This document shows positions 1 to 45,051 of a DNA stretch of 45,051 nt, one piece after another (the stretch's first letter is position 1; every line of letters starts with the position of its first letter). The position numbers and the translations under genes were made by a program. The notes beneath the pieces are model-generated. The model was given only the letters and a program-made list of their open reading frames with translations, made no database searches and was not told the origin of the DNA. This DNA comes from Bacillota bacterium (GTDB lineage Bacteria > Bacillota > UBA4882 > UBA10575): positions 1 through 45,051 of the forward strand of contig JAAYGU010000148.1 in NCBI GenBank assembly GCA_012727535.1. Reading direction: 5' to 3'.

Positions 1-24
1 ATGGTTTACACTTCCTTTCGGCAT
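1..24 (-). other. Possible start of the next hydrogenase gene at the window edge
   Basis: On the minus strand, just after the NuoF stop codon, the sequence reads AAAGGAAG (positions 18 to 11), then eight bases, then AT at positions 2-1. If the base outside the window is G this is an ATG with a well-placed Shine-Dalgarno. An alternative ATG at 24-22 is open to the edge. In related clusters the catalytic [FeFe] hydrogenase subunit (HydA) follows NuoF, so that is my inference for the gene beyond the edge. Only the ribosome-binding signal is actually visible. Confidence 0.4.
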
Positions 25-26
25 TA

Positions 27-1331
27 CTAAACAGCGTCTGATTTTACTGATAAATTCTTACAGGTTCCAGTCGGACATCGACCATTCAGATGGGCTTGAA
101 ATTCTTCAGCAAAATATTCTAAGCAAGTCAACAAGGAGTTAGGAGCAGACTGCCCCAAGCCACAAAGGGCGGAAAGTTGCATCGTCGTTGAAAGTTCCTT
201 TAAAAGCCGAAACTCGGTAACAGTAGCGGTTCCCTCCGCTAGCGCTTGAATAATTTCGTAGAGACGCACGGTTCCTTCACGGCAGGGGGTACATTTCCCA
301 CAGGATTCATGACAGAAAAATCTCATAAAACTTTTCAGCAAATCAACTACACAATGGGTGTCATCGATAATTAACATGGCACCGGAACCGAGGGCCGACC
401 CTACTTTAGATAGTGTATCATAATCCATTGGCATGTCAAGAAATGCGGCGGGTAGGCAACCGCCCGATGTACCGCCGGTTTGCGCCATTTTAAACCCTTT
501 GCCGCCCGGGATCCCACCGCCAACACCGTAGACGATCTCCCGGAGAGTAATGCCCATCGGAACCTCAATCAGACCTTGGTTATTAATATCACCCAACATC
601 GTGAAGACTTTCGTTCCCGGGCATTTTTCGGTACCGATCCGGCGGAACCATTCTGGACCGTTGAGAATGATCGGGGGGATATTAGCCAAGGTTTCGACAT
701 TGTTCACCACTGTTGGTTTCCCCCACAGCCCGGCCACCCCCGGATAAGGTGGTTTAACCCGTGGTTCGACGCGGTTGCCTTCCAAAGACTCGAGCAAAGC
801 GGTCTCTTCCCCACAGACATACGCTCCGGCACCGGACCGGACTTGAATCGTAAAATTAAAATCGGAACCAAAGATCCCTTCACCCAACAGGCCATACGCG
901 GTGGCCTGTTGAATCGCTCTTTTCATGCGTTCGCTGGAGAGTTGATATTCGCCCCGGATATAGATAATACCCTGGTCCGCACCGACCGCATAACCGGCGA
1001 TTGCCATACCCTCAATAACCCCATGGGGATCACCCTCCATGATCAGACGGTCTTTGAAGGTTCCTGGTTCCCCTTCGTCCGCATTACAGACAATATACTT
1101 TTGGTCTGCTTCAATCTTGGCGGTCAAGGACCACTTTAAACCGGTCGGAAAACCGGCACCACCGCGCCCCCGTAGCAGAGAGTCTTTGACCATGGCAATT
1201 ACTTCAGCAGGACGGAGCGTGGTGACCGCCCGCCCCAAAGCCTGGTAGCCATTGTGTGCGATGTATTCTTCAATCGAATCAGGATCGATCCGCCCACAGT
1301 TCCGCAAGACTACCCGTTTTTGTAAATCCAA
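27..1331 (-). CDS. nuoF: NuoF-like NADH/FMN-binding subunit of electron-bifurcating [FeFe] hydrogenase, core domain only
   Basis: This is the diaphorase subunit (HydB/HndC type) that passes electrons from NADH through FMN and Fe-S clusters to the hydrogenase in the cytoplasm. Visible motifs are the glycine-rich NADH site GRGGAG (residues 55-60), the FMN-site NADEGEPGTFKD (83-94) and the N3-type [4Fe-4S] ligands C344, C347, C350 and C390. The start is a TTG with only a weak upstream AGGA. The frame begins at the exact point where HydB proteins pass from an N-terminal [2Fe-2S] thioredoxin-like domain to the NuoF fold, and that missing domain is the preceding ORF (1310-1672) in another frame. 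One extra A in the five-A run at 1317-1321 would fuse them. The protein stops right after CPTGTC (419-424), where longer HydB proteins continue into a ferredoxin domain with two [4Fe-4S] clusters. Family assignment is firm; whether the gene is intact is not. Confidence 0.9.
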   Translation of the reverse strand: MDLQKRVVLRNCGRIDPDSIEEYIAHNGYQALGRAVTTLRPAEVIAMVKDSLLRGRGGAGFPTGLKWSLTAKIEADQKYIVCNADEGEPGTFKDRLIMEGDPHGVIEGMAIAGYAVGADQGIIYIRGEYQLSSERMKRAIQQATAYGLLGEGIFGSDFNFTIQVRSGAGAYVCGEETALLESLEGNRVEPRVKPPYPGVAGLWGKPTVVNNVETLANIPPIILNGPEWFRRIGTEKCPGTKVFTMLGDINNQGLIEVPMGITLREIVYGVGGGIPGGKGFKMAQTGGTSGGCLPAAFLDMPMDYDTLSKVGSALGSGAMLIIDDTHCVVDLLKSFMRFFCHESCGKCTPCREGTVRLYEIIQALAEGTATVTEFRLLKELSTTMQLSALCGLGQSAPNSLLTCLEYFAEEFQAHLNGRCPTGTCKNLSVKSDAV

Positions 1332-1672
1332 ATATTTTCCTGTTCGAGCGGGACCTCCGCCTGGGTGAGCGGAGGCGCCTTAGGCGCTTGACAGACAAGT
1401 TCCTGGAGAATTCTCCCTTTGAGCAGGTGCGACTGGACAATTCTCGGGATGTCACTTGGTTGTAATCTACTATACATGGTCCCCTCAGGATAAACGATGA
1501 TGACCGGCCCCTCATCGCAGGGTCCTAAGCAGCCCGTTTCAACCACCCTGATCTCATCGGCTAGATTGTAGCGGGTGAGCTCTTTATTCAGTAAATCTTT
1601 TAACGTCCTGGCGCCTTTGAGTACGCAGGGAGTACCACCACAAACCAATACGTGAGAACGATAAATTGGCAT
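1310..1672 (-). CDS. Thioredoxin-like [2Fe-2S] domain, the detached N-terminal part of the NuoF/HydB subunit
   Basis: A 120-residue thioredoxin-like ferredoxin with four cysteines in the family arrangement (C11, C16, C48, C52, the last pair in GCLGPC). Such a domain normally forms the first 120 or so residues of HydB and carries a [2Fe-2S] cluster on the electron path between flavin and hydrogenase. It has an excellent AAGGAGG seven bases before the ATG at 1672. The frame ends at a TAG 22 bases inside the next ORF, which resumes the expected HydB sequence in the -1 frame. The end of this ORF (IYKNG) plus the start of the next (LQKRVVL) reads as a smooth HydB linker if one A is added to the A-run. 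Possible explanations are a sequencing or assembly deletion, a real split into two polypeptides with translational coupling, or frameshifting at C-AAA-AAC. Confidence 0.8.
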   Translation of the reverse strand: MPIYRSHVLVCGGTPCVLKGARTLKDLLNKELTRYNLADEIRVVETGCLGPCDEGPVIIVYPEGTMYSRLQPSDIPRIVQSHLLKGRILQELVCQAPKAPPLTQAEVPLEQENIWIYKNG

Positions 1673-1764
1673 TTAGTGTCCTCCTTTTTACCCTCCCGTG
1701 ACGTTAATTTACTGCTGTGGGGAATTAAAAGATGCTTTAAGCGTCTAAAGCACGAGCGGTTCTT

Positions 1765-2235
1765 TCAATTCCCTAGATTATGTAGAATTTCTTTAACACG
1801 GTCCGGTGTTAAATTACCGTAGACTTGATCGCCGATCATAATTGCCGGGGCAACTCCGCACAGCCCGAGACAACTAGTAAACTCCAGAGTAAACTGACCG
1901 TCGGTTGTCGTTTCTCCGGGTTTAATGCCGAGAGTCTCCTCAATCGCGGCCAGCACTTCACTAGCACCCCGGACATGGCAGGGAGCGCTTTCGCAGAGCC
2001 GAATGATAAAATGACCCGTGGGAGCAGTCTTAAAGAGTGAATAAAAAGTAGCCACTCCATAGACTTTACTCTCCGGGATCGCTAACCCTTCGGCTATTTG
2101 TTGTAGGACTGCGCGCGAAAGAAACCCATTAAGCGCTTGAGCTTCAGCGAGTACATCTAGTAAAGAACCTGGGGTCTGTTTGTACTTCTCAATCACCGTT
2201 GCCAGTTGCGGTGTTTGAGCGCCGGTAACGGTCAT
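1765..2235 (-). CDS. nuoE: NuoE-like [2Fe-2S] subunit of the bifurcating hydrogenase (HydC/HndA type)
   Basis: A 156-residue NuoE family protein that carries a [2Fe-2S] cluster next to the flavin of the NuoF subunit. The four cysteine ligands are C81, C86, C122 and C126 (CESAPC and SCLGLC). The N-terminal helical part contains the family segment GVATFYSLF (60-68). The length is typical of the family. A G-rich Shine-Dalgarno (GAGGGGG) precedes the ATG. It lies 27 bases downstream of the HndB-like gene and about 90 bases upstream of the split NuoF, all on the minus strand, consistent with one operon served by the promoter at 2697-2726. Its role in a hydrogenase rather than complex I is inferred from the neighbouring thioredoxin-like ferredoxin genes and the absence of other nuo genes in the window. 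Confidence 0.92.
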   Translation of the reverse strand: MTVTGAQTPQLATVIEKYKQTPGSLLDVLAEAQALNGFLSRAVLQQIAEGLAIPESKVYGVATFYSLFKTAPTGHFIIRLCESAPCHVRGASEVLAAIEETLGIKPGETTTDGQFTLEFTSCLGLCGVAPAIMIGDQVYGNLTPDRVKEILHNLGN

Positions 2236-2262
2236 TAGTTTTACCCCCTCTTCACTTTTCCT

Positions 2263-2625
2263 CTATTTCCGCCCGATCACCCACTCGCCGATCATGTTGC
2301 CGTTGACTAAATGCTTTGCTACAATTTGTCTTGCTTTTTCTGCCGAAACTTTACCATAGATGACGCGGGGCTGATCGGGAACTTCCACTTCCACGATGGG
2401 TTCTTGTTCACAAAGACCGAGACAGCCGGTTTGGGAGACGGCAACCTCGGTTAAATTCCTCTTCCCCAACTCGTCGAGAATGGCTTTCATCGTATCACGC
2501 GCGCCAGCCGCTATCCCGCAAGTTCCCATCCCGACAATAACCTTCGTCTCTGCCTTACCTTCCCGGATTCCGGTCATCTGTTTGGCCTGTTCCCTGATTG
2601 CTTCCAAGTCTTTTAAGGACTTCAT
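2263..2625 (-). CDS. HndB-like thioredoxin-fold [2Fe-2S] ferredoxin of the hydrogenase cluster
   Basis: A 120-residue protein of the (2Fe-2S) ferredoxin-domain family found beside nuoE/nuoF-type hydrogenase genes in Clostridia (HndB of Desulfovibrio is the named relative). The fold is recognised from VGMGTCGIAAGA (31-42) and QTGCLGLCEQEP (65-76). Only three cysteines of the cluster region are present (C36, C68, C72), which matches the pattern I recall for this subfamily rather than indicating loss. I chose the ATG at 2625 because AAGGAGG sits eight bases upstream. A longer frame to an ATG at 2688 would begin almost at the predicted transcription start and has no ribosome-binding site. It is the first gene of the operon after a strong promoter. 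Confidence 0.88.
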   Translation of the reverse strand: MKSLKDLEAIREQAKQMTGIREGKAETKVIVGMGTCGIAAGARDTMKAILDELGKRNLTEVAVSQTGCLGLCEQEPIVEVEVPDQPRVIYGKVSAEKARQIVAKHLVNGNMIGEWVIGRK

Positions 2626-2696
2626 CCGGTAACCTCCTTCTTTAACAACTTTGTGCAGACTTTCACAAAGCCGGTCAGCATTATTCATTTATTAAA

Positions 2697-2726
2697 ATTA
2701 TATCCTGCTAATCTAAAGTATGTCAA
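2697..2726 (-). promoter_or_regulatory. Sigma-A promoter of the hydrogenase operon
   Basis: On the minus strand TTGACA (2726-2721) is followed by an 18-base spacer and TATAAT (2702-2697). Both hexamers are perfect consensus. Transcription would start near 2690, giving a leader of about 65 bases before the ATG at 2625, and this supports the shorter start of the first gene. Confidence 0.85.
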
Positions 2727-2925
2727 TCTACTTCAATGTAATATTAGTTATTTATTAAAAGTAAGTCACAATTCATTAACTTTCTTCCGGATGAAAGTTT
2801 CCACCGGTATGATAACCTATTAAGTTTGATGTTGGCAAAGGAATAGCCGTGTGTTTTAATCAGGAATCACGGCGAGTCCAGTCCCCGTCAGCATCAGTTC
2901 ACCTAAAACCTCATGAACCAGTAGC

Positions 2926-3981
2926 CTAAACTCTAGTTTTCCGGTTTAATCCATTGACCAACTGCTCGATGATCCTGAGGGCTTCTTTAATCTGTTGTTT
3001 ATTAACATCTTTATGGGTGACAAAACGGATTGCGGTCTCCGAGACCGCTCCGGCCAATACCCCATGTTCTTTCAAGAGCTGGACAAATTCGGCAGCGGTC
3101 AGGGGTAACTTTTCGAGGGAAAGGATTAGAATATTCGTTGAAAATTCATCAGGATTAATCGTCAGCCCCGGGATATTTGCCAATCCTTCGGCCAATAAGC
3201 GAGCATGATCATGGTCTTCGGCCAGGCGCGCTACCATCTTTTCCAAAGCAATCAAGCCGGCGGCCGCGAGCACCCCAGACTGTCTGAGCCCACCACCAAG
3301 CACCTTCCGGTTTTTGCGGGCCTTGGCAATAAAACTCTTTGAACCCGCTAGTAAGGAACCGACCGGCGCGCCCAGACCCTTGGAAAGACAGAACATCACA
3401 GAATCAACCGGTGCTGTTAATTCCCGTACATCTATCCCTAAGGCGATCGCCGCATTAAAAATGCGTGCTCCGTCCAGGTGGACGGGTATCCCATGCTTCT
3501 GGGCCGCCTCCGCCATCTTTTTTGTTTGCTCCGGGGTCAGCACGGCTCCGCCAGCCCGGTTGTGGGTATTTTCCAGGCAGAGCAAGCCGGTGCGGGGAAA
3601 GTGGATATTATCCTCCCGGATTGCTTGGGTGATTAGTTCCGGTTCCATGAAGCCCCGGCGACCAGGAAGCGGACATGCTTGGGCACCCGAAAGTAAAGCC
3701 AGCCCCCCTACTTCATAGTAAAATATATGCGATTCAGCCTCTAAGATCACTTCGTCCCCGCGAGTGAGATAGGTCATGGCAGCGATTTGGTTCCCCATGG
3801 TACCACTCGGAACAAAGAGGGCTGCTTCCTTTCCGATCATCTCCGCCCCAAGTGTTTCCAATCTTTTGACAGTCGGATCCTCTTCATAGACATCATCTCC
3901 TACCTCCGCAGAAGCCATTGCTTGACGCATCTCGGGAGTAGGTTTGGTTACGGTATCACTACGTAAATCGATCAGTTCCAT
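2926..3981 (-). CDS. ltaE: Low-specificity L-threonine aldolase (PLP enzyme)
   Basis: This cytoplasmic pyridoxal-phosphate enzyme cleaves L-threonine or allo-threonine to glycine and acetaldehyde. The 351-residue sequence starts with the family signature [15 protein letters not shown]. It contains HLDGAR (168-173), whose aspartate contacts the PLP ring nitrogen, and [12 protein letters not shown] (198-209) with K201 as the Schiff-base lysine. The length is normal. A G-rich Shine-Dalgarno (AGGGGAGAG) precedes the ATG. It stands alone on the minus strand between folK and the hydrogenase operon, with gaps of about 120 and 200 bases, so it may be its own transcription unit or be read through from folK. 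Glycine made here could feed one-carbon metabolism, but that link to the fol genes is only inference. Confidence 0.93.
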
Positions 3982-4102
3982 TGCGCAAACTCTCCCCTTT
4001 CCTTTAGCATATAATTCAAACGGTGGTAAACAGGTGATCCGAAAAAATTACAAGCTAACAGTTTTGAACTCCTAACAGCCTGTCCTTTTCAGTCAGCAAG
4101 CT

Positions 4103-4585
4103 CTACAGGTATAAATAACACCGGGAAAACTGTTCCCGGTTCTCATCCCATACCCGGCGCAGGCTTTCTCCGCTCCGGGGGTCGATCCAGTCATCGTTGA
4201 TTTCAAGTAAAGGCCGGATGACAAATGACCTTTCCAGCATACGAGGATGAGGAATTGTCAAGATTTCCGATTGGAAAACCCAGTCGGCAAAGAAGATTAA
4301 ATCCAGATCAAGAGTGCGGGGTCCAAACCGCGGCCCCGGTACTCGGCCCAGTTCTTGTTCGATCGCTTTCAGCTTAAAAAGCAACTCGAGGGGATACTCA
4401 GTTGTTTTACCGAGACAGACCTGGTTTAAAAACCAAGGTTGCTCCTGATAGCCAACAGGTTCGGTCTCATAAAGTGAGGAAAAAACCGGATCCTCTAGAA
4501 GAATGGAAAGTCGATGACGGGCTTTCGCCATATTTTGTCTCCGGTTACCTAAATTACTGCCAAGGGCAACAGCTACTGTAAACAA
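4103..4585 (-). CDS. folK: 6-hydroxymethyl-7,8-dihydropterin pyrophosphokinase
   Basis: FolK transfers pyrophosphate from ATP to 6-hydroxymethyl-dihydropterin, the step before dihydropteroate synthase. The family signatures are all present: ALGSNLGNR near the start, the loop with YETEPVGYQEQPWFLNQ, and GPRTLDLDLIFF followed by IPHPRMLERSFVIRPL. I chose the TTG at 4585, with AAGGGA eight bases upstream, giving 160 residues as in typical FolK. The frame stays open to a TTG at 4639 without a ribosome-binding site, which would add 18 unconserved residues. It lies downstream of folP on the same strand. The usual partner folB is absent from this stretch. Confidence 0.9.
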   Translation of the reverse strand: MFTVAVALGSNLGNRRQNMAKARHRLSILLEDPVFSSLYETEPVGYQEQPWFLNQVCLGKTTEYPLELLFKLKAIEQELGRVPGPRFGPRTLDLDLIFFADWVFQSEILTIPHPRMLERSFVIRPLLEINDDWIDPRSGESLRRVWDENREQFSRCYLYL

Positions 4586-4665
4586 AGCTTCAATCCCTTC
4601 CGCTATTCGAAGATGTAAACTGCTACACGGCTGGAACAAGGCCGTATTTCGTGATCTTTCGGGAG

Positions 4666-5889
4666 CTAACAGCCGTTTGAGGGCTGGTCTGGTCCGTGAG
4701 CACGTACCAGGGCATCGGTCATGCGGGCGACGCGTGCCATGGCTTTAACATCATGCACCCGGATGAGATCCGCACCACGAGCAATCCCAATGGCCACGGT
4801 GGCCGCGGTTCCCTCAAGCCGCTCCCCGACCGGCAAGTTCAGAGTCAAACCGATGACTGATTTTCGGGAAGTAGCCAACAAAAGGGGAGCCCCGAGGGCT
4901 TTCAATTCGTCCAGTCGCTTAATTAGCTGTAAGTTATCGGTGTAGGTTTTACCAAACCCAATCCCCGGATCAATAATCACTTTTTCACGGGAAAGGCCAT
5001 GCACCTCCGCTAAGGCAATACTTTTCCGTAGATAAGCAGCGACCTCAGCCATTAAATCGGTGTAACCAGGAGCCGTCTGGTTATGCATGACAATCACCGG
5101 CGCTTGGGCGTCTGCTACTACTTTAACCATTTCCGGATCCTTTTGCAGACCCCAAATATCATTAATCAGATCAGCCCCGGCTTCCAGGGCAGCCTTGGCC
5201 ACCGCCGGTTTGGAAGTGTCGACCGAGAGCGGGAGGGGCGACTCTTTCGCCAGTACTTCAATTACCGGTACAACCCGTTGTATTTCTTCTTCTACGGACA
5301 CAGGAGTAAAGCCAGGACGGGTCGATTCGCCACCAATATCTAAGAGATCAGCTCCGTCCCGTAGAAACTCTTCGGCTTGCCGCCGCACTCGGTCGAGGAG
5401 CCGCTCTTTCGACCATAAACCGTCCCCGGAGAAGGAATCCGGGGTGATATTAATAATTCCCATGAGATAGGTCCTTGTTCCCCAGGTAAAAACCTTGTTT
5501 TTCATGGTCAATGCCGGTAAGGGCCTTCGGATCTGTTCCAGTAAGTCGGTTAGTTCCGCGGCGAGAGCCGCCAGACCGAAGGGTTGGCGCGGCAGGAGGG
5601 TTAATAACCGTTCATACTGGGTACGTGTCCCAATGATAATCGCTTCCCCTTCTTGTTCCCGGTTAAGGTAGACCATCTCCTTACCCAGGGCAACCTCTCC
5701 CCCTTTGGCCAACATCTCTTGTTTTAAAATACAAGCAGCCGGGGGAGAAAGATTATGCACTTTGATCATAATAAGCTCGCCCTTGCCCAGCATGAGTTCG
5801 CAACCTTCCGGAGTGACGCCGATCCGTTTAAACTCAGCTAGCAAGTCTGGTGGTTTCATCCCACTGAGCAGGCGAAGATGATAGGTCAT
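4666..5889 (-). CDS. folP: Dihydropteroate synthase with a long N-terminal extension
   Basis: DHPS joins dihydropterin pyrophosphate with p-aminobenzoate. The TIM-barrel begins near residue 137 with MGIINITPDSFSGDG and continues with DIGGESTRPG, the SVDTSK segment, NDIWG, IVMHNQ, DPGIGFGKT and a terminal DLIRVHDV, the phosphate- and pterin-binding signatures. Before this are about 130 residues containing SPPAACILKQEMLAKGGEVA, an extension I recall from DHPS of other Clostridia and to which I can assign no function. At 407 residues it is well above the roughly 280 of the minimal enzyme. A GGGAGG Shine-Dalgarno lies before the ATG at 5889. It is followed by folK on the same strand. Confidence 0.93.
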   Translation of the reverse strand: MTYHLRLLSGMKPPDLLAEFKRIGVTPEGCELMLGKGELIMIKVHNLSPPAACILKQEMLAKGGEVALGKEMVYLNREQEGEAIIIGTRTQYERLLTLLPRQPFGLAALAAELTDLLEQIRRPLPALTMKNKVFTWGTRTYLMGIINITPDSFSGDGLWSKERLLDRVRRQAEEFLRDGADLLDIGGESTRPGFTPVSVEEEIQRVVPVIEVLAKESPLPLSVDTSKPAVAKAALEAGADLINDIWGLQKDPEMVKVVADAQAPVIVMHNQTAPGYTDLMAEVAAYLRKSIALAEVHGLSREKVIIDPGIGFGKTYTDNLQLIKRLDELKALGAPLLLATSRKSVIGLTLNLPVGERLEGTAATVAIGIARGADLIRVHDVKAMARVARMTDALVRAHGPDQPSNGC

Positions 5890-5975
5890 TTGAGTTTTCC
5901 CTCCCAGGTACAGATCGTCGAAAGAAGTTTCCTAAGTCCTTCGTTAAACATTGGCAAACTCCTGCTCCGCTCCAG

Positions 5976-6004
5976 TTAATATAAGGATAAAGGAAGTAAG
6001 GCAA
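5976..6004 (-). promoter_or_regulatory. Weak sigma-A-like promoter candidate for folP-folK
   Basis: In the gap between sigF and folP the minus strand reads TTGCCT (6004-5999), a 17-base spacer, then TATTAA (5981-5976). Each box matches four of six consensus bases. Spacing and position are right but the boxes are weak, and readthrough from sigF is equally possible. Confidence 0.3.
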
Positions 6005-6007
6005 AGA

Positions 6008-6772
6008 TTACGAGTGATCATGGAGTAGTTCCCGTAAGTAGCTAAGAGCAGCTCTTTCCAGGCGACTGACCTGGACCTGGGAAACCCCAATTTTTTCAGC
6101 CAGCGCACTCTGGGTCTTTTCGCCAAAAAACCGTTCTTCAATGATTAACCGGGAACGCGGATCCAGTTGTTGGAGAGCCTGGCGTAAGGCAAAATCCTCC
6201 ACGATCTTTTCTTCGCTCCCGGTACCCACCTGTTCTTCCAGGGTGAGAGTTGAACCATCTTCTTCATAAACAACCTCTTGCAAGGAAGAAAGCGGTTTAC
6301 TTACTTCCAAGGCAGAGGCAATCTCTTCACGGCTTAAATTAGTGAGCTCTTCCAGCTCGGTCAGGGTTGGTTCCACCCCTTGTTCGCTGATAAACTGATC
6401 CCGGGCTCTCATCACCTTCTGGGCAATCTCTTTTAAACCACGGCTAACTTTGATGCTTCCACTTTCTCTCAGGTACTGTTTGATTTCACCGATGATCAGC
6501 GGGACGGCATAGGTGGAGAGTTTAACTCCTAGCTCCGGGTTGAACCGCTCAATCGCCTTCATTAAACCCAGTGCTCCGATCTGAAAGAGATCATCGAACT
6601 CTTCTCCCCGTCCGGAAAACCGGCTGACAATACTCCGGACTAACCTAAGGTTATGTTCGACCAGAAGCTCTTTAGCTTCTTGATCCCCGGCGGCCAGGCG
6701 CCGGAGTAAGGTGGCGGTATCTTCGTCGGAAAGGAGAGCGGTTCGTTTCTTTCCCTCATTGACCGGTTCCAT
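6008..6772 (-). CDS. sigF: Forespore-specific RNA polymerase sigma factor SigF
   Basis: SigF is the first forespore sigma factor and switches on early forespore genes after asymmetric division. The 254-residue protein has sigma-70 region 2 with EEFDDLFQIGALGLMKAIER and KLSTYAVPLIIGEIKQYLRE (core binding and -10 recognition), region 3, and a C-terminal region 4 helix-turn-helix (SALAEKIGVSQVQVSRLERA). It lacks region 1.1, as sporulation sigma factors do. The start overlaps the end of spoIIAB by 17 bases, indicating translational coupling. The order spoIIAA-spoIIAB-sigF, with dacF upstream, separates it from the close paralogue SigG. Activity is expected to be held off by SpoIIAB and released by dephosphorylated SpoIIAA. 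Confidence 0.96.
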   Translation of the reverse strand: MEPVNEGKKRTALLSDEDTATLLRRLAAGDQEAKELLVEHNLRLVRSIVSRFSGRGEEFDDLFQIGALGLMKAIERFNPELGVKLSTYAVPLIIGEIKQYLRESGSIKVSRGLKEIAQKVMRARDQFISEQGVEPTLTELEELTNLSREEIASALEVSKPLSSLQEVVYEEDGSTLTLEEQVGTGSEEKIVEDFALRQALQQLDPRSRLIIEERFFGEKTQSALAEKIGVSQVQVSRLERAALSYLRELLHDHS

Positions 6773-7199
6773 GATCGGATCTACTCCGTTCAGGTTTTTT
6801 GCACATATAAACTTGAGTTCCTTGACCAGGCTCGGACTCGATCGTCATTTCATCCATAAATGATTCCATAAAAATAAGTCCCAAGCCCATGCGTTCCGGA
6901 TCTGTGGAATAAGCTGGGGTTTTCGCTAACGACAAATCGCTGATCCCGCAACCTTGGTCAAGTACTTTAATCTGTAAGGTATCATCCTTAATCTTCAATT
7001 CTAAACGGATTTCTCCGCTTGTTTGCCGATAGGCATGAATCACACAATTCGAAACTGCTTCTGAAGTGGCCACTCTGATCTCTTCAAGCTCATTGAGGGT
7101 AAAATCAAGCTGCGCAGCAAAAGAAGCAACAATCACGCGGGAAAGACTTACATTCTCAGGTAAGCTGGGAAAGGTGACCTTTAAATAATTTTCCTTCAT
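6756..7199 (-). CDS. spoIIAB: Anti-sigma F factor and serine kinase SpoIIAB
   Basis: SpoIIAB binds and inhibits SigF and phosphorylates SpoIIAA. It is a GHKL-fold ATPase of 147 residues. The N-box SEAVSNCVIHAY includes E47 and N51. The G1 box is DQGCGI, the G2 box MGLGL and the G3 box GQGT, so all nucleotide-binding elements are intact. An AGGAGG precedes the ATG at 7199. It lies 16 bases after spoIIAA and overlaps sigF by 17 bases, so the three are expected to be made in fixed ratio. Confidence 0.96.
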   Translation of the reverse strand: MKENYLKVTFPSLPENVSLSRVIVASFAAQLDFTLNELEEIRVATSEAVSNCVIHAYRQTSGEIRLELKIKDDTLQIKVLDQGCGISDLSLAKTPAYSTDPERMGLGLIFMESFMDEMTIESEPGQGTQVYMCKKPERSRSDHGTGQ

Positions 7200-7215
7200 C
7201 CCCTGGCCTGCCTCC

Positions 7216-7554
7216 TTAAATTTTATTCTGAGCTTCCTGTAAGGAAGGATAGATCGTCATCACTTTTAGTAAACCGGAAAGTTCAAATAAACGATGGAGA
7301 TGAGGCGGGACATTAACGGCGCTTAATCTCCCCTTGCGTTGCGCTAGTGTTTTATACCGTCCAAGAATGGCGCCTAAGCCGGAACTATCAACAAATTCGG
7401 CTTCGGTAAAATCTAAAATAAGATGCTGAATCAGCTGGTCTTCAGCCAACTTGGTCTCAATCTGTTCACGAAAGGCCGGTGAAGTCGAAAGATCAAGCTC
7501 CCCGCTGACCTGGGCAATCAGGGTGGTTCCGTTCCGCCTTAATTCCAGTTTCAA
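7216..7554 (-). CDS. spoIIAA: Anti-anti-sigma factor SpoIIAA (STAS domain)
   Basis: SpoIIAA frees SigF by binding SpoIIAB when unphosphorylated. This is a 112-residue single STAS domain. The segment FVDSSGLG (54-61) holds the conserved phosphorylation serine; S58 coincides with the B. subtilis site, and S57 precedes it. The start is a TTG at 7554 with AAGGGGGG nine bases upstream. The gene is preceded by a sigma-H-type promoter and a terminator that ends the upstream dacF transcript, so the spoIIA genes appear to have their own start of transcription, as expected for entry into sporulation. The phosphatase that reactivates it (SpoIIE) is not in this window. Confidence 0.95.
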   Translation of the reverse strand: MKLELRRNGTTLIAQVSGELDLSTSPAFREQIETKLAEDQLIQHLILDFTEAEFVDSSGLGAILGRYKTLAQRKGRLSAVNVPPHLHRLFELSGLLKVMTIYPSLQEAQNKI

Positions 7555-7591
7555 AATCAGATTCCCCCCTTATTTTTGGATCTACTGGATA

Positions 7592-7620
7592 ATTTTCGGC
7601 GAAGAATCTGCTTTTCCTGC
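7592..7620 (-). promoter_or_regulatory. Sigma-H promoter of the spoIIA operon
   Basis: On the minus strand GCAGGAAAA (7620-7612) fits the sigma-H -35 consensus RNAGGAWWW at every position. After 11 bases comes GCCGAAAAT (7600-7592), one mismatch from RNNGAATWW. The spoIIA operon of B. subtilis is a classical sigma-H target, so the match is in the expected place about 40 bases before the spoIIAA start. Confidence 0.72.
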
Positions 7621-7644
7621 CCGGCGGTGAAAGGTGTTCTGAGC

Positions 7645-7667
7645 AAAAAAAAACCGCCTGATGGCGG
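7645..7667 (-). terminator. Rho-independent terminator after dacF
   Basis: The minus strand carries CCGCC-ATCA-GGCGG followed by nine T residues, with an A-tract on the 5' side that can lengthen the stem. It lies about 100 bases past the dacF stop and just upstream of the spoIIA promoter, so it should separate dacF from spoIIAA transcription. Confidence 0.85.
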
Positions 7668-7768
7668 CGTTTTAAGTGTGCCCATTTTAAATTGTCTGCA
7701 CCGACAGTAGGCTGAAGTAGCGCAGCAATTAAGTTAAACGGGAGAAGGACAAAAGTAAAGCACTTTGT

Positions 7769-8932
7769 TTACTGGAAAAACCCTCTGATCAGATTTTGGG
7801 CGGTTTGGAAGAAGAAGCGGAAGAAACCACACTCATTGACTTCGGTAGCCGTAACTAAATCCATTTTCACTTTGACTTCACCGTCCACCAGAACCAGAAC
7901 TTCGCCCACCGGGGTACCTTGCGGCAAAGGTGCTCTGACTTTAGGCGGATAACTAATTTGGACTTCTGGTTTACTTTGCACGTCTTTCTTTAAGACAACC
8001 GTCAGGTCTTGAGGGAGGATGAGATTAACCTCTTTCACTGTTCCTTTGACCGCTGTGGTGCTGCCTAAAATCTGCCCACTGTTCACAAGCTTGAGGGCTT
8101 TATACTGGCTGAAACCATAGTTGAACAATTTCGTGATTTCGCTGTTCCGGACAGTGGAGGTTGGAGCTTTCATGACAACAGCGATTAAACGGACACCATT
8201 CCTTTGCGCGGTCGCGACCAGACAGTAGCCGGCTTCGGAGGTATAGCCGGTTTTCAGCCCGTCGCAACCTTCGTAGAAACGAACCAGGTTGTTGGTGTTG
8301 CGGAGGAAAGATTCACCACCACGCAGGCTGTCGATCCATTGCCCCGTCCATTGTAGAACAGCAGGATATTTCAGTAGTTCCCGGGCTAAGATTGCCTGAT
8401 CATAAGCGGAGGTGAGGTTACCCTGGCCGCCCCCGTCGGGTTGGAGCCCGGTCGCATTCACATAAAGGGTATTTTTAAGACCAAGCTCTTGCGCCCGTTT
8501 GTTCATTAATTGCACAAATTCCTCATGTGAACCGGAGATATATTCCGCTAAGGCATAACTGGCATCATTGGCGGAGACGATTCCTATTGCTTTTAATAAA
8601 TCAGCCACAGTCATTTCTTCGCCCGGTTCCAACCAAATTTGCGATCCACCCATCCGGCAAGCCTCGGGACTGGCGATTACAGTATCATTGAGGCTGATCT
8701 TCCCGCTCTCCAGCGCCTCCATGGCCAAAAGCATCACCATCATTTTGGTTACACTAGCTGGGGGTAGCGGTTTTTCGCTATCTTTATCCACCAGGATCTC
8801 GCCACTACTCATCTCCATCAGGAGCGCGGATTGGGATTGAATGGTAAAAGGATGGGCGGCGTGGACCATCCCCACACCCAGCACACAGAGTAAAAAGGAA
8901 AGGATAACCACTGATGTTACTTTCTTTCCCAT
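7769..8932 (-). CDS. dacF: D-alanyl-D-alanine carboxypeptidase, DacF type (penicillin-binding protein)
   Basis: An exported serine DD-carboxypeptidase that trims the pentapeptide of peptidoglycan. In spore formers DacF adjusts cross-linking of spore peptidoglycan. The 387-residue protein has a signal peptide (about residues 1-25, ending VHAA), the SxxK active site at S60-K63 (SVTK), the SAN triad at 120-122 and the KTG triad at 227-229. The C-terminal beta-rich domain ends in an aromatic, amphipathic tail (FFRFFFQTAQNLIRGFFQ) of the kind that anchors such proteins to the outer face of the membrane. GAGGAGG precedes the ATG by seven bases. Its place upstream of spoIIAA matches B. subtilis and supports the DacF name over other DacA/DacB paralogues. 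Confidence 0.93.
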   Translation of the reverse strand: MGKKVTSVVILSFLLCVLGVGMVHAAHPFTIQSQSALLMEMSSGEILVDKDSEKPLPPASVTKMMVMLLAMEALESGKISLNDTVIASPEACRMGGSQIWLEPGEEMTVADLLKAIGIVSANDASYALAEYISGSHEEFVQLMNKRAQELGLKNTLYVNATGLQPDGGGQGNLTSAYDQAILARELLKYPAVLQWTGQWIDSLRGGESFLRNTNNLVRFYEGCDGLKTGYTSEAGYCLVATAQRNGVRLIAVVMKAPTSTVRNSEITKLFNYGFSQYKALKLVNSGQILGSTTAVKGTVKEVNLILPQDLTVVLKKDVQSKPEVQISYPPKVRAPLPQGTPVGEVLVLVDGEVKVKMDLVTATEVNECGFFRFFFQTAQNLIRGFFQ

Positions 8933-8985
8933 GCTTCTTCCTCCTCAGTTTCCTCTCCCTTAAAGTTTACACCAAAGAAAAAAGC

Positions 8986-9016
8986 ATTATTCACCGCCTT
9001 ATTTTTGTGCTTAAAC
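8986..9016 (-). promoter_or_regulatory. Possible forespore (sigma-F/G type) promoter of dacF
   Basis: The minus strand reads GTTTA (9016-9012), a 16-base spacer, then GGTGAATAAT (8995-8986). The first box fits the sigma-F -35 GYWTA and the second partly fits GGNRANANTW. dacF is a sigma-F gene in B. subtilis, so the position makes sense, but the -10 is imperfect. Confidence 0.35.
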
Positions 9017-9067
9017 TCATCTAAAGTGCGAACTACGCGGATGGGTCAAGAGGAAAAAGATACGCTG

Positions 9068-9100
9068 ATAGGGAATAAAAAAATAAGCTCCCTATGGAGC
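9068..9100. repeat. Two mutually exclusive inverted repeats between dacF and folE2
   Basis: ATAGGGA (9068-9074) pairs with TCCCTAT (9089-9095), while GCTCC (9087-9091) pairs with GGAGC (9096-9100) across a CTAT loop. The two hairpins share bases and cannot form together. Read on the minus strand the second hairpin is followed by a T-rich tract (TTATTTTTTTATT) and looks like a weak terminator upstream of dacF. Read on the plus strand it lies in a possible folE2 leader. I cannot match it to a known riboswitch. Confidence 0.4.
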
Positions 9101-9165
9101 CTGGAACCAAAATCCAATCAAGAAGACCATAAGTTAGTTAATGGTTGATGGAAGGCGGGATAAAC

Positions 9166-9999
9166 ATGGAAGATGTCCAGAATAAATTGGATACAAGGGG
9201 TATTGAAATTCACCGGGTAGGTGTCAAAGATGTGCACCTTCCGGTGTTGATTGCGACCAAAGACGGGGCTTTTCAGCAAGTGTTGGGTAAATTTACGGTA
9301 GCCGCCCTTTTACCCCGGCAGTATAAGGGAACGCACATGAGCCGGTTCATGGAAGTATTAGTCGAGTGGGGAGAAAAACCAATCTCCGGTCGGGAGTTGA
9401 AGCTGATGCTCACGGAGGTAAAGAAACGCTTAAATGCACCGACGGCCGATATTTCTTTAGAATTTCGCTACTTTATTCCGGTTACTGCTCCGGTCAGCGG
9501 ACAAAAGGCACCTTTGGATTACCCTTGCCGCTTTTGGGGCCGTCTCTCGGAAGAAGGTTATGAATTTTTGCTTTCGGCGGAGGTTCCGGTGCTTTCACTC
9601 TGTCCGTGCAGTAAAGCGATTTCCCGTTACGGTGCCCATAACCAGCGAACAGTCATTAAAGCGGATGTGCGGTGTCATCCTGGTACCTATCTTTGGCTCG
9701 AAGACTTAGTCCCTTGTCTGCAGGCCCAGGGTAGTTCCTGCATTTACCCGGTACTCAAACGGGAAGACGAAAAATACGTCACTGAAGAAGCGTATGAGCA
9801 CCCTAAATTTGTGGAGGATATCTTGCGCGACTCCGTGCTGGCGCTCCGACAGGAAAAGAAGATCGCCTGGTTCCGGTTGGAGGTTGAAAGCTTCGAATCC
9901 ATTCATAATCATAGTGCGTTTGCTTTCTATGAAGAAACGCTTGCTTCCGGGCACCAGGAACTAAACGGACAGAAGCGGCAATCCTCACCGGCTGGGTAA
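9166..9999 (+). CDS. folE2: GTP cyclohydrolase FolE2 (type IB)
   Basis: FolE2 converts GTP to 7,8-dihydroneopterin triphosphate, the first step of folate synthesis, and replaces the zinc-dependent FolE in many Bacillota. The protein contains the family's metal-site segment with LCPCSKAISRYGAHNQR (about residues 145-161 from this start) and the C-terminal ESIHNHSAFAFYE. I start at the ATG at 9166 because a purine-rich GGAAGGCGGG lies just upstream; earlier TTG and ATG codons at 9145 and 9148 lack one. After the conserved end about 20 extra residues run into the 3' end of addA on the other strand, giving a 73-base tail-to-tail overlap. No FolE gene was seen in the window. Confidence 0.93.
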   Translation: MEDVQNKLDTRGIEIHRVGVKDVHLPVLIATKDGAFQQVLGKFTVAALLPRQYKGTHMSRFMEVLVEWGEKPISGRELKLMLTEVKKRLNAPTADISLEFRYFIPVTAPVSGQKAPLDYPCRFWGRLSEEGYEFLLSAEVPVLSLCPCSKAISRYGAHNQRTVIKADVRCHPGTYLWLEDLVPCLQAQGSSCIYPVLKREDEKYVTEEAYEHPKFVEDILRDSVLALRQEKKIAWFRLEVESFESIHNHSAFAFYEETLASGHQELNGQKRQSSPAG

Positions 10000-12900
10000 T
10001 CCGCAGGCTGGTCATGGGTGGTAATATACTCCACCGTCTCCCGGATCTTCCGCTCGGTCTGCGCTAAGGTAGCCGCCGTAAGGGCACAGGGAATTTTCAC
10101 ATCAGCCCGGACGAAATAGACCCAGGCGGCAGCGGGCATCCGTCCAAAGATTTCCCGTAAAGCCAGGGAATAGAGGGTAACCTGGAAGAGATAACGATCA
10201 AGGATCTTACCGGGCGCCGGCACCCGGCGGTTGGTTTTGAAATCAACGACCGTAAAGTTTCCTTCCGGAGTAAAGAGAACCCGGTCAATGACTCCGTTAA
10301 TCACGACGTCACCCAGTTTTAAGAGGAAGGGAAATTCATTTTCAACTTTGACACCTTGATTGGGAAAAAAGGGGCTGCGGAGGTAATTACTCCGCATTAT
10401 TTCTAGATCGGCCCGGGCTTTCTCCCGTTCCGGCACCGGAAAACGTTCTAACCATTCCTCCCACTTGGTTGGCGGAACCTCTTTTCCTTGAGTTTTTCCG
10501 GTGATTAAATGGTGGAAGACTTCGCCGAGTAACACCCCGTAGCCACCAGACACCTCCTCCGAAGAGCCGCTCACCGTGGCGAATTGCGGATCAGCCCCCA
10601 ACCGGTGTTCCCAGTAGAAACGGCGCGGACACTCCTGAAAGGTTAAGAGTGGCGTTAAAGACAACTTTTTGGTTGTCGGTTTCGAATACATTTGGCCTAG
10701 TTCTAAAGCCGACGCAATCTGGATCCTAGTCGTTTCCGCCGGGTCCGGGCGGGGACCTGCTTCTCCAGACACGGGCCTAGTAACTTCCCTGGTAACTTTG
10801 ATTTTTTCCCCACCGAAGTAAATAGTTTCTGATGTCTGCTTGCGCAAATCCGGAATGATCTGTCCTAACCACTCCATCCAGGAGCTTGCATCATCGATCC
10901 GGTCTGCTTTTACTTCGATATCGGTTCCGGAGAGTAAGAGATAATCCCTGGCCCTAGTCAGGGCGACGTAAAATAATCTTTTCAGTTCCGAAATCTCCGC
11001 CCGTTCCTCACTCTCCTGCACCCGGCGGGTCTGGGCGGTCGGTAACCACTTTCCCTCTTTGGTCCGGACTTTATGGACTAAACCCCAGCCGGGATGGTAG
11101 GCTACTAAAGAGTGGCGTTTGAGATTAAACGAGCGGGCCAATTCCGGCAGTACAACCACCGGAAATTCTAAACCCTTAGCCGCATGGACCGTCATTAATT
11201 TGACAACATCCCCTTCTTGTAGTGAGGTCGCTGCTTCCCCTTCTCTCACTTCCAGAGTGGAAAGATGGCGCAGAAATCCCACAAAATCACCCACCCCGGA
11301 ATATCCTTTGGCTGCAAACTCCTCCGCCCGGACTAATAGTTTCTCCAGGTTAGCAACGATCCGGGTACCACCGGGAAGGGCCGCCGCCGTTTCCAGATAA
11401 CCGGTTTGGCGCCAAGCCAGGCGGAGCAACTCCGGGATGGAAAGGAGATGGGCATTTTCCCTTAAAGCTTGAAGGAGCGTATAGAAACGGGCGATTCTGG
11501 CTCGTTCCGGGCGGGAAATCTCGCTTCTTTCTCTAGGGCCGCCCTCTGCTCCGAAAAAGCCCCGGGCTAAACCATCGGGGGTCGCCAACCAGAAAAGCGC
11601 CTCATCAGATAGCTGACAAAAAGGAGAACGCAAAACACCGGCCAACGCCAGCGAGTCGTCCTGGCATTCCACCACGCGCAACAGGTTAATCTGGTCTTGA
11701 ATCTCCTGGCGGGCATAAAAACCAATCCCGGCATTGACCACATATGGTACACTGGTGGCAGTTAGGGCATCTTCAAACTGTTTCATTCCGGTCCGCACCC
11801 GGAAGAGGAGGGCGATATCACGGTATTGCACAGGTCGTTTCCCGCTCCCTGTGTCGATCATTAATTCAGCTTCCTCCACCATCTTTCTTAACCTTGCTGC
11901 CAGTAGTTCTGGTTCCTGCTCAGCAGCCATGAGGACCTCGACTCTGCCCTCTCCGCTATCGGCCTGGTCGGCGAGGGGTAACAAAGGATGATAAGGGTAG
12001 GATTCGGTAGCGAACAGCTCCTGGCAAAGTTCATTAATTACCCCGGCCACCTGTGGTTTGGTGCGGTAATTTTGGTCGAGAACTAGAACTGCTCCCTGCT
12101 GGTGATCCTGGTAGGATTCGGCCAAACCAGTCATGATCTCTACTTCGGCACCGCGAAACCGGTAAATGGATTGTTTAAGATCGCCCACCAAGAAGAGGCG
12201 GCCTCCCTGGTAATCTTCACCGGTGAGTAAGCGGATAATCTCCCACTGTAGAGGATTTGTATCCTGGAATTCATCAACCATAAAATACTTGAATCTGCGC
12301 CGGTATTCCTCGGCAATCTGCGGAAATGTCCGCAATAAGTGGCGCACTAAGAATTGTTGATCCGTAAAGTCAATTTTTCCTTCAGCCCTCTTTACAGCAG
12401 AATACTCTTGCTCAAAGAAACGAAGATACTGAAGAAGCAGAGGTCTCTGCCGGAGAGCTTCAACTGTAGCCAAAGCGGTTTGAAAAGTTTCAACCTGAGT
12501 ATGTACTTGTTCTATTGCCGTTTTTAATTGTTTGTTCAGGTTGCCGGGAAGATAGGAAAGAAGCTGAGCTAAAACCTCGTTGGTCCGCTCTGTCAAAGAG
12601 GCAGCCTGTTCGATCTCGGCTTTTAGATCGGTCCATCGAGCAGAGAATTCGGTTAAAAGCTGCTGGGCGCGGGGTGTCAACTTTAATTCCCCGGCTTGAA
12701 GAAGACGAGATTCCACCGCTCGTCGGAGTTCGGCTTTTATGCCTTCCAAATCAGGTGTGCGGACCTTCCCGGCCAAAGTTTCAAGGGTCTCGTTCTCCAC
12801 TCCCGTATCCCTCAGGGTTGTATATAAACCAGTCAGGTGCTGGAGAAAAAAATCAGGACCTAACGCCAAAACTACAGATAAAGAGGAGTGGTCCTCTGCG

Positions 12901-13352
12901 GTCGAGAGCAGCTTACTCAAGGCGTTACGGGCTGCTTTGGTTTTGACGAGATATTCTTCTCCTTCATCCAAGACGACGGCTTGGGGATCAATCCCTGCTT
13001 CCACCGGATGTTGCGTCAGCAGGGAAAAACATAAGCCATGGATGGTTGTGATCTGGGCGGCGACCTCCAACCACTCCAGCTGCCTTGACCAATACATCCG
13101 TTGGTCACCGGTACTCTGGGCGTATTCCTTTTTGAGCTGTTGTCTGATTCGCGCCTTCATTTCCGCGGCCGCTTTCCGGGTGAAGGTAACAGCGACGATC
13201 TGCGGCACTTCGCATACTTTGGTCTGTAAAAGGTACAGATACTTTTGGGTTAAAACTCTGGTCTTGCCGGTACCGGCACCGGCCATCACCAATAAATCTT
13301 TGTCTAACCTCGTAACCGCTGCTCGTTGTTGTTTATTCAGCTTCATTCTCAT
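9927..13352 (-). CDS. addA: AddA-type helicase-nuclease (UvrD/RecB family) with Fe-S-type nuclease domain
   Basis: AddA is the motor subunit of AddAB, which resects double-strand breaks for RecA loading. The protein has the Walker A AGAGTGKT at residues 24-31, the Walker B/motif II MVDEFQDTN, further UvrD motifs (VGDLKQSIYRFRGA, LDQNYRT, LMTVHAAKGLEFPVV, RLFYVALTRA), and a C-terminal PD-(D/E)XK nuclease with GVIDRVLF and VVDFKTNRR. Unusually, cysteines flank the nuclease: C908 (FQECPRRF) and C1125, C1128, C1134 in the last 17 residues, a four-cysteine Fe-S pattern that in B. subtilis AddAB is on AddB. The start at 13352 (or 13346) follows GGGGGAGG and overlaps addB by about 20 bases. The frame is open to 13439 without a better site. 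Confidence is high for family and order; the Fe-S inference rests on cysteine spacing only. Confidence 0.92.
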   Translation of the reverse strand: MRMKLNKQQRAAVTRLDKDLLVMAGAGTGKTRVLTQKYLYLLQTKVCEVPQIVAVTFTRKAAAEMKARIRQQLKKEYAQSTGDQRMYWSRQLEWLEVAAQITTIHGLCFSLLTQHPVEAGIDPQAVVLDEGEEYLVKTKAARNALSKLLSTAEDHSSLSVVLALGPDFFLQHLTGLYTTLRDTGVENETLETLAGKVRTPDLEGIKAELRRAVESRLLQAGELKLTPRAQQLLTEFSARWTDLKAEIEQAASLTERTNEVLAQLLSYLPGNLNKQLKTAIEQVHTQVETFQTALATVEALRQRPLLLQYLRFFEQEYSAVKRAEGKIDFTDQQFLVRHLLRTFPQIAEEYRRRFKYFMVDEFQDTNPLQWEIIRLLTGEDYQGGRLFLVGDLKQSIYRFRGAEVEIMTGLAESYQDHQQGAVLVLDQNYRTKPQVAGVINELCQELFATESYPYHPLLPLADQADSGEGRVEVLMAAEQEPELLAARLRKMVEEAELMIDTGSGKRPVQYRDIALLFRVRTGMKQFEDALTATSVPYVVNAGIGFYARQEIQDQINLLRVVECQDDSLALAGVLRSPFCQLSDEALFWLATPDGLARGFFGAEGGPRERSEISRPERARIARFYTLLQALRENAHLLSIPELLRLAWRQTGYLETAAALPGGTRIVANLEKLLVRAEEFAAKGYSGVGDFVGFLRHLSTLEVREGEAATSLQEGDVVKLMTVHAAKGLEFPVVVLPELARSFNLKRHSLVAYHPGWGLVHKVRTKEGKWLPTAQTRRVQESEERAEISELKRLFYVALTRARDYLLLSGTDIEVKADRIDDASSWMEWLGQIIPDLRKQTSETIYFGGEKIKVTREVTRPVSGEAGPRPDPAETTRIQIASALELGQMYSKPTTKKLSLTPLLTFQECPRRFYWEHRLGADPQFATVSGSSEEVSGGYGVLLGEVFHHLITGKTQGKEVPPTKWEEWLERFPVPEREKARADLEIMRSNYLRSPFFPNQGVKVENEFPFLLKLGDVVINGVIDRVLFTPEGNFTVVDFKTNRRVPAPGKILDRYLFQVTLYSLALREIFGRMPAAAWVYFVRADVKIPCALTAATLAQTERKIRETVEYITTHDQPADYPAGEDCRFCPFSSWCPEASVSS

Positions 13353-16300
13353 CTTCCCTCCCCCACCAAGCGTGACGACAGATGGTGCGGAATTCGCAGT
13401 AGCTTTTACATTCCCCCGGCGGAGCAAAGGAAAAGTCACCCTCTAGAATCCCCCGGTAGTAAGAGAGCGCCTTGTCAATACTATGCTCAAGCAATTGCTC
13501 CCAATCGGGATCAGCCAGCGCCCCGCGGATGGTAAAGCCAAAATTCAAAGTCTCCTTCCGCCAGATTCCGCGACGGCGATCGGCTTGCTTCAGGCTGTAA
13601 TAAGCAGCTCCAACCGGTTCGGCCGTCGGTAAAAAGAGACGGCCAACCGCTAACAGATAGAGCGGAAGTTGTAAAAGCTTACCCTCTTTGATCGCCTTCT
13701 GTTGCGGGGGATTTCCTGATTTGTAGTCATAAATGATAAACCTTCCCTCCCGGTCGATATCAACCCGGTCAATCTTTCCCCAAAGGCGAAGAGGGGGAAT
13801 TTCCCTCTGGGACTCTCCCGCAGTCAGGACCAGAGGCTGAGCAATTGAGGCCGGGTCGGCTTCCTGTTTGATTCCGCCAAACCCCAACTCCAAATATTTG
13901 GCGGTAAAGCACCCGGCGGTTTTTTCCGCCCAAGCGACCTCCTCTGTGAGCACCTTCTCCAAGCATAAATAAAAATTTTCCCGAGCCAGTTTCAGGAAGT
14001 TATGGTAAAGAGGTACGGACTCGTCCCCGATGCTGTAGTGCTCCGCGACCAAAGCCCTAATCTCCTCCAGGTATTGGGGGAGCAAACGGCGGCTTAAAGC
14101 TTCTCCCCGGTGTCTCCCGAAAAACAGTCGGAGGATGGTGTGATAACGGTCTCCCTCCAGCAGCCGGGAGGGGAGAAATTCTGGTTCCTCCATACTTTCG
14201 AGTTTTAGGATCCGCCGGCAGAAAAAACTGAAGGGACAAGCCGCATATTCTTCTAAAGCGGAAACACTCAATGGTTGCGCAGTAAACTTCGCTTTAAGGA
14301 ACGCCAACTTGTTCTCCCGGCTTTCTCGGTTTTCTGGGTTTTTTCCGAGCCGACGAGCGCGTTCCGCAGCGATCTTGTCGGCGATCTCATTTCGTAACTC
14401 TGCACTGACTGGCGGCAGTTTAATGAAAGGCTCACCGGTTTCGGCAACAGTCGTACATTCCTTTAAGCCAGGATAGATGGTGAGTAAATCTTCCAGAAAT
14501 GAACTAGGGTTGACGGGTTCACCTTCTTGATCAGTTTCACAATAAGAAAGAAGCAGATGTTCTTGGGCTGACTGTATAAGATAAAAGAAGAGTAAACGTT
14601 CCATCGCCAGCTTGTCCAGGTTGTTCGGAAGTGAAAGAGCGAGCGTTGGGCGTTTAATCACCTCACCCCGTAATAACGAGCCTTCCGGATCGATCCGCGG
14701 AAAGAAACCCTCATTGAGGCCGGCAAAAACTGTAACTTTAAAGTTTACTCCTCTCACCTCGGCGGGAGCTAATAATCTGATCCCATTCTCCCAGGAGGTC
14801 GGTAAGGGAATCCGTTCGGTCTCGAGTAATGACTGGAGCATCAAATAAAACTGCTGAACGGTTATTTTCTGCCGGGCCAGTCTTAATAATGAAGCGTGGG
14901 TCTCATTGAGCAGTCTGTTAATTTTACTCAGTAAAGCAGTCTGCCAGTAGCGGACTTGCCGATAAGGTTCGGGTGTCACACGGGCGGGAAGAATGCGCCT
15001 TTTTAATAAGGGGTGGTTGAGCCATTGCTCACAAAAGGTCAGGTATTCTTCGAACGTTCCCTCCGCCGGGATCTGACCGAGCAGTTCCAGGAGAGTAGTA
15101 ATTTGCGCGGAGACCTCCGGCTGTTGCTCAAAGCAGGCCCTTAACTGTGCCTGCCAACCGGAAAAGGTTACCGGAGGGACGAATGAAAAGAAGGTCTGCC
15201 CAATTGGAATTCCGCCCAAGCGCAAGTAGTTAATCATTTCGGTCCAGGAGAAATCAGTCAAGATTACTTTATAAGGTTGCAGTAAAGCCTGGGCTACTGG
15301 TTCAGCACCTAAAGGCGTACTCACTTTCACCGTCACCGGGAGACCACTGTCGGTAAGTATTTGATACACTTCAGTTAAGGGGTACGGCGTAACCAGCCCA
15401 ATCTGCTCTGGAGACAGATCAGGGTTGGTCTTCAATAACCTTTTTATTTCTTCTGCCAGATAAGCAACTTCCTTGCGCCATCCTCCCTTTGCTTTGCTCA
15501 GCCGGATACTGGCATCGGGTTCAAGAGAAATCGGCACAGAGTTTACCCGCCAGAGAGTATCCTGCAGCACATTTAAACAGCAGTCGGATCGCCCGGCCGG
15601 TGCGGGTAACACTTTTTCTGCAGAGGCTTCGTAACCGATAAACTCGGGAAGCACCAAGCCCTGACGCCCGGCCATGCTGTGGTCAAAGATCAATGTTACC
15701 GGGACGATGGTGCTGATGGTTTGGAGCAGATCCGTTTGTTGCCGAGTAAAGTCAGTAAAACCCAAGACTAGAAGATGATCCAACTGTTGCAACCAAGTTG
15801 ATTGGGGGGCATCAATCGTCGCCAGCCTGATTTTTTCCTCAGCATCGGCCAAATGATGTTCTTCCATAAATTGCTGGTAACGACTGTACAATAAGGCGAG
15901 TTCCTGGAGGGCGACTGAGCCCTCGGCAGCCAATTCGGTAAAATCTCGCGCCTCGATGCCTACCCGTTTTAAAAGCAAGATCTCTTCGCGGAGGGAGGTA
16001 TAAAGAGGTGTTAAGGAAACAGCAGTATTCAGATAAGGAAGCTGTCCCGCGGCGCTCAGCTCCTCGGCGAGTAACCCCAGGAGTAAAGCGCCCTTTCCGG
16101 CTGAAAGATCACCCAACTGTGGACGAGTCTCCTCGAGGATGGCACGGACTAAGCCATCAAATAACAAAAAGCGGGCCCCTCCCCAACTGCCAAAGGCTAA
16201 AAGTAGTTGCTCTTCCCAATATTCCAAAACAGTTTGCGTAGGAAAGAGAAAGGCCAGCCTCCTTCCAGCCTTTGTTGCTTGGTCCCGGAGAAAGGTCTGT

Positions 16301-16353
16301 AAAAACCCGATTGGATCTTGATATAAGGCTTCATGTCGAATGATCTTAACCAA
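13333..16353 (-). CDS. addB: AddB-type nuclease subunit of the AddAB complex, lacking Walker A
   Basis: The 1006-residue partner of AddA has an inactivated helicase-like N-terminus and a C-terminal PD-(D/E)XK nuclease with LWGKIDRVDID and FIIYDYKSG. Four cysteines bracket the nuclease (C706 in AACPFSFFC, then C982, C986, C992), the arrangement that binds [4Fe-4S] in AddB. No GxxxxGKT motif occurs near the N-terminus, where the sequence reads LAFLFPTQTVLEYW. B. subtilis AddB keeps a Walker A; RexB-like forms do not, so this is closer to the latter. The last ligand group is C-x3-C-x5-C instead of the usual C-x2-C-x5-C. The start is a TTG at 16353 with GGAGG eight bases upstream. addB precedes and overlaps addA, the usual order. 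Confidence 0.88.
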   Translation of the reverse strand: MVKIIRHEALYQDPIGFLQTFLRDQATKAGRRLAFLFPTQTVLEYWEEQLLLAFGSWGGARFLLFDGLVRAILEETRPQLGDLSAGKGALLLGLLAEELSAAGQLPYLNTAVSLTPLYTSLREEILLLKRVGIEARDFTELAAEGSVALQELALLYSRYQQFMEEHHLADAEEKIRLATIDAPQSTWLQQLDHLLVLGFTDFTRQQTDLLQTISTIVPVTLIFDHSMAGRQGLVLPEFIGYEASAEKVLPAPAGRSDCCLNVLQDTLWRVNSVPISLEPDASIRLSKAKGGWRKEVAYLAEEIKRLLKTNPDLSPEQIGLVTPYPLTEVYQILTDSGLPVTVKVSTPLGAEPVAQALLQPYKVILTDFSWTEMINYLRLGGIPIGQTFFSFVPPVTFSGWQAQLRACFEQQPEVSAQITTLLELLGQIPAEGTFEEYLTFCEQWLNHPLLKRRILPARVTPEPYRQVRYWQTALLSKINRLLNETHASLLRLARQKITVQQFYLMLQSLLETERIPLPTSWENGIRLLAPAEVRGVNFKVTVFAGLNEGFFPRIDPEGSLLRGEVIKRPTLALSLPNNLDKLAMERLLFFYLIQSAQEHLLLSYCETDQEGEPVNPSSFLEDLLTIYPGLKECTTVAETGEPFIKLPPVSAELRNEIADKIAAERARRLGKNPENRESRENKLAFLKAKFTAQPLSVSALEEYAACPFSFFCRRILKLESMEEPEFLPSRLLEGDRYHTILRLFFGRHRGEALSRRLLPQYLEEIRALVAEHYSIGDESVPLYHNFLKLARENFYLCLEKVLTEEVAWAEKTAGCFTAKYLELGFGGIKQEADPASIAQPLVLTAGESQREIPPLRLWGKIDRVDIDREGRFIIYDYKSGNPPQQKAIKEGKLLQLPLYLLAVGRLFLPTAEPVGAAYYSLKQADRRRGIWRKETLNFGFTIRGALADPDWEQLLEHSIDKALSYYRGILEGDFSFAPPGECKSYCEFRTICRHAWWGREDENEAE

Positions 16354-16407
16354 AACTAGCGCCTCCGCATCTTTGCTTACTCTCCTTCTGTTCGTGAAAT
16401 TACAACT

Positions 16408-16605
16408 CTATTCCTGCCTGTCTTGAAAAATACCGCCCACCGCTATAAAGCGGTTGCCCGCTTTTAAGCGAAGCTGAGCTTTAGAATACTCCAAGAAATT
16501 CACCGGAATAAGAAAACACCATTTTGCTCCGGCGTAATACTTGATGTATGTTGAGTACCGCCCGCACGGAGCAACGCCGCTATGCGCGATCACGCCGCCT
16601 GCCAA
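16408..16605 (-). CDS. Doubtful small ORF of 65 residues, unknown
   Basis: A minus-strand frame of 65 codons beginning at a TTG without a convincing Shine-Dalgarno. The second half (KYYAGAKWCFLIPVNFLEYS and onward) has protein-like composition, while the first half is rich in glycine, alanine and cysteine. I do not recognise it. Two of the palindromes of this gap lie inside it, which argues for structured non-coding DNA as the alternative. It could also be the remnant of a longer gene. Confidence 0.2.
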   Translation of the reverse strand: MAGGVIAHSGVAPCGRYSTYIKYYAGAKWCFLIPVNFLEYSKAQLRLKAGNRFIAVGGIFQDRQE

Positions 16606-16691
16606 TAATCCGGCAAATATAACTTGCTGTTTTACAGCTTACTGAAGTAGGTGACAACTCAAAAAAACTCGAGCGGGAGAGACGAAAGTAA

Positions 16692-16720
16692 TTGCCTCTC
16701 CGTTCATCATCAGGTAAGAT
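16692..16720 (+). promoter_or_regulatory. Weak promoter candidate for the PspC gene
   Basis: TTGCCT (16692-16697), a 17-base spacer and TAAGAT (16715-16720) lie just before the AAAGGAGG of the PspC gene. Each box has four of six consensus bases. If used, the 5' leader would be very short. Confidence 0.3.
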
Positions 16721-16746
16721 AATAAGCAGGAAAGGAGGAATATTCC

Positions 16747-17184
16747 TTGAGTCGAGGACGTTTATACCGGTCCACGCAGGAAAGGATGATTGCTGGGGTG
16801 GCCGGGGGATTAGCTGAATATTTTGGGATCGATGTGGTGATTGTACGGCTATTATGGGTCTTAGCCTTTTTTTTCGGAGGTGGGATCTTTGCTTATCTAC
16901 TAGCCTGGATTGTCATTCCGGAACAGAAATTTACCTCCTCTCCGGAAGAGGAAAAGGCCGATACAATGCCCACTCATACTCCGCCTGACCGAGATGTTCA
17001 GGAAAATCGGTGGCGGATCGGGGGTTTTATCCTTATTTTTGTTGGCCTGATTTTTTTACTCCGTGAATTAATCCCATTTAGCTTTCACCGTTTCACTCTG
17101 CCCCTTTTACTCATGATCTTGGGTGGGGTGCTTTTGATGCGTGGTTTGAGAAGGGAAGAAGATCGCGAAGCGACGGATGACTAA
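16747..17184 (+). CDS. PspC-domain membrane protein with C-terminal LiaI/LiaF-like helices
   Basis: A 145-residue membrane protein. Residues 4-62 form a PspC domain (RLYRSTQERMIAGVAGGLAE, then a membrane helix around VVIVRLLWVLAFFFGGGIFAY). A charged linker (about 63-87) follows, then two membrane helices (IGGFILIFVGLIFLL and LPLLLMILGGVLLM) resembling the N-terminal part of LiaI/LiaF-type cell-envelope proteins. The family is linked to envelope-stress sensing, but no partner (PspA, LiaRS) is nearby, so its role here is unknown. The start is a TTG at 16747 with a perfect AAAGGAGG upstream. Its stop overlaps the stop of the convergent cyclo-ligase gene by four bases. Confidence 0.82.
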   Translation: MSRGRLYRSTQERMIAGVAGGLAEYFGIDVVIVRLLWVLAFFFGGGIFAYLLAWIVIPEQKFTSSPEEEKADTMPTHTPPDRDVQENRWRIGGFILIFVGLIFLLRELIPFSFHRFTLPLLLMILGGVLLMRGLRREEDREATDD

Positions 17185-17750
17185 ACAAAGGTAATAATTC
17201 GTTCTTCAGTAATGACCAGATCCATACTGATATCATGCGCTTCAGCAGGTAAACAAGGCGTAACCTGCAGTTCATAAGCCAGTCCGATTTTCACTGCAAC
17301 GGAGCGAGCCAGATAACGATCGTAGTATCCTGCTCCCCGCCCCAACCGCCTACCTTGGAGGTCAAAGGCTAATCCGGGTACAAAAAAGAGATCGATTTGT
17401 TCTAGGGGGCAGAGTTGGCCCTGGAGCGGTTCTCTGATGCCATAAACCCCCGGCTGTAAGGAACTGAGCGTCTCCATTCTTCGAAACTCCATTGTCCGGG
17501 TTGAGCGGTTCACGACCGGCAGCACTACCCAAAAGCCACGTTCCTGCAGAACAGTCAATAAGCGGGTCGTATCGACTTCATTCCCAAAGGAAGCATAAGC
17601 AGCAACTGTTCGGACATTCTTTAAGACCGGCAAACTGAGCGCTTGTCCATAAATTAACCTGCTTTTCGCTTCAACCTCCGCTTTGGTCAGTTGATTAAGC
17701 TCCGCCGTATAATAGCGGCGGAGCGATTTTTTGTCAGATCGCTTCTCCAT
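17181..17750 (-). CDS. 5-formyltetrahydrofolate cyclo-ligase
   Basis: The enzyme (YgfA/FAU, MTHFS) uses ATP to convert 5-formyl-THF to 5,10-methenyl-THF and so recycles a folate storage form. The 189-residue length is typical. The signature LGRGAGYYDRYL (about residues 136-147) is the ATP/substrate loop, preceded by DLFFVPGLAFDLQGRRLG; YASFGNEVDT lies in the N-terminal half. AGGAGGAG precedes the ATG at 17750. It lies downstream of the 6S RNA gene on the same strand. In E. coli the 6S RNA gene ssrS is also followed by the cyclo-ligase gene ygfA, a notable parallel. Its 3' end overlaps the PspC gene tail to tail by four bases. Confidence 0.93.
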   Translation of the reverse strand: MEKRSDKKSLRRYYTAELNQLTKAEVEAKSRLIYGQALSLPVLKNVRTVAAYASFGNEVDTTRLLTVLQERGFWVVLPVVNRSTRTMEFRRMETLSSLQPGVYGIREPLQGQLCPLEQIDLFFVPGLAFDLQGRRLGRGAGYYDRYLARSVAVKIGLAYELQVTPCLPAEAHDISMDLVITEERIITFV

Positions 17751-17775
17751 TAACCGCTCCTCCTCTGCTTGACCA

Positions 17776-17826
17776 GCTGATCGTGCTCCATAGACCTGGT
17801 GTGCAGTTCTTGCTGGGGCGATCAGC
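17776..17826 (-). repeat. Inverted repeat in the 5' leader of the cyclo-ligase gene
   Basis: GCTGATCG (17776-17783) and CGATCAGC (17819-17826) form a perfect 8-bp pair separated by 35 bases, located between the end of the 6S RNA and the Shine-Dalgarno of the cyclo-ligase gene. It could structure the leader or a processed intermediate of a 6S/cyclo-ligase cotranscript. No known motif is recognised. Confidence 0.4.
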
Positions 17827-17876
17827 CGCTTCCTCCGTAAGGCAAAAAAACGTCAGTATTAAACCGGTAGGAATAG

Positions 17877-18064
17877 AAAAAAACCCCGCCGTGTCGTTTC
17901 AACTGAAGGTTACCTGAACCCGCCTCTCGCAGGTGGGTGCCTCCCGGTTGCTTTGTGTGTCCTTCTAGATAAAGGCTTACACGCCACAACCGAAGTACAG
18001 CTCCCTAGGTAAATGTGTTGGTTCAAAACATCAGCTTGATCACGCACACAGCAGGGTTTTTATC
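17877..18064 (-). ncRNA. ssrS: 6S RNA
   Basis: About 188 bases between aspS and the cyclo-ligase gene have the architecture of 6S RNA, which binds the sigma-A RNA polymerase holoenzyme as a promoter mimic. The 5' end ACCCTGCTGTGT pairs with the 3' end ACACGGCGGGGT as a 12-bp closing stem with two G-U pairs, directly followed by a seven-T run. Inside, CGGTTG pairs with CAACCG to form the apical arm. TTGAACC can pair with GGGTTCA, and ACCC-A-CCT / AGG-C-GGGT forms a small hairpin in the 3' central region. An extended -10 promoter lies immediately upstream. Location beside aspS/hisS matches Bacillus bsrA as I recall it, and the cyclo-ligase neighbour matches E. coli. The identification rests on structure and context, not on a covariance search. 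Confidence 0.75.
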
Positions 18065-18071
18065 TATCAAA

Positions 18072-18101
18072 ATAATATCACAAAAGGGCTTGTTTGTGCA
18101 A
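18072..18101 (-). promoter_or_regulatory. Promoter of the 6S RNA gene
   Basis: The minus strand shows TTGCAC (18101-18096), an 18-base spacer and TATTAT (18077-18072) with an upstream TG that makes an extended -10. Transcription would start near 18064, at the 5' edge of the 6S closing stem. Confidence 0.65.
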
Positions 18102-18109
18102 GGTCTGGA

Positions 18110-19900
18110 TTAAGCCTCTTCTTGCCTCTTCTTTCCAAGAACGATCTGTAACTCCTCTAATTGCTCGCGCTCGACCGTAGAGGGGGCCATGGTTAACAAG
18201 CAAGTGGCACCGGTCGTCTTCGGAAAAGCGATCACTTCACGTAGGCTGTTCGCACCGGATAAGAGCATGACGAGACGGTCCAAACCGAGGGCGATCCCCC
18301 CGTGCGGCGGCGTCCCGTACTCAAACGCCTCCAGCAAGAACCCAAATTTCTCCTGAACCAGTTCCGGGCTTAAACCCAAGACTCGAAAGAGTTTCTCCTG
18401 GAGCGGGCGTTGGTGTATCCGGATGCTCCCCCCTCCCAATTCCGTTCCATTCAAGACCAGATCATAGGCATTCGCCCGGACCGCGAGCGGATCAGAGTCC
18501 AATAATGCGCTGTCTTCCGGGAGCGGAGAGGTAAAGGGGTGGTGGACCGCGACCAACCGCTGCGCTTCCTGGTCAAACTCGAACAAGGGGAAGTTGATCA
18601 CCCAAAGCAGATTATACTGGTCTGCGGGGATTAAATTCAAGCGCTGCGCAAATTCCAGGCGCAAAGCGCCGAGGGCTGTTAAGGCCAGTTTGGGGTCTTG
18701 ATCGGCGATGAGCACAATTAGATCGCCCTCTTTCGCTTCCATCCGTGAAATAATCCCGTCAAGTTGTTCGGGGGCGAAGAATTTAGCGATTGGTGATTTG
18801 ATTCTACCTTCGGTCAGCGCCAGGTAAGACAGGCCCTTGGCCCCGTACTTGACAGCGATCTTTGATAATTCATCCAGTTCGCGCCGGGAGTATTCTCCAC
18901 AGCCCGGAGCCGTCAGGGCGACCACTTTTCCCCCGGCCGCCAGCACTTTTTGGAAGACGGCAAATTCAGAGGCGGCGACGAGCACTGAAATGTCGACTAA
19001 CTCGAGGCCAAACCGGGTATCCGGCTTATCGCTGCCATACCGGTTCATCGCTTCCTGGTAATCCAGGCGCGGAAACGGGCGGGGAAGCTCAATCCCTTTG
19101 ATTTCTTTAAAGAGGAAGGCCATCATCTCTTCCATTAACTCCAGAACCGCCTCGCGCTCAACAAAGGACATCTCCAGATCGATCTGGGTGAATTCCGGCT
19201 GGCGATCAGCCCGGAGATCCTCATCCCGAAAACACCGCGCGATCTGAAAATACTTTTCCATCCCGGCTGCCATCAACAACTGTTTAAAGATCTGCGGTGA
19301 CTGGGGTAAGGCGTAAAACTTACCGGGATTAACCCGACTGGGCACTAGGAAGTCCCGTGCTCCTTCCGGAGTACTCCGGGTCAGCATGGGGGTTTCAATC
19401 TCCCAAAAATCTTTTTCGTCCAAAAAGTCACGGATTAATTTCGTGATCCGATGCCGCAGGGCGATATTCCTTTGCATCTCCGGCCGGCGCAGATCCAAAC
19501 AGCGGTGGCGTAAGCGCAAGGTTTCATCGACGTCGCTACCGCGTTCATCGACATAGATCGGGGGTGTTTTCGCCGGATTGAGGATTAGTAATTCTTCGGC
19601 GTAGACTTCCACTTCACCGGTGGCCATCTCCGGATTGATCATCTCTTTTGGTCTCTGTTCGACCCGGCCTTTGACCATGATCACAAACTCATTGCGTATG
19701 GCTTCCGCTTGTTGGAACAGAGTGGGGTTATGCTCCGGATGAAAAACAACCTGTACTATTCCTTTACGGTCGCGGAGATCAACAAATAAGACTCCGCCTA
19801 AGTTACGATAACGATTGACCCAGCCGTTGAGGCAGACGGTTTTTCCGGCTTCGGTTCGTTTTAGTTCTCCACAATAATGGGTTCTGGTCCAAGCTAACAA
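18110..19900 (-). CDS. aspS: Aspartyl-tRNA synthetase (bacterial type)
   Basis: AspRS charges tRNA-Asp (and tRNA-Asn if non-discriminating, which I cannot tell from sequence alone). At 596 residues it has the bacterial layout: an N-terminal OB-fold anticodon-binding domain (about 1-110), the class II catalytic core with motif 2 ([20 protein letters not shown]), a GAD insertion domain in the middle, and the C-terminal GGGSIRIHQ and motif 3 [13 protein letters not shown]. The start is a TTG at 19900 with AGGAGGG six bases upstream. It lies 13 bases after hisS, the usual hisS-aspS pair, and upstream of the 6S RNA gene on the same strand. No terminator is apparent before the 6S promoter. Confidence 0.97.
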
Positions 19901-19913
19901 GAATAACCCTCCT

Positions 19914-21188
19914 TTACAAACTCTCCGTCTGTGCGAGCATTTGCCCGATCTGCTCTGCCAGCTCCGCCCAATCGGCCCGCACTTGGTCCCCTGTATCCAT
20001 CTGTTTTAAAGTGACCTGACGGTCTTGCCATTCATCTTCGCCGATAATCAATGCCAACGGAGCCCCGGATCTGTTAGCAGCCTTTAGTTGTGCTTTCAAG
20101 CTTTTGGGTGTAAAGCCCACTTCCACCTTGAATCCATTCTGTCGTAAGAGAAAAGCCGCTTCAAAGCCAACTGTTGTTAGGTCAGCGCTTAATGGAATGA
20201 TATAAACCTGCGGTGCTCGGGAAAAAGCCGGTAATAAGGCTTTTTGTTCGAGCGTCATAAAGAGCCGTTCCATCCCGGAGGCAAAACCAACCCCGGGGAC
20301 AGAAGGACCGCCGCATTCTTCTACCAAACCGTCATAGCGCCCCCCACCACAAATCGCGTTCTGAGCCCCTAGGTCGTGATTGATGACCTCAAAGACCGTA
20401 CGGGTATAATAATCCAAACCTCTGACCAATTTGGGTTTAATTTCGTATTTTACCTGCACTTGATCGAGGAGGTTGGTCACTTGCTGAAAATGCTCCCGAC
20501 AATCCAAACAAAGATAATCATGGAGCAAAGGAACCTGTTCGGTCAATGCTTGACAGGAAGCCTCTTTACAATCGAGCACCCGTAAAGGGTTTCTGTCTAA
20601 CCGCAACCGGCAACTTGAACATAGTTGGTCGGAAGAAGCTTGTAATGAAGCAATTAACTCTTTTTTATACTCCTGGCGACAAACCGGACAACCGACGGTA
20701 TTTAAGTAAATCTCCAGTCCGGTCAGGCCGAGCTGTCGATAAAGATCGTGCGCTAGGACGATCATTTCGGCGTCGGCCATTGGACTGTCTTCCCCGATTA
20801 GTTCCACGCCAAACTGGTGAAATTGGCGAAAACGTCCGGCCTGTGGCCGCTCTTGACGAAACATTGGACCTAAGTAAAATAGCTTAGTCGCACCACCCTG
20901 ACCATGCAGTTTATGTTGGATATACGCTCTAACCACCGGGGCAGTTCCCTCTGGACGTAGGGAGAGATTTCTACCCCCTTTGTCGGTAAAAGAATACATC
21001 TCTTTTTCTACAATGTCAGTGGTTTCCCCAATTCCTCGTAAAAATAGCTCGGTATGTTCAAAAATCGGAGTACGGATCTCCCCATAACCATAGGCGAGCA
21101 AGACCTCGCGAATCTTCATTTCCATCCATTGCCAGGCCATCGCCTGATCGGGCAAAATATCGTAAGTACCACGTGGTGCTACTGTCAA
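19914..21188 (-). CDS. hisS: Histidyl-tRNA synthetase
   Basis: HisRS charges tRNA-His. The 424-residue class II synthetase starts with the family motif [11 protein letters not shown]. It has motif 2 ([22 protein letters not shown]), the histidine signatures [14 protein letters not shown] and GGGRYDGL, motif 3 near [11 protein letters not shown], and an anticodon-binding C-terminal domain. A cysteine-rich insertion (CPVC, then CSSC, then further Cys) resembles a zinc-binding site known in a subset of HisRS. The start is TTG at 21188 after GGGGGAG. No T-box leader is present: only 82 bases separate it from the prsA-like gene, and these hold a terminator-like hairpin, so it may rely on readthrough or on a promoter inside the upstream gene. 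Confidence 0.97.
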
Positions 21189-21210
21189 ACTTCTCCCCCA
21201 TTTCCTAGAT

Positions 21211-21245
21211 AATTAAAGAAAGGGTGAAGGGTTTCCCCTCCACCC
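21211..21245 (-). terminator. Terminator or attenuator between the prsA-like gene and hisS
   Basis: On the minus strand GGGTGGAGGG and CCCTTCACCC form a 10-bp stem with one G-U pair, closed by a GAAA tetraloop and followed by TTTCTTTAATTA. It begins about 25 bases after the prsA-like stop and ends about 22 bases before the hisS start, which leaves no room for a hisS promoter in between. Confidence 0.8.
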
Positions 21246-21270
21246 ACCATGTTAGCCTAGAAAAGAGCTG

Positions 21271-22788
21271 TTATTCTTCGGCGGACGGTGTTTCAATAAT
21301 TTCGGTCTGCGGAGACTGAATCCGTTCTTGTTCTTCTTGGATGATGCGGGCCAGTTCTTCCTGTTCCGCCCGGAGTTCAGCTTCCAGCGACTCGATCTTT
21401 TCTTGCAGCGCTTCAGCATCTGCCGTCAATTCCAACTCCTGCATCTTCGAGTGAACCTGCCTGAGCAATTGGATCTCATCTCCGGCTTTCGCTTGTGCTT
21501 CTAGTAAAGCCTGTCTGGCCTCTTCTTTTAGGTCTTGCGCAACGTAAATGTCCGCCTTCGCCATGGGTACATTAAAGTCATTGGTCAATTGTTTCGGTAG
21601 ACGGGTAAAAACATCCAGGGCCGCCTCATAGTTTTTGGCCTCTTTATAAACATCAGCCAAAGCTAAGAAAGTGTTGAGCTTGTTCTTATATCTTTTGTCA
21701 GTAATAGCTTTTTCATAAGCCTGGGCAGCTTCCACCCACTTCTCTTTCCAAGCGAGATGATAACCTAAGAGGGCTGGATCTAAGATCTCAATTTTTGCTT
21801 CCTTTTCCCGGAGGTTTTTAATCCATTCCTGGCGCTTTTCCATCTGGAATTTTTGGGCAAAGAGCTCGTCACTGATCTTCTCTTTCTCCTCTTCCCACTC
21901 TTCACCCTGGGCTAATTTTCGTTCATTCACCTTAATCAGATGATACCCGAATTGGGTTTTAACTGGTACGCTATACTCTCCAGCCTCTAATTTTAAGGCT
22001 GCTTCGACAAATTCCGGAACGAAAACGCTCTTGAAATACGCAATCGATGCCGTGCCAAGCAAACCTCCCCGTTCTTTGTTGCTGGCATCATCCGAATACT
22101 CTTTAGCTAAATCATCGAAGCTTTCACCGGCTTGCAGCTTGCGATAGACCTCTTGTGCTTTTTTCAAAGCGGCCTCAGGAGAAGAAGGTTCTGCGGTCAC
22201 CAGCGAATCGGTGGCGATCAAGATATGAGATAACTCGATCGTCTCGTAGTGTTCCTTCACTTCATCCTCGGATACTTCAAGCTTCGCTTCTTTCCCGAGC
22301 TTCGTATATAATTTCTGCTCGGCCAAAATCTCCCGGAGCATTTCTTTGAGTTCCTTAAGGTTTTTGGCCCCTACTTGGGAGATCAGCATTTTTAGTTCTT
22401 CTTCCGTATTAATCTGGTTATAGGCTTTGATTTCATCGAGAAACCGATCAATCTCTGCAGCCGAAACCTCCACCTTATGCTCCTTAACCGCTTGTCGCAC
22501 TAACTCTGACTCGATCAGGTACTCTAAGGTCTGCGCTTTCATCTCTTCTTCGGTCATGTAAGCGCTGGACTGTTGCAGAAAACGCAGATAGATTTCGTTA
22601 AAATCCTGGTCTTTAATGGTTTTTCCATTTACCCGCGCCGCAGGTCCTTTGTAAAGAATTGCACTATCAACAGTGTTAAAACGAGGAATAGCATAAAATA
22701 GACCGATGCACAATCCTAAAATTAAAATAACAACAACCGGCTTCAAAAAAGTCTTAGACAACCGGCGAATGGTCATCATCCCAGCCAA
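21271..22788 (-). CDS. Membrane-anchored PpiC-type peptidyl-prolyl isomerase (PrsA/SurA-like) with C-terminal helical-repeat extension
   Basis: An extracytoplasmic foldase that should help exported proteins fold. The 505-residue protein has a membrane anchor at about residues 15-35 (LKPVVVILILGLCIGLFYAI) without a lipobox. Next come a SurA-N-like helical domain with VNGKTIKDQDF, a parvulin (PpiC) domain at roughly 180-295 (SHILIATDS, AKEYSDDAS, GGLLG, FGYHLIKV), TPR-like helices (about 335-440), and a glutamate-rich coiled tail. Canonical PrsA is about 300 residues and a lipoprotein, so the anchor and C-terminal half differ. A TTG at 22788 follows AAGGAGG by seven bases. A near-consensus promoter lies upstream and a terminator downstream, suggesting a single-gene unit. 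Confidence 0.82.
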   Translation of the reverse strand: MAGMMTIRRLSKTFLKPVVVILILGLCIGLFYAIPRFNTVDSAILYKGPAARVNGKTIKDQDFNEIYLRFLQQSSAYMTEEEMKAQTLEYLIESELVRQAVKEHKVEVSAAEIDRFLDEIKAYNQINTEEELKMLISQVGAKNLKELKEMLREILAEQKLYTKLGKEAKLEVSEDEVKEHYETIELSHILIATDSLVTAEPSSPEAALKKAQEVYRKLQAGESFDDLAKEYSDDASNKERGGLLGTASIAYFKSVFVPEFVEAALKLEAGEYSVPVKTQFGYHLIKVNERKLAQGEEWEEEKEKISDELFAQKFQMEKRQEWIKNLREKEAKIEILDPALLGYHLAWKEKWVEAAQAYEKAITDKRYKNKLNTFLALADVYKEAKNYEAALDVFTRLPKQLTNDFNVPMAKADIYVAQDLKEEARQALLEAQAKAGDEIQLLRQVHSKMQELELTADAEALQEKIESLEAELRAEQEELARIIQEEQERIQSPQTEIIETPSAEE

Positions 22789-22875
22789 AAAAATTCCTCC
22801 TTAAATTAAGTTTTTTAACTACTTAAGACCGTGAAAAAAATAAGAACAACTGAATGTCGATGACATCTTCAATTT

Positions 22876-22904
22876 ATTTTACCTAATGCGCTTAAGGTTG
22901 TCAA
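22876..22904 (-). promoter_or_regulatory. Sigma-A promoter of the prsA-like gene
   Basis: TTGACA (22904-22899), a 17-base spacer and TAAAAT (22881-22876) on the minus strand. The -35 box overlaps the last bases of hemZ. The leader to the TTG start would be about 80 bases. Confidence 0.8.
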
Positions 22905-24376
22905 TTGAGACTCCGGAAGAGCTTGTTGACTTTTTCCCCAACAATTTCCTTAATCCGCTGTTGATAGGTGGCCGGACATTTTGGGTTTGGCGTGCGTGAA
23001 AGTGTATGGGTCTCCGGATTAAACCACTTGCTGATGGCGCCACCGCCTAACCCGATAATGGTTGTCCGTTCTTCCATCATTAGAATATTATAGATCCCCT
23101 CCCATCCATTTAAAGTATAACCGGTATTTTCTTGCCCGGCGACGCTTCTTCTTTGACGATAAAGATAATAGGGATGATATCCTTTAATTCTTAACTGAGC
23201 ATAAATCCTTTCCAAGCTCAGGGAGACCTGCTCCGCGTTAATCTCCTGTTTAATCTGGGAATAATCCCATACCGCTGCTCTTTTCGGCGCTAAAGTGTGG
23301 AGGGTGATGTTCTCAGCTTCCGCAGAAAGAAGCCGCTTAAGGGTATTCTCCCAGTCTTGTTCTGACTCTCCTGGCAAGCCGATGATCATATCCATATTTA
23401 AACAGGGGATTTTAACCTCCCGCACTAATTTAACAGCCCGGTCCAGATCGGCCAGGGTATGCTGCCGACCAATTAACTGAAGGGTTTGGGGATTAGTGGT
23501 TTGGGGGTTGACACTAATTCTCGTCACCCCGTTGTCCCTTAAAATACTAAGCTTTTCCCGGTCTAAAGTATCAGGCCGTCCGGCTTCCACGGTAAACTCT
23601 TGCAGGTCGGCCATCGGCAATTGCTGATCAATCTGGCGCAAAAGAGTGCTTAATTGCTGATGGTTTAGGACGGTAGGTGTTCCGCCACCGATATAAAGAG
23701 CAACAACCGGCCTGTCCACTTGGCTCAGGGCCTGCCCAATCACTTCAAGTTCATACATGAGCGCAGCCAAAAAACCTTTGACTAAATGGGCATGGGTTGA
23801 TAATGGATAAGAAGCAAATGAACAATACCGGCATTTCGTGGGACAAAAAGGGATCCCAATATAAATACAGAGCTGTTCTTCCGCCGCTTCCAGCCAGGGC
23901 CGCTGGTTTTCCCCAACTTCTACTAAAAGCGCTGCTTTATCCGGAGCTAGGAGATACAGGGTTTCTAGTTTCTCCCGGATTTCGCGCGAATAAAAACCGA
24001 GATCGCGCAGATAATGATAAATTTTGGTGGGCCGAACCCCGGTTAAAATACCCCAGGGTAACTCCAGATCTCTACTTTGCTTGAGCAAAGCCAATACTCC
24101 GCGGCGCACTACTTCCTTGCGGCGCTGTTGAAAATGTTCGGAAGAATACAGCGGGTTGATAATCTCCGCATCACGAAAAGAGATCTCTGCTTCCGCCCGC
24201 CCCTTAAGCTCACCCCGGCAGTGAATCCCCCGCTCATCGGAGGAAAGATTAAGCATGATCCGGTAATCAGCCTGGTTGGCGGGGCAAAAAACAGCCTCCG
24301 GATCAAACGCGGTCACCATATTTTCCATGTTTTTCTGGTTTCCCGGCCAGTTGCAAGAGAGAAAATAGGAAGCCAT
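22901..24376 (-). CDS. hemZ: HemZ-type coproporphyrinogen dehydrogenase-like radical SAM protein
   Basis: A 491-residue radical SAM protein of the HemN superfamily. The [4Fe-4S]-SAM motif is CPTKCRYC with C178, C182 and C185, followed by YIGGGTPT (SAM-binding glycines), EAGRPDT and NMDMIIGLPGE. The N-terminal extension of about 160 residues before the motif, with GILTGVRPTK, is characteristic of the HemZ subgroup that sits near hisS in Clostridia. HemZ was named as an oxygen-independent coproporphyrinogen III oxidase, but activity of this subgroup is not well established and no other heme gene is in the window, so the substrate is uncertain. The ATG at 24376 abuts the stop of the metallo-hydrolase gene. 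Confidence 0.85.
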   Translation of the reverse strand: MASYFLSCNWPGNQKNMENMVTAFDPEAVFCPANQADYRIMLNLSSDERGIHCRGELKGRAEAEISFRDAEIINPLYSSEHFQQRRKEVVRRGVLALLKQSRDLELPWGILTGVRPTKIYHYLRDLGFYSREIREKLETLYLLAPDKAALLVEVGENQRPWLEAAEEQLCIYIGIPFCPTKCRYCSFASYPLSTHAHLVKGFLAALMYELEVIGQALSQVDRPVVALYIGGGTPTVLNHQQLSTLLRQIDQQLPMADLQEFTVEAGRPDTLDREKLSILRDNGVTRISVNPQTTNPQTLQLIGRQHTLADLDRAVKLVREVKIPCLNMDMIIGLPGESEQDWENTLKRLLSAEAENITLHTLAPKRAAVWDYSQIKQEINAEQVSLSLERIYAQLRIKGYHPYYLYRQRRSVAGQENTGYTLNGWEGIYNILMMEERTTIIGLGGGAISKWFNPETHTLSRTPNPKCPATYQQRIKEIVGEKVNKLFRSLN

Positions 24377-25006
24377 CTATTCAACCACCAGATTCTGGAG
24401 AAAAGGATTATATAATTTTTCCCGTCCAATCATTGTATCTGGGCCATGACCGGGGAAGACGCGGGTTTCATTAGGATATTTTAGTAACTTAGAAAGGCTA
24501 TGGCGGAGCGTTTCTTGGTCACCTCCGGGTAAATCAGTCCGGCCGATACTACCGGCAAACAAGAGATCGCCCGCAAAAATTAAGCCGGGAAGAGTTAAGG
24601 AGATGCTCCCCGGGGAATGACCGGGGGTATGCTCAACTTTGATCATCTTCGCTCCTAAACAGAGGATTTCTCCATCCGTCAGGAGTCGGTCGGCGCTGAG
24701 TGTAACCTCTGTCCCAAACAAATTAGATAAATTCAGCGCCGGATTAGCCAACATCGCCGCATCGGCGGAATGAATTAACACCGGGGCTTTTGTTGCGGCT
24801 TTCAAAGCATTAACACCCAGGATATGATCATAATGTCCATGGGTGAGTACGATATATTTCAGATTTAGCTTTTCCTTTTCGAGCTCCGTAAAAATTTCTT
24901 GAACGGGTCCACCGGGATCCAGGCAAACAGCTTCTAAAGTTTCTTCGTCCCAGAGAAGATAGGTATTAACCTTCAGCTCTCCCAGGACAAACTGCTGTAA
25001 TCTCAT
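24377..25006 (-). CDS. MBL-fold metallo-hydrolase (glyoxalase II-like)
   Basis: A 209-residue metallo-beta-lactamase-fold hydrolase. The metal motif THGHYDH gives H56, H58, D60 and H61. The later ligands are in HTPGHSPGS, GDLLF and FPGHGPDT. This pattern is that of the glyoxalase II-like subgroup, single-domain and cytoplasmic; the true substrate of such short forms is usually unknown. AGGAG precedes the ATG at 25006. It lies 27 bases after lepB and is directly joined to hemZ, so lepB-MBL-hemZ look like one operon. Confidence 0.88.
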   Translation of the reverse strand: MRLQQFVLGELKVNTYLLWDEETLEAVCLDPGGPVQEIFTELEKEKLNLKYIVLTHGHYDHILGVNALKAATKAPVLIHSADAAMLANPALNLSNLFGTEVTLSADRLLTDGEILCLGAKMIKVEHTPGHSPGSISLTLPGLIFAGDLLFAGSIGRTDLPGGDQETLRHSLSKLLKYPNETRVFPGHGPDTMIGREKLYNPFLQNLVVE

Positions 25007-25033
25007 CGTTATAACTCCTTTTGTCTTTACAGT

Positions 25034-25603
25034 TTAACGTATTCTTCCCATCCGGTTTAGTGGCCAAAAACGCCAAAAGGCTCGCCCAACAATGTTCTTA
25101 CGGGGCACTGGCCCCCAGTAATGACTATCCCAGCTTTGATTTCTATTATCTCCTAATACAAAGTACTCGTTCTCCCCCACAGTCAGCGGTCCAAACTCAT
25201 AAATTGGTCGGTGGGCAGACGGGATATAGTCTTCGTCTAACGGGGTACCGTTGATCAGGACTTTACCTCCGGTAATTTCTATGGTCTCCCCCGGCAGAGC
25301 AATAATGCGTTTGATAAAATCATCCAGTCCGGCGAAGCGTTGTCCATGGCGTAACTGTTCAGCTTTGACCAAATTATTGGCCTGCTCAGTTGGGTGAAAA
25401 ACCACAATATCACCACGCTGGGGTTCACGGAAATAATATGATACTTTTTCTACCAGGAATCGATCCCATTCAATAATCGTTGGACGCATTGAAGGGCTGG
25501 GAACATATCTTGCCTCAATGACAAAGGCTCTTAAGACCAGAAATAAGAGAAACGCGGGCAGAATCACTTCCAGAAACTCGCGTATGATTTTTTTGCCTTT
25601 CAT
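25034..25603 (-). CDS. lepB: Type I signal peptidase
   Basis: The enzyme removes signal peptides from exported proteins at the outer face of the membrane. One N-terminal membrane helix (about 10-28) is followed by the catalytic serine in VPSPSMRPT (S38) and the general-base lysine in FIKRIIALPGE (K98), then the conserved FVLGDNRNQSWDSHYWG box. I start at the ATG at 25603 because GGAGG lies eight bases upstream, giving 189 residues; the frame is open to 25639 without a better site. The gene is preceded by the HU terminator, and TATAAT at 25679-25674 is a possible -10 box without a good -35. Confidence 0.95.
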   Translation of the reverse strand: MKGKKIIREFLEVILPAFLLFLVLRAFVIEARYVPSPSMRPTIIEWDRFLVEKVSYYFREPQRGDIVVFHPTEQANNLVKAEQLRHGQRFAGLDDFIKRIIALPGETIEITGGKVLINGTPLDEDYIPSAHRPIYEFGPLTVGENEYFVLGDNRNQSWDSHYWGPVPRKNIVGRAFWRFWPLNRMGRIR

Positions 25604-25690
25604 TTCGATCGCCTCCACGGTCACAATCCCCATGATCAATTGGTAAGAACGAAAAAATCGATTAACAGTTCCAATTATATTTCACATATG

Positions 25691-25719
25691 AAAAGGCCCC
25701 CGTAATCGGAAGGGCCTTT
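25691..25719 (-). terminator. Terminator after the HU gene
   Basis: The minus strand AAAGGCCC-TT-CCG and CGGGGGCCTTT form an 11-bp stem with a two-base bulge and an ATTA loop, followed by TTTT. The mirror arrangement of A and T tracts lets it work in both directions. It separates the HU gene from lepB. Confidence 0.75.
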
Positions 25720-25794
25720 GTAAGTACTGTAAAGACAAGTCTTCTTCACCGGAAGATCAATAAGACAGTTAACTGTTATTTGTTACAGAATCAT

Positions 25795-26070
25795 TCACCG
25801 GTCAACAGCTTCTTTTAATGCCTTTCCCGGTTTGAAGACCGGTACCTTTCTGGCCTTAATCTCAATAGCCGCTCCGGTCTGAGGGTTACGTCCAGTCCGG
25901 GCGCTCCTTTCCCTTACCTCAAAGCTGCCAAACCCAACTAACTGAACTTTATCACCATTAGTTAAAGCTTCGGTCATTGCTGAAAAAACTGCATCAACAG
26001 CTTTACCAGAATCTTTTTTGGTTAGACCACTTTTCTCTGCTACCTGATCAATTAATTCGGATTTAGTCAT
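25795..26070 (-). CDS. HU-family nucleoid protein
   Basis: HU bends and compacts DNA as a dimer. The 91-residue sequence is typical: an N-terminal helical dimerisation part ([20 protein letters not shown]), then [25 protein letters not shown], the DNA-binding arm with the conserved NP at the tip, and a C-terminal [15 protein letters not shown]. The ATG at 26070 has AAGGAGG eight bases upstream; an in-frame start at 26094 lacks a site. The leader contains an inverted repeat ACAATT-N7-AATTGT (26112-26130). It lies between spoIVA and lepB and is bounded by terminators on both sides, so it is probably monocistronic. Confidence 0.96.
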
Positions 26071-26249
26071 CAGCTTCACCTCCTTCCGGTGCACACATCG
26101 GGTGCATTATGACAATTGTGCAATAATTGTTTCCAAGTGAATTGACATTATTCTATTCTAGATAATTCCCTTTTCTCCTTCTATCTAACCTAAATTATTT
26201 CCTTTTAATTCAGTATTCATCCTTCTCCGGCGACTTTAGTTCCCCCAGA

Positions 26250-26279
26250 TAAAAATAAAAGCCGTGAACTCACACGGCT
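26250..26279 (-). terminator. Terminator after spoIVA
   Basis: On the minus strand AGCCGTG-TGAGTT-CACGGCT is a perfect 7-bp stem followed by TTTATTTTTATC. It lies about 90 bases beyond the spoIVA stop. A second hairpin, AGCAGGT/ACCTGCT with a 14-base loop, lies between it and the gene. Confidence 0.85.
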
Positions 26280-26369
26280 ATCCTACTTCTAGCAGGTTAT
26301 TTTTAGTAATTACCTGCTTTTCGGTCCATTAAAATTCGTTCTGAGTATAATCTAATTTCCTTAAATTTC

Positions 26370-27845
26370 TTAAATGATGATGCAGATTAAGCCTCCACTA
26401 CCGTCATTTAAAATTTTACTCAAAGTCTCTTGTAGTTTTTCTTGAGCATTGACCGGCATGCGGCTTAATTTGGCTTGGATTCCTTCTTTCACTAAATCAT
26501 GCAGGGTTTTACCGAAAAATTCTGTTTTCCAAATTCCTTCAGGATTTTTCTCAAATTCTTCGGTCAAAAACCGTACAAACTCCTCACCCTGTTTCTCCGT
26601 ACCGACCACAGGAATAACTTCTGTATGAATATTGGCTTTGATAAAATGATACGAAGGCGCTGAAGCTTTAATCCTTACCCCACAACGGCTTCCCTGCTGA
26701 ATCAGTTGCGGCTCGGCAAATTCGATCTCTTCCACTTGGGGCATGACTAAACCATAACCCATCTCTTTAACTTGTTCGAGTGCCCCGGCAATTTTTTGGT
26801 ATTCATTTTTCGCGAACGCTAACTCGCGAATACTGCGGAGGAGTTCCCCCTTGTTTTTCAAAGCCAGGCCGGTAATTTCCTGGAGAATCTGGTAGAATAA
26901 CTCCTCAGTGGTTTCAATGTTAATCGCCACTGTTCCTTGGCCTAAATCAACCTTTGAAAGGTGGACTTTCCCCATATGTTCCGCTGTGGCCAGTAGGGTA
27001 GGTACTGCCTCCACATCTTGAACCTTTTCCACCTCAGCGATCGCGTTAAAAACTGCCTCTTCATACTCCCGACGCAACCAATGGTCAGCCGGGAGCTCTT
27101 CAATCCAGTCGGCAAAGTTAATCTGGATCTCCTGAACAGGAAACATTTTGAGGAGCTCCTGGATGATCTGAACGACCGCCGACTCTTCCATCTGTAAACA
27201 ATCGACGGGCAGGACCGGGACTTGATACTTAGCTTGTAATTCGGCAGCCAGCTCTTGCGTTTCACGGGCTTGTGGATGTACCGAGTTGAGCACCACCACA
27301 AAAGGTTTCCCTAAAGCGGATAATTCACTAATCACCCTCTCCTCGGCCTGCACATAACTTTCCCGCGGAATCTCGGTAATACTTCCATCAGTAGTAATTA
27401 CCAAGCCAATCGTGGAATGGTCTTGGATCACCTTTTTGGTTCCCATTTCAGCGGCCACCTGAAAGGTTACCGGAGTACTGTGCCAAGGAGTAATCACCAT
27501 CCGTGGTCCCACTTCATCCATATAACCCCTGGCGCCTTCCACCGTATAACCGACACAATCAACCAAGCGCACCTTTAATTCGATATGACCTAGCTTTAAA
27601 GGAATCGCTTCATCGGGGATAAATTTTGGTTCGGTCGTCATAATTGTTTTTCCCGCGCCGCTCTGCGGTAGTTCATCTTGCGTTCGTTCCCGGTGGAACG
27701 GATCCTCGATCTGCGGTAACACCATCAATTCCATAAACCGTTTGATGAAGGTCGACTTCCCTGTCCGGACCGGTCCAACGACTCCTATATAAATATTTCC
27801 ATCAGTACGTTCGGCGATATCTTTAAAGATATCAAACCGCTCCAT
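26370..27845 (-). CDS. spoIVA: Stage IV sporulation protein A (coat-assembly ATPase)
   Basis: SpoIVA is a cytoskeletal ATPase of the mother cell that forms the base layer of the spore coat and is needed for cortex formation. The 491-residue length is almost that of B. subtilis SpoIVA. The N-terminal domain has Walker A GPVRTGKST (about residues 24-32) and the switch-like segment LVDCVGYTVEGARGY. The C-terminus ends GGLICIII, a hydrophobic tail typical of the family. The ATG at 27845 follows a long purine run (GGGGGGAAGGAGG). It is downstream of gpsA and of a secreted protein, but a terminator at 28238-28263 makes it a separate unit. Sigma-E control is expected from the family; I could not find a convincing sigma-E promoter. 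Confidence 0.97.
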   Translation of the reverse strand: MERFDIFKDIAERTDGNIYIGVVGPVRTGKSTFIKRFMELMVLPQIEDPFHRERTQDELPQSGAGKTIMTTEPKFIPDEAIPLKLGHIELKVRLVDCVGYTVEGARGYMDEVGPRMVITPWHSTPVTFQVAAEMGTKKVIQDHSTIGLVITTDGSITEIPRESYVQAEERVISELSALGKPFVVVLNSVHPQARETQELAAELQAKYQVPVLPVDCLQMEESAVVQIIQELLKMFPVQEIQINFADWIEELPADHWLRREYEEAVFNAIAEVEKVQDVEAVPTLLATAEHMGKVHLSKVDLGQGTVAINIETTEELFYQILQEITGLALKNKGELLRSIRELAFAKNEYQKIAGALEQVKEMGYGLVMPQVEEIEFAEPQLIQQGSRCGVRIKASAPSYHFIKANIHTEVIPVVGTEKQGEEFVRFLTEEFEKNPEGIWKTEFFGKTLHDLVKEGIQAKLSRMPVNAQEKLQETLSKILNDGSGGLICIII

Positions 27846-28237
27846 CCTCCTTCCCCCCTTTTCTTCTTGAATTTGGTTGGCTTTTTCCGTTGTTCCTTGC
27901 CGGTCTTCCCGGAGCCAATCACCTCCGACCGGTCAGCTCCGATCAGTGGCGCAGGACTCTTTTCTAATGGAGACAACACAAAAAGCTTTGAAAGATATTT
28001 GCTGGCGATTTCCCTAATGCACACCTCCCAAACCTGTTAGTTAAGCTCTTGGGATAGGTAATAATCTTTTCATCTCCATATATACAAACAATCAGTACTT
28101 GTTATGACTTAATTTCCAAAATAAAGCATTATTCCGCTCAATGAGCCGACCGGAAGCGGATAATCCTTTTCTGCACTTTTCCATTGATAATCCGGATTGC
28201 TTCAGTTATTTATATGTAAAGTTCCAAAAAAATAGGA
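27846..28237. other. Long upstream region of spoIVA
   Basis: Nearly 400 bases without a supported gene. It contains GATAATCC twice in direct orientation (28159-28166 and 28187-28194, plus strand), an AT-rich stretch with a GTATATATGG on the minus strand, and GGGAGG near 28026 ahead of an open frame with no usable start codon. The spoIVA promoter should lie here, presumably sigma-E dependent, but no -35/-10 pair fits well. Confidence 0.4.
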
Positions 28238-28263
28238 CAAAAAAACAACCCTGAGAGGTTGTT
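28238..28263 (-). terminator. Terminator after the CBM9-like gene
   Basis: On the minus strand AACAACC-TCTCAG-GGTTGTT is a perfect 7-bp stem followed directly by a T run. It lies about 50 bases after the stop of the secreted protein gene and isolates spoIVA from the der-plsY-gpsA transcript. Confidence 0.85.
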
Positions 28264-28314
28264 AAGAACAGTATAAAACTTTATTCGGTGATTTAAATCA
28301 GGTTTTAAAAAGGA

Positions 28315-28953
28315 CTAAAAATAAAGCAGACCGTAACCATGAGCATTATTGGAAAACACCCAATACTTCCGGACTTCGCCGCTCTTGGTCAGATCATTAA
28401 TCATAATCTGAAGCGGTAGTTTTACCCCCCGCCTCGGAGTCAGCTCCAGTTCGTCCAGGGAAAGCGCCACCGCGATAAAGTAGCTGTCTTTGTTGAGTAT
28501 GGAATGAACTTTGACCGCTTGGCGTTGTAAGGAGCCGCCGGAAATATTAAAAAGCGGTTCCCTAATCTTACTGGTGGGCAGCAGATAAAGGGTGACTGCT
28601 TCCTCTTCACGAGCGGAAGAGAACAATGTTACCCGGAGATGATCGCTCTTTTGAAAATCCAAGGAATAATCATCTTGAAAGGTGAGAAAGGGATCTTTTA
28701 CCGCAAAACCAAGGTAGAGAAAATGCTCATCTAACCCGGTATATAAACGGAGAGACAACCCGTCCCCAGAGGAATAAAGGTGATAACCGGCGCTCTTTTG
28801 CGCCCATTCGGCCAAATCCTGTTGCAGGTTAAAACCGTCTTTAACCCTTAGCACTTGTAGACGTTCTTCCCCCGTCACTCTCCCTACTAGACCCAGTAAA
28901 AGCAGGAATAAAAGAATCCACCGGACGGAAAGTATCGTTTTCTTCAAGGTCAC
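28315..28953 (-). CDS. Secreted protein with a CBM9/DOMON-like beta-sandwich, function unknown
   Basis: A 212-residue protein with a cleavable-looking signal peptide (positive start, hydrophobic ILLFLLLLGLVGRV, about residues 12-26). The mature part has the rhythm of the CBM9-like beta-sandwich: FLYLGFAVKDPFLTFQ, then a SDHLRVTLFSS strand, and later YFIAVALSLDELEL with KLPLQIMINDL before an aromatic C-terminus. In such domains these segments are the strand holding the ligand aromatic, the acidic D-x-hydrophobic strand, and the buried amphipathic strand. I infer the fold from pattern, not from a database hit. The GTG at 28953 follows GGAAGG; the next TTG is an alternative. It sits between gpsA and spoIVA, 86 bases after gpsA, and could be a sporulation or envelope protein. 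Confidence 0.55.
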   Translation of the reverse strand: MTLKKTILSVRWILLFLLLLGLVGRVTGEERLQVLRVKDGFNLQQDLAEWAQKSAGYHLYSSGDGLSLRLYTGLDEHFLYLGFAVKDPFLTFQDDYSLDFQKSDHLRVTLFSSAREEEAVTLYLLPTSKIREPLFNISGGSLQRQAVKVHSILNKDSYFIAVALSLDELELTPRRGVKLPLQIMINDLTKSGEVRKYWVFSNNAHGYGLLYF

Positions 28954-29039
28954 CGCTTCCTTCCTACGGTAGGATACGCTACTTTATTCGGCACCAACCA
29001 CCTGACTTCCTGTTATGTATTTGCTGGAAAGTACGTGGG

Positions 29040-30047
29040 TTAATAGATGCTTTCGGTTTCGTGTCGGCGTTTCCGGGTCATCAATTCCTCCACCGCTTGT
29101 CTGGGGTGGTACCCGGAATAGAGGATCTGATACATTTTTTCAATAATCGGCAGTTCTACTTGGAATCGTTTACTTAATTCATATGCCGCTTTGGTGGTTG
29201 GTACCCCTTCAACCACCATTGGGGTGGAGGAAAGGATCTCTTCTAAAGTACGACCTTTCCCAATCTCCCTTCCGGCCCAGGCGTTTCTACTATGCCGACT
29301 GGCCGCCGTCACATATAAATCACCTAACCCGGATAACCCGGAAAAAGTGACGGGTTGAGCGCCCATCACCTCCCCTAAACGGCGCATCTCCGCCAAAGCC
29401 CTTGTCACCAAAGCCGCTTTGGTATTATCGCCATAGTTTAAGCCTTCACAGATCCCGGCGGCGATCGCATAGATATTTTTGAGCGCACCACCGATTTCAA
29501 CACCTAAGCGGTCAAGGCTCGTATAGACACGAAAATAAGGGGAGATATAAGCCTCCTGCACAATTTCGGTGACGGATAGTTCCGGTGAGGCCACCACGGT
29601 TGCGGAAGGAATCTGCCTCCCTACTTCCTCAGAATGATTAGGCCCCGAAAGGACGACCAACTGCTGATCGGGGACGCCCAATTCTTCTTTCAACACTTGA
29701 CTGAGAAGATTTAAACTTTGGTGGTCAAAGCCCTTACTGGCATTAACGATAATCACATTCGGCGAAAGAAGATCAGCAAATAGCTTGGCGGTTGAGCGCA
29801 GCCATTGTGAAGGAACAACAAAGACAATTAATTCTGCGCCAGAAACTACCTCCTCCGGATCTTGACTTGCGACCAGATCTTCCGGGAGATTCACTCCAGG
29901 CAGAAAGCGCTGATTAGTATGTAATTCGTTAATCTCCTGCACTGTCTCCGGCTCATAAGCCCACAGTATCACCTGATGGCCATTTTCGACAAGTAATTTT
30001 GCTTGCGCGGTCCCCCAACCCCCGGCTCCCACTACTCCAATCTTCAT
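29040..30047 (-). CDS. gpsA: NAD(P)-dependent glycerol-3-phosphate dehydrogenase
   Basis: GpsA reduces dihydroxyacetone phosphate to sn-glycerol-3-phosphate for phospholipid synthesis. The 335-residue sequence starts with the Rossmann motif GVVGAGGWGTA (4-14), has NASKGFD and SGPNHSEEV of the nucleotide and substrate region, the catalytic IGGALKNIYAIAAGI, and the helical GLSGLGDLYVTAASRHSRN. GGGAGGAA precedes the ATG. The start overlaps the plsY stop by four bases. Together with PlsY, which acylates the product, it forms the first steps of membrane lipid synthesis. Confidence 0.97.
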   Translation of the reverse strand: MKIGVVGAGGWGTAQAKLLVENGHQVILWAYEPETVQEINELHTNQRFLPGVNLPEDLVASQDPEEVVSGAELIVFVVPSQWLRSTAKLFADLLSPNVIIVNASKGFDHQSLNLLSQVLKEELGVPDQQLVVLSGPNHSEEVGRQIPSATVVASPELSVTEIVQEAYISPYFRVYTSLDRLGVEIGGALKNIYAIAAGICEGLNYGDNTKAALVTRALAEMRRLGEVMGAQPVTFSGLSGLGDLYVTAASRHSRNAWAGREIGKGRTLEEILSSTPMVVEGVPTTKAAYELSKRFQVELPIIEKMYQILYSGYHPRQAVEELMTRKRRHETESIY

Positions 30048-30652
30048 CTCTCTTCCTCCCCGACCTTTTTTCTTCTTAAAATTCGGTTTTCAGTTCCGTT
30101 AAGGATGCGTTGAATATTTGGACGATGTCGGTAGACGGCAAAAAGACAAGCAATGATGGCGTAGAGCAAGATTGTTTTTTCCTCCGCATAAAAAAGGAGG
30201 CAACCCAGGGGTAGCGCTACGGCGGCACCAATCGAGGCCAAAGAGACATAGCCGAAGGCAATAAATAAGACCACCCAAACCGGTACGGCTAGCAACAAAA
30301 TCTTCGGCACTAAAACAATGATCGTTCCAAAAGAGGTGGCAATCCCCTTCCCGCCTCGGAACCCAAAAAATGGGGGCCAATTATGGCCAGCAATGACTGC
30401 TAGAGCACACCAGGGTGCAAGTTCCGGCGCTCCGAGCCAAGCTCCCATCATCGTTCCGCCAACTCCTTTTAAGACATCTCCGCTTAGGACAATCAGACCG
30501 GAAATCGGACCTAAGAGACGGTAAACATTGGTTGCACCCGGATTACCACTCCCTTTTTTCCGCAGATCGACCCTGGTAAAGAGACCAATTATTTCTCCGG
30601 TCAAAATTCCTCCAAGTAGATAACTAAAGATGATCGCCAGTACTTTCGGCAT
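30044..30652 (-). CDS. plsY: Acyl-phosphate:glycerol-3-phosphate acyltransferase
   Basis: PlsY is the integral membrane enzyme that transfers an acyl group from acyl-phosphate to the sn-1 position of glycerol-3-phosphate. The 202-residue protein has several membrane helices and the three loop motifs of the family: KGSGNPGATN (33-42), GHNWPPFFGFRGGKGIAT, and a weaker third loop before YRHRPNIQRIL. A GGAGTG lies six bases before the ATG. It lies 21 bases after der and overlaps gpsA, whose product is its substrate. Confidence 0.96.
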   Translation of the reverse strand: MPKVLAIIFSYLLGGILTGEIIGLFTRVDLRKKGSGNPGATNVYRLLGPISGLIVLSGDVLKGVGGTMMGAWLGAPELAPWCALAVIAGHNWPPFFGFRGGKGIATSFGTIIVLVPKILLLAVPVWVVLFIAFGYVSLASIGAAVALPLGCLLFYAEEKTILLYAIIACLFAVYRHRPNIQRILNGTENRILRRKKVGEEER

Positions 30653-30673
30653 TTCCTACACTCCTGCATTACT

Positions 30674-31987
30674 TTATTCGTTAATCGATGACCGTTTACG
30701 GACTAAAAAATGTAAAGGAGAACCGACAAAACCAAAATGCTCCCGGAATCTATTCTCCAGATACCTCCGGAAGGAAAAATGTAGCAACGTTGGGTCATTT
30801 ACCCAAAGTTGAATCGTTGGTGGCTTAACCTTAATCTGCGTCGCATAATAAACTTTTAGCTGTTTTCCCTTATGGGTTGGTGGTTGGTGCATCATAATCG
30901 CTTCCCGGAGGACTTCATTGAGCGCCCGCGTGGGGACGCGTTTGGCATACTCATTGGCGACGGAAAAAACCTGAGGTAAAACTTTTGCCACCCGTTGTCC
31001 GGTTTTCGCCGAGATGAATAAGACAGGTGCATAGTTGAGAAAGGATAAATCTTGCCGGATTCTCTCCAAGTATGACTTGGTGGTGTGTTGGTCTTTGGGC
31101 ACTAGATCCCATTTATTCACGACCAAAATAACTGCTTTGCCTGCTTCATGGGCAATCCCGGCCACTTTTTTATCCTGTTCGGTCAGGAATTCACTGGCGT
31201 CAAGCACCACTAAAGCCACATCCGCCCTTTCCACCGCGCGAATAGCCCTCAAGACACTATAATACTCCACCGCTTCCTCTACTCGGGCTTTCCGCCTGAT
31301 GCCGGCCGTATCTACCAAGATATACTTTTGCCCAGCAAAAAGAAACGGGGTGTCAATGGCATCACGGGTCGTTCCCGGGATGGGACTGACAATCACACGT
31401 TCCTCACCCAAAAGGGCATTGAGGAGCGAAGACTTTCCGCTATTCGGCCGACCGATCAGCGCCACCCGAATCCCATCCTCTTCTTCATCGGGTAACGCCG
31501 GAAATTCCGCTACCACCTGATCGAGCAGATCCCCAATGTTGAGGGCATGCTCTGCAGAGATGAGTACCGGTTCGCCAAAGCCAAGGGTATAAAATTCACT
31601 TTTTAGAACCGGATCATACTGGTCCGCCTTGTTGACGACCAGAATCACCGGCTTGTGTGTACGCCGCAAGCGATCAGCAATTTCCTGGTCTAATGGATGG
31701 AGACCATCCTGCGCATCGACCATAAACAGGATCACATCCGCTTCACTGATCGCAATCTGTGCCTGGTTGCTGATTTCAGCAGTCAACGGATCTTTTTCAC
31801 TAGTAATGCCACCAGTATCAATCAGCAAAAAAGGTTTTTCCAGCCATACCGCGTCCCGGTATAGACGATCGCGCGTGATTCCCGGAATACCCTCCACAAT
31901 GGCAACTCTTTCCCCGACAATCCGGTTGAATAAGGTGGATTTTCCGACATTGGGACGGCCGACAATCGCTACGATTGGTTTGGCCAT
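30674..31987 (-). CDS. der: Ribosome biogenesis GTPase Der (EngA)
   Basis: Der is a double-GTPase needed for 50S ribosomal subunit maturation. The 437-residue protein has two G domains in tandem: P-loops GRPNVGKS (10-17) and GRPNSGKS (about 179-186), G3 motifs DTGG and DTAG, G4 motifs NKAD and NKWD, then a KH-like C-terminal domain ending in GSPLHFLVRKR, normal for the family. GGAGGAAGC precedes the ATG. It abuts the stop of the upstream DUF512 gene, and the order DUF512-der-plsY-gpsA is widespread in Clostridia. Confidence 0.98.
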   Translation of the reverse strand: MAKPIVAIVGRPNVGKSTLFNRIVGERVAIVEGIPGITRDRLYRDAVWLEKPFLLIDTGGITSEKDPLTAEISNQAQIAISEADVILFMVDAQDGLHPLDQEIADRLRRTHKPVILVVNKADQYDPVLKSEFYTLGFGEPVLISAEHALNIGDLLDQVVAEFPALPDEEEDGIRVALIGRPNSGKSSLLNALLGEERVIVSPIPGTTRDAIDTPFLFAGQKYILVDTAGIRRKARVEEAVEYYSVLRAIRAVERADVALVVLDASEFLTEQDKKVAGIAHEAGKAVILVVNKWDLVPKDQHTTKSYLERIRQDLSFLNYAPVLFISAKTGQRVAKVLPQVFSVANEYAKRVPTRALNEVLREAIMMHQPPTHKGKQLKVYYATQIKVKPPTIQLWVNDPTLLHFSFRRYLENRFREHFGFVGSPLHFLVRKRSSINE

Positions 31988-33328
31988 TTAAGCTTCCTCC
32001 AATCCGAGCAGTGTTCTGACAACCTCTGCGCCGTTGATATTTAAGACACGTACTGGGAGATGAGTAGCCGCACAGAAATTATCCAGGGTAAGTCCATCTA
32101 AGAAGACCGCCTCCTCCTGTCGTAAACAAATCCGAGGCAATAACAGGCAGGTCTCGGCCGCCGGTTGTTTTTCGTGCAAAGCCGCTAAAATATCCCTCCC
32201 CGTTAAGAGCCCGGTAACTGTTACTTCCGCCCCAAAGAAGTGGTTGGTCACCGGCAAAATACTCAAATCGAGCGCGGGGGCAGCCCTACTCAACTGTCGG
32301 CGCAGCTCCTCCCATAAGCGAGCGGCGTCGACCCCGGTAACCACCGTAAAACTGCGTGGTTGACCGTTATAGTTTGAACTTAAAGCCTTTAATTCCGTTT
32401 CGAACTGAGTTTTGAACAAAGGCCATAGGCCAACCCCGTTTTCCAGTTGGAATAAATCTTCATAAACGGCTAACGGAGGAAAGTCTGCTTGGGCCTGGAG
32501 ATAAAACTCGTCGGCCGCAAACACCAGCCGGCTCCCATGGCGGGAGAAAAAATCGGACTGGGCTTGATGGACAGTTCTTAGGACGGCAGCGGCCTCTTCT
32601 GGGTAAAACTTACGCAGGAACGGGAGTTTAGCCCGATGCTTGGTCAAGCCGACCGGAACAATCGCTAGTGATTGAAGGTTAGGCCAGAATTTACCAAGAT
32701 CGGCGATGGTCTTTTCTAAGATCTCGCCGCCATTGAGGCCCGGGCATAAAACCGCCTGGGCATGAATCTGGCATCCCCATGACGTCAATCGCTCGAGAGC
32801 AGCCAGAATGTTTCCGGCGTGCTTATGTCCGAGGAGCATGCTTCGGACTTCCGGATCAGTAGCATGGACCGAAATATAAAGCGGGCTTAAGCGGAGCCGC
32901 TGGATCCGCTGCCAATCGGCGGTGGTTAAATTAGTCAAAGTGATGTAGCTACCCTGCAGAAAAGAGAGGCGGTAATCATCGTCTTTAATGTATAGTGAAC
33001 ATCTTTGACCGGGCGGCATCTGATCGACAAAGCAAAAGAGGCATTGATTGCAACAGGTTTTAATCCGATCAAAAACAGCGGACGTGAAGGTAATGCCCAA
33101 ACCCTGATCCTGCTCTTTTTCCAATTCTATCTCCCAGTACCTACCATCGGGCTTTTCTACCGTCAAACAAAGTTGCTCCGTACTTTCCGCTAGTTGGTAA
33201 TCGATCAGATCGGTCACGGTTTGTCCATTAATTTTTAGCAAACGGTCCCCTGCTTCCAGACCAAGTTCTGCCGCCAGACTACCCGAAGCTACAGTCGAGA
33301 TGACGGCCGCCGGCGTAACACTCTTCAC
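31988..33328 (-). CDS. DUF512 protein: PDZ-like domain followed by a radical SAM-like Fe-S domain
   Basis: A 446-residue conserved Clostridia protein of unknown function. Residues 5-60 form a PDZ-like domain (SGSLAAELGLEAGDRLLKINGQ). A cysteine cluster CCNQCLFCFVDQMP (C92, C93, C96, C99) precedes a TIM-barrel-like part with DDYRLSFLQGSYITLTNL. The spacing differs from the canonical CxxxCxxC motif, but the region is usually assigned to the radical SAM superfamily. The C-terminal third (DUF512 proper) has FFGAEVTVTGLLTGRDI. A GTG at 33328 follows GGAGAGG. It is first in the der-plsY-gpsA operon, which suggests a housekeeping role, but none is known to me. Confidence 0.85.
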   Translation of the reverse strand: MKSVTPAAVISTVASGSLAAELGLEAGDRLLKINGQTVTDLIDYQLAESTEQLCLTVEKPDGRYWEIELEKEQDQGLGITFTSAVFDRIKTCCNQCLFCFVDQMPPGQRCSLYIKDDDYRLSFLQGSYITLTNLTTADWQRIQRLRLSPLYISVHATDPEVRSMLLGHKHAGNILAALERLTSWGCQIHAQAVLCPGLNGGEILEKTIADLGKFWPNLQSLAIVPVGLTKHRAKLPFLRKFYPEEAAAVLRTVHQAQSDFFSRHGSRLVFAADEFYLQAQADFPPLAVYEDLFQLENGVGLWPLFKTQFETELKALSSNYNGQPRSFTVVTGVDAARLWEELRRQLSRAAPALDLSILPVTNHFFGAEVTVTGLLTGRDILAALHEKQPAAETCLLLPRICLRQEEAVFLDGLTLDNFCAATHLPVRVLNINGAEVVRTLLGLEEA

Positions 33329-33454
33329 TATTGATCCTCTCCAAATTTAGACGAATTTGTGACAGATTAGTTTCTCTTTTTTCCAAAATTCACCCCAATT
33401 TTACCTGGAAAATTACTTATTCACCCTTAAACAACCCTTTATTCATACTTTCAG

Positions 33455-33480
33455 CAGGCTTGGAATAGCCGTCAAGCCTG
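33455..33480. repeat. Perfect 8-bp inverted repeat between divergent genes
   Basis: CAGGCTTG (33455-33462) and CAAGCCTG (33473-33480) flank a ten-base spacer in the gap between the DUF512 gene and the holin-like gene. There is no T tract on either side, so a protein-binding site is as likely as a hairpin. Confidence 0.4.
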
Positions 33481-33554
33481 GCCAGTGCGGTTTAAGAAGG
33501 GCTAAATTAGAAGAAGGAAAATCGGATAGAATAGACGGGAAGGAGGGAACTGCT

Positions 33555-33836
33555 TTGTCTTGGGTGCGAATGATCACGAGATTCACTTCTGTTTCCTTAG
33601 TCATCTTCTTCATTGGCTTTTTACTTCCCGGTTTCGCCATTATTCCTTTTTCCAGCGCAGTTTTAGTCGGGTTTCTCATTGCCGGACTGGGTTATTTAGT
33701 CGAAAAGCTGGCGCTGAAAAAGGAGGCCTTCCCCTTTACCTACGGCTTGATCGGTTTTATCGTTACTTTAACCAGTCTGAGCGTTCTCAAGCTAAGACTA
33801 CTCAATCAGCAACTTTCCTGGTTGGGTTTGCTCTAA
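33555..33836 (+). CDS. Small multi-pass membrane protein, YvlD/phage-holin-4_2-like, apparently cut short by an in-frame TAA
   Basis: A 93-residue, strongly hydrophobic protein with three predicted helices (VSLVIFFIGFLLPGF, AVLVGFLIAGLGYLVEKL, YGLIGFIVTLTSLSVL). It resembles the small 'phage holin family' membrane proteins common in Bacillota genomes, whose function is unknown. AGGAGG precedes the TTG at 33555 by eight bases. The frame ends at TAA (33834-33836) in the middle of what should be the last helix. Without it, the same frame continues for 21 codons, TSLIIGLIDLIIPSTLKKTNQ less its last residue here, to a TGA at 33900-33902, and that stretch matches the usual end of this family (hydrophobic GLIDLxxP, then a basic tail). 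It may be a nonsense mutation, a base-call error, or a tolerated truncation. It converges on dut, 12 bases away if extended. Confidence 0.65.
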   Translation: MSWVRMITRFTSVSLVIFFIGFLLPGFAIIPFSSAVLVGFLIAGLGYLVEKLALKKEAFPFTYGLIGFIVTLTSLSVLKLRLLNQQLSWLGLL

Positions 33837-33914
33837 ACTTCCTTAATCATTGGTTTAATCGATCTGATTATCCCCTCCACCCTCAAGAAGACAAACCAGT
33901 GACAGAAACCTTGT

Positions 33915-34361
33915 TCACCTGGTTCCGGTATGCCCAAAACCCCCGCTTCCTCTTGTCGTTAAGTCTAAAGTTTCACTGGGCACCCATTGAATTTTGCTCA
34001 CCGGAGCTACTACCAACTGGGCAATACGGTCCCCCCGTTGGATCCGGTAGGGTTTCTGTCCGTGATTGACCAAAATTACTTTAATTTCTCCACGGTAATC
34101 CGCATCTACGGTTCCTGGGGCATTTAAGACCGTTACCCCAAATTTAGCCGCCAATCCGCTGCGTGGTCGGATCTGCCCCTCATAACCTTCCGGGAGGGCA
34201 ATCTCCAAACCGGTTGGCACCATAAGATAGCCGCCGGTCGGAATGGTAACTTCTGCTTCACCCGCCGCCAGTAAATCGACCCCCGCTGCACCCTCCGTCA
34301 TATACCCTGGTAATGGTAACCCCCTAGCATGGGCCAGTTGTTTCACATTTACTTGTACCAC
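33915..34361 (-). CDS. dut: dUTP diphosphatase (dUTPase)
   Basis: The trimeric dUTPase hydrolyses dUTP to dUMP, keeping uracil out of DNA and supplying dTMP synthesis. The 148-residue protein has the five family motifs: [30 protein letters not shown] with the catalytic aspartate, RGDRIAQLV, and the C-terminal [10 protein letters not shown] (138-147). The GTG at 34361 has GAGGAGG nine bases upstream. It lies 14 bases after the M16 peptidase gene on the same strand, so they are probably cotranscribed. Confidence 0.97.
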
Positions 34362-34375
34362 CGCTCTTTACCTCC

Positions 34376-35647
34376 TCAAACCGAATTTTCCTGGCTGACC
34401 AGCAAACCGGAGATTGTTTCTGCTTGCGGAAAGGGGCCAATCGCTGCTAAGGTCAGCTGAGCGGGGGTAAAGAGCATCTGTGCGACACGCTGCAGATCTT
34501 CTCTGGTAACTTGCTCAATCTGTGCCAGTTCTTCCTCGGGACTAATATATCTCCCGTAAAACAACTCGCCTTTCGCCAACCGTCCCATGCGATTGCTGGT
34601 ATTTTCCAAACCCAGCCACATATTTCCCTTAATCTGCTCTTTCACCCGGTTTAATTCCTCCTCAGAGACGAGATTCTCCTGTAAAGAGAAGAGTTCCTTC
34701 CGGATCAAAGTCAGCACTTCCTCGTAATGACGCAGGCTTGTCCCGGCATAAATTGAAAACAAACCGAGATCGCGAAAAGCGGAGTAATAGGAGCCGGTGA
34801 CATAGACTAAACCCCGTTCTTCTCTCAGAGTTTGAAACAAACGCGAAGAAGAACTGCCCCCCAGAATGCTATTTAAGACCACCAGCGCATAGCGGTTGCT
34901 ATCCTGCCGGGAGAAACCCGGAGTCCCCAGACAAAGGTGAACCTGTTCGGTATCTTTAAAGCGGATATGATCTTGGCCTTGTATTTTAAAAGTCTGTTCC
35001 GGCTGGGGGTGAAATTCGCCGGTTAATTTATGCCAAAAGTGGTTACTTTCCTTAATAATTCCATCGAAATCAAAGTTCCCGGCAATCGCCAGACAGGAAT
35101 TATGCGGAGTATAATAACGTTCTTTATACTGAAGCAGTGCATCACGGTTAAGTTGCTTGATGCTTTCCGGAGTACCCAGGATCGAATGGCCTAAGGGGTG
35201 ATCTTGCAAGAGGGCCTGGGTAAATAGTTCAAAAACTAATTCATCCGGTGAATCTTCATACATCTTGACTTCCTCAAGGACCACATTTTTCTCCTTCTCC
35301 AGTTCTTCCGGGGAGAAGACCGAATTGATGACTAAGTCGGCCAATAAATCCAATCCCAAGCGGAAGTGCCGGTCGAGGAGTTTAACGTAAAAACAGGTGT
35401 ATTCCTTAGTGGTAAAAGCATTTAAGTGCCCCCCGACCGCGTCGATACTCTCCGCAATTTCCCGCGCCGTACGGTTTTTCGTCCCTTTAAAAGCCATATG
35501 TTCGATTAGATGTGAAATCCCTTGTTCATGCATAGTTTCATTCCTTGAGCCACAGGCGACCCAAAAACCGATGGAAACAGAGCGCACATACGGTATTTGT
35601 TCACAAACTACCGGCAATCCATTATCCAAAGTTGCACGTTTAATCAT
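34376..35647 (-). CDS. M16-family zinc peptidase (insulinase/processing peptidase type)
   Basis: A 423-residue, single-unit M16 peptidase of the type found beside dut or pnp in many Bacillota (YmxG/MlpA relatives). The inverted zinc motif HLIEH (46-50) supplies two ligands and the catalytic glutamate, with a downstream glutamate in NVVLEEVKMYED as the third ligand. A non-catalytic half follows, containing SSSSRLFQTLREERGLVYVTGS, the R/Y segment typical of the family. I start at the ATG at 35647 after AGAGGTG; a GTG four codons upstream lacks a site. The substrate is unknown. Confidence 0.9.
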   Translation of the reverse strand: MIKRATLDNGLPVVCEQIPYVRSVSIGFWVACGSRNETMHEQGISHLIEHMAFKGTKNRTAREIAESIDAVGGHLNAFTTKEYTCFYVKLLDRHFRLGLDLLADLVINSVFSPEELEKEKNVVLEEVKMYEDSPDELVFELFTQALLQDHPLGHSILGTPESIKQLNRDALLQYKERYYTPHNSCLAIAGNFDFDGIIKESNHFWHKLTGEFHPQPEQTFKIQGQDHIRFKDTEQVHLCLGTPGFSRQDSNRYALVVLNSILGGSSSSRLFQTLREERGLVYVTGSYYSAFRDLGLFSIYAGTSLRHYEEVLTLIRKELFSLQENLVSEEELNRVKEQIKGNMWLGLENTSNRMGRLAKGELFYGRYISPEEELAQIEQVTREDLQRVAQMLFTPAQLTLAAIGPFPQAETISGLLVSQENSV

Positions 35648-36000
35648 TGACGAAAACACCTCTGTGGTTGTTCTTTTCCTAGCTTGATTCCATAGACCAG
35701 TGCTACAAATTTTTCACGGATCAGACGGTTTATGTATAGTATTGGATCTTAAGCAAGGAATCAACGCAAAACCTTTGCCTTTTCTACATTGTTAATATTT
35801 ATACAGAATTTAATTTAATTCGTGATCAGAAGGCAAACTCCTTTTTCCTTTCCAGAATCTTAAAGTAATTCCACGCCCCAAACTTCCGTTTAATACTTTT
35901 GTAATCATATACTTAACTGGTGAGATCTACTAAAAGGATTAACCGGATCGAACGCGAAATCTTTATTAACCAAATTTATGTTAACATGAGGTATGACCAG
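35648..36000. other. Divergent gap between the M16 and GH18 genes
   Basis: An AT-rich stretch with no supported gene. On the minus strand TTGATT-N17-TACTAT is a weak promoter candidate for the M16-dut pair. On the plus strand TTGTAATCATATACTT near 35900 could contain a sigma-E-like CATA box for the GH18 gene, but no -35 fits. The GH18 reading frame itself extends back to a GTG at 35920. Confidence 0.35.
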
Positions 36001-37290
36001 ATGGAGCAGAGTGTTGTTACTACTATCTTATCACTGATCGTTTACCTTTCCACCGCCCTGTTTGGCGGCGGTGGGACAACGCATAACCCGTCCCTTCCAC
36101 CGGCCAACAGGATTGAAAGTAGCCAAGAGAAAGCAGCTTCACCTTCCACCGCTGTGATCTCTGCGGATGTGGTTAGTATGCGGTCAGAACCTGAGACTAA
36201 ATCTGATGTCACTCGACAATTAACTAGAGGGACAGCCGTTAAGATCAAACAGGAGAAAGACGGGTGGTATGAAGTTACCGATCAAAACGGAACCTCTGGT
36301 TGGATTGTTAAATGGGCGGCTAAGCCGACCCGCTTAATCAGTCCCTCCACTTTTAATCAATACGAAATTATCGGCTACTACGCCGAAAGCTATCGTGGAG
36401 ACCCCCGCGCCTTACAATCTTTCGCCGGGAACACGGATAAGATCACCACACTCGCGCCCTTCTTCTACCGGCTAGATAAAGAAGGAAACCTTTCCGGCCA
36501 AACTAACTCCGAGCTAATCCGGATGGCGAGCGCCTCTGGGACCAAGGTACTAGCCGTAGTAACCAATATCAGTTCCTCAAATTTTAGTAAAGATACGATC
36601 CATGCCCTCCTGCGCAGTAAAACTGCCAGAAGCAAGGCGATCAGTGAGATTTTAAACTTATTAAAGAGTAAAGGATATTCCGGTGTGAACATTGATTTTG
36701 AGGGTGTTCCGGTTGCCGATCGTCCTTATCTCACCGCCTTCTTCCGTGAACTTTCTAACAGCTTACGGGCGAATAATTATCTCGTAACGGCTGCTCTTCC
36801 GGCCAAAACGGCCGAAGAAGAATGGTCGGCTTGGTCCGGAGCTTACGATTATCAGGCGATCGCTCCTTACCTGGATTTAGCGATCATCATGAGTTACGAC
36901 CAGCACTATGCGAATGGACCACCCGGTCCGGTTGCCGCTCAAACCTGGGTTGAACGGGTGATCAGCTATTCTCTCCGTCATTTTTCCCCACAAAAATTGA
37001 TTATGGGGATCGCAGCCTACGGGTATGATTGGAATCAGAACTCCGGTCGGGCTTTAAACTATGCAGCAATTCAGTCCTTAATTAATCAATACAAGATTGC
37101 TCCCAAGTGGCATGAAGAGTACAAAACGCCTTATTTTTCCTATACAAAATCCGGGGTAAAACATGAAGTATGGTATGAAAACCGCCAAAGCACCGCCGCT
37201 AAACTGGAGTTGATTGATAAGTATAACCTACGCGGAGTAGCCATCTGGCGTCTAGGCTACGAAGACCCCGGAATTTGGAATGTTTTCTAG
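36001..37290 (+). CDS. Exported SH3-domain glycoside hydrolase family 18 (YaaH/SleL-like)
   Basis: An exported or membrane-anchored enzyme of GH18. In spore formers the GH18 proteins YaaH/SleL are N-acetylglucosaminidases that degrade cortex fragments at germination. Numbered from 36001, a hydrophobic segment (about 5-24) is followed by a low-complexity linker, an SH3b domain (about 53-110; SADVVSMRSEPETKSDV, GTSGWIVKWA), and the GH18 barrel from about 125 to the end. The catalytic motif GVNIDFEG contains the acid E234. YaaH-type proteins usually carry LysM domains; here one bacterial SH3 domain takes that place. Upstream in-frame starts at 35920 (GTG) and 35986 (ATG) lack ribosome-binding sites, whereas GAGGT lies eight bases before 36001. 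Whether it is a spore enzyme is inference. Confidence 0.85.
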   Translation: MEQSVVTTILSLIVYLSTALFGGGGTTHNPSLPPANRIESSQEKAASPSTAVISADVVSMRSEPETKSDVTRQLTRGTAVKIKQEKDGWYEVTDQNGTSGWIVKWAAKPTRLISPSTFNQYEIIGYYAESYRGDPRALQSFAGNTDKITTLAPFFYRLDKEGNLSGQTNSELIRMASASGTKVLAVVTNISSSNFSKDTIHALLRSKTARSKAISEILNLLKSKGYSGVNIDFEGVPVADRPYLTAFFRELSNSLRANNYLVTAALPAKTAEEEWSAWSGAYDYQAIAPYLDLAIIMSYDQHYANGPPGPVAAQTWVERVISYSLRHFSPQKLIMGIAAYGYDWNQNSGRALNYAAIQSLINQYKIAPKWHEEYKTPYFSYTKSGVKHEVWYENRQSTAAKLELIDKYNLRGVAIWRLGYEDPGIWNVF

Positions 37291-37342
37291 GTTATCCCCA
37301 TCTCTGCTCTATTGAATTGATGATACCCCTTTTCTATAGGAC

Positions 37343-37383
37343 GAAGAGAGCTTTTCCCAAACAGGGAATCAGCTCTCTTCTTT
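37343..37383. terminator. Bidirectional terminator between the GH18 gene and a convergent membrane gene
   Basis: GAAGAGAGC (37343-37351) and GCTCTCTTC (37372-37380) form a perfect 9-bp stem, with an inner TTCCC/GGGAA pair extending it, and short T tracts on both strands. It lies between two converging genes. Confidence 0.8.
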
Positions 37384-37435
37384 GTTACGAATCTATTCTC
37401 ATCAAATAGTTTCTGTCAACGGTTAAAGAACACCT

Positions 37436-37867
37436 TTACTTAGACCCTTTTTTGCATAATTTTAATAAACCCACAAGCACTATGGTTCCTACAACGACGA
37501 CAAAATAAGGAAAGTACGTGTGGAGCTCGCTCCCCTTTTGCCCAATGAGGCTGGCCAGTTGGCCGCGGCCCGGTACCCGATAAAACTCCAGAACGACCAC
37601 GAGCGAACCCAACAAAGTCCCTAGACCAAAAAACCAGGTTTTGCTCTTATCCATGAGAAAGAGGATCAAAAGAAAGGTAACTGCCAGAGTAAGGAGATAG
37701 ACCCAGACCCAGCCGAAATTCATATGTAGACTCAGATTGATCTTTTCTGTATTAACCGAAAGTGTCTTGGTTGTTTCCCCAATCAAAGGATCCAATAACA
37801 TGAAGAGTGCTATTATGGAAAAAGCGCTAAAGATAATGTTACGTAAATCTACGCGTGTTATTTTCAT
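37436..37867 (-). CDS. Membrane protein of unknown function
   Basis: A 143-residue protein with four hydrophobic segments (about residues 10-30, 52-72, 78-96 and 118-137) and a basic C-terminus (KLCKKGSK). The loop after the first segment (GETTKTLSVNTEKINLSLHM) would face outside. I do not recognise the family. GGGAGGGG precedes the ATG at 37867 by six bases, so it is likely a real gene. It is divergent from the XRE-cupin regulator and convergent with the GH18 gene, which makes it a single-gene unit. Confidence 0.75.
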   Translation of the reverse strand: MKITRVDLRNIIFSAFSIIALFMLLDPLIGETTKTLSVNTEKINLSLHMNFGWVWVYLLTLAVTFLLILFLMDKSKTWFFGLGTLLGSLVVVLEFYRVPGRGQLASLIGQKGSELHTYFPYFVVVVGTIVLVGLLKLCKKGSK

Positions 37868-38037
37868 TAGTAACCCCTCCCATTAAGTTTTATTCAATAA
37901 TAATTAATTCTTCAGAAATAAAAATATACCTTTTTCAACCAGGAATTAAAATTTTCGGTTCATAGGTAAATAAGCAAAAAAACCTTCCTTTTCCCTCAAA
38001 AATAACGCTAGACAGCTGAAATGGGGGAAAATAGTCC

Positions 38038-38066
38038 TTGACAGGGGATTCTGATCTGCTTATAAT
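38038..38066 (+). promoter_or_regulatory. Consensus sigma-A promoter of the regulator-potABCD operon
   Basis: TTGACA (38038-38043), a 17-base spacer and TATAAT (38061-38066), a perfect match at both boxes. Transcription would begin near 38073, about 68 bases before the regulator ATG. So strong a promoter for a regulator-transporter operon suggests it is normally repressed. Confidence 0.88.
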
Positions 38067-38080
38067 ATTTTCGTTGTCTT

Positions 38081-38108
38081 AGTTTAGCATAAGTAAACTT
38101 TAAGTTTA
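38081..38108 (+). promoter_or_regulatory. Probable operator: three AGTTTA/TAAACT half-sites
   Basis: AGTTTA (38081-38086), TAAACT (38094-38099) and AGTTTA (38103-38108) alternate in orientation. The last two form the perfect palindrome TAAACTT-T-AAGTTTA, and the first two an inverted repeat with a seven-base spacer. They lie about 8 to 36 bases past the predicted transcription start, a place where a bound repressor would block RNA polymerase. The XRE-cupin protein encoded next is the obvious candidate to bind. Confidence 0.6.
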
Positions 38109-38140
38109 ATTTAATTAAAATCAGAATAGGATGTTCACTC

Positions 38141-38680
38141 ATGAAGATCGGAGAAAAAATTAGATTATTAAGGATTAAGAACCAGTTAACTCAGGAAGAG
38201 TTGGCTAATCGTTGCGAATTATCCAAAGGCTTCATTTCCCAGGTAGAAAGGGACTTAACTTCCCCTTCCATCGCCACCCTCCTGGATATTCTGGAATCAT
38301 TGGGGACTAATATTAAAGATTTTTTCAATGAAACAATTGAAGAGAAAATTGTCTTCAAAAACGATGATATTTTTATTCAAGAGAATAACGAGTTAAAATA
38401 CCAAATCCATTGGATTGTACCTAATTCGCAGAAAAACCGGATGGAACCGATCCTTGTCTACCTTGAACCCGGAGGGGTTACTGAACTAGAAGACCCGCAT
38501 GAAGGAGAAGAATTCGGTTATATCTTGGCTGGTAGCGTCAGTATTCACCTGGGAAATCAGGTTTTTAAAGCCCGCAAAAATGACCGTTTTTACTTTAAAC
38601 CGGTCGTCAGTCACTATCTCTCTAATCCCGGAAAAACACAAGCCAAAATACTCTGGGTCTCCACACCACCAAACTTCTAA
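38141..38680 (+). CDS. XRE-cupin transcriptional regulator of the polyamine transport operon
   Basis: A 179-residue regulator with an N-terminal XRE helix-turn-helix (about 5-60; LTQEELANRCELSKGFISQVER) and a C-terminal cupin domain (about 105-178; EPGGVTELEDPHEGEEFGYILAGS, FYFKPVVSHYLSNPG). This layout is that of PuuR-like regulators, which sense polyamines or related ligands through the cupin. It is the first gene of the operon, 42 bases before potA, behind a consensus promoter and repeated half-sites, so autoregulation is likely. Ligand and mode of action are inferred from context. An AGGA lies nine bases before the ATG. Confidence 0.9.
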   Translation: MKIGEKIRLLRIKNQLTQEELANRCELSKGFISQVERDLTSPSIATLLDILESLGTNIKDFFNETIEEKIVFKNDDIFIQENNELKYQIHWIVPNSQKNRMEPILVYLEPGGVTELEDPHEGEEFGYILAGSVSIHLGNQVFKARKNDRFYFKPVVSHYLSNPGKTQAKILWVSTPPNF

Positions 38681-38722
38681 ATTGACCAAAAGACCATAAG
38701 ATTGAATAATGGGGGAAGTTAT

Positions 38723-39769
38723 ATGGCGCAAAACATCATCCATTTAGTTAATGTCTCGAAAAACTATAACGGCACCGAAGCTCTACGTAACATTAACCTC
38801 TATATCCGCAAAAATGAGTTTTTAACTCTACTCGGACCTAGTGGCTGTGGAAAAACCACCACTTTAAGGATTATTGGCGGATTTGAAGCACCGGACGGTG
38901 GGGAAGTTCTCTTTAATGGAGTAAATATCACTTCCGTTCCCCCTTATAAGCGTAGAGTAAATACGGTCTTTCAAAAGTACGCTCTCTTTCCCCACCTGAA
39001 TGTCTTTGAGAATATCGCTTTTGGTTTAAAAATCAAGAAAATGGATAAAAAACTCATTGCCGAAAAAGTCCACAATATACTGGGCTTGGTCAACCTCTCG
39101 GGCTTTGAGCAACGGGAGATTGATTCGTTAAGTGGCGGCCAACAACAGCGGGTGGCGATTGCCCGCGCTTTGGTCAATGAACCGGAAGTACTCCTCCTCG
39201 ATGAGCCCCTGGGGGCCTTGGATCTCAAATTACGACAAGAAATGCAAATTGAATTGAAGAACATGCAACAAAGATTGGGGATTACCTTTGTTTATGTCAC
39301 ACATGACCAAGAGGAAGCACTCTCCATGTCGGATACGATTGTGGTGATGAAAGAAGGAAGTATCCAACAGATTGGCTCCCCGATTGACATTTATAATGAG
39401 CCTAAAAACTCCTTTGTCGCTGATTTTATTGGCGAAAGTAATATCGTCAGCGGGATTATGCTCCGGGATTACTTGGTTAAATTTGCCGAAACCACCTTTG
39501 AATGCGTTGATCATGGTTTTAAAGAAAACGAGCCGGTGGATGTGGTGATCCGGCCGGAAGATATTCAGGTGGTCCCAGCCGCGGAGAGCAAACTCCAGGG
39601 GGAAGTAAGCGCCGTGACTTTCAAAGGTGTCCATTACGAAATGATCGTCCAGAATAACTCCACCCGGTGGAAGATCCAGAGTACAGCCATGGCACCAGTC
39701 GGTGCCAAAGTCGGGTTACAGATTCTCCCTGAAGCCATCCATATCATGAAAAAGGTGACTGTAAAATGA
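38723..39769 (+). CDS. potA: Spermidine/putrescine ABC transporter, ATP-binding protein
   Basis: The ATPase subunit that powers polyamine uptake by the PotBC permease. The 348-residue protein has Walker A GPSGCGKT (38-45), the Q-loop, the ABC signature LSGGQQQR (136-143), Walker B ending in LLLDEP (D160, E161) and the H-loop in [11 protein letters not shown]-terminal TOBE-type domain (about 235-345; [14 protein letters not shown]) is usual for PotA. I start at the ATG at 38723 because a G-rich site lies seven bases upstream; a TTG at 38702 is in frame but poorly supported. It overlaps potB by four bases. Confidence 0.95.
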
Positions 39770-40590
39770 AGAATAAGTGGCTTACCTATCCCTATCTGGT
39801 CTGGATGTTAATCTTTATCTTCATCCCGCTCCTTTTGGTCTTGTTTTTTAGCTTGACGGTACGCACCCCAGAAGGGTTGGCCTTTTCTTTCGAAAACTTC
39901 CAGCGGTTTTTTGAACCAATCTATCTAAGAGTATTGTTGCGCTCCGTTTACCTGGCGCTGATCAGCACCATCATCTGTTTGGTGTTGGGGTATCCGATGG
40001 CGATGATTTTAGCAGGTAATAATTTTAAACGGAAAAATGTCATGGTTTTTTTATTTGTCGTCCCAATGTGGATGAATTTTCTTTTACGCACTTACGCTTG
40101 GATGACTCTTTTAGAAAGACAAGGGCTGCTCAATACTTTCCTCTCTTTTCTGGGCCTACCTCCTTTAAACCTGCTTTATACGCAGGAAGCCGTGGTCTTA
40201 GGGATGGTCTATAATTTTTTGCCCTTCATGGTGCTCCCCATTTACTCGGTGCTCAGTAAGATCGACCGGCAGTTGATTGAAGCAGCCGCCGATCTGGGGG
40301 CCGATCAAGTAACCATTTTTCGGCGCGTAATCTTTCCCTTGAGTTTACCAGGGGTCATGTCCGGAATCACTATGGTCTTTATGCCGGCTGTCACGACTTT
40401 TGTCATCTCCCGTTTATTGGGGGGTGGACAGTTTACCTTAATCGGAAACCTTATTGAACAGCAATTCCTGTTTGTCGGTGATTGGCATTTCGGCTCCGCC
40501 ATCTCCATGGTGATGATGGTCATCATCCTTTTGAGTATCGGTGTGCTGTCTCGGTATGACAAAGAACACGAAGGGGGTGGGTTGTGGTGA
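39766..40590 (+). CDS. potB: Spermidine/putrescine ABC transporter, permease PotB
   Basis: A 274-residue inner permease subunit with about six membrane helices and the cytoplasmic EAA loop that docks on PotA ([25 protein letters not shown], shown here only as its core: EAAADLGA at about residues 171-178). The N-terminus [19 protein letters not shown] is typical of PotB. The start overlaps potA by four bases (ATGA) and the end overlaps potC by seven, so the transporter genes are translationally coupled. Confidence 0.95.
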
Positions 40591-41369
40591 AACATTATTT
40601 GAAAAAATTTTATGCCATACTCATTTATCTCTTCTTGTATGCGCCCATCCTGATCTTGATTATCTTTTCTTTTAATGCTTCCAAATCCAGAGGAAATTGG
40701 AGCGGTTTTTCCCTTCATTGGTATTTTGAACTCCTTCAGGACCGGCAGATCCTAAACGCCTTATATAATACAATGATGATCGCCGTTCTGTCCGCGGTCA
40801 TTGCTACTCTGATAGGCACGGCCGCCGCCATTGGGATTCATAACATGAAAAAATTGAAAAAAAAGGTCATTATGAACCTCACCTATTTGCCGGTGGTTAA
40901 TCCTGATATCGTCACCGGCTTATCGCTGATGATCCTCTTTGTCTTTATCAATCTGCGGTTAGGCTTTCTCTCCCTACTGCTGGCCCATATTACCTTCAAT
41001 ATTCCTTATGTAATTTTATCGGTTCTACCGAAATTAAAACAACTGGATAAACACCTCTATGAGGCGGCCTTGGATCTAGGAGCCACGCCGCTCGAAGCCT
41101 ATCGCAAAGTTATTCTACCCGAAATTATGCCGGGGGTTGTGACCGGAATGCTCTTGGCTTTTACTCTATCCCTAGATGATTTTGTGATTAGCTTTTTTAC
41201 GACCGGTTCGGGCGTCTCCACCCTCTCGATCACCGTTTATTCCATGGCCCGCCGCGGAATTAATCCCAAGATTAATGCCATTTCCACAATCCTTTTCTTA
41301 ACCGTGCTTTTATTATTAATGATTGTGAATATAAGGATGTCTGGAAATCATAGCAAAAAGGAGAGATGA
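40584..41369 (+). CDS. potC: Spermidine/putrescine ABC transporter, permease PotC
   Basis: The second permease subunit, 261 residues, with about six membrane helices. The EAA loop EAALDLGATPLEAYRKVILP lies at about residues 164-183, and the PotC-type FSFNASKSRGNWSGFSLHWY follows the first helix. The start is GTG at 40584 (a second GTG follows at once) with AAGGGGG upstream. It forms the channel with PotB. The stop TGA lies two bases before the potD start I prefer. Confidence 0.95.
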   Translation: MVKHYLKKFYAILIYLFLYAPILILIIFSFNASKSRGNWSGFSLHWYFELLQDRQILNALYNTMMIAVLSAVIATLIGTAAAIGIHNMKKLKKKVIMNLTYLPVVNPDIVTGLSLMILFVFINLRLGFLSLLLAHITFNIPYVILSVLPKLKQLDKHLYEAALDLGATPLEAYRKVILPEIMPGVVTGMLLAFTLSLDDFVISFFTTGSGVSTLSITVYSMARRGINPKINAISTILFLTVLLLLMIVNIRMSGNHSKKER

Positions 41370-41371
41370 AA

Positions 41372-42415
41372 ATGCGGAAAGCGAAAATTCTTGGCCTCGC
41401 CCTCTTATTAGGTCTCGCCGTTCTAACCTTTGCGGCTTGCGGTCAAGACCGGAAACCAGTGTTGAGCGTCTACAACTGGGGAGACTACATCGATGAATCG
41501 ATCATCGCCGAATTTGAGAAGGAATTCAACATTCGCGTTAATTATGACACTTTCAGCACCAATGAGGACATGTATGTGAAGGTTAAATCGGGCGGCGGGA
41601 GCTACGATCTGCTTTTCCCTTCCGATTATACTATTGAACGGATGCGCAAAGAGGGGATGCTACACAAACTGGATTTTAATAATATTCCGAACTACCAATA
41701 CATCGAAGAGCAGTTTAAAAACCTGGATTATGATCCGCAAAACGAATACTCCGTCCCCTATATGTGGGGAACAGTCGGAATAGTTTATAATAAAAAAATG
41801 GTCACCAAACCGGTCACCAGTTGGCGGATTCTTTGGGATGAAGATTATGCGAAACAGATTTTGATGCTCGATAGCCAGCGTGATTCCATTGGGATTACCC
41901 TTAAGATGCTCGGTTATTCGATGAACACTAGAAATCTCCAGGAACTTGCCGCTGCCAAAGAGGCCTTGATCAAGCAAAAGCCGCTGGTCTTAGCATATGT
42001 CGGCGATGATGTGAAAGACAAAATGATCGCTGGCGAAGCAGCCTTGGCGGTGGTGTGGTCTGGTGACGCCGTTTACATGATGCGCGAGAACCCCGATCTA
42101 GCCTTTGCCATTCCGGAGGAAGGAAGCAACCTTTGGTTCGATGCCATGGTCATCCCCAATACTAGCAAACACAAAACAGAAGCAGAGAAATTCATCAACT
42201 TCCTCTGCCGTACAGAGATTGCCTACAAAAACACTGACTATATCGGGTATTCAACCCCGCACCGCGAAGCAAAAAAGTTGTTGGAACCAGAACTATTAAA
42301 CGAACCGGCGGCTTATCCAAGTGCAGAACAGCTTGCCAATTGCGAAATATTTCTGGATCTGGGCGATTTCTTGAAAGAGTATGACCGGATTTGGACCGAA
42401 GTAAAAGCAATATAA
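41372..42415 (+). CDS. potD: Polyamine-binding lipoprotein PotD
   Basis: The extracytoplasmic solute-binding protein that delivers spermidine or putrescine to PotBC. From the ATG at 41372 (AAGGAG eight bases upstream; the ATG at 41366 is too close to it) a lipoprotein signal ends in TFAAC, after which C22 would be lipidated. The mature protein opens with LSVYNWGDYID, the family signature whose aromatic and acidic residues line the polyamine site, followed by SDYTIERM, VPYMWGTVGIVYN and ALAVVWSGDA. PotD-type binding sites use several aspartates and tryptophans; the exact ligand cannot be read off. It ends the operon, just before a strong terminator. Confidence 0.95.
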   Translation: MRKAKILGLALLLGLAVLTFAACGQDRKPVLSVYNWGDYIDESIIAEFEKEFNIRVNYDTFSTNEDMYVKVKSGGGSYDLLFPSDYTIERMRKEGMLHKLDFNNIPNYQYIEEQFKNLDYDPQNEYSVPYMWGTVGIVYNKKMVTKPVTSWRILWDEDYAKQILMLDSQRDSIGITLKMLGYSMNTRNLQELAAAKEALIKQKPLVLAYVGDDVKDKMIAGEAALAVVWSGDAVYMMRENPDLAFAIPEEGSNLWFDAMVIPNTSKHKTEAEKFINFLCRTEIAYKNTDYIGYSTPHREAKKLLEPELLNEPAAYPSAEQLANCEIFLDLGDFLKEYDRIWTEVKAI

Positions 42416-42420
42416 TTGGC

Positions 42421-42450
42421 AAAAGGGAAGCGGTTGCTTCCCTTTTCTTC
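42421..42450. terminator. Terminator after potD, shared with convergent dinG
   Basis: AAAAGGGAAGC (42421-42431) and GCTTCCCTTTT (42436-42446) form a perfect 11-bp stem with a GGTT loop, followed by T-rich sequence on the plus strand; the A tract on the 5' side makes it usable for dinG on the minus strand too. Confidence 0.9.
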
Positions 42451-42458
42451 TTGACAAA

Positions 42459-44588
42459 TTACACCAACCATTCGGCCACCAGGGAAGGAATTTGCGCTAT
42501 AGGCGCGGTCACTATTTGACCTCCCGGCAGTGCCTGCAGAAAGACCGGCCCATAGCTTCGGGTCGAGACACGCTGGTCTAAAATGACCACTACTCCGCGG
42601 TCGGACTGGGAGCGGATCAAGCGGCCGTAGCCCTGTTTAAATTTGATCACCGCTTCCGGTAAGCTCAAATGGAGAAAGGGATCTTTCCCTTCCTTTTGGA
42701 GGGCTTCCCATTTCGCCTGGAACAATGGTTCCGTCGGCACCCGGAACGGGAGACGCATGAGCACCACATTCGAAAGTTGTGGTCCGGGAAGATCAATACC
42801 TTCCCAAAAACTGTCCATCCCCAAGAGCACCGCTTTCTTACTCCGCCGGAAAGCATTCACCAATTGGGGACGTGGTTTTGCTCCTTGGCGCAAAAGCTGA
42901 AAGCCTTCGGCTTCAAGTTCGGAGCTGATTCTGTCATAAACGGCCAGCATTTGTCGTCTGTTCGTAAACAATAATAAGCACCGGCCTTCGGAAGCACGGA
43001 TGATCTCCGGCAACCATTTACTGACCTGGGTAAGGTATGCGGGATCTTCGGGGCTGGGCAAATCTTGACCGATCAACACCAATACATTGCGCTGATAATC
43101 GAAGGGGGATTCCAGAATAATCTCTCTGCGCTCCGCTGGGTGAAGCCAATCCAACCCCAAACGTTCTTTGATGTAAGTAAAATCTTCTCCAACCGCCAGC
43201 GTCGCCGAAGTGAGGACAGCACCGTTCACCTTAGAAAATAACTCTTTCGCCAGTATATCTCCTAACCGGAGTGGAACCCGGTGTAAAATCGTCCGGGTTT
43301 TCCCCGCTCCGTCTCGCTCCCTTTTCACCGCCACCCAGTTCACAAACTCTTCATCAGTACCGTCTAGGAGTAAGGGTAGATTCCTCCCTACCAGCTGAAA
43401 AAAGCGGCCGGCCTCTGCCAGGAAGATTGTATCTTCCATCATTTCCTCATCAATCTGCATCTCATCAACCAGCAAAGAAAGATTCTTCGTCCAGCTGGCA
43501 ATCTGCTCTTGAATCCGCTGAACCTGTTCGTTGAGAGTCTGATCCGCCAATAAGTTACTGCTGAAACGGTTGTTCACCGTCTCCTCGGTCGCTACAAAGG
43601 ATTTGTGTTCGACCGCTAATAACTGAAAGAAATTCCGCCATAAGTCGGCCAGGGTCAGCAGTTCAGGGATGATCTGCATTTCCAGTAAGGCGGTACATCT
43701 TTGCATTACTGCAAGATCAGAGCATCTTTCCCCCAAACGTTGGCGTAAAGAAACTAACCAACCTTTTCCCCAGCGGCCTTCTTTATGTAACAATCGGTTA
43801 CAAAAGCGCTCAATCTCAAGTTCATCCAAGCGCAGACCGAGGTACTCGCCGGCCACCGCTTCCAAATGCTGAGCTTCATCAAAGATTACATATTGATACG
43901 CCGGAAGAACCAGCCGCTCTTCATTAAAATCATGGGCGATACGCATTCCCAAGTCAGTAAAGAATAGATGGTGGTTGACGATGACTATGTCCGCCTCAAA
44001 AGCACGCTTCCGAGCAAACGCCCAAAAACATTTAGCTTGGTAAGGACAGGCCTTTCGCAGACAAGTTTCCGCTTCCGAGACCAATTTATCCTTTAACCCT
44101 GGGGGCAATGCATACCCTAATTCTTCAAGACAGCCCCGGTTTTGGGCAACCGACTGCCCAAGGCGGTGGATAAAACTTTGTTCTCTGTCGTTCAGCAAAT
44201 CCGGATGTTGACGATAAAAATCCAGTTTTCGCCGGCAAAGATAATTTCCCCGGCCAAAAAGCAAAGCCACATTGCTCTTAGCACCAAAAATTTTCATGAG
44301 AAAGGGTACTTCTTTCTCCATTAATTGTTGTTGGAGGTTGAGCGTGTAGGTTGCAATGATGACCGTGCTTTTCTCCGTCCGTTCTTGGGCAAAAAGCGGA
44401 TAAAGATAAGCCAGGGATTTACCGGTACCGGTACCGGCTTCGATCAAGGCTGTTCCGCCGCGCTCCAACACCCACCAGACCAAAGAGGACATCTCCTGTT
44501 GGGCGGGGCGGTATTCGAATTCAGGCCACTGGGCAAAGAGCCCATTGGGAGAGAAAGCCCTTTGCGGATGGTACTCTGTCCGCCTCAT
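42459..44588 (-). CDS. dinG: DinG-family Fe-S helicase (XPD-like), without exonuclease domain
   Basis: A 5'-to-3' DNA helicase of superfamily 2 with an Fe-S domain, related to DinG/YoaA/XPD and linked to replication-fork and R-loop maintenance. The 709-residue protein has Walker A AGTGTGKS (51-58), four cluster cysteines C118, C176, C181 and C187, the DEAQH box (237-241), and C-terminal motifs LLLFTNRR, MDSFWEGIDLPG and QGYGRLIRSQSDRG. It begins directly with the helicase; B. subtilis DinG has an extra N-terminal exonuclease domain, absent here. The ATG overlaps the stop of nfo (ATGA), so repair nuclease and helicase are cotranscribed. Confidence 0.92.
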   Translation of the reverse strand: MRRTEYHPQRAFSPNGLFAQWPEFEYRPAQQEMSSLVWWVLERGGTALIEAGTGTGKSLAYLYPLFAQERTEKSTVIIATYTLNLQQQLMEKEVPFLMKIFGAKSNVALLFGRGNYLCRRKLDFYRQHPDLLNDREQSFIHRLGQSVAQNRGCLEELGYALPPGLKDKLVSEAETCLRKACPYQAKCFWAFARKRAFEADIVIVNHHLFFTDLGMRIAHDFNEERLVLPAYQYVIFDEAQHLEAVAGEYLGLRLDELEIERFCNRLLHKEGRWGKGWLVSLRQRLGERCSDLAVMQRCTALLEMQIIPELLTLADLWRNFFQLLAVEHKSFVATEETVNNRFSSNLLADQTLNEQVQRIQEQIASWTKNLSLLVDEMQIDEEMMEDTIFLAEAGRFFQLVGRNLPLLLDGTDEEFVNWVAVKRERDGAGKTRTILHRVPLRLGDILAKELFSKVNGAVLTSATLAVGEDFTYIKERLGLDWLHPAERREIILESPFDYQRNVLVLIGQDLPSPEDPAYLTQVSKWLPEIIRASEGRCLLLFTNRRQMLAVYDRISSELEAEGFQLLRQGAKPRPQLVNAFRRSKKAVLLGMDSFWEGIDLPGPQLSNVVLMRLPFRVPTEPLFQAKWEALQKEGKDPFLHLSLPEAVIKFKQGYGRLIRSQSDRGVVVILDQRVSTRSYGPVFLQALPGGQIVTAPIAQIPSLVAEWLV

Positions 44589-45051
44589 TGCTCGCCTCCG
44601 GGTAGTAACCGGCGGAGACGGGCTAAATTGGCCCGAGCATCATCAGCGCTAGTCCGCGGGGTTTCCAGTATTCCGGCTAACCGGTTAATCCTGGGTTCGG
44701 CCAGGAAGAGACGGAAACCTTCCTCCCCAATCTTCCCCTCCCCAATATGGGCATGACGGTCTAAATGACTACCGCGTTCCCCTTGGGAGTCATTGAGATG
44801 TAGGAGCCGCAGGTGCTCAAGCCCGATCTCCGCGTCAATCTCCGCTAGTAACTGCCGAATACCTTGCGGGCTACGGAGATTATACCCAGCCACAAATGCA
44901 TGGCAAGTATCGAAACAAATCCCCGTCCGCTTCGGTAGGGCAATCGCTTTTAAGATCAATCCCAGTTCCTTAATTCTGCCGGCAATTTCAGTACCCGCGC
45001 CGGCTTGGTTTTCCAACAGCAAGACCGTATCACCCGGCACCTGCTCTAGGA
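44585..45051 (-). CDS. nfo: Endonuclease IV, C-terminal part (runs off the window)
   Basis: Endonuclease IV cuts DNA at abasic sites during base-excision repair. About 155 codons are visible, open to the right edge, so the N-terminal part lies outside. Clear signatures include LLLENQAGAGTEI, GICFDTCHAFVAGYNL and HLNDSQGERGSHLDRHAHIGEGKIG, which hold most of the three-zinc ligands (Glu, His and Asp residues). The end GGEQ overlaps the dinG start by four bases. Start and 5' signals cannot be judged. Confidence 0.94.
   Translation of the reverse strand, partial: LEQVPGDTVLLLENQAGAGTEIAGRIKELGLILKAIALPKRTGICFDTCHAFVAGYNLRSPQGIRQLLAEIDAEIGLEHLRLLHLNDSQGERGSHLDRHAHIGEGKIGEEGFRLFLAEPRINRLAGILETPRTSADDARANLARLRRLLPGGEQ

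Follow-up and report, generated by a model that had tools for sequence, protein, structure and literature searches.

Introduction

When bacterial growth stops, RNA polymerase is blocked by a small RNA known as 6S RNA. In Bacillus, the gene for B. subtilis 6S-1 RNA is one that we take to lie after aspS, and our literature search found no paper joining aspS with 6S terms. The 6S RNA of E. coli, according to the title of a 2011 paper by Chae, is reportedly ended by Rho-dependent termination.

In the available part of PMC9130861, which cites Barrick 2005 and Wehner 2014, ygfA is said to adjoin 6S in alpha- and gamma-proteobacteria and in some beta- and delta-proteobacteria or Firmicutes. An excerpt of PMC4064990 describes the ssrS-ygfA link as highly conserved, with Coxiella likewise having 6S upstream of ygfA. 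Several Firmicutes carry two 6S copies, as stated in the accessible portion of PMC8414754.

Here we analyse a stretch of 45,051 nucleotides (the window) from a Bacillota bacterium, in which an earlier note, made from the sequence alone, had placed a 6S RNA gene at 17877-18101.

Results

In an Rfam covariance scan, positions 18060-17879 on the minus strand matched RF00013 (6S/SsrS) over the entire model (1-187 of 187) with 109.5 bits (E 2.5e-21), compared with a gathering score of 46.4 bits. The search with this model that the earlier note had proposed as a check was thus passed, and its identification of the locus was upheld: the RNA lies inside the span given, and the remainder of that span includes the promoter. 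Within the window, no further Rfam family passed its own gathering score, and a search for tRNA and tmRNA genes gave none. The features of the locus, in the direction of transcription, are as follows.

18110..19900, minus strand: aspS, aspartate--tRNA ligase, the upstream neighbour (NF001750.0, 865 bits, cut-off 443)
18072..18101, minus strand: promoter, TTGCAC, 18-nt spacer, TGA-TATTAT (extended -10), from a scan and family conservation
17879..18060, minus strand: 6S RNA (SsrS), aspS-linked copy (full-length RF00013 match)
18017..18031, minus strand: predicted product-RNA template, 5′ side of the central bubble and adjoining helix (alignment to the 6S layout)
17877..17883, minus strand: seven U after the closing stem, read from the sequence; likely intrinsic terminator
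17181..17750, minus strand: 5-formyltetrahydrofolate cyclo-ligase (MTHFS; ygfA type), the downstream neighbour (TIGR02727.1, 159.4 bits, cut-off 84.9; PF01812)

The locus is a standard bacterial 6S RNA gene, and the annotation is correct but ordinary. The explanation that best accounts for the data as a whole is that, of two 6S RNA genes in this genome, it is the one with the higher score and most likely the principal copy, a reading to which we assign a probability of about 0.98.

Folding of the RNA from 18064 to 17872 gave -76.3 kcal/mol (z -5.67), and none of 200 shuffles was as good. The minimum-energy fold of this single sequence pairs the central bubble in a manner partly unlike the Rfam structure. 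In the latter, the closing stem has 17 pairs, arranged as 14 plus 3 with a one-base bulge between them; the earlier note was therefore right that a closing stem is present, although not about its length, which it gave as 12 bp. Two of the 50 Rfam pairs are non-standard in the window's sequence.

Covariation was measured in an alignment of 37 distinct sequences, made up of the window's own plus a single sequence from each of 36 further genomes (41 searched). Two of these sequences do not directly follow aspS: that of G017, which has hisS in this position, and that of G037, in which aspS is 1351 nt away. Mapped on the window sequence, the Rfam pairs form six helices, in which 86.3% of 1841 cells are standard pairs. 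Changes on both sides were seen in 30 of 50 pairs, a number reached by none of 500 shuffles (mean 18.2), which ignore relatedness. Sliding the partner by 1-3 columns lowered pairing to 42-47%, as opposed to 86.3% for the true structure, a comparison in which a structure fitted to one row is favoured over slid versions anyway. Three pairs (columns 68-137, 71-136 and 97-112) are unpaired in most of the 37 sequences, and the structure taken from the window sequence alone is therefore not right in every detail. GGGAG, CCCACCT and GAACC-AC blocks are invariant in 17 family sequences that represent both copy types. As judged from sequence, the RNA has the canonical 6S fold of closing stem, central bubble and apical arm, and the internal pairings previously likened to the 6S layout hold.

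At the 5′ end, the promoter at 18101-18072 carries TG before TATTAT, as the extended -10 element proposed earlier would have it, and transcription is therefore expected to start near 18064. From this point to the end of the U run is 188 nt, the approximate length predicted beforehand; the RF00013 match itself covers 182 nt. The promoter scan reports another register (TGCACA-17-TATTAT, 9 of 12 plus TG). Three promoter-like sites, including the 6S promoter, occur on the two strands of 17600-18300, compared with 0.5 (sd 0.8) in shuffles. In 13 of the 15 aspS-linked family copies compared, the best site is built likewise, with a TTGC hexamer and with TG in front of a TA...T hexamer; in G014 and G004 a site built in this way is not the best one. 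For the 13 copies, shuffled upstream stretches equal the site score in 0 to 28 of 200 cases (2 of 200 for the window), and because shuffles reach such scores, the case for the promoter rests more on conservation than on single scores.

At the 3′ end, GGGG is followed by seven U at 17883-17877, which agrees with the T-run that had been noticed directly after the closing stem; the first of these U's are paired as well, with the A run at the 5′ end. The U run is likely an intrinsic terminator, to judge from these letters. This end is absent from the terminator scan, which covers only short hairpins with loops of 3-8, because a closing stem followed by a U run is no short hairpin.

The template for product RNA synthesis was assigned to the 5′ side of the bubble by position and sequence. 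Alignment to the 6S layout puts its predicted first base at the C at 18017, and the product RNA would be 5′-GUUGGUUCAAAACAU. All 15 aspS-linked family copies carry the template GAACCAAC and share the predicted start GUUGGUUC. The B. subtilis 6S-1 product RNA is given as GUUCGGUCAAAACUA in the accessible part of PMC12005410, and the predicted RNA is identical to it at 11 of 15 positions. The hallmarks of product RNAs, as listed in the available text of PMC8414754, are an A beside the start, GG at positions 5/6 (4/5 in Gram-negatives) and AA at 9/10. Those of A and AA are found in the predicted RNA, whereas its GG is at 4/5, the Gram-negative position, in contrast to 5/6 in the LAB consensus of the same source. 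GTP is named as the product-RNA starter of B. subtilis in an excerpt of PMC8876501, and this fits the predicted G start here.

The same genome contains a second, diverged RF00013 match with 62.7 bits, at G000:C65:12084-12263 (= L002:1501-1680). It sits between a SleB-type hydrolase gene accompanied by a small gene and an SbcD-like phosphoesterase gene. The hydrolase passes PF07486 and falls short of the SleB cut-off in NCBIfam; the phosphoesterase likewise reaches its Pfam threshold and is below the SbcD cut-off; and the small protein has no family match in NCBIfam or Pfam. Among the nine copies of this second type, the hydrolase and the small gene are upstream in eight (not in G004), and the SbcD-like gene is downstream in six; the G001 contig ends 260 nt after the RNA, and no SbcD-like gene was found downstream in G005. 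The closing stem of the second type is made of other pairs than that of the aspS-linked type. Its template, GAACCUAC, is present in 9 of 9 copies and predicts a product RNA starting GUAGGUUC, so that the predicted products of the genome's two copies differ at one of the first eight bases. Upstream sites of the nine second-type copies are weaker, being matched by 8 to 73 of 200 shuffles.

As the second copy also exceeds the gathering score, it might be the working 6S RNA, and the window copy a silent or decaying paralogue; this is extremely improbable and was ruled out on score, promoter and conservation, since the window copy scores far higher (109.5 vs 62.7 bits), retains a promoter-like site and is of the type found in 15 of 16 family genomes, compared with 9 of 16 for the second type.

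The neighbours of the window copy were identified by NCBIfam equivalog models, both over cut-off, which confirms the aspS and cyclo-ligase flanks named in the earlier note. The 6S-MTHFS link was mapped over 41 genomes and 11 named loci. With the genome of the window included, 6S matches were obtained in 39 of the 41, and neighbours were counted for the best-scoring copy in the 38 where it was placed. An aspS match ends within 500 nt upstream of 6S in 35 of 38: 15/15 in the window's family, 10/11 in others of the class and 10/12 outside the class. The misses are G017 in the class and G031 and G037 outside it. For MTHFS, sought with PF01812, the start is no more than 1.5 kb downstream in 25 of 38 genomes, namely 15/15 of the family, 10/11 of others of the class and 0/12 outside. 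The one miss in the class, G028, has MTHFS on another contig; of the 12 genomes outside the class, G029, G037 and G038 gave no PF01812 match. In G017 (L038), where hisS is upstream of the 6S RNA, MTHFS lies 928 nt downstream, and the 12.2 kb examined contain no aspS match.

A 6S match was obtained in six of the 11 named aspS loci and in each case lies downstream of the aspS gene; the six include Lysinibacillus (L060) and Desulfofundulus loci, and one of them (L063, 46.8 bits) is barely above the cut-off. In two, L056 and L058, a match to MTHFS comes next; the L056 contig is probably identical to one in G001, so that L056 and L005 are not independent. The Lysinibacillus locus, which extends 4 kb past aspS, has no MTHFS match. 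The nearest named contig by aspS (88% identical) is 'Bacillota bacterium isolate JPNG_maxbin.050'.

A structured cis-acting 5′ leader controlling MTHFS, rather than a free 6S RNA, would account for an MTHFS gene that starts 128 nt downstream on the same strand and is linked in 25 of the 26 placed genomes of the class. However, the RF00013 match is full-length and the U run comes after the closing stem. The deciding observation is that in 10 of the 12 genomes outside the class the RNA is still next to aspS, and none of the 12 has MTHFS nearby; for this reason we rejected the leader, which we regard as having almost no chance of being correct. Transcription running on into MTHFS, as at ssrS-ygfA in E. 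coli, would supplement a 6S RNA gene and would not be an alternative to it.

Two further observations concern the MTHFS region. A 10-pair hairpin with a T run on the plus strand occupies 17699-17724, within early MTHFS codons; on the coding strand it would be a hairpin near the start of the MTHFS message. A PspC-domain gene at 16747-17184, on the strand opposite to MTHFS, converges on it; in the 1.1-1.5 kb downstream that was examined, 9 of the 15 family loci have a PspC match there.

Discussion

For a 6S RNA gene at this locus, general 6S biology suggests the following scheme. The RNA would mimic an open promoter, accumulating as growth slows and occupying the housekeeping sigma-A RNA polymerase. 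Rising NTP levels on outgrowth would let the polymerase transcribe the 5′ side of the bubble from the C at 18017, giving a product RNA about 9-14 nt long that starts with GTP and has the predicted sequence GUUGGUUCAAAACA. Its synthesis would open the adjoining helix, and the polymerase would be released. The second, diverged copy probably works alike under other conditions.

A more elaborate proposal is that, in this class, the 6S promoter drives 6S and MTHFS together as a conserved pair of genes, coupling exit from dormancy, through product-RNA polymerase release, to mobilisation of stored 5-formyl folate, while a different stage is served by the second, diverged 6S next to a gene of the spore-cortex-hydrolase type. 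We consider this unlikely.

The finding contributes one 6S RNA annotation to a draft Firmicutes genome and leaves knowledge of 6S RNA itself unchanged. The double neighbourhood described in the earlier note, Bacillus-like for aspS and E. coli-like for ygfA, is real, but the ygfA side of it was already known from some Firmicutes, going by the available part of PMC9130861. Since the ygfA-6S link in Firmicutes and two-copy Firmicutes are both already in print, this is an ordinary annotation. Across the class, as far as it was sampled, the aspS and ygfA neighbourhoods coincide at a single locus and provide material for dating the 6S-ygfA link.

Compared with known systems, the window copy belongs to the same fold class as B. 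subtilis 6S-1 RNA (bsrA) and shares with it a G-started product RNA, identical at the 11 of 15 positions noted above (PMC12005410, accessible part); it differs in its diverged sequence and in having MTHFS as its downstream neighbour. As in E. coli, where 6S (ssrS) is directly upstream of the cyclo-ligase gene ygfA on the same strand (an excerpt of PMC9130861 among the sources), the RNA here precedes MTHFS, although in this case a U run closes the RNA gene and the upstream gene is aspS. Like those Firmicutes with a second 6S copy, such as the 6S-2 of B. subtilis (PMC8414754, in the portion available), this genome carries two, and its second copy is set apart from theirs by its SleB-type and SbcD-like neighbours.
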